Virus record (IMG/VR): IMGVR_UViG_3300035703_000292
Location: 1 to 33,133 of that record
Origin: a virus
Reading direction: 5' to 3' (one strand)
Length of the DNA: 33,133 bases
Below the pieces are notes generated by a model that was not told the DNA's origin, did not search any database, and saw only the letters and a list, made by a program, of their open reading frames with translations. The translations under genes and the position numbers were made by a program. Below are positions 1-33,133 of this stretch, piece after piece (the stretch's first letter is position 1; every line of letters starts with the position of its first letter).

Positions 1-126
1 TAGAGTAAGATACTGAACATTAGCATTCTTGTGCTCTTCGGCATACACTAACTGATAGTGTGTGAAAGAAGAAGGGTCAGAACTAGCGTATTCTAGCAGA
101 CCATCAACAAAACAAAGGTAGTTCAT
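1..126 (-). CDS. Hypothetical protein, N-terminal part (runs off the window)
   Basis: An open frame starts at an ATG at 124-126 and stays open to the window edge, giving 42 residues that begin MNYLCFVDGLLEYASSDP. The ATG overlaps the TGA of the upstream gene (stop 123-125), the kind of tight junction seen through this cluster, so translation is probably coupled. I do not recognise the family. The C-terminus lies outside the window. Confidence 0.55.
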   Translation of the reverse strand, partial: MNYLCFVDGLLEYASSDPSSFTHYQLVYAEEHKNANVQYLTL

Positions 127-395
127 TTGAAAAATTCCTCAGGTGGATTGTGAATAAACATAGATTTTTTCATCTTTCCTATACCCTTCCTCTCTGTAAA
201 TCCTTCGGGTATAGGTCCATCCCACCCATTCTTCTTTGCTTGTCCTACTGAGGGGAACAATTCCATTTCGACTGCTAGATGTGCTAATGTCCAATGTGGT
301 TGTATTTCAGTGTGGTCGTTTGGGTCAAATCCCCACCAGTCAGATTCTGGTAGGGAAAAGACACCAGGTTTTACAAAGTTGAACTCAAACTTCAT
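123..395 (-). CDS. Hypothetical protein, 90 aa
   Basis: The frame is open further upstream, but I chose the ATG at 393-395 (MKFEFNFVKPGVF) because it limits overlap with the preceding gene to 11 nt. The protein has a Trp/Pro-rich middle (SDWWGFDPND, then QPHWTLAHLAVEMELFPSVG) and a basic C-terminus ending NPPEEFFK. There is no signal peptide or membrane segment. Spacing shows it is part of the minus-strand small-gene cluster. Function is unknown. Confidence 0.6.
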   Translation of the reverse strand: MKFEFNFVKPGVFSLPESDWWGFDPNDHTEIQPHWTLAHLAVEMELFPSVGQAKKNGWDGPIPEGFTERKGIGKMKKSMFIHNPPEEFFK

Positions 396-783
396 CTTCC
401 TTATCAGACAGGACAGTTCCCATAGGACCTTTTTTGATACGCTCCCACTCTTTTTCTGCCTCAAGCATATCATCAAACTTCTTCCTCAGGTCTTCACCCA
501 AAGTCAGTTCAAACTCATCTGCAACCTTACGCATATCCTCTTCTTTTCGACCTTCACCAAATGCGAGATTACAACCACCTTTCATAATGTTGATGTCATC
601 GTGACCCATTGCACGGGCAACGGTTGCGAAAAAGGCAAACAGTTGATAAGTGTTAAGGTCTTCGGCAGGAACCTGAAAAGTATAATGCTCTTCGGGGAGC
701 ATCATATCATCAAAACCACCACTGTAATGGGTGGAGGTCCATTCAGTATCAAAGTGAACTTTCAGGGTTGCTTTGTAGGTCAT
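385..783 (-). CDS. Hypothetical protein, 132 aa
   Basis: The start chosen is the ATG at 781-783 (MTYKATLKVHFDTEW). The longer frame back to 888 would run across the neighbouring 62-aa gene. The N-terminal third looks like beta strands, and the C-terminal half is charged and helical (about residues 75-125, rich in E, D, K and R), ending in an acidic tail. It overlaps the upstream gene by about 35 nt and the downstream gene by 11 nt. I do not recognise a family. A soluble early protein is a reasonable guess from the context. Confidence 0.6.
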   Translation of the reverse strand: MTYKATLKVHFDTEWTSTHYSGGFDDMMLPEEHYTFQVPAEDLNTYQLFAFFATVARAMGHDDINIMKGGCNLAFGEGRKEEDMRKVADEFELTLGEDLRKKFDDMLEAEKEWERIKKGPMGTVLSDKEDEV

Positions 784-937
784 AATGGAGTTCGACTCGG
801 GGTTTTTTGTCTGTGAGGTAATCATACAGCATTCGGGCGAACCCGTACTGAGGTCTTGTGCCAGTTTCAATACTGGATGAGGTGGCAACAGTCCACATTA
901 TATCAAGTTCTCTTTTATCAGGAAGTTCTTTCATCAT
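749..937 (-). CDS. Hypothetical protein, 62 aa
   Basis: Two consecutive ATGs (935-937 and 932-934) are possible starts. The gene overlaps the end of the 125-aa upstream gene by 20 nt, or 17 nt if the second ATG is used. The sequence has a central YGFARMLYDYLTDKKP stretch and no recognisable domain or membrane segment. Its place in the overlapping cluster supports it being real, but it is short. Confidence 0.45.
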   Translation of the reverse strand: MMKELPDKRELDIMWTVATSSSIETGTRPQYGFARMLYDYLTDKKPRVELHYDLQSNPESSL

Positions 938-1295
938 CTAACTCCACATCCTTTACGAGGTCTTGTAATCGTTTCATAATCTCTTCATCCATAGGAATAA
1001 CTTTCTCCTTACCAGTTTCAATATCATCTACCATTTGAAGCAAACTATCCAGGAAGTGTTTGGGATAAATCTCATCTTCTAAACTATCCCAGAAGTAAAG
1101 AATACACTGCTCTAATGGGTCATCAGAGACAAGAAGAGCATAATCCTTATAGTTATTTCCCATCAAGTCTGCCCAATTTTTAAAAGCATACCAACAGTTA
1201 TACCATCCTTGAATAATACAAGAATTCCAGATGTAACTTATCCAGGACATTTTGGGTTCTTTGATGTCTGTTCCTAAAAGTGGTTTTGAAAACAT
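918..1295 (-). CDS. Hypothetical protein, 125 aa
   Basis: The ATG at 1293-1295 overlaps the TAA of the preceding gene (1295-1297) by one base, suggesting translational coupling. The first half is rich in Trp, Tyr and Cys (residues about 15-45, including WISYIWNSCIIQGWYNCWYA). The second half is acidic and helical (LDSLLQMVDDIETGKEK to VKDVELDDERTS). The aromatic part could be a buried or membrane-associated helix, but it contains polar residues and is not a clear transmembrane segment. No family recognised. Confidence 0.6.
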   Translation of the reverse strand: MFSKPLLGTDIKEPKMSWISYIWNSCIIQGWYNCWYAFKNWADLMGNNYKDYALLVSDDPLEQCILYFWDSLEDEIYPKHFLDSLLQMVDDIETGKEKVIPMDEEIMKRLQDLVKDVELDDERTS

Positions 1296-1564
1296 TATTC
1301 CTTACCAGGTTGAACATAAAATAACTCATCACGCCAGTTGCGACCAGCAATATCAAAAGTAAAACCTAACTTACCAATAGAGAATAAGAAAGAAAATAAC
1401 CTACCATATCCCATAGAGATTTGCAGATAAGGCCACTCTATCCACTTACCATACTCACCAAAATCAAAAGCAAGTTGAAGAAGTGAGTATTGTCTTCCAG
1501 TACAAAGAGTCATATAATACTCTTTTCCATAATCTTCTCTTACACCAAACTTAATGAGTTTCAT
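1295..1564 (-). CDS. Hypothetical protein, 89 aa
   Basis: The ATG at 1562-1564 overlaps the stop of the 64-aa upstream gene by 4 nt (ATGA type). The protein is aromatic-rich, with a hydrophobic stretch around residues 50-70 (MGYGRLFSFLFSIGKLGFTF) that could form a beta-hairpin or a short membrane-associated segment. No known domain is recognised. It belongs to the run of coupled small genes between 0.1 and 4.1 kb. Confidence 0.6.
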   Translation of the reverse strand: MKLIKFGVREDYGKEYYMTLCTGRQYSLLQLAFDFGEYGKWIEWPYLQISMGYGRLFSFLFSIGKLGFTFDIAGRNWRDELFYVQPGKE

Positions 1565-1755
1565 TCTTCTAGTTCCTGTGCTAATTGTAGTATATCATTT
1601 TTGTCCAAAACAATCAAGTCGTTCTGAGCAACATAATATTGAACTGTATCAGCAATAATGCGGAGAACAGCAGAAATCAGTTTTTCTTCTGTATCAGCAC
1701 CAGAGTTTCGTGCTTCCCATATAGCATTCATAAATGATTGTGATCTTTCAGTCAT
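1561..1755 (-). CDS. Hypothetical protein, 64 aa
   Basis: It starts at ATG 1753-1755, one base after the stop of the oxygenase gene (which ends at 1757), and overlaps the next gene by 4 nt. It is predicted largely helical (MTERSQSFMNAIWEARNSG to NDILQLAQELEE) and acidic at the C-terminus. No family recognised. The tight spacing suggests it is co-translated with the oxygenase. Confidence 0.55.
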   Translation of the reverse strand: MTERSQSFMNAIWEARNSGADTEEKLISAVLRIIADTVQYYVAQNDLIVLDKNDILQLAQELEE

Positions 1756-1756
1756 A

Positions 1757-2320
1757 TTAAATATAAAAATTAAGATTTGCCGACATTGATATCCTTAAAG
1801 AGTCTGATTTATTTTCATTAACTGAATGTAATAAATCTGATGGGAAAATATAACATCTATTAGTTAATGCTGGAAATGTACAAGTTTCATTATTATAATT
1901 TTTTTCTAAAAATTCCTCTTCAAAAAAATCAATTAATTTTGTTCTCAAACAAAAATTAGGATTTAAAAATTCTATATCACCACAATCTTTTGAAGTTTGT
2001 ATATACCAAACCAAAGATAAGTCTGCTCCTGGATGAGCATGTAAGGTGTTGAATGAATGTTTTTGGTTAACATTTATCCAACAATTTTCAACTCTAAAAT
2101 TTGGCAAAAATGATAAATGTTTTAAAAAATATTCAAAATAGTTTGAATAAAAAAATTGATCCTCATGTAAATTATATTCAGAATGCCATGATCCACTTCG
2201 ATTTGATGCCTTAATACCAGAAGTTTTTTGTGAAATATCTACACAATACTTTGAAAGATTTTCTGGGACCAATATTTCTAATTCCCATATTGAAGTTGGA
2301 AAACAATTATGTATTTTCAT
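1757..2320 (-). CDS. Putative 2OG-Fe(II) oxygenase (TIGR02466-like), 187 aa
   Basis: The protein resembles the cyanophage family of putative 2-oxoglutarate/Fe(II)-dependent dioxygenases (TIGR02466 / 2OG-FeII_Oxy_5). Visible family features, in order: an N-terminal FPTSIWELEILVPENL (many members begin with a similar 'FPTPIW' segment); the proximal iron-binding region LHAHPGADLSLVWYIQ near residue 95; a distal FPSDLLHSVNEN with the second His near residue 164; and an Arg in SLRISMSANL expected to contact 2-oxoglutarate. The family fold is a double-stranded beta-helix, and the substrate is generally unknown in phages. The ATG at 2318-2320 is the only sensible start. It lies between two small unknown genes. 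The sequence is more AT-rich than the flanking DNA. Confidence 0.75.
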   Translation of the reverse strand: MKIHNCFPTSIWELEILVPENLSKYCVDISQKTSGIKASNRSGSWHSEYNLHEDQFFYSNYFEYFLKHLSFLPNFRVENCWINVNQKHSFNTLHAHPGADLSLVWYIQTSKDCGDIEFLNPNFCLRTKLIDFFEEEFLEKNYNNETCTFPALTNRCYIFPSDLLHSVNENKSDSLRISMSANLNFYI

Positions 2321-2321
2321 T

Positions 2322-2507
2322 TCAATCTAAATGATGAGGTTTTTCAGTATCAAACGAGTACCATTTTGATATTTTAAGGCACATTAAGATGGTCTGATGT
2401 TCACGTTCATATAACTCCCAATCTCCTTTGCATTTTGCATCATATCTACGTTGATATGCACAACACCATATATTATAATATATTTTCGCTTTTTCTACTG
2501 ATGTCAT
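2322..2507 (-). CDS. Hypothetical protein, 61 aa
   Basis: The ATG at 2505-2507 is preferred. One codon upstream is a TTG that would also be in frame, but the ATG forms a TGATG junction with the stop of the preceding gene. The protein starts MTSVEKAKIYYNIWCCAYQR and is charged and helical with several Tyr, Trp and Cys residues. There is no known domain. It ends one base before the oxygenase gene starts. Confidence 0.55.
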   Translation of the reverse strand: MTSVEKAKIYYNIWCCAYQRRYDAKCKGDWELYEREHQTILMCLKISKWYSFDTEKPHHLD

Positions 2508-2710
2508 CAATAAGGTAAAGATTTCAGACCATCTAAAACTTCTTTAAATCTTTCTGCACGATTATTGTGATATTTAACATTTTCTTCTAAAATATCCACA
2601 ATATCATCCAAAATTACATCCACTGGAGCATTAGTGTCAAAATACTGTTGGATTGCTTCGGTAAGATATCTTTTCCGACTCCACTCCATACTATAGGGTT
2701 TGTAGTCCAT
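2507..2710 (-). CDS. Hypothetical protein, 67 aa
   Basis: I chose ATG 2708-2710 (MDYKPYSMEWSRKRYLTEAI). The longer frame would need a TTG at 2759-2761 inside the preceding gene. The protein is mainly alpha-helical and acidic in the middle (VDVILDDIVDILEENVKYH). It overlaps the next start in a TGATG arrangement. Function unknown. Confidence 0.55.
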   Translation of the reverse strand: MDYKPYSMEWSRKRYLTEAIQQYFDTNAPVDVILDDIVDILEENVKYHNNRAERFKEVLDGLKSLPY

Positions 2711-2744
2711 AATCAAAGAGTTATATATTGAAATTATAAAGTAT

Positions 2745-2951
2745 CTAGGATAAATTGTCAATATCTAAGCATTTTTCAAACTTATCTCTTAATTCATTGA
2801 GTTTTGTTTGATGTTGAAATTCCATAATGTGATCTTTTATTTCTTTTTCTTCTTCGGTAAATTGCATACGATATTTTAATTTAATATCAATCAATCGCAC
2901 CATGTCCATATAGTGCTCTGAACTTTTATTAACAAACTCTTCGTAGGTCAA
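2745..2951 (-). CDS. Hypothetical protein, 68 aa, probable TTG start
   Basis: The open frame extends to 3062, but that would overlap the 108-aa gene by 92 nt. A strong Shine-Dalgarno GGGAGG (plus-strand cctccc at 2960-2965) lies 8 nt upstream of an in-frame TTG at 2949-2951, giving a 68-aa helical, highly charged protein beginning MTYEEFVNKSSEHYMDMVRL. With this start the gene sits neatly after the preceding stop at 2971. An ATG at 2907-2909 is the main alternative start. No family recognised. Confidence 0.6.
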   Translation of the reverse strand: MTYEEFVNKSSEHYMDMVRLIDIKLKYRMQFTEEEKEIKDHIMEFQHQTKLNELRDKFEKCLDIDNLS

Positions 2952-2970
2952 TGTTTTTGCCTCCCAAAGA

Positions 2971-3297
2971 TTAATCGCGTTGGCGCCAATCTTCTGGTTT
3001 ATCTTTTCCCTCTGTCCACCAATCAACCATATCATCAACACTATCAAATCCACGCTTACCAAATCTTTCGTGCCCTAAACCACCAATATCAAGTTGATTC
3101 AAAAAATCATCCATATCACCTTCTTGCATATCGGGATTTTCTGCTTTTCTTCTTGCCTGACGAAGAATAGTAGAAGCAGAACGATTTGAATTTGCAAGCT
3201 TCTCTGCCCAAATCATGTCTTCTAAACATACTTCTTCATGTTTAGCAATTTTCTGACAGATTGCTTCAAGACGAAGACGATATTGTGTAGAGAGCAT
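2971..3297 (-). CDS. Hypothetical protein, 108 aa
   Basis: It starts at ATG 3295-3297 with a GGAG Shine-Dalgarno about 7 nt upstream. The N-terminal 60 residues are helical and basic (MLSTQYRLRLEAICQKIAKH; SASTILRQARRKAE). The C-terminal part has a Gly-rich turn and a conserved-looking FDSVDDMVDWWTEGKDKPED. A late-type octamer AATAAATA lies just upstream at 3319-3326. No family recognised. Confidence 0.6.
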   Translation of the reverse strand: MLSTQYRLRLEAICQKIAKHEEVCLEDMIWAEKLANSNRSASTILRQARRKAENPDMQEGDMDDFLNQLDIGGLGHERFGKRGFDSVDDMVDWWTEGKDKPEDWRQRD

Positions 3298-3318
3298 ATG
3301 TAATCTCCAGATATAATC

Positions 3319-3326
3319 TATTTATT
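3319..3326 (-). promoter_or_regulatory. Candidate T4-like late promoter octamer AATAAATA
   Basis: On the minus strand the octamer AATAAATA (T4 late consensus TATAAATA, one mismatch) overlaps the TAA stop of the upstream 78-aa gene and sits about 21 nt before the ATG of the 108-aa gene. The placement matches other junctions in the window. Confidence 0.35.
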
Positions 3327-3558
3327 TTTTAGATTCTAACTCATTTTGAAATTCTTTGGCAAGTTTATATGCTCTTCTCCACATCAAATACTTTACAATT
3401 GGATTTGCTGGATTATAAAGTATCCACCACTTTGTTTTTTCATATTGCAATCTTGCAAGTTGGGTCAGCATATAACATGCTCTAGCTACCGATTGATCCG
3501 TAATAATCAAATAGGCAATACAAAAAAATATAATAAAATAAATGTATGAAGAATTCAT
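3322..3558 (-). CDS. Small membrane protein, 78 aa
   Basis: It starts at ATG 3556-3558, overlapping the stop of the preceding small gene (ATGA type). Residues about 5-20 (YIYFIIFFCIAYLIIT) form one strong transmembrane helix at the N-terminus. The remaining 55 residues are basic and helical (QLARLQYEKTKWW; MWRRAYKLAKEFQNELESKK) and probably face the cytoplasm, by the positive-inside rule. The role in the infected cell is not evident from sequence. Confidence 0.6.
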   Translation of the reverse strand: MNSSYIYFIIFFCIAYLIITDQSVARACYMLTQLARLQYEKTKWWILYNPANPIVKYLMWRRAYKLAKEFQNELESKK

Positions 3559-3725
3559 CTTCTTATTGTTTTTAGATAGTTTAGAACATGTTCACGAACT
3601 TCCATAAGTTCATTATAACATTTTTGATTGTGAGCACAGTTACGCAATTCGTGGTCTGGTTTATGAACACTTTCTATAAACAAATCAAGTCCTCGATTCC
3701 ATTTTGAATTGTGTTCTTCATCCAT
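3555..3725 (-). CDS. Hypothetical protein, 56 aa
   Basis: This short gene fills the gap between its neighbours. It starts at ATG 3723-3725 and its TGA overlaps the next ATG. The product starts MDEEHNSKWNRGLDLFIESV and is charged and helical with two Cys residues (NCAHNQKC) spaced five apart. No known family. The ATGA overlap and full use of the gap support it as a real gene. Confidence 0.5.
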   Translation of the reverse strand: MDEEHNSKWNRGLDLFIESVHKPDHELRNCAHNQKCYNELMEVREHVLNYLKTIRR

Positions 3726-3748
3726 AATTTTTAACCGTATTGTAGTAT

Positions 3749-3979
3749 TTAACCAAAAAATTTTTCAACAGTTGCAGTTTGTCCCTTTAATGACTTGACT
3801 TGTTTTAGGATGTAAGACTTTGCTGTTGAATAATTATTAGCGGTGTGAACTTGATAACCGTTGTGAATGATTACAAATTTTTTACCCCACGGAACCGCAG
3901 CCCACATTCCATCCTTAGTTACATAACCATTTGGGTCTCCTGGTTTAGGATTCAGGAGACCTTCATTTTGAATATTCAT
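3749..3979 (-). CDS. Hypothetical protein, 76 aa, cyanophage type
   Basis: It starts at ATG 3977-3979, overlapping the stop of the 47-aa gene by 4 nt. The sequence has an N-terminal PKPGDPNGYVTKDGMWAAVP and a short alpha/beta body (KKFVIIHNGYQVHTANNYST), ending TVEKFFG. This resembles small conserved proteins of unknown function I associate with T4-like cyanophages, but no function can be given. Confidence 0.6.
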   Translation of the reverse strand: MNIQNEGLLNPKPGDPNGYVTKDGMWAAVPWGKKFVIIHNGYQVHTANNYSTAKSYILKQVKSLKGQTATVEKFFG

Positions 3980-4119
3980 CCGAATACAGCAGTTACGCCA
4001 ATTACTTTTGCGGTGGGATTACGAGCAAGTGCAGTTCGCTTGGCATCATTGTAATCACGCGCTTCAACAATCTCATCAAAAACCTTTCCAGCGACGTAGA
4101 GTTGAACTTTGCAGCGCAT
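3976..4119 (-). CDS. Conserved hypothetical protein, 47 aa
   Basis: It starts at ATG 4117-4119 with a very strong Shine-Dalgarno AGGAGG (plus-strand cctcct at 4129-4134), 9 nt upstream. The protein has one apparent alpha/beta unit: MRCKVQLYVAGKVFDEIVEA, then RDYNDAKRTALARNPTAKVI, ending TAVFG. It resembles short proteins common in cyanophages ('FxExVxARdYxdAkrtA...RnP'). It is the first gene of the 0.1-4.1 kb small-gene operon, directly after the helicase terminator and a weak extended -10. Confidence 0.65.
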   Translation of the reverse strand: MRCKVQLYVAGKVFDEIVEARDYNDAKRTALARNPTAKVIGVTAVFG

Positions 4120-4145
4120 TGGGGGATTCCTCCTTGTGTGTAAGT

Positions 4146-4154
4146 AGTTTAGCA
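4146..4154 (-). promoter_or_regulatory. Candidate extended -10 promoter for the small-gene cluster
   Basis: Minus-strand TGC-TAAACT lies just after the helicase terminator's T run, about 27 nt before the first ATG of the small-gene cluster. It is 4/6 to TATAAT with an extended-10 TGn and no -35. The flank TTTTTCTGCTA is the same as that in front of the helicase gene. Confidence 0.35.
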
Positions 4155-4155
4155 G

Positions 4156-4181
4156 AAAAATCAGCGTTTGACAACGCTGAT
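4156..4181 (-). terminator. Intrinsic terminator overlapping the helicase stop codon
   Basis: On the minus strand, ATCAGCGTT-GTCA-AACGCTGAT is a perfect 9-bp stem with a 4-nt loop followed by TTTT. The stem encodes the last residues of the helicase (ISVVKR) and its TGA stop, so the terminator is built into the coding sequence. Confidence 0.8.
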
Positions 4182-5396
4182 GGCAGGTTGTCCTTGATTG
4201 AACACGGTGTCCACCACCGCCTGCACCTTCTTAGCGGTGCTGATGCCCACAGAAGAGTAGACAGGGATGCAGACCAACCCAAATGCCTTGGTGTAGTCTC
4301 CAAGGGCACCAGGGGCGATTCTGCCGCTCCTGAGCGCCTCTGCGTCGTCCTTGTGCAGGCGGATGACCCGTCCAATGGTCTGGGAGATGCCAATGTAGTC
4401 CATGGACCGCATGAACAGCACTGCCTCCAGACCAGAAACGTTGATGCCCTCAGAGAGGATGCTGTGATGAAGCACAACGAACTTTTTGTCGTTGTCCTTG
4501 CCCCAGGCACTCAGAGTGTCAAAGAACACCTCACGGTTGACCTTGCGTCCATCAATCACGGCACCAGTCTTGGAAGTAATATACATCCAAGAGAATCCAC
4601 GGTCCTCCAGTTGCTTACAGAAATCAGTCTGAGAAACCAGATTCTGAATCTGCTTGGTTGCCTTAGAGCAGACAAGAACCTTGCCCACTTCCTGAGCATC
4701 AATAGTCTGAATCAGGTTCTCACAGTCAACATCGGCAACGATTTGACCCTTAGAGAGCATCTCAAACTGCTGCACCACAACCTTAGGGGGAACAATGAAA
4801 CCACCGTCCACCAGTTCAGGAGCAGGCACGTTACAAATTACCTGACCATAGACTGCACCATCATTCATCCCAGGTTTGGAAATAGTAGCAGAATGCTTAG
4901 GAGTAGCAGTGAAGAAATAGCAGCGGTCAGCAGCAGAAGAGAAGTGCTCCGCAGCAGGGAAAAAGTTACGTTGAACAGAGTTGTGTGCCTCATCAAAGTA
5001 AATGGTATTGACGGGAATATCTGCCTCCTGCAGACGCTGCAGGGAGTTGTAGGTGGTGAAAATCAGTTTGTGACCCTTTGCCTGTTCATACCAAGCACGA
5101 ATCACATTAGGGCGAGTGCTACTAAAGTGATGAGTCTCACCACTGTGAATGTGAAGAACCTGTGCATTAGTGATAAATTCAAGGAACTCACTAGACAACT
5201 GCTCTGCCAGAAGGATGCGTGGCGCCACGACTACAATCGTCTGAGGAGTTTCTTTCAGAAACTCACGAATGGCATCAAAGATAGCAACGTTAGTCTTGCC
5301 ACCGCCAGTTGGGATAATCACTTGACCCTTCAGATACTTGGCAAGGGCATCCAGAGCACGTTGCTGGTGAGGTCGGAGTTGAATCACAGGTCTCAT
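4161..5396 (-). CDS. Superfamily II DNA/RNA helicase (type III-R/UvsW-like), 411 aa
   Basis: A complete SF2 helicase core is visible. A Q-motif-like LRPHQQRALDAL is at residues 7-18. Walker A PTGGGKT is at 29-35. The VVVAPRILLAEQL segment (motif Ia) is near 55-67, FTTYNSLQ (Ib) near 113, DEAH at 135-138, TATPK (motif III) at 163-167, HSILSEGINVSGLEAVLF (motif V) near 311-328, and QTIGRVIR (motif VI) at 339-346. The family couples ATP hydrolysis to strand separation or translocation. T4 UvsW acts in recombination repair and replication-fork processing, and related domains drive type I and III restriction enzymes. No nuclease domain is present. It starts at ATG 5394-5396, only about 6-8 nt downstream of the likely transcription start. 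The DNA is clearly GC-richer than the structural genes. It has its own promoter and terminator, so it is an independent unit. Confidence 0.85.
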   Translation of the reverse strand: MRPVIQLRPHQQRALDALAKYLKGQVIIPTGGGKTNVAIFDAIREFLKETPQTIVVVAPRILLAEQLSSEFLEFITNAQVLHIHSGETHHFSSTRPNVIRAWYEQAKGHKLIFTTYNSLQRLQEADIPVNTIYFDEAHNSVQRNFFPAAEHFSSAADRCYFFTATPKHSATISKPGMNDGAVYGQVICNVPAPELVDGGFIVPPKVVVQQFEMLSKGQIVADVDCENLIQTIDAQEVGKVLVCSKATKQIQNLVSQTDFCKQLEDRGFSWMYITSKTGAVIDGRKVNREVFFDTLSAWGKDNDKKFVVLHHSILSEGINVSGLEAVLFMRSMDYIGISQTIGRVIRLHKDDAEALRSGRIAPGALGDYTKAFGLVCIPVYSSVGISTAKKVQAVVDTVFNQGQPAISVVKR

Positions 5397-5409
5397 CGCG
5401 TATGGGACT

Positions 5410-5418
5410 ATTATAGCA
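5410..5418 (-). promoter_or_regulatory. Extended -10 promoter for the helicase gene
   Basis: Minus-strand TGC-TATAAT is a consensus extended -10 with no good -35 hexamer. It sits 13 nt upstream of the helicase ATG, so the 5' leader would be only a few bases long. It directly follows the T run of the upstream terminator. Confidence 0.6.
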
Positions 5419-5419
5419 G

Positions 5420-5442
5420 AAAAAGGGCACCCGCAGGTGCCC
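5420..5442 (-). terminator. Intrinsic terminator after the ParB/winged-helix unit
   Basis: On the minus strand the hairpin GGGCACC-TGCG-GGTGCCC (7-bp GC-rich stem, 4-nt loop) is followed by TTTTT. It lies about 22 nt after the stop of the 82-aa gene and separates that operon from the helicase gene. Confidence 0.85.
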
Positions 5443-5464
5443 GTGTGCCAGTTATGAAAGTGGT

Positions 5465-5713
5465 TTAGGTTAGAGAATAAACTCCAGGTTCCCCTTCATC
5501 TGAATAAAATTTTAGATAGTTTAATTTACGCAACTTTTGAAGATCCGCAAGAACAGTACCCTTAAAACTTTTTTCAGAGGAGTAAAATGGATTTTTTCTC
5601 CTTAAAACTGGAGAAACCAATTCATCCACATCTTTGTATTTGAATTTTTCTCCAGTTTCATAGGCAATTTCCAAAATTGTGAGAATGGTCTTCCAATTTG
5701 TAATTTTTTCCAT
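5465..5713 (-). CDS. Small winged-helix-like protein, 82 aa
   Basis: It starts at ATG 5711-5713, which overlaps the TGA of the ParB-like gene (TGATG), so it is probably translated by reinitiation. The pattern is a helix (WKTILTILEIAYETG), a second helix (YKDVDELVSPVLRR), a recognition-type helix (KGTVLADLQKLRKLNYLKF) and a beta wing ending GVYSLT. The final 'LQ-x-LR-x-x-x-YL-x-F ... G-x-Y-x-L' resembles the C-terminal winged helix of restriction enzymes such as DpnI and Dam-replacing proteins. That is shape similarity only, since no nuclease domain is attached. It may bind DNA, as a regulator or as partner of the ParB-like protein or the methyltransferase. Confidence 0.6.
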   Translation of the reverse strand: MEKITNWKTILTILEIAYETGEKFKYKDVDELVSPVLRRKNPFYSSEKSFKGTVLADLQKLRKLNYLKFYSDEGEPGVYSLT

Positions 5714-6750
5714 CAAAGTTTAACCAGTTCTTCACCATCCATACCACAGATTTGAGGAGCACGATAACCGAACTCCAGATAGTTACGAAGTGAAAAATTC
5801 TCAGAGTTAAACGTCTCAAGAGAAGAAATCACACGATAAACCTCTTGCTTGCGAGTTTCCACAACTTTCCGCAAATCATTACCATCCTTCACATTAGAAG
5901 TGGTGACATAGAAGTGAACCACAGTCTTAATACCTTTGGAAGCGGCATCAAAGAAAATAGGCAGGAAGTCGCGGAGAAACACCTTTTGACTTGCCTCATA
6001 CAGGCGATGCACAACTTTGACGTTTTCTTCCAGTTTGTAATCCGATTCACGAATCACAAAACCTTTGTCAAGAACAAGCATATCAATGGCATCATTACGG
6101 GAAATTGATGCCAGGAATGCAGTCTTACCAGTGTTGTTGAAGATTGCCTTCTTCAGGTTAGTTTGGTTGAGTTTGGTCTCGTTTGTGGCAAACTTCTCAA
6201 CCCAGGCACTCACAAGTTCAGGAGTGATTTCAACACCTTCGTTCTTCTTGCGCTCAATGAACAGGATGCCACGTGCCTTATAGTCTTCATAGGCAGCGGC
6301 AGTTCCCTCAGGACGCGGTTGGTGAAGCAGACCAATCTCATCGATAGCATCACCCACGGAGAAACCTTCTTTGACACGGAAGATGTCAACAGGCATCCAG
6401 GAATAACCATTCTCCTTATACCAACGCAGACGGTGGTTTCCGTTCAACAACCAGTCCATACCTTCCAACATGGATGAAGGGCGCTTACCAAACTTCCAAC
6501 CTTTCGACATCGAACGGTCGACAGTTTCATAAGAGTTCTTGGTAATACCACGGAAACGACCAACGTTTTCCTTACCAGGTTTCTGAATGGTGTTCACATT
6601 CACAGCTTCAGTCTTCACATATTCCAGAGTTTCGTAGTGATCGGGAATAGGATAGGAACGGATTTCTTCTACAAGGCGAAGAACGGCATCATCTTGAGGA
6701 TGTGGTTGATATTCAGAAGGAATTTCAACATTAAATTCAGTAAAAGTCAT
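5713..6750 (-). CDS. ParB/sulfiredoxin-fold nuclease-like protein, 345 aa
   Basis: The ATG at 6748-6750 (MTFTEFNVEIP) is chosen because a GTG at 6823-6825, which would give 25 more residues, lies inside the promoter spacer. The ParB-like domain is seen at about residues 35-125: a helix with VLRLVEEIRSYPIPDHYE, and the signature LNGNHRLRWYKENGYSWMPV near 102-121 (ParB 'GnHR' motif at 104-107). The C-terminal 220 residues are alpha-helical with basic patches and no family I recognise. ParB-like domains bind and sometimes cut DNA or use CTP. In phages they occur as orphan nuclease-like proteins and with methyltransferases. The product may act on phage or host DNA, which is inference from the cassette. 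Confidence 0.7.
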   Translation of the reverse strand: MTFTEFNVEIPSEYQPHPQDDAVLRLVEEIRSYPIPDHYETLEYVKTEAVNVNTIQKPGKENVGRFRGITKNSYETVDRSMSKGWKFGKRPSSMLEGMDWLLNGNHRLRWYKENGYSWMPVDIFRVKEGFSVGDAIDEIGLLHQPRPEGTAAAYEDYKARGILFIERKKNEGVEITPELVSAWVEKFATNETKLNQTNLKKAIFNNTGKTAFLASISRNDAIDMLVLDKGFVIRESDYKLEENVKVVHRLYEASQKVFLRDFLPIFFDAASKGIKTVVHFYVTTSNVKDGNDLRKVVETRKQEVYRVISSLETFNSENFSLRNYLEFGYRAPQICGMDGEELVKL

Positions 6751-6807
6751 TAAAAATTCGGCAATTTGTCCATTTGGGTTTCGGCAGTGTGCCTCAACCA
6801 CGAAAGT

Positions 6808-6836
6808 AATATACGATGAAACCACCGCCTTGTCAA
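6808..6836 (-). promoter_or_regulatory. Sigma70-type promoter for the ParB-like operon
   Basis: On the minus strand TTGACA (6831-6836) and TATATT (6808-6813) are separated by exactly 17 nt. The predicted start of transcription is near 6800, about 50 nt before the ATG at 6750. It lies just after the methyltransferase operon stop (6849). Confidence 0.75.
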
Positions 6837-6848
6837 CCCCTCAACACA

Positions 6849-7250
6849 TTAGAAAAACTTTTCAATACCGATAGGTTTTCCAAATGAATAATCATATTCC
6901 AGAGCATCGGCACAAACATAATGAGGATGATCGGGCGATACTCCCAGACGAGAACACAATTCTTTATGATTATCTTCCATCATTTCAACTGCATATAACA
7001 TGTTATTTAATATATGCTCTTCCGAATGATACTGACAGAGACGGTTTTTAAGAGCAACTAAAAAATTTCCAGACCCTGCAGAATTATCGATAAAAGTACT
7101 ACTAGGATCTTTCAAAATATTCACATCAATATCATCAATCATACTCTCGACGAGTTCTATTGGAGTAAAAACTTCTTGAGTTTCTCGAATTCTTTCATCT
7201 GATCTTTCAATCTCAGATCCAGTTTCCAAATTATGTTTGTTCTTTTTCAT
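6849..7250 (-). CDS. Adenine-N6 DNA methyltransferase, motif X-I half, 133 aa
   Basis: This ORF has the AdoMet-binding half of a gamma-class (Type I/BREX-like) N6-adenine methyltransferase: motif X TQEVFTPIELVESMID at 24-39, motif I FIDNSAGSGNFLVAL at 53-67 (G-x-G), an acidic motif II Glu near 89 (YAVEMMEDN) and motif III near 112-119 (VCADALEYD). The catalytic NPPY is absent and sits in the overlapping upstream ORF (7231-7821). In ordinary gamma-class enzymes NPPY follows motif III, so here it precedes it. The ATG at 7248-7250 overlaps the upstream ORF by 20 nt, so the halves are likely made together and associate. The frame is +1 relative to the upstream ORF, and a -1 slip on the A run would stop at once. 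Confidence 0.7.
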   Translation of the reverse strand: MKKNKHNLETGSEIERSDERIRETQEVFTPIELVESMIDDIDVNILKDPSSTFIDNSAGSGNFLVALKNRLCQYHSEEHILNNMLYAVEMMEDNHKELCSRLGVSPDHPHYVCADALEYDYSFGKPIGIEKFF

Positions 7251-7821
7251 TTTTTTCTTCTAGACACTTAATATACGTAGAGATTAAATCATTCTTTCCA
7301 AAATGTCTTCTACCATTACAACTCGAAGCAACTTCTCTAAATCTCGTAGCAAACTCTAACAAATTTTCTATAACACAAGGATCTCGTACCTTTAAAAAAT
7401 GATGACCTTTTGCATAATGTGTAAAGTTTTCTATTTTAACTCTACCACTGGGTCCAGAACCATATTCACCAATAAACACATCTGCTTCGAATCTTCTTTC
7501 ATAAGGAAGAAACTCAAAATCAGGGTGTTCTCTCATCATTGGAATTTCACCAACTCCTATCTGAAATCTAGATGTATTTCTCACTTCCCAGTATTGTTTA
7601 ACAGCACTAATACCATTGGGAAATGTAGAAGCTTCTAAGTCTTGATCAACAGTCAAATGAAGATGAGATTTGATTTTATTTAAAGAAGAAGGTTTGCGTA
7701 CCGATGTTGGTAACACAAACCTTATATCATCTGTAATTTCTGCCGTCTTATTTAAAAACTTAATTGCAAGATTACCTCCAACACCATATGGAGGATTTCC
7801 TATAGCTAATGTAAACTTCAC
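7231..7821 (-). CDS. Adenine-N6 DNA methyltransferase, catalytic NPPY/target-recognition half, 196 aa
   Basis: It starts at a GTG (7819-7821) and opens with LAIGNPPYG, placing the catalytic motif IV (N-P-P-Y at residues 9-12) at the very N-terminus. The following about 60 residues (IRFVLPTSVRKPSSL, LEASTFPNGISAVKQYW) fit the end of the Rossmann-like catalytic domain. Residues about 80-190 contain a candidate target-recognition region. There is no motif I or X. Together with the 133-aa ORF downstream it makes a complete set of motifs. A TTGACA-17-TAGAAT promoter lies 24 nt upstream. No Shine-Dalgarno is visible before the GTG. Confidence 0.7.
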   Translation of the reverse strand: MKFTLAIGNPPYGVGGNLAIKFLNKTAEITDDIRFVLPTSVRKPSSLNKIKSHLHLTVDQDLEASTFPNGISAVKQYWEVRNTSRFQIGVGEIPMMREHPDFEFLPYERRFEADVFIGEYGSGPSGRVKIENFTHYAKGHHFLKVRDPCVIENLLEFATRFREVASSCNGRRHFGKNDLISTYIKCLEEKNEKEQT

Positions 7822-7844
7822 TGTTTTTCAACGACCACAAAGGT

Positions 7845-7873
7845 ATTCTACTCATATTTAACCATTATGTCAA
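7845..7873 (-). promoter_or_regulatory. Sigma70-type promoter for the methyltransferase operon
   Basis: On the minus strand TTGACA (7868-7873) and TAGAAT (7845-7850) are spaced 17 nt. It starts four nucleotides after the end of the large fibre gene and has a short leader of about 18 nt to the GTG start. The -35 is a perfect match and the -10 matches in 5 of 6 positions. Confidence 0.7.
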
Positions 7874-7876
7874 GTA

Positions 7877-10800
7877 TTATGATATAGTTGCAATACCAGC
7901 CCATCCACCAGGAAGATAAACTTCAAGTCTATTATTTGTTGTATTGTAAATAATTGATCCAGAACCAATTCCAGAAGATGTCATTGTATTACGATTTGCT
8001 GTCGTCATTCTTGGTGGAAGAAGAGCTTCAAATCCACTTCCATTTGAAGTTAATGTGACAACTCCACAAAAAGTTCCAGTTGTATTAATTCCAAGTTCGA
8101 TTCTAGTTTTTGATGAATTGTAAATTACACTTCCAGGTATTAATGCGAAAGGATCAACTGTGCGGGGAATCATTATATTAGACGCATGTGGATTGTCTAG
8201 CATATACTGACGTTGAGTGTCAGTAAGAACTGGAAGAATTAACGGACTGCCCGATGCACCCAAATCCATACAAGATCTGGGAACATGCGTATTAACTCCA
8301 ACTCTGAATTGATAATTTTGATCATTTAATGATCTAGAATCGATATATTTTATGGTCTCAGATGTTGGATCATTTGGACCCCCAACAAAGGCTGCCGCTC
8401 CACCACTATATCCAATTACTGTCATTCCTCCGTGTACTTGGAGAGTTCCAAATTCAATATTTGGGAGATTAGTTTGTGCTGGTAGTGTTCCACCAAGATT
8501 AGGTCTATTATCATCCAATAATGATATTGAAGAAATAGCAACTTTTGAATTTGCTGATGATAGAACTAGTGAACCATCAATTAAAGTGTCACCTTTAACT
8601 GATAATGATGGATTGATGCTTATAGATGTCGTCAGACCAGGTTCTCCTGGGGATAGTCCGATAAAAACATTGTCCCTGAATGAAGAAATTCCACTTATGA
8701 CTTGGAATGTTCCACCTATTGAAACAACAGAATTTGTTTTTAATTCCCAAAAAGTACTTATTCCTGATCCAGAACTAACATTTCCATTTAAAGTTCCATA
8801 CAATACTGAACTGTTTCCATCAAATACAAAAGCATTTGTTTGACCTACTGTTACGATACCAGATATTCTTGCATTTCTAGATACTAACAAATCTCCAATA
8901 AGATCTAAACCTGCTTGTGGTGAATTATTGTTAATTCCAAGCTTTCCATCATGACCAATTGAAAGTAAACTTAGACCTTTATGAGAAATTCTAAAATATG
9001 AAGATGTATTTATCCCAGTTCCACTGGATAAATCTATAATTATGTCTCCAGATGAAGATTTATTCCCAAGAATCAAATCATCGGAATATGAAATGTATGC
9101 AGAATCATTTCCCATTCCAACAGAACGTCCAAATGAAACCTTAGACTGCAAGTCAGAAACTAATTGCAACTCTAAAGATTGTCCTGATTCTTTTATAATT
9201 TCAATATCACTAGATGGTCCAGTTGTTCCTATACCAATTTTCTTTGTATCAGAATCAACAAAGAATGTTTTAGAATCTTGCCCAACGGTGAGACTATTTT
9301 CTAATTTTACATCTTCAGTAACATTTAAGAATCCATTAACAACAACTTCATTTAGATTGGAGTCTAAAATTAATTTTCCAGTTCTTGTTGAAATAACAGT
9401 TGCTCCGGCAGATCCAATTGTTACTTCATTTACATATGCCTCAGAAAAAGATTTATTAGATGCCCCAAGATATGCACCTTTGTCATTATCGGGAAGAATT
9501 CCAATCTCTAATGTCGAAATACCAACAAAATAAGATTGACCTTTGACTGTAAACTTATCTTTTACTTCTACTAAACCAGTGCTAGAGTTTAAAGATAAAT
9601 CACCACTTCCTGTACTTACTTCATTATCAGATCCGACTCCAACCCTAACGTTATCGACATATAGATTTCCAAATTTCAGAGAAGAATTTCCTAAAGAACC
9701 ATTTTTATCTGAATTTGGAACTAAGTTGCCCTGTACAGTTGTTATTCCAGTAAAATAAGAATATCCAGTTACTGTTAGATTATCATCTATTGTAGTAAAT
9801 CCTGTTGCAGAATCTAAAGAAAGATTTGTGCTTTTTGTATTAATCTCGTTACTTGCACCAACACCAATATTTACATCTCCGGCAAATACACTGGAAAAAT
9901 ATTTTAAATTTGATCCAATAGAAGCACCATTATCAGTATCTGGAAGAATACTTTGATTGACGGTCAAATTATTTTTTACGGTCAAATTATTCTCAACCGT
10001 TACTTCCCCCGTTGAAGAATCTAAAACTAAATTTTCAGATGTTGTATCAATTACATTCGTATTTGAAACTGCAATTCTAACAGAATCTAAATAAATTCCT
10101 GTCGAAGTAATAATACCCGTAGAAAAAGAACCAGAAGTTAAATTTACAACATGAGCATTAGTTGCTGTCAAGACACCAACAGTAGCAGCAACACCAGTGA
10201 TACTTGAAACAATTCCTGTTATTGAATTGAAGTTTCTAATAGTTCCAGCAACACCAGTAATACTAGTAATAATACCTGTAGTACTATTCAGAGTTGCAAT
10301 AGTTCCAATTCCGATGACGGCATTAGTTGCTGTCAAGACACCAACAGTAGCAGCAACACCAGTAATACTAGTAATAATACCTGTAGTACTATTCAGAGTT
10401 GCAATAGTTCCAATTCCGATGACAGCATTAGTTGCTGTCAAGACACCAACAGTAGCGGCAACACCAGTGATACTTGAAACAATTCCTGTTATTGAATTGA
10501 AGTTTCTAATAGTTCCAGCAACACCAGTAATACTAGTAATAATACCTGTAGTACTATTCAGAGTTGCAATAGTTCCTATTCCACTTATATTAATGTTTAC
10601 TGGAAGTCTTGATGCATTTAATGTTCCCGATGATATATTAGAAGCATTTATTGATGTTACTCCAGCTCCGGAACCAACAAAAGATCCAGCTGTTAGAATT
10701 CCAGTTGCATTAATATTTCCAGTAGAATTAATTCCTACACCCACTTCTCCTAAGGTTGGATTACCACCAACTTGAAGATAAAATCTTGGTATTGTGGTTC

Positions 10801-11182
10801 CAATACCGACAGTTCCTGCAGCATATATGCTGGAATATCCTGCTCCAACTCCAGGAAATACCGCCGGATCTACGTCCACCCATTGAGAAGTTGGAATATT
10901 ATATAAACCAGCACCATCACCAAAAAATTTAGCAGATATTGAACCAGTGTTACCTATAATTGTAATACCAGTTCCTATATTAACTTGTGAAAAAGTTGCA
11001 ATACCTGCATATAAAAAATTAGTTGTAGTAAGACCACTTACAGAAACATCACCATAAACATCTAAATCTGATTTCGGAATTGTTGTTCCAATTCCAACCA
11101 AACCTAGTGAATTAACTAGAAAATTATCCTCATCAACTTGTACTCCATTTCTGAAGTTAAATGACTTATTATAATTTGCCAT
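7877..11182 (-). CDS. Giant repetitive tail-fibre/virion structural protein, 1101 aa
   Basis: This is a very long Gly/Ser/Thr/Ile-rich protein built of beta-strand modules of the type 'DNLTVTGYSYFTGITT ... VGIGTT', as in cyanophage tail fibres. The N-terminus (MANYNKSFNFRNGVQVDEDN, then LDVYGDVSVSGLTTTN) is a fibre-attachment type start. Residues about 199-343 form an exact tandem repeat region. Residues about 390-650 repeat a module of roughly 75 residues (IGVGSDNEVSTGSGDLSLNS type). The C-terminus (NTHVPRSCMDLGASGSPLIL, GSVIYNSSKTRIELG, GSIIYNTTNNRLEVYL) looks like a trimeric tail-tip head. It has no S74 chaperone. It starts at ATG 11180-11182 with a late octamer GATAAATA about 17 nt upstream. 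It presumably binds host surface glycans with the upstream 2182-aa protein. Confidence 0.8.
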   Translation of the reverse strand: MANYNKSFNFRNGVQVDEDNFLVNSLGLVGIGTTIPKSDLDVYGDVSVSGLTTTNFLYAGIATFSQVNIGTGITIIGNTGSISAKFFGDGAGLYNIPTSQWVDVDPAVFPGVGAGYSSIYAAGTVGIGTTIPRFYLQVGGNPTLGEVGVGINSTGNINATGILTAGSFVGSGAGVTSINASNISSGTLNASRLPVNINISGIGTIATLNSTTGIITSITGVAGTIRNFNSITGIVSSITGVAATVGVLTATNAVIGIGTIATLNSTTGIITSITGVAATVGVLTATNAVIGIGTIATLNSTTGIITSITGVAGTIRNFNSITGIVSSITGVAATVGVLTATNAHVVNLTSGSFSTGIITSTGIYLDSVRIAVSNTNVIDTTSENLVLDSSTGEVTVENNLTVKNNLTVNQSILPDTDNGASIGSNLKYFSSVFAGDVNIGVGASNEINTKSTNLSLDSATGFTTIDDNLTVTGYSYFTGITTVQGNLVPNSDKNGSLGNSSLKFGNLYVDNVRVGVGSDNEVSTGSGDLSLNSSTGLVEVKDKFTVKGQSYFVGISTLEIGILPDNDKGAYLGASNKSFSEAYVNEVTIGSAGATVISTRTGKLILDSNLNEVVVNGFLNVTEDVKLENSLTVGQDSKTFFVDSDTKKIGIGTTGPSSDIEIIKESGQSLELQLVSDLQSKVSFGRSVGMGNDSAYISYSDDLILGNKSSSGDIIIDLSSGTGINTSSYFRISHKGLSLLSIGHDGKLGINNNSPQAGLDLIGDLLVSRNARISGIVTVGQTNAFVFDGNSSVLYGTLNGNVSSGSGISTFWELKTNSVVSIGGTFQVISGISSFRDNVFIGLSPGEPGLTTSISINPSLSVKGDTLIDGSLVLSSANSKVAISSISLLDDNRPNLGGTLPAQTNLPNIEFGTLQVHGGMTVIGYSGGAAAFVGGPNDPTSETIKYIDSRSLNDQNYQFRVGVNTHVPRSCMDLGASGSPLILPVLTDTQRQYMLDNPHASNIMIPRTVDPFALIPGSVIYNSSKTRIELGINTTGTFCGVVTLTSNGSGFEALLPPRMTTANRNTMTSSGIGSGSIIYNTTNNRLEVYLPGGWAGIATIS
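10155..10589 (-). repeat. Near-identical tandem repeats (165/105/165 nt) in the fibre gene
   Basis: Three tandem copies begin at 10155, 10320 and 10425. Units 1 and 3 are 165 nt and differ by one base over about 150 nt. Unit 2 is 105 nt and lacks a 60-nt internal segment. They encode 55- and 35-residue blocks of the type GIGTIATLNSTTGIITSITG. Such near identity suggests recent duplication or recombination. Confidence 0.9.
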
Positions 11183-11198
11183 TTCTTAGACTTTTTAG

Positions 11199-14100
11199 TT
11201 ATTTATCAGCTAACTTTTGCTCTAGTTTTTCTACCTTATCTGCAAGTTCTTTAATAGCTTCAATAAGTAATGGGACAATCTTTTCATACTTAACAGTCAA
11301 GTAATCATTATTTGCTGGAGCAGGAGAAACTGCTTCTGGAAGAACTGCTTGAATCTGCTGTGCCGAAACACCAACATGTGTTATTTTAGTGCTGAATCCA
11401 AGTGTAGAACCAATTTCATTAAAGTTATATGTAAATCCACTCAGAGACAGAACTTTTTCAAGGGCATTTTCAAGTGGTTTGATATTGGTTTTAAGTCTTT
11501 CATCGGAAGCAAATGCAGTTATATCACCAGCCGAAGATAATGCACCAACGCTGAGAGTTGTTCCATCAAACGTTAAATTAGCAGATGTTGCTGTAGTATT
11601 AGATGCACTATTATAAAGAACTCTACTTGCACCGCCGACTACATTACTGGCAGTTGTTGCAGTAGTTGCATTTCCATTAAAGGTAGCTGCCGTAACTGTT
11701 TGTTCAGCTGCATTAATTCCACCAGCACTAACTGTTAGTCCACCAGCAGTAACCGTTAGTCCACCTTTAGTAACCGTTAGTCCACCATCTGCTACAGTAA
11801 ATCCATTACTTACTGATATTGAACCATTAACTGATGTAGAATCAGTATTTTCATTTCCAAGAGTTGTGTTACCATTAACACTTAAAGTACCAGAAATAGT
11901 TGTATTTCCAGTATTCGTAGCAACAGTAAATCTAGTATTATTGTTTCCATCAATAATTGTGAAATTCTTATCAGTTCCTTTGATATTTACATTATTATTA
12001 AATGTCGATATTCCAGTTATATCTAAATTTTGATTTACAGTTAAACTATCATCAATTACAATAGTTCCACCGGCAGAATCAATCGTTAAATTGCCAGAAG
12101 AAGTATCAATTTCATTATTACCACTGACGCCAATTTGAACATTATCGATTGTTGCTCCATTATTAGCATCGAGAAGACTATTGAATGTTGTTATTCCAGT
12201 AAAATACGAATATCCAGATACTGTTAGGTTATCATCAATTTCGGTAAACCCTGTTGCAGAATCTAGTATTAAATTACCATTTCTGGTATCAAGTTCACTT
12301 GATCCAGAAACTCCAATTTGTATTTCATTAATGTGTGCTAATCCAAATGCAAGTTGATTTGTTCCAAGAAAAGCACCCTTATCATTATCTGGAACAAGAC
12401 TATTATTCAATACAACTTGGTCTTGGAATGTTGAGATTCCAGTAACTGTAAACAAATCATCAATAGTTGTTTGATTTGCATTAGATTGTAATTTTAGACC
12501 TCCTGTTGCGGTATCAATTGTATTATCATCAGTTACCGCGATTCTAATTTCACCGACGTGTGCTTCGGAGAATGGAAGAGATTCAGTTCCAAGATAAGCT
12601 CCTTCATCTGTAAGTGGAACTAATCCAGTTTGAACTGTTGCTATTCCAGTAAGACGGGTATTTCTCTTAACAAGAAGATCATCCGTAACTTCAAGGCTAT
12701 CAGTTACTGAAACAATTCCAACCTGGGATGTGAGAACTAAATCACCAGTCCAGGCATTAATTGTTCTGTCGGCAACCTCTGTCCCCCCAGGAACTCCTTC
12801 TGTTGCGATTCCAATTCCTGCAATCCAGGCAGAAGCCCATGGTTTAGAAGGACTACCTAGATAAGCATCTTCCAGATTATCAGGAACTAGACCACTATTA
12901 AATGAAACTTCATTATTGAATGTTGCAATTCCAGTAACATTCAGATTACCTCCAATATTAACATTCTTAGAAATACCAATTCCACCTTTTGTAATAATAG
13001 AACCAGTGTTTGTTGAATTGGAATCTATATTACTGTTTTGCTTTAATAGATTTCCGAGAATTAATTCACCATTAATTTTAACTTCATCATTCATAATGAT
13101 GTTTTCATTAAAGGTTACTGGTCCATCAAATTGAGATAGGATTTGCTTGGATTTTCCGCCTTCAACAAGAATTCTTTCTTTAACAATAACTTCATCGAAT
13201 ACAACAGATAATCTTGATGGATCTTGGCCAGTTACAGTCGCAATCGGAATGTCATAGGTCTCTTGTGTTCCGGAAGATGCGGAATATTTGGTATTTCCAA
13301 TGAAGAAATCCCCATCACTATTCATACCAGTGTAAATAACCTGTCCGGCAGATTGTTCTTGTGATTGTGCAAGAAAATCTTCCCTATCCGTTAGAGTCTT
13401 TGTTTGGATTTGTGGAAGACCAGTTGAATAGTTTCCAGGTCCATATCCAAGATATTCGAATGTATGCCCAGAGGCACGTGCTACAGATGGTCTACGGAAC
13501 TCAATTGGTAAAACATTAATTTTTTTAATTAATGAACCTTTTTCATGACTGATTCTTCTTGTTCCAAAGTACCCACGAATAGCTGAAATTTTATTATTTC
13601 CACTACCACTAAGAGTACTACTAGATACTCTCATAATTTCTTCGCCAATTTGGATATAAGATCCTATTGGGAATCTGAATACAGTTGCAATTCCAACTCC
13701 ACCTTGTCCATCATTTGCAATAATAGAGAATGTTGAAATATTAGAAGAAGATTCTGTTGTTAAATTCTCATTAAGAATAGCAGATTCATTAGCATAAAGT
13801 GATACCCCTCTACTTGCAAGATTTTCTCCTCCTGCTGCCGAGAATAAATCATTTGCCGAGAATCCATATTTTAGTATTCTGCTAGCAGAAAAACTAACAT
13901 TTGACCTGATTATAATTGTATTAATTCCCACTGTTTGGGAAACAATATAATCTCCAAGGTTATTATTTGAATTATCAATTATTTTAATTTTATTACCAAT
14001 AGTTAATCCATGTGCAGAAGAACATGTTACCGTGCTAATACCTACCTGTTCATTATATTGAATGGAAGATATTAATGTAGATGGAGCAACATTAAATAAG

Positions 14101-17100
14101 TATTGACCTGGATAAATTACAGGATCACCTGTCGTTCTGGCAATGGCGATTGATTTGCTGGAAGGAACACTTACAACTTTAAATAAGCAATCAGATGCTG
14201 TTCCAATACCAGTGAACTGAATAGAATTATTTACAGGAGATGATATTACGGAATTTGAAATAGTTACTGTTGACCCAGCATATCCATTAACCTTTAACGT
14301 TTGACCAGCAATATATCCAGATCCACCATCCATAATCTGAATGGAAGAGATTATACCACCAGAAATTATAACCTTTGCCGTTGCTCCATTCCAACTATCA
14401 TCAGAATTTAAAAGTCTTACATTGTAAAATGTTCCATCAGTATATCCAGATCCGGAATTAATTGAAGAAACTGCAACAAGACCACCAAATCCGTGCTCAA
14501 GAGAAGTTGTAATTGTTGTTACTCCAACAGAAGTTGGGGAAATATTTTGAACTTTTGGAGATGCATATAGTTTTTTTAAGATAACATCTAATGTTTCTCT
14601 TGTTATACTTTTTTTCAGGTCATTAGTTACAACATCACCTACAGGGAATCTTTTAGCGAAAGTTGATGCTGCTGGTGGGTTATCATCATAATTATCTCTA
14701 TCTAATTGTGGATAGAGATTTACAATATTCTGCCCATACTTATACTCAGTAAAATGTTCTGGAACTGCATTTTGTGCATTAAGAACATATAAATGATAAA
14801 TTCCATCCTGTACAGTGTAATCATACTTACTAATAACATCAGATCTATAGATGAAAAGATTTGATTTCAGATCATTTCTTTCAAATCTAGGTAGATTGAC
14901 ATTTCTTGAGGATGTTCCCGAGAAAATACCAACGTTGTGCTCTAATCCGTCATTATCAACTGCCGAATAGACAAACTTTTTATCACTAGGAACGCTAAGA
15001 ACAGTAAAATCTCCATTATATCCAGAAACCCCGATTCCTAATAAATTTTCAGAAGATTTAACGTTCTTAATAAGAACTCTGTCTCCGATATTTAACTTGT
15101 GTGGTTTTTCTGAAGTAATTTCTATAGTTCCTGGTCCAGATCCAAGAGGATTAGGAATATAAGTACATGTGCTGATATATTTTGGATTTCTATTGAAGTA
15201 AATGTCCGTTTCGGTAATTGAAGTCAGACTAAATTCAGATTCTGTAAGAGCTCCAGTCGTACTTGATTCTTGAATTACAAATCCTTCTGATGGATCTTTT
15301 GCATTTGGTACATCTTTTGGGATAACAAGACGAACTTTATAAACTTTATCATCAATACTTCTATCATCACCAACTCTCTTAAAGTAAGTAACATCCGTTC
15401 TTGGTTCTTCGAATCCAACTACTCCAAGTTGATTAATTGAATTATAAACTTCATTATCCCTTTCAACATGGAGGAACCAATTATTTTTATTTGGGTCAAA
15501 TTGAATTGGAGATCCAGCTTCTCCAGAATCAATATTGGATACTCTACTTAAAATTCTTAGTCTGGTTCCACCATATAGAGGTAAAGCAATTCCATTAGAA
15601 GCGTTTGTAAATGAAGATGCTACTTTTATTTTATTACTATATCCATCATTTACTGGTATTGCATAATATACCCTATCTTCAACTATCCCTTCAGGAAGAT
15701 CTCCATTTTCACTTACGATAATTATTTTTTGTCCTGTCTGTAACTTATGGTTTGGCGAAAGCACTAGATTTTCATATGGAGGTTCAAATGCAGTTTGTGT
15801 GACCAAATACTCCATAACAGATGATGTATTTCCTTCAATAGAAACTACTCCATTACCAAGAACATTTTCAGACATTAAGATTTTTGCACTTTTCGTAGTG
15901 CCATTTGGAAGATCCAAATAAATCCTATCATCTAATCTAGCACCAACTCGATATCCTTGAATAAGATTCGGTGGAATATTATCTCTTGTATTAAATCCAA
16001 ACAAATAAAGATGACTAGTAATTCCTACAGATGTTGTTAGACCAACATCAATAGAAAACCAATCAATATTTCTTTCTGTTGGAGGTATATATTTTGGTGT
16101 AATAATTGAAGTTATATATCCAGTATCATCTTTGGAGAATGCTTCTTTTTTAAATCCATTTGCAACTACGGCAATTTGACCAAAGTTAGAGTTGGAGTTT
16201 GTAATAGAAGCATCACCGCCACTTTGAGAATCAAAATGGCGAGTAAATCCGATTGCAAAAACAGAAACTATCTGAATAAATGCATCATTTGATAATTTAA
16301 TATGACTTGTTTCCCAACCTGTACGATACATTGCATTGGGATCTAAGTGATAAACTCTATTGTTATCAGTAGAGGCTGATCCAGATGATAGTAAAGAACC
16401 AGTTACTTTTGATATTGGAATACCAGAATAAGTTCTTGTGACTGGATCATACTTGACAAATGCGCGGTCATCTTTTTGTAGAGAAACACCAGTAAACTGG
16501 GCGACAACCATTGAACGGAAACCAGATGCTTTTCTACCATCTGCGTGCATTCCATTAAGACCCCATACAGAACGGAGAGAGCAGTTAAAGACGTATGGTG
16601 ATGCGCCTTTTACCGTATCAGTTTCAATTGTAACTGTTGCAGAACCGGATGGAGATGCTGGAAGATTATTTCTTACAAATGGTAAAATATATGTGAAATT
16701 TTTATCATCGATAACTGAAGCAACTACAGTAGAAACATTATAGTCTTGTACATTGAGACCACGAATTTTAATTGGGGTTCCAACTGTCAATTCATGACTT
16801 TCAATAGTTGTTACTGTGACAATCGGACTTGGAGTTGCTCCATCACCAGAAATAATATTTGTAATGGGTACAGGATCTTCTGCAAATGCACCAACAATTT
16901 CCCATTCTGCTCTTTCTTTTGTAAATGCCTTTGGTGCCAGAGGATATTTTTGAGCTGCTGGAATTTGTCTTCCAGAACCTTCGTTGAAAGCTTGAGAAAG
17001 CTTTGCATAATACATATCGAGATCTGTAATCTCATATCCCGTAGGAATATTAACACCATCCGTATATTCAAAACATGTTAATTTATGGTGTGAGAATGTT

Positions 17101-17747
17101 GGTGTTGCTAAATTACCAGATCCAGCACTAAAAATTCTAGGATCGGTATATACTAAACTATTTTCATCAGCATCAAAGAAAGTAAACTGCCAAAAGTAGC
17201 ATTGTCCAGTAAGTCTAAAAATCGCAGAGTTTCCTGCTAATTCATCAGTTGGATTTGGAACATATTTTGGTCTAATTTTTGTTTTTCTAAGGTCTAGACC
17301 AACAATTGAAGTTCCACGTGGAATGATTGCTCCACCATAAATGCTATTAAATTTATAAAGAACATTGTCTTCCTGACTTAAATCAAAGTTAGATTCTAAA
17401 GTAAGTGTAAATTTACTGGAAGCTGGAGATGTAACATCCCCATTAGGTGCCACGGCACTTGCAGTAGATGTTCCAGTTTTGCGAATACCAAATCCAGGTC
17501 TGTTATCAATTATATGCTCGCCTGGAAATACAAGAATAGTTGTTCTACCATTATAATCATTCTCTTCACCAATAACAAAAGAAAATCTAGAAGCCTCAAT
17601 TAATGCCCTCTGAATTGTTTTAAAAGGCTTTGTGAGAGAATTACCTTGATTAGTGATACTGTCAGTTGCATCAAGATCATTTGAGTTTACATATAGAATT
17701 CTACCTTCATAATTTTTGATAAAATTCTCTAGTTTATTAAGAGGCAT
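11199..17747 (-). CDS. Giant virion structural/tail-fibre protein with S74 chaperone, 2182 aa
   Basis: The N-terminal half (about 1-1350) has the cyanophage structural protein start 'LENFIKNYEGRILYVNSNDL...', with FKTIQRALIEAS and VFPGEHIIDNRPGF near residue 40-90, as in parallel beta-helix/pectate-lyase-like folds. The middle carries GSGYTDGTFYNVRLLNSDD and GGSGYIAGQTLKVNG repeats (about 1110-1170). The C-terminal third is the 'LTVSGYSYFTGITTF' module shared with the 1101-aa protein. It ends in a GGLTVxx tandem repeat and a peptidase-S74 intramolecular chaperone with SDERLKTNI (Ser 2081, Lys 2086) and a C-terminal coiled coil. S74 domains trimerise fibres and cut themselves off before the Ser of this motif. 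The start is ATG 17745-17747, with a late octamer upstream. It overlaps no neighbour. Confidence 0.8.
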   Translation of the reverse strand: MPLNKLENFIKNYEGRILYVNSNDLDATDSITNQGNSLTKPFKTIQRALIEASRFSFVIGEENDYNGRTTILVFPGEHIIDNRPGFGIRKTGTSTASAVAPNGDVTSPASSKFTLTLESNFDLSQEDNVLYKFNSIYGGAIIPRGTSIVGLDLRKTKIRPKYVPNPTDELAGNSAIFRLTGQCYFWQFTFFDADENSLVYTDPRIFSAGSGNLATPTFSHHKLTCFEYTDGVNIPTGYEITDLDMYYAKLSQAFNEGSGRQIPAAQKYPLAPKAFTKERAEWEIVGAFAEDPVPITNIISGDGATPSPIVTVTTIESHELTVGTPIKIRGLNVQDYNVSTVVASVIDDKNFTYILPFVRNNLPASPSGSATVTIETDTVKGASPYVFNCSLRSVWGLNGMHADGRKASGFRSMVVAQFTGVSLQKDDRAFVKYDPVTRTYSGIPISKVTGSLLSSGSASTDNNRVYHLDPNAMYRTGWETSHIKLSNDAFIQIVSVFAIGFTRHFDSQSGGDASITNSNSNFGQIAVVANGFKKEAFSKDDTGYITSIITPKYIPPTERNIDWFSIDVGLTTSVGITSHLYLFGFNTRDNIPPNLIQGYRVGARLDDRIYLDLPNGTTKSAKILMSENVLGNGVVSIEGNTSSVMEYLVTQTAFEPPYENLVLSPNHKLQTGQKIIIVSENGDLPEGIVEDRVYYAIPVNDGYSNKIKVASSFTNASNGIALPLYGGTRLRILSRVSNIDSGEAGSPIQFDPNKNNWFLHVERDNEVYNSINQLGVVGFEEPRTDVTYFKRVGDDRSIDDKVYKVRLVIPKDVPNAKDPSEGFVIQESSTTGALTESEFSLTSITETDIYFNRNPKYISTCTYIPNPLGSGPGTIEITSEKPHKLNIGDRVLIKNVKSSENLLGIGVSGYNGDFTVLSVPSDKKFVYSAVDNDGLEHNVGIFSGTSSRNVNLPRFERNDLKSNLFIYRSDVISKYDYTVQDGIYHLYVLNAQNAVPEHFTEYKYGQNIVNLYPQLDRDNYDDNPPAASTFAKRFPVGDVVTNDLKKSITRETLDVILKKLYASPKVQNISPTSVGVTTITTSLEHGFGGLVAVSSINSGSGYTDGTFYNVRLLNSDDSWNGATAKVIISGGIISSIQIMDGGSGYIAGQTLKVNGYAGSTVTISNSVISSPVNNSIQFTGIGTASDCLFKVVSVPSSKSIAIARTTGDPVIYPGQYLFNVAPSTLISSIQYNEQVGISTVTCSSAHGLTIGNKIKIIDNSNNNLGDYIVSQTVGINTIIIRSNVSFSASRILKYGFSANDLFSAAGGENLASRGVSLYANESAILNENLTTESSSNISTFSIIANDGQGGVGIATVFRFPIGSYIQIGEEIMRVSSSTLSGSGNNKISAIRGYFGTRRISHEKGSLIKKINVLPIEFRRPSVARASGHTFEYLGYGPGNYSTGLPQIQTKTLTDREDFLAQSQEQSAGQVIYTGMNSDGDFFIGNTKYSASSGTQETYDIPIATVTGQDPSRLSVVFDEVIVKERILVEGGKSKQILSQFDGPVTFNENIIMNDEVKINGELILGNLLKQNSNIDSNSTNTGSIITKGGIGISKNVNIGGNLNVTGIATFNNEVSFNSGLVPDNLEDAYLGSPSKPWASAWIAGIGIATEGVPGGTEVADRTINAWTGDLVLTSQVGIVSVTDSLEVTDDLLVKRNTRLTGIATVQTGLVPLTDEGAYLGTESLPFSEAHVGEIRIAVTDDNTIDTATGGLKLQSNANQTTIDDLFTVTGISTFQDQVVLNNSLVPDNDKGAFLGTNQLAFGLAHINEIQIGVSGSSELDTRNGNLILDSATGFTEIDDNLTVSGYSYFTGITTFNSLLDANNGATIDNVQIGVSGNNEIDTSSGNLTIDSAGGTIVIDDSLTVNQNLDITGISTFNNNVNIKGTDKNFTIIDGNNNTRFTVATNTGNTTISGTLSVNGNTTLGNENTDSTSVNGSISVSNGFTVADGGLTVTKGGLTVTAGGLTVSAGGINAAEQTVTAATFNGNATTATTASNVVGGASRVLYNSASNTTATSANLTFDGTTLSVGALSSAGDITAFASDERLKTNIKPLENALEKVLSLSGFTYNFNEIGSTLGFSTKITHVGVSAQQIQAVLPEAVSPAPANNDYLTVKYEKIVPLLIEAIKELADKVEKLEQKLADK
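11200..11207 (-). promoter_or_regulatory. Candidate late promoter octamer GATAAATA for the 1101-aa fibre gene
   Basis: On the minus strand GATAAATA (one mismatch to T4 TATAAATA) overlaps the TAA of the 2182-aa gene and lies about 17 nt before the ATG at 11180-11182. The -10 spacing to the start is consistent with a short leader. Confidence 0.4.
11719..11802 (-). repeat. Four tandem 21-nt units encoding GGLTVxx
   Basis: Four consecutive 21-nt units (11719-11739, 11740-11760, 11761-11781, 11782-11802) encode a heptad-like series GGLTVxx, with DNA similarity highest in the middle units. They sit just before the S74 chaperone of the 2182-aa protein and probably form a beta-prism or collagen-like stalk. 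Confidence 0.75.
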
Positions 17748-17778
17748 CGGATTATATGAACCAATTTATTTCTTGTTT

Positions 17779-17786
17779 TATTTATT
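17779..17786 (-). promoter_or_regulatory. Candidate late promoter octamer AATAAATA for the 2182-aa gene
   Basis: On the minus strand AATAAATA overlaps the TAA of the 101-aa gene and lies about 31 nt before the ATG at 17745-17747. A second AAATAAAT-like element lies between. It follows the same pattern as the other late junctions. Confidence 0.4.
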
Positions 17787-18087
17787 CCATTAAATCTTCT
17801 TCATCATATTCAAACTCTAATTCTTCTGGCATATCTTCAGGATTTTCTAACTCTACTGGAAATAAGCAAGGATGTACTTCTTCATCTATAAGATAGAAAG
17901 AATTTCTGTATAAGTCTTCTGGTTCAAATGTGCGATTTTGATCTGCTGCTCTACAAAGATCTAAATCATACAAATGCCCATCTGGTAGTTCATCAAATGT
18001 GAAGGGAACATGATTGATAAAATACATCTTCACAATCATACTGCCATTATTATACCAGCAGTATGCATGGTCGATACGATAAGACAT
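17782..18087 (-). CDS. Hypothetical protein, 101 aa
   Basis: The ATG at 18085-18087 has a Shine-Dalgarno GGGAG (18096-18100) 8 nt upstream, so I prefer it to the GTG three codons earlier. The protein starts MSYRIDHAYCWYNNGSMIVK and has an acidic C-terminal tail (EDMPEELEFEYDEEDLME). It contains FTFDELPDGHLYDLDLCRAA and no known domain. It lies downstream of the tRNA cluster, with a late octamer close upstream, so it may be read both early and late. Confidence 0.6.
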   Translation of the reverse strand: MSYRIDHAYCWYNNGSMIVKMYFINHVPFTFDELPDGHLYDLDLCRAADQNRTFEPEDLYRNSFYLIDEEVHPCLFPVELENPEDMPEELEFEYDEEDLME

Positions 18088-18108
18088 AGGATTCACTCCC
18101 GTATCTTA

Positions 18109-18116
18109 TATTTATT
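18109..18116 (-). promoter_or_regulatory. Candidate late promoter octamer AATAAATA for the 101-aa gene
   Basis: On the minus strand AATAAATA lies about 21 nt upstream of ATG 18085-18087 and just after the tRNA-Leu gene. The position is typical of the late octamers elsewhere in the window. Confidence 0.35.
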
Positions 18117-18120
18117 TTTA

Positions 18121-18204
18121 TGCGAGTAGGGAGACTTGAACTCCCACGGGGTTGCCCCCAACAGATTTTAAGTCTGGTGTGTCTACCGATTCCACCATAC
18201 TCGC
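18121..18204 (-). tRNA. tRNA-Leu (anticodon UAA)
   Basis: Minus strand: acceptor GCGAGTA pairs with TACTCGC, discriminator A. The anticodon stem-loop CAGA-CTTAAAA-TCTG gives anticodon TAA. A long variable arm with a GTTGGGGGCAAC hairpin is typical of Leu, and the T-arm is GGGAG-TTCAAGT-CTCCC. No encoded CCA. It reads UUA and UUG codons. Confidence 0.95.
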
Positions 18205-18244
18205 TTGTGAGACCATTATAACTCAAAGAGTTCTAACGGTCAAG

Positions 18245-18317
18245 TGCAGGTTGTGGGGATCGAACCCACCTTAGCCGAATTATGAGTTCGGTGCTTTCGC
18301 CAGAGAGCTAAACCTGC
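18245..18317 (-). tRNA. tRNA-Met (anticodon CAU, elongator type)
   Basis: Minus strand: acceptor GCAGGTT pairs with AACCTGC, discriminator A. The anticodon stem-loop CCGAA-CTCATAA-TTCGG gives CAT, and the T-arm is GTGGG-TTCGATC-CCCAC. It lacks the initiator features (mismatched first pair, three G:C pairs in the anticodon stem). An Ile2 tRNA with lysidine at the wobble base cannot be excluded, but a separate tRNA-Ile(UAU) makes it less likely. Confidence 0.9.
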
Positions 18318-18321
18318 ACGA

Positions 18322-18393
18322 TGGGAACAGCGGGAGTTGAACCCGCACTAAGCACTTATAAGGTGCCCGCTCTAACCATTAAGCTATGCTCCC
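18322..18393 (-). tRNA. tRNA-Ile (anticodon UAU)
   Basis: Minus strand: acceptor GGGAGCA pairs with TGTTCCC (one G:U), discriminator A. The D-arm is GCTTAATGGTTAGAGC, the anticodon loop CTTATAA gives TAT, and the T-arm is GCGGG-TTCAACT-CCCGC. It reads AUA directly. Most bacteria use a lysidine-modified CAU tRNA for this codon. Confidence 0.9.
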
Positions 18394-18394
18394 A

Positions 18395-18415
18395 TAAAAC
18401 CCCGAAAATCAGGGT
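18395..18415 (-). terminator. Weak intrinsic terminator after the antitoxin gene
   Basis: On the minus strand ACCCTGA-TTT-TCGGGGT is a 7-bp stem (one G:T) followed by TTTA. It overlaps the TGA of the antitoxin gene and lies two bases before tRNA-Ile, so it may attenuate transcription into the tRNAs or act as a processing hairpin. Confidence 0.5.
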
Positions 18416-18582
18416 GCTTCGTTGTTTAACTCAGTGTGTATTCGTATGAGTTCCTCATCTGCGGGCATCATCACTGCTGCCTGCCCGTTCTCATTGATGA
18501 TACCTAAACGCTCTCCGTTTTCTACTCGTTCCATCAATTCGTCAAATTTTTCTTGAAACTCTTCCACTGTGAAAACTTCCAT
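18409..18582 (-). CDS. Phd/YefM-like antitoxin, 57 aa
   Basis: This 57-aa ORF starts at ATG 18580-18582 and reads MEVFTVEEFQEKFDELMERV, then GERLGIINENGQAAVMMPADEE. The pattern 'T-x-x-E-F-x-x-x-F-x-x-L...V-x-x-G' followed by 'IxxxNGxxxAVMxPxxxY/E' is typical of the Phd/YefM DNA-binding antitoxin fold, and such short orphan copies occur in cyanophages. No toxin gene (Doc, YoeB) is next to it. It shares the operon with a 66-aa protein upstream and three tRNAs downstream. Likely roles are autoregulation of this operon or neutralising a host toxin, and neither is shown by sequence. Confidence 0.75.
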   Translation of the reverse strand: MEVFTVEEFQEKFDELMERVENGERLGIINENGQAAVMMPADEELIRIHTELNNEAP

Positions 18583-18613
18583 CTGGTTGTTTGTCGATAT
18601 TTATATTATAACA

Positions 18614-18814
18614 TCATTTCCCATAAACTGCAAGGTCTGCATATTGAATTTGTTCTGGATTAAGATTTGCAGTAACAACTTCGAGAACGTTCATGAACTC
18701 TTCGGTATTATCACACTGTACAGTTTTAGTATTTCCCTCATCACTAAGAAGGAGAAAAGACTTGGTGCAGATATCAATTACAATGCCCTGTACGCATTCA
18801 GTGTTGCTGCTCAT
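18614..18814 (-). CDS. Hypothetical protein, 66 aa
   Basis: It starts at ATG 18812-18814 and is the first gene after the consensus promoter (leader about 20 nt). The product starts MSSNTECVQGIVIDICTKSF with alternating beta strands (FLLLSDEGNTKTVQCDNTEE) and a helical C-terminus (FMNVLEVVTANLNPEQIQYA). It has two Cys residues in the first half and one more before the helix. I do not recognise the family. Its position before an antitoxin-like gene does not make it a toxin, since there is no toxin motif. Confidence 0.6.
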   Translation of the reverse strand: MSSNTECVQGIVIDICTKSFLLLSDEGNTKTVQCDNTEEFMNVLEVVTANLNPEQIQYADLAVYGK

Positions 18815-18831
18815 TCGGTGTTCCGTTGATT

Positions 18832-18873
18832 ACCCCCATATTATAGGGGGTCTTGGCACCCCTGTCAAGGGGT
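18832..18873 (-). promoter_or_regulatory. Perfect-consensus sigma70 promoter inside paired inverted repeats
   Basis: On the minus strand TTGACA (18863-18868) and TATAAT (18840-18845) have exactly 17 nt between them. The -35 box is the loop of ACCCC-TTGACA-GGGGT (18858-18873) and the -10 region is the loop of ACCCCC-N8-GGGGGT (18832-18851). It begins two bases after the stop of the LamG gene and drives the 66-aa protein, the antitoxin and three tRNAs. The repeats look like operators or conformational switches, which is inference. Confidence 0.8.
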
Positions 18874-18874
18874 C

Positions 18875-20605
18875 TCACCCAAGAAGTCCATAGCGATTTT
18901 TTGAGGCATTAAATTTCTGCTGAATTTCATCATCAGTATATGCCTTGCTATAAACTTTAACCACAGAAACAGAAATATTGGAAAATGTATTATAATCTGT
19001 AAATTTAGATATAGACACAGAATTAGAATTGCCAACTGATAGATTTCCGTAAAGACTACTGTAAGTATTACTGAGAACTCCATTTAAATAAATCTTAGTA
19101 TTGTTTGCTCCATTTCTTACAACAACACCATGATACCAAAGTCCATTTGTAATTTCTGGACCAACTAAGCTAGAATATGGACTAAGTGCAGTAGATCTTG
19201 TGGAATATACAAGTCTATTCTTAGGTATCACTTCACCAGTGGTTAATACTTGTTCATGGAAATTATCATAAGTTACATGTAAAATATTACCAGTTGAAGA
19301 TGTTGGAAGTGTATCAACAATCACATTAGTTATACTTGACGGTGGACCATTCACTCTAAACCAAGTTTCTATAGTCCAATCTCCAGTCCCAATTATAGTG
19401 GAAGATTTTGTAACTGTCTGAGCATATTCATCAGATCCATTAAAAGTAAGGAATCCTCCATCAGAATATTCATAAGATGCTGGTGAATTTGTTGGGAATA
19501 AAGTTGCATTTAATCCATTACCACTTAGATCATTCCAAGAAGTTCCAATACCAGAGTAAGATTCAGAATCAGCGACATCTAGGTATAAAACTAATCCATC
19601 AACGCTGATAGTTGCATTAGGAGCAAATTTTTTCACTGCTTCTATTGCAGATATGTTTTTAGTTTTTCTTGCTTTTACTCGATTTTCAATTCTATTCATT
19701 CCCCAAGAAGCCAATTCCTTTTCTGATTTATTTTCTTTTATTGTGTTTAAATCAGATCTTAAACTGTCCCTTTCTTTTCTTAATGAAATAATTTCATTAT
19801 AAATTGATGTTATACTATTGGCAATAGAAACACAAATTGTTCCAGTAACTGATGTATTTGAAGCGTTTGGTGTGACACCGGCACCATCATAATAACGATA
19901 TGGTAAAGCACTTATAAGTCTTGCATTATGATCTAATGGTTCTGTAGAAATATCAAATCTTCCAGATCCTATATTTGTCCCACTACCATCTGTTCTCAAT
20001 CCAGTTACTGTTCCATCTTTATTTTTATAATAAACATTTTCTGGTAAATTTTTATATCCATATCCAGCATACTCTGGTGTCATAATATAAATTGTATCTG
20101 GTTCAAAAACGTTTTCTGCACCATAATCTTTGTTTGGTCCAGCCATTTTTGGATATATTTTTATTCTTTCAACTTCACCATTCATAGTGACAGAAGAACT
20201 ATAAGATGATGTGATTCCAGTGTTTGGTGCCTCACTATGTGCAATTCCAGGCCAACAATTTCCATTTGTTGCTAAAATTGAGAGATTAACTATCTCTTGT
20301 TTCTTTGCATTGATTCGAGAATTAAATTCTAAAATTTTATTATCTACGTCTTTGCAAAATTCTTGTAGTGTTTCTGCTTTTTTTATTATTCCAGATCTTT
20401 TGGATTGATCAATACTCCCATCAACTAAATTACTCTCCTCTTGACCAACTTGTTTTTTCCAAGTTCCATTAGGTGACTGAGTAATGCTTGTTCTTTCTAT
20501 AAGTTTTGGAGCCCTAACATCACTTGGATTATCTAAACATCCATCTAATTCATTTTGCTCTTCACTTAGAATATCTACAACTTGATTTTTTAAACTTTCA
20601 TCCAT
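18875..20605 (-). CDS. Virion structural protein with C-terminal LamG-like domain, 576 aa
   Basis: The first 330 residues are mixed. There is an acidic N-terminus (MDESLKNQVVDILSEEQNEL), helical segments at about 75-106 and 265-295 (IYNEIISLRKERDSLRSDL, coiled-coil-like), and a central beta region with IYIMTPEYAGYGYKNL. Residues about 335-576 form a concanavalin A/LamG-like jelly roll: VDGLVLYLDVADSESYSG, WNDLSGNGLNATL, GFLTFNGSDEYAQT, DWTIETWFRV and GLWYHGVVVRNGANNTKIYL, the last two typical of LamG. Such domains bind carbohydrate, so host-surface binding is likely. It starts at ATG 20603-20605 with a late octamer just upstream. Confidence 0.75.
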   Translation of the reverse strand: MDESLKNQVVDILSEEQNELDGCLDNPSDVRAPKLIERTSITQSPNGTWKKQVGQEESNLVDGSIDQSKRSGIIKKAETLQEFCKDVDNKILEFNSRINAKKQEIVNLSILATNGNCWPGIAHSEAPNTGITSSYSSSVTMNGEVERIKIYPKMAGPNKDYGAENVFEPDTIYIMTPEYAGYGYKNLPENVYYKNKDGTVTGLRTDGSGTNIGSGRFDISTEPLDHNARLISALPYRYYDGAGVTPNASNTSVTGTICVSIANSITSIYNEIISLRKERDSLRSDLNTIKENKSEKELASWGMNRIENRVKARKTKNISAIEAVKKFAPNATISVDGLVLYLDVADSESYSGIGTSWNDLSGNGLNATLFPTNSPASYEYSDGGFLTFNGSDEYAQTVTKSSTIIGTGDWTIETWFRVNGPPSSITNVIVDTLPTSSTGNILHVTYDNFHEQVLTTGEVIPKNRLVYSTRSTALSPYSSLVGPEITNGLWYHGVVVRNGANNTKIYLNGVLSNTYSSLYGNLSVGNSNSVSISKFTDYNTFSNISVSVVKVYSKAYTDDEIQQKFNASKNRYGLLG

Positions 20606-20627
20606 TATTGTATATCTTCAATTTTTT

Positions 20628-21446
20628 TTATTTATTTTCTTTAAGAATCTTTATTTCAGTTTTCAGTTCTTCTATCTGTTTCTGTTGTTCTTGAACGGCA
20701 GAAATTAAAATGGGAACAATCTTTTCATAACGAATTAATTTATAAACTTCATCATACATTTTTTTCTCTCCAATTAAATCTGGAGCAATTTCTTCAACTT
20801 CTTGAGCGATTAAACCATATTGTCTTTTTACTTTCCCAGGATATCCATATTCATCATCTGGTTCCCTAAATTCTTGTAAAAATGAAGTTGGACACAAGTC
20901 TTCTCTCCAATCAAAACGAACGGGATTTAATTCTAAAATAATTTCCAATCCATTTTGAAAAGGTTCAATATTCTTCTTCAAACGAGCGTCAGACGTAGCA
21001 TCTGGTTCTGTGGAAATTGGACGACCGTTATAGAACCATCCACCATTAAGTAATCCCTTGGCAGCACTTAGAGAATCTGATGGTGTAATATTTTCATATG
21101 ATGGGACAACATCAACCAAAAGACCATTAACTTGGTTTCCAAGTGCAGAATATGATACATCTAAGGCTCCTAAACTAATATCGGATCCAATAGTTGAATC
21201 AACTCCAAAAAGATTTCTAACTCCAGTTAAAACTTCAAGGCCAGTAGTATTAATTGATAGTGGTGAAGTTACTGATGGTCCAACAACTAAAGATGCCGAA
21301 AATGGAGTTAAGGTTGCTCCCTGCCCACAATGCAACTTATGAATTGATGCCGACCCTGGTTCCCAAAATCCTTGCGGAATAATAAGAGCACCGCCAGAAA
21401 TTGGTGATTGAACTTCTAATTGAGAACAGTTTAAATAATCAAACAT
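20628..21446 (-). CDS. Tail-fibre protein with C-terminal peptidase S74 chaperone, 272 aa
   Basis: Residues about 1-150 are a small beta-rich fibre segment (LNCSQLEVQSPISGGALIIP, GLLVDVVPSYENITPSDS). Residues 152-250 are an S74 chaperone with TSDARLKKNIEPF (Ser 152 and Lys 157, the expected catalytic dyad), then VRFDWREDL, YGLIAQEVEEIAPDL and YEKIVPILISAVQ, followed by a C-terminal coiled coil (about 252-272). It starts at ATG 21444-21446, one base after the upstream stop. Cleavage at Ser 152 would leave a short trimeric fibre of about 150 residues. Confidence 0.8.
   Translation of the reverse strand: MFDYLNCSQLEVQSPISGGALIIPQGFWEPGSASIHKLHCGQGATLTPFSASLVVGPSVTSPLSINTTGLEVLTGVRNLFGVDSTIGSDISLGALDVSYSALGNQVNGLLVDVVPSYENITPSDSLSAAKGLLNGGWFYNGRPISTEPDATSDARLKKNIEPFQNGLEIILELNPVRFDWREDLCPTSFLQEFREPDDEYGYPGKVKRQYGLIAQEVEEIAPDLIGEKKMYDEVYKLIRYEKIVPILISAVQEQQKQIEELKTEIKILKENK
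20629..20636 (-). promoter_or_regulatory. Candidate late promoter octamer AATAAATA for the LamG gene
   Basis: On the minus strand AATAAATA overlaps the TAA of the 272-aa gene (20628-20630) and lies about 23 nt before the LamG ATG at 20603-20605. Confidence 0.4.
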
Positions 21447-21447
21447 T

Positions 21448-22023
21448 TTATTTACAGGTTTGAGATAGACTTGTTAGAAGTTGTGCCCAGTTTCCTGCTA
21501 ACAATGCCTGCAATGTACTTGCAGAGGAAACTGCACTTCCTTTAAAAATTTTTCCAGAAATTCTAAGATTACTATTAATATTAATACTTTTTGCAGAAAC
21601 TAAACACATTGTTCCAGCAGCAAGTCTCATTTCACCACCAGTTGCAAGAGTTACTTGTCCATTCGAATTTACGATAAAATTACCTTGACCATCTTCACCA
21701 GAAGTCACAAAATATATGTTTTTTGCAGAAAGGCGAATATTTCCATTACTGGCGACTAAATCAATGTCCCCATTTGCCGCACAAATAGTTCTTGCAGGAT
21801 TATCTTTTTGCTCTGGATCTAGATTATGACCACATGTTTCTCTATAAGTTCCTTGGATATGCTCGACTTTATTTCCATTTTTTCCATAAACAACATGATT
21901 ACCAGCAGATGTCATGATAGTTAAATCACGACCATCATCTTTAGATTCTGGACCTAAAGGACCACAATGTATGAGAGCATGTGTATTATCTCCAAGTGTG
22001 TAGTCTGGTGCTGGTCTAGTCAT
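21448..22023 (-). CDS. gp5 beta-helix-like spike protein, 191 aa
   Basis: The protein resembles the C-terminal triple-stranded beta-helix/needle of T4 gp5: repeats such as GNHVVYGKNGNKVEHIQG, NGDIDLVASNGNIRLSAKNI and NSNGQVTLATGGEMRLAAGT, with regular short strands and Asn/Gly turns, followed by a C-terminal helical tail (LQALLAGNWAQLLTSLSQTC). No lysozyme or OB-fold domain is present. The OB part appears in the 168-aa gene 2.4 kb upstream, so the gp5 functions seem divided. It starts at ATG 22021-22023 with AATAAATA upstream. Confidence 0.65.
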   Translation of the reverse strand: MTRPAPDYTLGDNTHALIHCGPLGPESKDDGRDLTIMTSAGNHVVYGKNGNKVEHIQGTYRETCGHNLDPEQKDNPARTICAANGDIDLVASNGNIRLSAKNIYFVTSGEDGQGNFIVNSNGQVTLATGGEMRLAAGTMCLVSAKSININSNLRISGKIFKGSAVSSASTLQALLAGNWAQLLTSLSQTCK

Positions 22024-22035
22024 TTAAAAATAATT

Positions 22036-24411
22036 CTATAATGGATTATTTATTGTTGCTCTAGTGGTTCCAACACAATCAACAACCTGAACAAGTTTAT
22101 TTGGGTCAATTGTTTGAATTTTCATATTTCTTAAAAATTCATTTAATGGTATAAATTTAAGCCTGGTTCTAAATTCCGCACCCAGTCCAGTACTACTTTC
22201 AATAGATAATCTTGGAATTGTTGTAAATCCGTAACCAGGAGAAATAATATTAATACCAACAACTTGTCCTATTTCATTTGTTTGTAGCTCAAATTCGGAT
22301 CCATTATTTCCACCATCAACGGATACCATATCTCCAGGAGTATATCCTATTCCCGTATTGATAATATCAACTCCTATGATAGTAGAAACCGCATTATTAT
22401 TACCAGTTCCTGAAGTATCATTATTTTGCTGAATTCCACCATCAACAACATCTTGAACAGCGCCATCACCATCACCACCATCTTCGCCATCTTCATCTTC
22501 ACCATCTTCATCTTGATCACCATCTAATATAACAGATGGTTTTAGTATATAAACACTAACACTTTCAGTATCAGTCTGATTTGCTGTAGGTGCATTTGAA
22601 TTTGTCGCTGTTAATGTATAAATGTTTGTTCCATTTCCACCACCAGATGGAAAACTATAATTTGAAGGTATTACGACACTTACACTTCCATTCGAAGGTA
22701 AACTACTTAATCCATCAACATTTAATGAAACTGATGTTGAGTTTAGTGATTGCCATGTCAGATTAATAATATCTCCAGGATTTACAGACGTTGGTGATGC
22801 TGTAAAGCTTACAATTTCTGGAGGTGATGTGTTTATTTGTAAATCTGTTGATGTGCCAGCTTTTAAAACTGTTAGAATAAAAGTTCTAGTTGTTTGTTGT
22901 GGAGTTGAATCTAAATTTATTTTAGTTGCTGTTAAAGTAAAAGTTTTTGTTGTTGAATCTTCACCAGGACTAAATGTCACATCATTTACTGTTACGGGAA
23001 TGATTACTTCACCAATCAATGGTAGAGTTTCATATCCAGGAACATCAAGAGACACTGTATCCGTATTTGATACATCCCATCTTATTGATACAGAATTTCC
23101 AACAACTAATGGATTAGGGGAACCAAGAAATGATGATATAACCGGCGCTCCTCCATTATAATTATCACTATAGTCACTACCATCATCTGTTATTACTATT
23201 TCAACGACTTCATCTTCATTATCTCCATCTTCACCTAAAATTGCATATCCAGAAGCATTAACACCACAACCAGCAGGATCAACAATTGAGACAAATGGAG
23301 GAGATTTATAACCACTTCCACCACTCAGTAAATTCGCACCAACGACCTGTCCTATTTTATTTACAACTGTCTGTGCAACTGCTCCAGAACCACCACCACC
23401 GAAAAGAATAATTTGAGGAATTCCACATTCAAATGTTCCGGTGTAACATTCTCCTGGAGATTGTGATGTATTCGAATCTGGTCCGAAGAAATCATCTAAC
23501 CACTCGTTTGCAGTTTGAGTGATTTCTCCAACAAAAGTATCAGAAATACCAAAATTAAATTTATTAAAATTATCAATTGCTGTTGGACTTACACTACCAT
23601 TTAAATCATTGACGAATTCTTGTAATACAGGACAATCTGGTTGTCCACATAAAAATCCTTGAAATCCTAGGATTGTGCTAATTGCACTACTAACAGAACC
23701 ACTAATTTGTGCAACACCAGATAAGATGTCATTTATTTGATCAAAAATAGGCTCAAGAGCAGAATCGATCTGATTAACTAATTTATTGATTAATGCATTT
23801 GTCCACTGTTCTATAGCACATAGTGGTGCATTAATAATTTGACCGATAAGAGAATATACAAAATCTCCAACCAAATCAAATAATCCTTTTATAATTTTTT
23901 CAAATGCACAAAATAGTTGATCAAATATTGCCTCACCCAATGATTCTTTAATTGTTTTTAATAGAGGAGGTAATAATTTTTCTAAAGCAGTTTCAATTAA
24001 TCCTTTAATTTTATTAAAAATCCAGTTACGAAGTCTTTGAATAAGAGTTTTTAAAATTCCAGTTATTGCAGAAATTATAGATCGAATTTTTCCTTGTAAT
24101 TTTTGAATTTTATTAATTGTTCCCTGAACGTATACATCATTAAATTTTTGAACGGTTTTTAATATTTCAAATAATTTTTGTATATTGTGATTAATTCCAC
24201 CTAATATTCCTTCTCCACACGGATTACCAACATGCCATTTCTGATTACTTAGTTCATAAAATTGTATATTACCAATCGTATCCCATTTTGTTTGCAGTAT
24301 TCTAGCATCACCGGAAAATAAATCAGTACCATTCAATAATGAATTTTGATCATAAAAAAGATTATTTAAATCAAAATTAATTGCATTTGGTAACTTAGAA
24401 TTGTCTGCCAT
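22036..24411 (-). CDS. Large virion structural protein with Ig-like domains, 791 aa
   Basis: Residues about 75-260 are long amphipathic helices (KIQKLQGKIRSIISAITGIL, TALEKLLPPLLKTIKESLGE), similar to baseplate or tail-associated bundles. Two Gly-Ser-Gly-Tyr motifs (GGSGYKSPPFVSI near 364-376; SPGYGFTTIPRLSI near 724-737) resemble repeats in the 2182-aa protein. Residues about 422-517 and 531-625 look like two bacterial Ig-like domains (VISSFLGSPNPLVVGNSVSI; IVSFTASPTSVNPGDIINLT). An acidic linker follows near residues 630-650. It starts at ATG 24409-24411. It is probably a virion protein anchored at the baseplate, and I cannot name the gene. Confidence 0.65.
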   Translation of the reverse strand: MADNSKLPNAINFDLNNLFYDQNSLLNGTDLFSGDARILQTKWDTIGNIQFYELSNQKWHVGNPCGEGILGGINHNIQKLFEILKTVQKFNDVYVQGTINKIQKLQGKIRSIISAITGILKTLIQRLRNWIFNKIKGLIETALEKLLPPLLKTIKESLGEAIFDQLFCAFEKIIKGLFDLVGDFVYSLIGQIINAPLCAIEQWTNALINKLVNQIDSALEPIFDQINDILSGVAQISGSVSSAISTILGFQGFLCGQPDCPVLQEFVNDLNGSVSPTAIDNFNKFNFGISDTFVGEITQTANEWLDDFFGPDSNTSQSPGECYTGTFECGIPQIILFGGGGSGAVAQTVVNKIGQVVGANLLSGGSGYKSPPFVSIVDPAGCGVNASGYAILGEDGDNEDEVVEIVITDDGSDYSDNYNGGAPVISSFLGSPNPLVVGNSVSIRWDVSNTDTVSLDVPGYETLPLIGEVIIPVTVNDVTFSPGEDSTTKTFTLTATKINLDSTPQQTTRTFILTVLKAGTSTDLQINTSPPEIVSFTASPTSVNPGDIINLTWQSLNSTSVSLNVDGLSSLPSNGSVSVVIPSNYSFPSGGGNGTNIYTLTATNSNAPTANQTDTESVSVYILKPSVILDGDQDEDGEDEDGEDGGDGDGAVQDVVDGGIQQNNDTSGTGNNNAVSTIIGVDIINTGIGYTPGDMVSVDGGNNGSEFELQTNEIGQVVGINIISPGYGFTTIPRLSIESSTGLGAEFRTRLKFIPLNEFLRNMKIQTIDPNKLVQVVDCVGTTRATINNPL
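22047..22054 (-). promoter_or_regulatory. Candidate late promoter octamer AATAAATA for the gp5 beta-helix-like gene
   Basis: On the minus strand AATAAATA lies within the last codons of the 791-aa gene, about 23 nt before the ATG at 22021-22023. Confidence 0.35.
22461..22524 (-). repeat. Acidic Asp/Glu/Gly low-complexity tract
   Basis: A GAT/GAA/GGT-rich tract of about 64 nt encodes a run of mostly D, E and G residues (about residues 630-650 of the 791-aa protein). It could bind divalent cations or be a flexible linker, and it is prone to length change. Confidence 0.7.
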
Positions 24412-24423
24412 TATTGTTCACTT

Positions 24424-24930
24424 TTATTTTCGTTTTCTGAAAGAGCTTGATGGTATATTCTTTTCTGGAGTTTTCTTCCCTTTTGGTGTTTTATCCCCTG
24501 ATCCATATAAATTTGCTGGAGATGGTGTAATAGGATTGAAATAATTCAAAGTTTTTTTGAATTCAGTACATCCATTATTTACTTGTTCGGTCGCAGATAT
24601 TTCATAAGTTGGATCACTTCTACCAAAAACACCTACAATATATGGTTTTTCATAATCATCATCTAAAAATAATCCCAAAACCCATTCACCACCAACAAGA
24701 CCTGTTGATGTTCTATTTAGAGACCCATGAGAGGTTGGACGGAGGACAATTGCCCATGGTAAATCATCATCCTGTAATAGACCACATTCACTAGGATGAT
24801 ATCCAACTATTCTAACCTTAACTCTATCTCCCCATTTTTGAGCACTAGTTTTATTTTCTAATTGACCTAGGGGAATTTGTCCAATCCAAAATCTAGGAGG
24901 AGTTTTTCCAAAAAATCCTGGTTTAAACAT
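24424..24930 (-). CDS. gp5: gp5-type baseplate hub OB-fold protein, 168 aa
   Basis: The protein has the T4 gp5 N-terminal OB-fold pattern: RFWIGQIPLGQLEN, KWGDRVKVRIVGYHPSEC, DDLPWAIVLRPTSHGS, GEWVLGLFLDDDYEKPYIVG and VFGRSDPT. In T4 this domain docks on the gp27 trimer, and the gp27 gene is immediately upstream here (one-base spacing). It is only the OB part: the lysozyme and beta-helix parts of T4 gp5 are missing, and a beta-helix-like protein lies about 2.4 kb downstream. The C-terminus is basic and Pro/Lys-rich (GKKTPEKNIP). It starts at ATG 24928-24930. Confidence 0.8.
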   Translation of the reverse strand: MFKPGFFGKTPPRFWIGQIPLGQLENKTSAQKWGDRVKVRIVGYHPSECGLLQDDDLPWAIVLRPTSHGSLNRTSTGLVGGEWVLGLFLDDDYEKPYIVGVFGRSDPTYEISATEQVNNGCTEFKKTLNYFNPITPSPANLYGSGDKTPKGKKTPEKNIPSSSFRKRK

Positions 24931-26220
24931 TTAACTATTTCCCCCGCCAGTATATTTACCATATGTATCACGAACTAAAGTCATGTGTGTTGTTGATCCA
25001 TATTGACCTTCTGGAGTAAAATGATGAGCTAGATGAACTATCAAATATTTTCCACTCAAAGTTTCATCAAAACTACCTTCGCTTTTATTCTCACTTGTTA
25101 ATTTTCTAAAATTAATGTCCAAGTTTTTACCAGCCTGTAAATTTAGATTGCATGGAACAACAATATTTAATACCTGAGTAAACAATAAATTATATCTCAT
25201 GATAGATTTTGCATGATATAATCTAGGATCATTATTGATGCTGGTGCTTAATCCAACTTCCATATTGCCGGTATCCAATACAAAATAATTTGTTCTAGTA
25301 AAAGCAGTAGCAGATTCAAATTCTTCAGAATATTCTGGTTTATTACCCATATATTCAAATCCAGTCTCAGATAGTTTTACATATATTTCATCATACTGAA
25401 ATGTATATGGATTGAAAAATACATTTTTAGTTTTGTAGACTCCAGCTCTGAGTGCTGATAAAACATTCTGATTTTTTGTATGGTTATAATTCAGAATGTA
25501 GAAATTACTTTGTTCGGCGCGTGAAATTACATCAGTATAAGTATACGTTTGGACTGATGGAGATTTAACTAAAGAATCTATGGATTTAAAATTAAAATAT
25601 TCTTTAGATTCCCAGAAGAAATAACCTGGTATTCCAGAAGAAGAAATAGATTTAGGTGCCAATGATAAAATAGTATCAAATGGACGTCTTGCACAACCTG
25701 GAAATGCATATGCATTTGAAGTTGATTCGACAGAAATACGAGAAGGTGGTATTTCTAATTCGTTTGTTAAAATTTGCCTAACAGTATTTCCAACATTATT
25801 ATAATATTTTTTATACAATGTTTTATTTTCATTCTTGATTGCAGATTCTGAGGATAGATTGAGCAATACTACCTGCCTAGAAAATTCATCTTTAGGTGCA
25901 ACAACTCCAGTCACATAAAGAGGATAATTACTAAAATCTAATGATCCACCAGATTCACTTCTTATAATTGCCTTAACTGTTTCTTTACCTCTAATTGGTA
26001 AAGATGAAAATACTGTTCCAACTCTTTCTTGAGTATCCTGTGTATTTTCTGCTCGAATACTATTGCCAGTATCAACAAAAGAAAGAGTTGCGGTAATATG
26101 TGGTGAAAATAAACTTTCATAATATGAAAAAGTCGTGGTCGCTAATTTAATATCAACTGATCTCGTATCATTTTCTATTAAAATCTGGTCATAAGGAGAT
26201 GGACGAGTTTGTCTTGCCAT
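24931..26220 (-). CDS. gp27: gp27-type baseplate hub protein, 429 aa
   Basis: This matches the T4 gp27 hub family: an N-terminal beta region (VDIKLATTTFSYYESLFSPH, then ITATLSFVDTGNSIRAE), PFDTILSLAPKSISSSGIPG and a C-terminal YLIVHLAHHFTPEGQYGSTT with the usual TLVRDTYGKY end. In T4 a gp27 trimer forms the central hub channel that carries gp5. The size is close to T4 gp27 (391 aa). It starts at ATG 26218-26220, one base from the stop of the upstream 859-aa gene, and directly precedes the OB-fold gene. Confidence 0.8.
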   Translation of the reverse strand: MARQTRPSPYDQILIENDTRSVDIKLATTTFSYYESLFSPHITATLSFVDTGNSIRAENTQDTQERVGTVFSSLPIRGKETVKAIIRSESGGSLDFSNYPLYVTGVVAPKDEFSRQVVLLNLSSESAIKNENKTLYKKYYNNVGNTVRQILTNELEIPPSRISVESTSNAYAFPGCARRPFDTILSLAPKSISSSGIPGYFFWESKEYFNFKSIDSLVKSPSVQTYTYTDVISRAEQSNFYILNYNHTKNQNVLSALRAGVYKTKNVFFNPYTFQYDEIYVKLSETGFEYMGNKPEYSEEFESATAFTRTNYFVLDTGNMEVGLSTSINNDPRLYHAKSIMRYNLLFTQVLNIVVPCNLNLQAGKNLDINFRKLTSENKSEGSFDETLSGKYLIVHLAHHFTPEGQYGSTTHMTLVRDTYGKYTGGGNS

Positions 26221-26221
26221 T

Positions 26222-28801
26222 TTACACTAGCTCCCAGTTTGAAATATCTTGTGAAGAATCACTTTCAAGATAAACATATTCTTTTGGTCCTTTTACATAT
26301 CTAGTTGTTGTTTTTGTACTTACAACAGGTTGTACTGCATATGCTATAATTGTATTTGAATCTAAACTATTTTTCATATCCAAGTTTCCTCTCTCTATTT
26401 TTGCAACATCAATAGAAGTATTTGCAGTGGCAGAAATCAAATTACTTTCTTTTTTTACTTTTTCAAGTCTATCGTAAAATTCATTTACAGTTATTCGTCT
26501 ACCATTTTCATCAAAATATTTGTCTACTGCAAAAAGTCCATCTTTCCCCCTCACAAAAGTACCGACACCCGGAATTTTAACTTCTTCTCCACTTCCAGGA
26601 CTAGAATTTATTACAGTTTTTAATCTATCCAAATCAGTTTGGTTAATAGTTGGTTTTGACGGTGGTTCTGATTTTTTAATTTTATCCAACGGAGTTGCTT
26701 TAGATCCTTTTGATAGATGTGCAACAAATCCTTTTGTTCCTTGTAACAATGCTCTATAACCAAATCCATCAGCATGATAAACAACTTGGCCAACTGGAAT
26801 AGGTACATCTATACCAGATTTATGGGCAGCAATATCAACACCACCCCAAGAACTTCCCATACTTCTTGTCATATGAGCATTTTGTTCTTGAAAAATGTAA
26901 TTACGAAGTTGTTGATCAGTTATTCTTTGATTTGGATCAATAGAAACACCAGCATTTGTAAAAGTAAATGCTTGTCTCCTTGCAATTAAAGCTTTTGCTA
27001 CTCTAAATGCCGCTTGTCTGGCATCTATTAATCCTTGAGGAGTTCCATTATTTTCGGCTTGTAAAGTCTTTAAATTTAAAAGTTGAGATGGACCTATATG
27101 AAAATGTTCTCCAGTTACCCTACCTGTTTTTCCTTGGAAAGCAGTATTTGTTCCTATCAATTCAGTTGGTGTATATTGTGTAAGAACATCTGCCTCAACA
27201 AAAGAAGGAACTTGTGCTGGTTTTGTAATTTTTCCACGAGATCCTCCACGATTAAATCCGAATGTATGATTATGCCTAGATTTATCATCTGTCATTTCAT
27301 CATTCCTCTGTTCGTATCCCTGATTTCTAAAATCTGGAAGGATACCAACAAACTTTGCAGCTTCAGATTGTTTTGATGAATCTAAAAGTGCTTGTGCAAC
27401 AACATCCAATCCCTTTACAGATGCACCATTTCCTGGATATTTTTTAATATGTGCAATTGCAGTTTCTCTATCAACAACCTTTCCCCATTCACTATATCCA
27501 CCAAATTTTCTCACTGGTTGATATTGATTTTCTGCAAGAATAACTTGTTTTGCAGATTGTCCACGATTTGCCATTCTATTGTAAATTGATTGTGCCACAT
27601 CTGCGGCACCTTGTGGATTTGTATTTTCGTAAAGAGATATGAGAGATAGTAACCAAAAATCAGAAGTACCTCCAGTAACAACAGGTTCACCGCCAGGCGG
27701 TAGACCATTTCCACCACCATCAGTTGGTTTTTCTTTTTCACCCTTTCTACCACTTACAAGTTTAGTGAAAGATTTAAGATTTTTTGATAATCTTTCAAAT
27801 AAATTATTATTTTCATTTTGTTGAGCTAGATTCGCTTCGGAAATCTGCGTATTTGTTTTAAAAAATCTAAATGAATTGACAGATTGTCTTGCTTTCTTAC
27901 CTTTTGCAGTTCCTCTTGCAAATGTTCCTGAAGTAACTTTTGACTTAGTTGCTTCTGATGCAGTTCCAACATCTTGTTTTGTCTTTTGTGATGTTGGTTG
28001 AACTGTTCCTCCTTCAGCAAAAGACTGAATCGGAACTCCTGGTTGTGGTTGATATGGATTATTAAATCTGTTTATTGGTTGTGGTTGCCCGGTTGTTGGA
28101 GCTCTTGGACCAGAATTAAATCTTGAAATATTTTGCTGTCCTTGTTTAATAACTTGCGAAACAGACCTACCTTTTTGAACCGCAGCTTTACCACCACCTG
28201 CAATAAAACTAGAATAATTTGGACTACTTACAGTTGGAACTTGAGGTGAAGATGTTGCATTAAAAACAGAAAACAAACCATTCATCAATTTATCGATAAT
28301 ATTAAGTTCATTATCAAGACTATTGATTCCTTCATCAACTTGTTTACGTTCAGTATTCAATTTTTCTTGCTGATTCGGTGTGATCGAATTTACTATTTTT
28401 ATAAATTCCATGGTTATATCACCAAGAAATTTAAAAAGTTCTTTTACAGCATTTATTATTTGTGGATTATCCTGAAAGAATTTTTTTATTCTTCTAATTA
28501 TTCCTGGTAAAGCATTCACTAAAAATCCTACAAAAATAATACCAAAAAATTCTTTAATCTTATCAAAGATACTCATTGGACCAGACATTATTTTATCTTT
28601 AATACTAGATAATGCCTTTCTAACTGTAGATGATTTTTCTAGTGTTTGTTCTTTTAATGATTTTTTTTCTTGTTCTTGTTGATTTTTTATAAAAGTGCTT
28701 TCGTTTAATCTTAGTTTTCTAAACTGTTTATTATTTCTAATTAAAAGACTATTGATTTTACTGGCGTTAATTTTTAACTTTTGTAGTTCTTTTGTTTCCA
28801 T
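26222..28801 (-). CDS. Tape-measure-like virion protein with SleB-like and M23-like domains, 859 aa
   Basis: Residues 30-140 are charged helices plus a hydrophobic segment, IFVGFLVNALPGIIRRIKKF, shared in form with the 762-aa protein upstream. Residues 380-520 resemble cell-wall hydrolase SleB/transglycosylase: LLSLISLYENTNPQGAADVA with a candidate catalytic Glu 392, SIYNRMANRG and HNHTFGFNRGG. Residues 555-700 carry M23 peptidase-like pieces: GRVTGEHFHIG (His 566, His 568), then GGVDIAAHKSGIDVPIPVG and AHLSKG, in the reverse order of the usual M23 fold and with Trp at the first zinc-ligand position. It probably opens the cell wall during DNA injection. The C-terminus (YVKGPKEYVYLE) is unassigned. 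It starts at ATG 28799-28801. Confidence 0.65.
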   Translation of the reverse strand: METKELQKLKINASKINSLLIRNNKQFRKLRLNESTFIKNQQEQEKKSLKEQTLEKSSTVRKALSSIKDKIMSGPMSIFDKIKEFFGIIFVGFLVNALPGIIRRIKKFFQDNPQIINAVKELFKFLGDITMEFIKIVNSITPNQQEKLNTERKQVDEGINSLDNELNIIDKLMNGLFSVFNATSSPQVPTVSSPNYSSFIAGGGKAAVQKGRSVSQVIKQGQQNISRFNSGPRAPTTGQPQPINRFNNPYQPQPGVPIQSFAEGGTVQPTSQKTKQDVGTASEATKSKVTSGTFARGTAKGKKARQSVNSFRFFKTNTQISEANLAQQNENNNLFERLSKNLKSFTKLVSGRKGEKEKPTDGGGNGLPPGGEPVVTGGTSDFWLLSLISLYENTNPQGAADVAQSIYNRMANRGQSAKQVILAENQYQPVRKFGGYSEWGKVVDRETAIAHIKKYPGNGASVKGLDVVAQALLDSSKQSEAAKFVGILPDFRNQGYEQRNDEMTDDKSRHNHTFGFNRGGSRGKITKPAQVPSFVEADVLTQYTPTELIGTNTAFQGKTGRVTGEHFHIGPSQLLNLKTLQAENNGTPQGLIDARQAAFRVAKALIARRQAFTFTNAGVSIDPNQRITDQQLRNYIFQEQNAHMTRSMGSSWGGVDIAAHKSGIDVPIPVGQVVYHADGFGYRALLQGTKGFVAHLSKGSKATPLDKIKKSEPPSKPTINQTDLDRLKTVINSSPGSGEEVKIPGVGTFVRGKDGLFAVDKYFDENGRRITVNEFYDRLEKVKKESNLISATANTSIDVAKIERGNLDMKNSLDSNTIIAYAVQPVVSTKTTTRYVKGPKEYVYLESDSSQDISNWELV

Positions 28802-28816
28802 TTATCTTACCCTCAC

Positions 28817-31105
28817 CTATTGTACCAACCCATAGGCATTTGCAGCATATGCAATATAATTATTGCTGCGATTTGTAGAATACACATCTGGGGGAGATGA
28901 TGCATCAGAAACAGATTTCTGTGCCATTTCTCCACCAGATGATTGTGAAACAATTGGTGGAAGAGAAAATGGCGCAATTGAAACATTTGGTTTTGATGCT
29001 GGTTTAAGAGCATAACTTTTTTGTGGTTGTTTAATTGGTGTTATAAATGAAGTTTCAGGTCTGAATGGTTCTACTTTTACTTGGGTTGGACCTGAAGGTT
29101 GTGAAGGAATAGATGGAGTTGGTTCTGAAATTGGTTGTATTGGTTGCTCTGTTTGAGTTTGGGTGGGTCGTGGTGCAGGAGCAGGTTGTGGTGCAGGAGC
29201 AGGAGTTGGAGAAGGTTGAGAAACTTGTCCCCCATCAGCGGGCACTGATCCAGTAAAAGGTTCTGGTGCTTTTGTAGGTCTCCCTGGAACTTGTGGTACT
29301 GGTGGATTAACATCTGATGGTCCACCTCTTCCTGTCCCTTCTTGTGGAGGAATATTTCCAATCACTGGTGGAGTAATTTTTACACCAGCATCCTTAATTT
29401 TTTTATTTTTTTCTTGATTAATTAGATTTTCTAATTCAGAATTTAAATCATTTAATTGATTGGAAAATTGGAAGTTAATTTGTCTTTGATATGTATTATT
29501 TTCTTCTTGTTTTTTAATTGCATCTGTGAAATCATTCCACATTGTCGCGCCATTATCATTAATGTCTTTCAGAAGTGGTCTCCAACGCATTGCTTCACTT
29601 GCCCTGACAACTTCTTCTCCAGGAGCAAGCATTGCTGGGACACTGTCAACATTTCCAGGTCCTGTTCCTCCAACAGTTCCACCTTGAGATTTACCAAGAA
29701 TTTGAGGTAGTCCAGCAGCGCCTCTTCTACTAAATCCTTTTACAAGTGAATCTACAGTTACTCCCAATAGGTCTGCCAGTTCTTCAAGATTATTCGCCTT
29801 TATTTGAATTCCTCTTTCTTTTTTGTAAATGTCTATAATTCTTTTAACTAGTTGGGATTCAGTCTCCTTACCCAACATTCTTGACATTGCTTCTCTACTT
29901 AAAGTCGTTCCACTACGTGGAGAAGCTTTTTGTATATTTCTTCCTCCACCCGATAAAGTTCTAAATGCTTGTCCAGCTCTTCCAAAAGCACCTAACGTTG
30001 CAGACCCAGCAGTCATTTCCCCAGCAGGTCCTTCAAAAGGACTAGCCAATGCACCAACTGTAAGTGCTCCAAGACCTAATCCCAATGCACCATATCCAAG
30101 ACCTTGTGCTAATGGGGTATTATACCACGGTGTTTGTTGAGGTGTAGTTAGTGGTTTTTGTCCTATTGGATTATTTGGACCTGGTTGAAATATTGGAGCA
30201 ACAGGTATTGGTGGTCTTACTCCTCCTGGTGGAGTTGTCGGGATACTAATTGGTTGAAAATAAGGTGTAAATAATTTTACATATTGTGCAATTCCACCTG
30301 CTATACAAGCATAAACTCCCTTGCAGAAATCTGGAGTTCCAGGCCCAGGTCCCGGTCCACCACCTTTTGGACTTGTACCTCCACTAGGTGGTTTTGGTGG
30401 TTTACCCCAAACTCTTCGAATTAATTCAACAAGACCTTTAAGTCTTCTAACAAGATTTACAATCTTTATAATCGCACCTACAAGTTTTGCACCAATAAAA
30501 ATACCAACTAACCACTTCCAATGATTTGTTAAAAACTTAAATACTTCAAGAAGCTTTTGTCTATTTTTTTCATCAGACAACCATGAAAAGGCAGCATTAA
30601 CTAAAAATCCAGTTGCTATGGTTGTTAAAAACTGTATAATTCTATCAAAAATACTTTTTGCAGGAGCTGTAATCTTATCAAATGCGCCACGAATTAATCC
30701 AGAATCATTATTAATTGATTCTATTGCCTTTTCTTTCTGAACTGCCCTCTTCTTTAAAATAGATGTTCTTAAACTAGATAAAGATTGTTTTTTCTCAGTA
30801 ATTCTTGATGCAAAATCCAAAGACAATTGTTTTTGGATTTCTACAAGAATTCTATTTGTTTCAACTAATGTGGAATATATTTGCTTATCTTTACTATTTT
30901 CACCAGAAACTATTTTTGTTAACGTCTTTGTTACATCTTGTCCCTGTTCTTTTTGTGGTTGAATTGGTTTAAAAAAAGAAAAAGGAGTAGTTTTTAATTG
31001 GGGTTTTGATTTTGAAACACTAGAAAAAATAGAGGAAGAAACTGTGTTTTTCCCTAACTTTGGTATTGATGGTGCGCTAAAGAATGGTTGTTTTTCTAAT
31101 GCCAC
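28817..31105 (-). CDS. Tape-measure / tail-length determinator-like protein, 762 aa (GTG start)
   Basis: The start is a GTG (31103-31105), four bases from the gp51 stop. The N-terminal helical part (residues about 55-135) leads into FDRIIQFLTTIATGFLVNAA, a membrane-like helix also seen in the 859-aa protein, then a second hydrophobic helix (HWKWLVGIFIGAKLVGAIIK). Residues 474-500 have GGTVGGTGPGNVDSVPAMLA and PGEEVV, typical of the C-terminal end of phage tape-measure proteins. Pro/Gln-rich linkers follow at about 580-690. The position next to gp26, gp51 and gp27 fits a gp29-like hub/tail-length role, but similarity to T4 gp29 is not obvious. Confidence 0.6.
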   Translation of the reverse strand: MALEKQPFFSAPSIPKLGKNTVSSSIFSSVSKSKPQLKTTPFSFFKPIQPQKEQGQDVTKTLTKIVSGENSKDKQIYSTLVETNRILVEIQKQLSLDFASRITEKKQSLSSLRTSILKKRAVQKEKAIESINNDSGLIRGAFDKITAPAKSIFDRIIQFLTTIATGFLVNAAFSWLSDEKNRQKLLEVFKFLTNHWKWLVGIFIGAKLVGAIIKIVNLVRRLKGLVELIRRVWGKPPKPPSGGTSPKGGGPGPGPGTPDFCKGVYACIAGGIAQYVKLFTPYFQPISIPTTPPGGVRPPIPVAPIFQPGPNNPIGQKPLTTPQQTPWYNTPLAQGLGYGALGLGLGALTVGALASPFEGPAGEMTAGSATLGAFGRAGQAFRTLSGGGRNIQKASPRSGTTLSREAMSRMLGKETESQLVKRIIDIYKKERGIQIKANNLEELADLLGVTVDSLVKGFSRRGAAGLPQILGKSQGGTVGGTGPGNVDSVPAMLAPGEEVVRASEAMRWRPLLKDINDNGATMWNDFTDAIKKQEENNTYQRQINFQFSNQLNDLNSELENLINQEKNKKIKDAGVKITPPVIGNIPPQEGTGRGGPSDVNPPVPQVPGRPTKAPEPFTGSVPADGGQVSQPSPTPAPAPQPAPAPRPTQTQTEQPIQPISEPTPSIPSQPSGPTQVKVEPFRPETSFITPIKQPQKSYALKPASKPNVSIAPFSLPPIVSQSSGGEMAQKSVSDASSPPDVYSTNRSNNYIAYAANAYGLVQ

Positions 31106-31108
31106 TTA

Positions 31109-31273
31109 CTACTGTGCCTTAAGATTTTCCTCTTCAATATATTGTTGGAGTAAAGTAATATATACTTCCCTCTCCCATGGTATCATATTTTCTAATTCTG
31201 TCAAAGAATATTTATGATACTGCATCAAGGCAAAATTAGTCTTGAAATATGATTCAAGACTTGTATGTGACAT
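31109..31273 (-). CDS. gp51: gp51-like baseplate hub assembly catalyst, 54 aa
   Basis: This gene is short (54 aa) and starts at ATG 31271-31273. The body reads MQYHKYSLTELENMIPWERE, then VYITLLQQYIEEENLKAQ. The 'YHKYSLxElExMxPWEREVYxxLLxxYxxEEN' form is characteristic of the T4 gp51 / baseplate-hub assembly catalyst family. It is flanked by gp26 (2-nt gap) and the tape-measure-like gene (3-nt gap), the same arrangement as in T4 (26-51). In T4 gp51 acts catalytically in hub assembly. Confidence 0.7.
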   Translation of the reverse strand: MSHTSLESYFKTNFALMQYHKYSLTELENMIPWEREVYITLLQQYIEEENLKAQ

Positions 31274-31275
31274 TA

Positions 31276-31998
31276 TTAACTGAAAAAACTTGCTAATCCC
31301 TCCAGAGTAACTTCACTCTCAACTTTAGTATTTGGATTTTTTACCATTAGTGTATGTGAAAGTTTAGGCATTGTTGTAAAGAAAGATTCAATTTCCTTAA
31401 ACTGTTTTGTATTCATTTGTTCTATAAATTCCTGCAGTTCTTGCTTTGTACAATCCGATGCAGACCAACACTCGTCCTGATTATAAACCATCTCAATACA
31501 AGAAGTAATCATCTCTAAAGACTTATTTACATCTTCTACGGCTTCTTGAATTTCAAAATTATTTTCAACAAACTGTGTTATAGATGGATATTTCATTTTC
31601 ATTGATAATGTATCATCTAATTTAATGATATTACTATGATTCGAATCTTTTTGAACTTTAATTGAATCTAAATCAATTTCTGTCTTAACCTGAGTTTCAC
31701 CATCATCAGGACAAGTAACATTTACCTCTAAGCTTTCTCCAACAGATTTTGATCTAAGATTCAAGAACAAATATTCAATATCAAAAGTTGAAAGATCCGT
31801 AACTTTAACACCTTTTGTTAAAATACATTCGCTTAAAATTTCAACAATGGCATTGGTAATCTGTTTCATATCTTCAGATTCAAGTGCCATAATTAAAACC
31901 TTTTCTTCTCTAACTAGAAAAGGACGATATCTAATTTTTTTCCCAGTTGATGGAATCTCCAATTCATATGTTGGAGTATTAATTTTTGGTAAAGGCAT
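31276..31998 (-). CDS. gp26: gp26-like baseplate hub subunit, 240 aa
   Basis: The N-terminus MPLPKINTPTYELEIPSTGK, KIRYRPFLVREEKVLIMALE matches the cyanophage/T4 gp26 baseplate hub pattern ('KxIxxRPFxVxEEKxLLxAxE'). Then ILTKGVKVTDLSTFDIEYLF and NLRSKSVGESLEVNVTCPDD follow. The C-terminal third is helical (CWSASDCTKQELQEFIEQMN) with four Cys residues in all. Size matches cyanophage gp26 (about 240 aa). It starts at ATG 31996-31998 and is followed 2 nt later by gp51. The late octamer GATAAATA is about 27 nt upstream. Confidence 0.8.
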   Translation of the reverse strand: MPLPKINTPTYELEIPSTGKKIRYRPFLVREEKVLIMALESEDMKQITNAIVEILSECILTKGVKVTDLSTFDIEYLFLNLRSKSVGESLEVNVTCPDDGETQVKTEIDLDSIKVQKDSNHSNIIKLDDTLSMKMKYPSITQFVENNFEIQEAVEDVNKSLEMITSCIEMVYNQDECWSASDCTKQELQEFIEQMNTKQFKEIESFFTTMPKLSHTLMVKNPNTKVESEVTLEGLASFFS

Positions 31999-32024
31999 GA
32001 TTCCTAATACAATTCAGATGTGAT

Positions 32025-32032
32025 TATTTATC
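32025..32032 (-). promoter_or_regulatory. Candidate late promoter octamer GATAAATA for gp26
   Basis: On the minus strand GATAAATA overlaps the TGA stop of the gp54-like gene and lies about 27 nt before the gp26 ATG. It is part of a larger palindrome GTGAT-AAATA-ATCAC. Confidence 0.45.
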
Positions 32033-32837
32033 ACTGAGGTCCGAAGACTCCTTGGTCTACTAATTGTGCCAGAGTTGGTCTCCCGTCTTCCAAAGTGTAT
32101 GAAGATGAAGAACCATCTTTGTTATAAATTTCGATCGCTTTAGAAAAAGCAGCTTCTTCTCTGAAAACTCTGTAACGATCATAATTCATAGTAACTGTCA
32201 CTTTCATAATTTCTGCTTCTCCATACGCTAAGGGAATTGATGACATTGATTTTGGAAACGCATTAATTAATTGATATGTTAAAGATTGTGCTCCAGGAAC
32301 AATGTAGTCCTTTTCAAATTTTTTAATATAAAATCCATCTAAATTTTTATAAAATTTAGGATAATTATATCTTCTATAATATGAATTTAGACGACTATCA
32401 TATAAACTAGGTTCATTTATTAGATCACTATTTCCTCCAGAAATATAGTCCATCCATGCTTCAAAAAATGTAAGGATTGTATAATCTCTATTTACATAAA
32501 AAGAAAAATCAATATCCGTATTAATTCTTGTATGAGCAAATTCTTGAGGAACACCCATAAAATTGTCTTTTACTTCTGCCGTTGCATAAGTTGATGCTGG
32601 AAGTGTCGCATCTGCACAGGCAAACGAAAGAAGTCTTTGAAATTCACTGTCAAATGTGACCCCATAAACTGGTTTCAACGTTACATTATTTAAATGATTA
32701 ATAAATGGGGTTTGGCCATTTTTATCTTTCCCCCACCCCTTATCAATAAAAACCTGATAATGATTTACCCTTGCAAGATTCCCCAAATATGCTGGGGCAT
32801 TTTGCATTGTTAAATGTTGAATAGCAGGTATTGCCAT
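32031..32837 (-). CDS. gp54: gp54/gp48-type baseplate tail-tube initiation protein, 268 aa
   Basis: This is a tail-tube-fold protein: LARVNHYQVFIDKGWG, ADATLPASTYATAEVKDNFM, RINTDIDFSFYVNRDYTIL and FFEAWMDYISGGN near residues 115-135, a pattern common to tube-like proteins gp19, gp48 and gp54. The C-terminal KVTVTMNYDRYRVFREEAAF supports it. T4 gp54 (320 aa) and gp48 (364 aa) cap the baseplate and start tube growth. Position beside gp26 and gp4 suits gp54, but gp48 cannot be excluded. It starts at ATG 32835-32837, which lies in a perfect inverted repeat shared with the divergent gp4 gene. Confidence 0.7.
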   Translation of the reverse strand: MAIPAIQHLTMQNAPAYLGNLARVNHYQVFIDKGWGKDKNGQTPFINHLNNVTLKPVYGVTFDSEFQRLLSFACADATLPASTYATAEVKDNFMGVPQEFAHTRINTDIDFSFYVNRDYTILTFFEAWMDYISGGNSDLINEPSLYDSRLNSYYRRYNYPKFYKNLDGFYIKKFEKDYIVPGAQSLTYQLINAFPKSMSSIPLAYGEAEIMKVTVTMNYDRYRVFREEAAFSKAIEIYNKDGSSSSYTLEDGRPTLAQLVDQGVFGPQ

Positions 32838-32878
32838 CTAAATACTCTTATTGAGTCTTATTTATTAATATTTAGATG
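32835..32878. promoter_or_regulatory. Divergent late promoter region with perfect 10-bp inverted repeat
   Basis: CATCTAAATA (32835-32844) and TATTTAGATG (32869-32878) are exact inverted repeats 24 nt apart. Each arm holds the start codon of one divergent gene plus TCTAAATA, one mismatch from the T4 late octamer TATAAATA, pointing toward the other gene. A second minus-strand octamer AATAAATA is at 32859-32866. Leaders of about 25-30 nt are predicted in both directions. Confidence 0.6.
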
Positions 32879-33133
32879 TCATATAAAGGAAAATATCAAC
32901 CTTCTTTCCCAGAAAAATATAAGGGAGACCCAACAAACATTATATACAGATCTTTGTGGGAAAGAAAATTTATGGTTTATTGTGATTTAAATGAAAACAT
33001 TATTGAGTGGGGATCGGAAGAGATAGCACTACCATATCGTTCACCAATAGACAATAGAATTCACAGATATTTTCCTGATTTTTATATCAAGGTTAAAGAA
33101 AATACAAATGAAATAAAAAAATATTTAATTGAG
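32876..33133 (+). CDS. gp4: gp4-like head completion protein, N-terminal part (cut by the window edge)
   Basis: It starts at ATG 32876-32878 and stays open to the right edge (86 codons). The N-terminus SYKGKYQPSFPEKYKGDPTN, IIYRSLWERKFMVYCDLNEN and IIEWGSEEIALPYRSPIDNR is characteristic of T4 gp4 (gp50/65) head completion proteins, which resemble endonuclease-fold proteins: 'YRSxWExxFMxYcDxNxxIxxWxSEexxIPY' is the conserved block, followed by HRYFPDFYIKV. In T4 it helps finish filled heads before tail joining. It is the only plus-strand gene, divergent from the gp54-like gene, and its C-terminus is outside the window. Confidence 0.85.
   Translation, partial: MSYKGKYQPSFPEKYKGDPTNIIYRSLWERKFMVYCDLNENIIEWGSEEIALPYRSPIDNRIHRYFPDFYIKVKENTNEIKKYLIE

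Follow-up and report, generated by a model that had tools for sequence, protein, structure and literature searches.

An overlapping cyanophage gene pair that probably encodes a split, permuted adenine-N6 methyltransferase with a constant SAM-binding subunit

Two overlapping genes in a 33-kb piece of a T4-like cyanophage (33,133 nucleotides, the whole stretch of DNA analysed, hereafter the window), related to P-SSM2, P-SSM5 and other Kyanoviridae, very likely encode a two-subunit adenine-N6 methyltransferase, in which a constant SAM-binding subunit (ORF B) would serve exchangeable partners (ORF A) and hold on to the phage sliding clamp by its tail. Most likely, A and B together are one m6A enzyme with the motif order IV...X-I, carried on two chains. 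The classes of amino methyltransferases are defined by motif order, and permutation between classes has mostly been inferred from single chains.

Results

Two overlapping reading frames divide the motifs of a probable single enzyme

The pair and its sequence features are as follows.

7845-7873, minus strand: sigma-70-type promoter, TTGACA-17-TAGAAT, 23 nt before A
7231-7821, minus strand: ORF A, 196 aa, GTG start; opens at motif IV (VKFTLAIGNPPYG), without the SAM-binding half
7786-7797, minus strand: motif IV NPPY of A, residues 9-12
7231-7250, minus strand: overlap of A and B, 20 nt; the B start is in the +1 frame relative to A
6849-7250, minus strand: ORF B, 133 aa; motifs X, I, II and III, then stop
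7161-7175, minus strand: motif X of B, EVFTP, residues 26-30; E26, F28, T29 and P30 invariant in 86 B sequences
7062-7088, minus strand: motif I of B, DNSAGSGNF, residues 55-63; G59, G61 and N62 invariant in 86 B sequences
6984-6998, minus strand: motif II strand of B, LYAVE; acidic E89 invariant; strand 85-89 in the model
6900-6923, minus strand: motif III strand of B, HYVCADAL, residues 110-117; strand 111-113 in the model
6852-6869, minus strand: tail of B, GIEKFF, candidate sliding-clamp-binding peptide; the tail pattern is common among B proteins

ORF B reads TQEVFTPIELV, FIDNSAGSGNF and LYAVEMMEDNH, followed by HYVCADALEYDYSFGKPIGIEKFF and the stop. In an identical relative an in-frame stop lies two codons ahead of the A start, and the upstream gene ends only 55 nt ahead of A. 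A therefore cannot extend in the 5′ direction, and the first half of the domain is truly missing from it; no second SAM half was found near A in the window's ORF list. Neither polypeptide holds a complete motif set, A being without X to III and B without IV.

A sequence-only reading of the window had described both ORFs with their coordinates, lengths, GTG start, motifs and overlap, and every one of these points checked out on reanalysis. The promoter that it had given to the two in common is supported: matches to at least 11 of the 12 consensus positions occur at the same place as the promoter in 49/76 relatives, compared with 0.7% in shuffled sequences. A programmed frameshift joining A and B was also considered: it would need a +1 shift at the tail and no slippery site is evident, and it was dropped as a plain overlap suffices, though the relative frame is constant.

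B is modelled as a half Rossmann domain and A resembles the remainder

B matches PHROG 4376 (E 1e-72), with a weak, below-cut-off match to N6_Mtase. Its AF2 model, predicted for B alone (pLDDT 92.7, pTM 0.85), is a half Rossmann domain of the form beta1-alpha-beta2-alpha-beta3, and superposes on residues 9-158 of CamA (Z 11.7, 114 residues, 2.5 Å). The NPPY of CamA is at residues 165-168 (PMC8187626), so B ends just short of motif IV.

A matches PHROG 5172 at positions 93-288 of 377 (E 1e-62) and the PADLOC profile MTase_II PDLC03255 at 80-254 of 269 (E 2e-10). Compared with the canonical single-chain enzymes of phages rV5, phAPEC8, XbC2 and KIL1, A runs from their NPPF to near their end, and hhalign places it on columns 100-279 of 288 (E 4.4e-27); the match of B to the same canonical enzymes is weak and covers columns 27-72 of 288 (E 6e-4). 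On a single PADLOC profile, PDLC03273 (432 positions), B covers 42-90 and the A of phage Bellamy 105-413. Searches of solved structures with the A sequence gave chance matches only. A is presumed to be the catalytic subunit, with the predicted target-recognition part included.

These matches support the sequence-only proposal that the two ORFs complement each other within a single N6-adenine methyltransferase of gamma type, with the break between motifs III and IV.

A natural single chain joins the two parts in the A-B order

ORF084c of Aeromonas phage Aeh1 and its relatives in phages Ah1, PX29 and phiAS5 begin MHFDYMIANPPYS and carry a B homologue at their end; homologues of A and B are thus fused in the A-B order. 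B matches the C-terminus of these chains with E 4e-35 and A the N-terminus with E 5e-7. A search for single-chain homologues had been suggested from the sequence, and this permuted chain is one. Overall confidence in the Aeh1 model is low (pLDDT 58.5, pTM 0.57), its core strands being better; from residue 1 to about 371-405 it superposes on M.MboIIA, M.RsrI, CcrM and M1.HpyAVI (Z about 10-11 over about 140-170 residues), and the aligned region takes in both ends of a single beta-class domain, that of motif IV and that of motif I. Klebsiella phage PKO111, where A has a GIY-YIG domain, and Prevotella Lak phages, with TAG read as Q, have two-gene forms as well.

The class assignment is accordingly mixed. 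Amino-methyltransferase motifs X, I and IV with NPPY are present as in the gamma class, but the gamma-class order X-I-IV-TRD in one chain is replaced by two chains, IV-TRD and then X-I-II-III. The gene order gives the beta-class order IV-TRD-I, as had been read from the sequence, and the model of the fused Aeh1 homologue superposes across both ends; the single polypeptide and the sequence kinship of the beta class are nevertheless missing, the profile and fold matches of A and B being gamma-type. Gamma-type motifs in permuted order, a feature of the Clade 2 phage methylases, are found here.

The pair is conserved under purifying selection

The A-B pair occurs in about 90 distinct cyanophage loci and is under purifying selection, with a median dN/dS of 0.106 for A and 0.110 for B (88 distinct pairs). 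NPPY, EVFTP and the motif I glycines are kept in at least 99% of these pairs. It is found in P-SSM2 (PSSM2_036/037, also with a 20-nt overlap), P-SSM5, S-CAM7 and scores of IMG/VR contigs. In nearly all close IMG/VR relatives of B with upstream room, A directly precedes B, and the two overlap by 8, 14, 20, 26 or 44 nt, always in the identical relative frame. When divergent relatives are included, an NPPY ORF lies within 3.5 kb upstream of 121/130 distinct B genes with enough upstream sequence, against one per 2,631 kb elsewhere in those contigs. The NPPY ORFs were found by regular expression, which missed the A that several of the nine exceptions, for example L016, L018, L120 and L161, do have. 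That B is a mere remnant, one of the outcomes named in advance as fatal to the proposal, is ruled out by dN/dS and conservation, as well as by the association with A. Bacterial relatives of the cyanophage B were limited to one contig, from a metagenome-assembled genome, plus weak plasmid matches.

The tail of B resembles that of the phage DNA polymerase

The tail pattern [LIV]-[DE]-x-F-[FLM] plus at most two residues closes 127/159 distinct B proteins, compared with 6/1,595 other ORFs in the same contigs. Two of these six are themselves methyltransferase chains: the phiAS5 single-chain enzyme, which ends TLEAFF, like B, and a B with another start. At the C-terminus of the DNA polymerases from these phages stand NLDSFFS (P-SSM2), NLELFFS (Bellamy) and TLESFFG (S-CAM7). 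In T4 and RB69, the sliding clamp gp45 is bound by the C-terminus of the polymerase. By this analogy, the L-[DE]-x-F-F tail of B suggests that the methyltransferase docks on the sliding clamp. The tail is not universal, since the B of P-SSM2 itself lacks the full motif (GVLKF).

The pair may belong to a larger cassette

Two genes downstream of the pair recur in its relatives.

5713-6825, minus strand: 370-aa gene, ParB-like by eye (NGNHRLRWYKENGY); counterpart PSSM2_038; often adjoins A-B
4161-5396, minus strand: SF2 helicase (ResIII/DEAD), co-conserved downstream

The 370-aa gene is downstream in 87/151 relatives with room, and searches of Pfam and PADLOC gave no match to it. A second sigma-70-like promoter (TTGACA-17-TATATT, 11/12) lies just upstream of it at 6808-6836 (minus strand). 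The 370-aa gene is followed by a small ORF (5465-5716, minus strand); in P-SSM2 the two are one longer protein, the C-terminus of which is weakly like the DpnI winged-helix domain (E 0.014, below cut-off). On the other side of the pair, a tail-fibre-like protein (7877-11182, minus strand) has near-identical internal repeats at 10197-10775 (ITSITGVAATVGVLTATNAVIGIGTIATLNSTTG).

The helicase is present in 97/97 window-type relatives with room, so the pair may be part of a larger restriction-like or counter-restriction cassette. A more specific version of this idea is that the pair is the modification arm of a phage restriction-like system directed against competing phage or host DNA, and not a simple orphan protector. 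We regard this as a serious possibility, though one we would not favour. It is helped by the constancy of the helicase and by the contents of relatives' cassettes, which include helicases, GIY-YIG-like or PD-(D/E)XK-looking ORFs, or an A fused to a ResIII helicase. In phage Bellamy (gp87; L005:2439-3002) and in 21 IMG/VR loci, A and B are separated by a possible nuclease partner, an unannotated ORF of some 190 aa that has a PD-(D/E)XK-looking signature (GIDG...VIQFKFK) and no Pfam match. In six loci (L221, L235, L246, L251, L254 and L256) A is fused to a helicase-like region to give a protein of about 1,040-1,140 aa, with B next to it; the ResIII match was checked in L221 and L246. Against the restriction-like system, no nuclease was identified beside the window's pair, where the 370-aa neighbour is likewise without a profile match, and genome context alone cannot tell the role.

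Different A genes are exchanged around a constant B

Conservation is far stronger in B than in A, and more distant B genes (54-70% identical) come after very different A genes; in two loci (L238 and L233) two different A genes stand ahead of one B. Three isolates of ACG-2014f have flanks, B included, that are 95-99% identical, and differ in the cassette after B. Syn7803C24 has a helicase and A; Syn7803C90 has a PD-(D/E)XK-looking ORF, another A and a helicase; Syn7803C25 has B, with neither A nor helicase nearby. B is thus the constant part, kept while the cassette of A, helicase and nuclease is swapped or lost among strains, and its pairing with several kinds of A marks it as a general subunit, not half of one particular enzyme. 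Sequences of 60-90 bp that are similar to one another (about 78-89% identical) lie around the cassette borders and between nearby genes in the three ACG-2014f loci (L004, L275 and L276), and could be mediators of the swaps. In the A of Syn7803C24 (L004:4440-5453) a C-terminal segment is duplicated (THPDFEFV... occurs twice), which may represent two recognition units.

Several A relatives (L016, L238, L248, L215 and L253) have a Rossmann-like half with an altered motif I directly before NPPY. In L016, the A that follows this half shares 73% identity with the window's A, whose start codon corresponds to an internal methionine of the L016 protein. A therefore has the look of an enzyme of canonical order from which the SAM half was lost, probably after B had taken over and supplied one in trans. 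A also scores far better against the canonical enzymes of rV5 type (E 4e-27) than B does against the N-terminal half of these enzymes (E 6e-4); from this unequal closeness, A and B may be of different origins.

These findings bear on how the two chains arose. The sequence-only reading had one gamma enzyme cut between motifs III and IV and its halves exchanged, which would amount to fission of an Aeh1-like permuted chain. The permuted single-chain homologue has the same end points, and the B tail also closes the phiAS5 chain. The closest N-extended relatives of A, as in L016, nevertheless show a degenerate SAM half where a permuted-chain end point would be expected, the two parts are unequally close to the same canonical family, and B partners unrelated types of A. 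This part of the reading did not hold up; cut and exchange is the less likely history, and we consider fission unlikely.

Loss of the SAM half from A is, for its part, not the whole account. Many A proteins (L248, L215, L253, L238 and L016; A13 alignment columns 1-65) carry the signature GDPxGxHS...WVWEnDPxHxYxIxQI before NPPY. Motif I is altered in this half, yet it is strongly conserved and hence probably functional, and simple replacement by B leaves it without a role in the long A proteins. B could then be an accessory or regulatory SAM-binding protein, such as a sensor or allosteric partner, of an A that uses its own or another SAM domain. Besides the conserved half of the long A proteins, this would fit with the loci in which about 560 nt with another gene separate B from A, and with the persistence of B where A is missing. 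The window's A, however, is held by strong purifying selection although it has no SAM half and the neighbouring genes supply none, and in chains of the Aeh1 type the SAM half is the B homologue itself, covalently joined. An accessory role for B is accordingly quite improbable.

Discussion

We propose that B folds as the first Rossmann half (motifs X, I, II and III) and takes SAM, and that A would give the NPPY strand and all that follows it, presumed target recognition included. The two would be co-translated from an overlapping early operon, and on assembly the NPPY of A would face the SAM pocket of B, resulting in beta-class connectivity built of gamma-type parts. B would be constant and its A partners exchangeable. 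The L-[DE]-x-F-F tail of B would probably hold the enzyme on the phage sliding clamp, such that new phage DNA is methylated during synthesis. As judged from sequence, the most likely product is m6A in phage DNA, made early from a host-type promoter; a search of the literature for methylation data on these phages found none. The purpose may be protection of phage DNA or service to a phage-borne restriction-like cassette. A broader generalization, that the free-standing half-Rossmann B is a universal clamp-tethered SAM subunit and that specificity is gained by swapping A alone, is one we put forward tentatively, at somewhat short of an even chance.

The canonical single chain, the permuted single chain and the two-gene form all exist in related phages, so that ideas on how the classes evolved can be tested. 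Should B indeed be a shared clamp-docked SAM subunit, it would represent a new route to modular methylation specificity, and A and B would be a ready-made split methyltransferase for tools. The proposal, if correct, also provides a clear hypothesis for many "hypothetical protein" genes (PHROG 4376 and 5172) of abundant marine phages, P-SSM2, S-SKS1, S-CAM7 and Bellamy being among the cultured ones.

Comparison with known systems

Jumbo phages carry circularly permuted adenine methylases of Clade 2 (M.EcoKI-like), described as single chains, with APU01582.1 as an example (Iyer et al. 2021, PMC7824862). They share with the present pair gamma-type motifs in permuted order and occurrence in phages; the part of that article concerned with Clade 2 mentions neither a two-gene form nor a constant SAM subunit or a clamp-like tail. 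Aeh1 ORF084c is presumably a Clade 2-type chain, to which it was likened by motif order.

CamA of Clostridioides difficile (gamma class) resembles the pair in the fit of the B model to its residues 9-158 and in its NPPY-type active site, but is a single chain of canonical order with its own target-recognition domain. The closest full-length relatives of A, the "DNA N6-adenine methyltransferases" of the rV5/phAPEC8/XbC2/KIL1 type, are also single chains, with the canonical order X-I-II-III-IV-TRD. The beta-class enzymes M.MboIIA, M.RsrI and CcrM have the motif order IV...I and the same connectivity, as seen on the model of the single-chain homologue, but consist of one chain, whereas the sequence relatives of A and B are gamma-type. 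M.AquI and M.EcoHK31I are likewise natural methyltransferases of two polypeptides (PMC3404938); they differ in being cytosine-C5 enzymes, unpermuted, and cut near motif IX/X, not between the SAM and catalytic parts. Natural permuted C5 enzymes are known as well (PMC5944983). The open-licence literature yielded no account of an adenine methyltransferase that is both split and permuted and has a constant SAM subunit. Permuted single-chain adenine methylases and two-polypeptide C5 enzymes were thus known already, and what appears to be new is the combination of split and permutation in an adenine methyltransferase with a constant SAM subunit.
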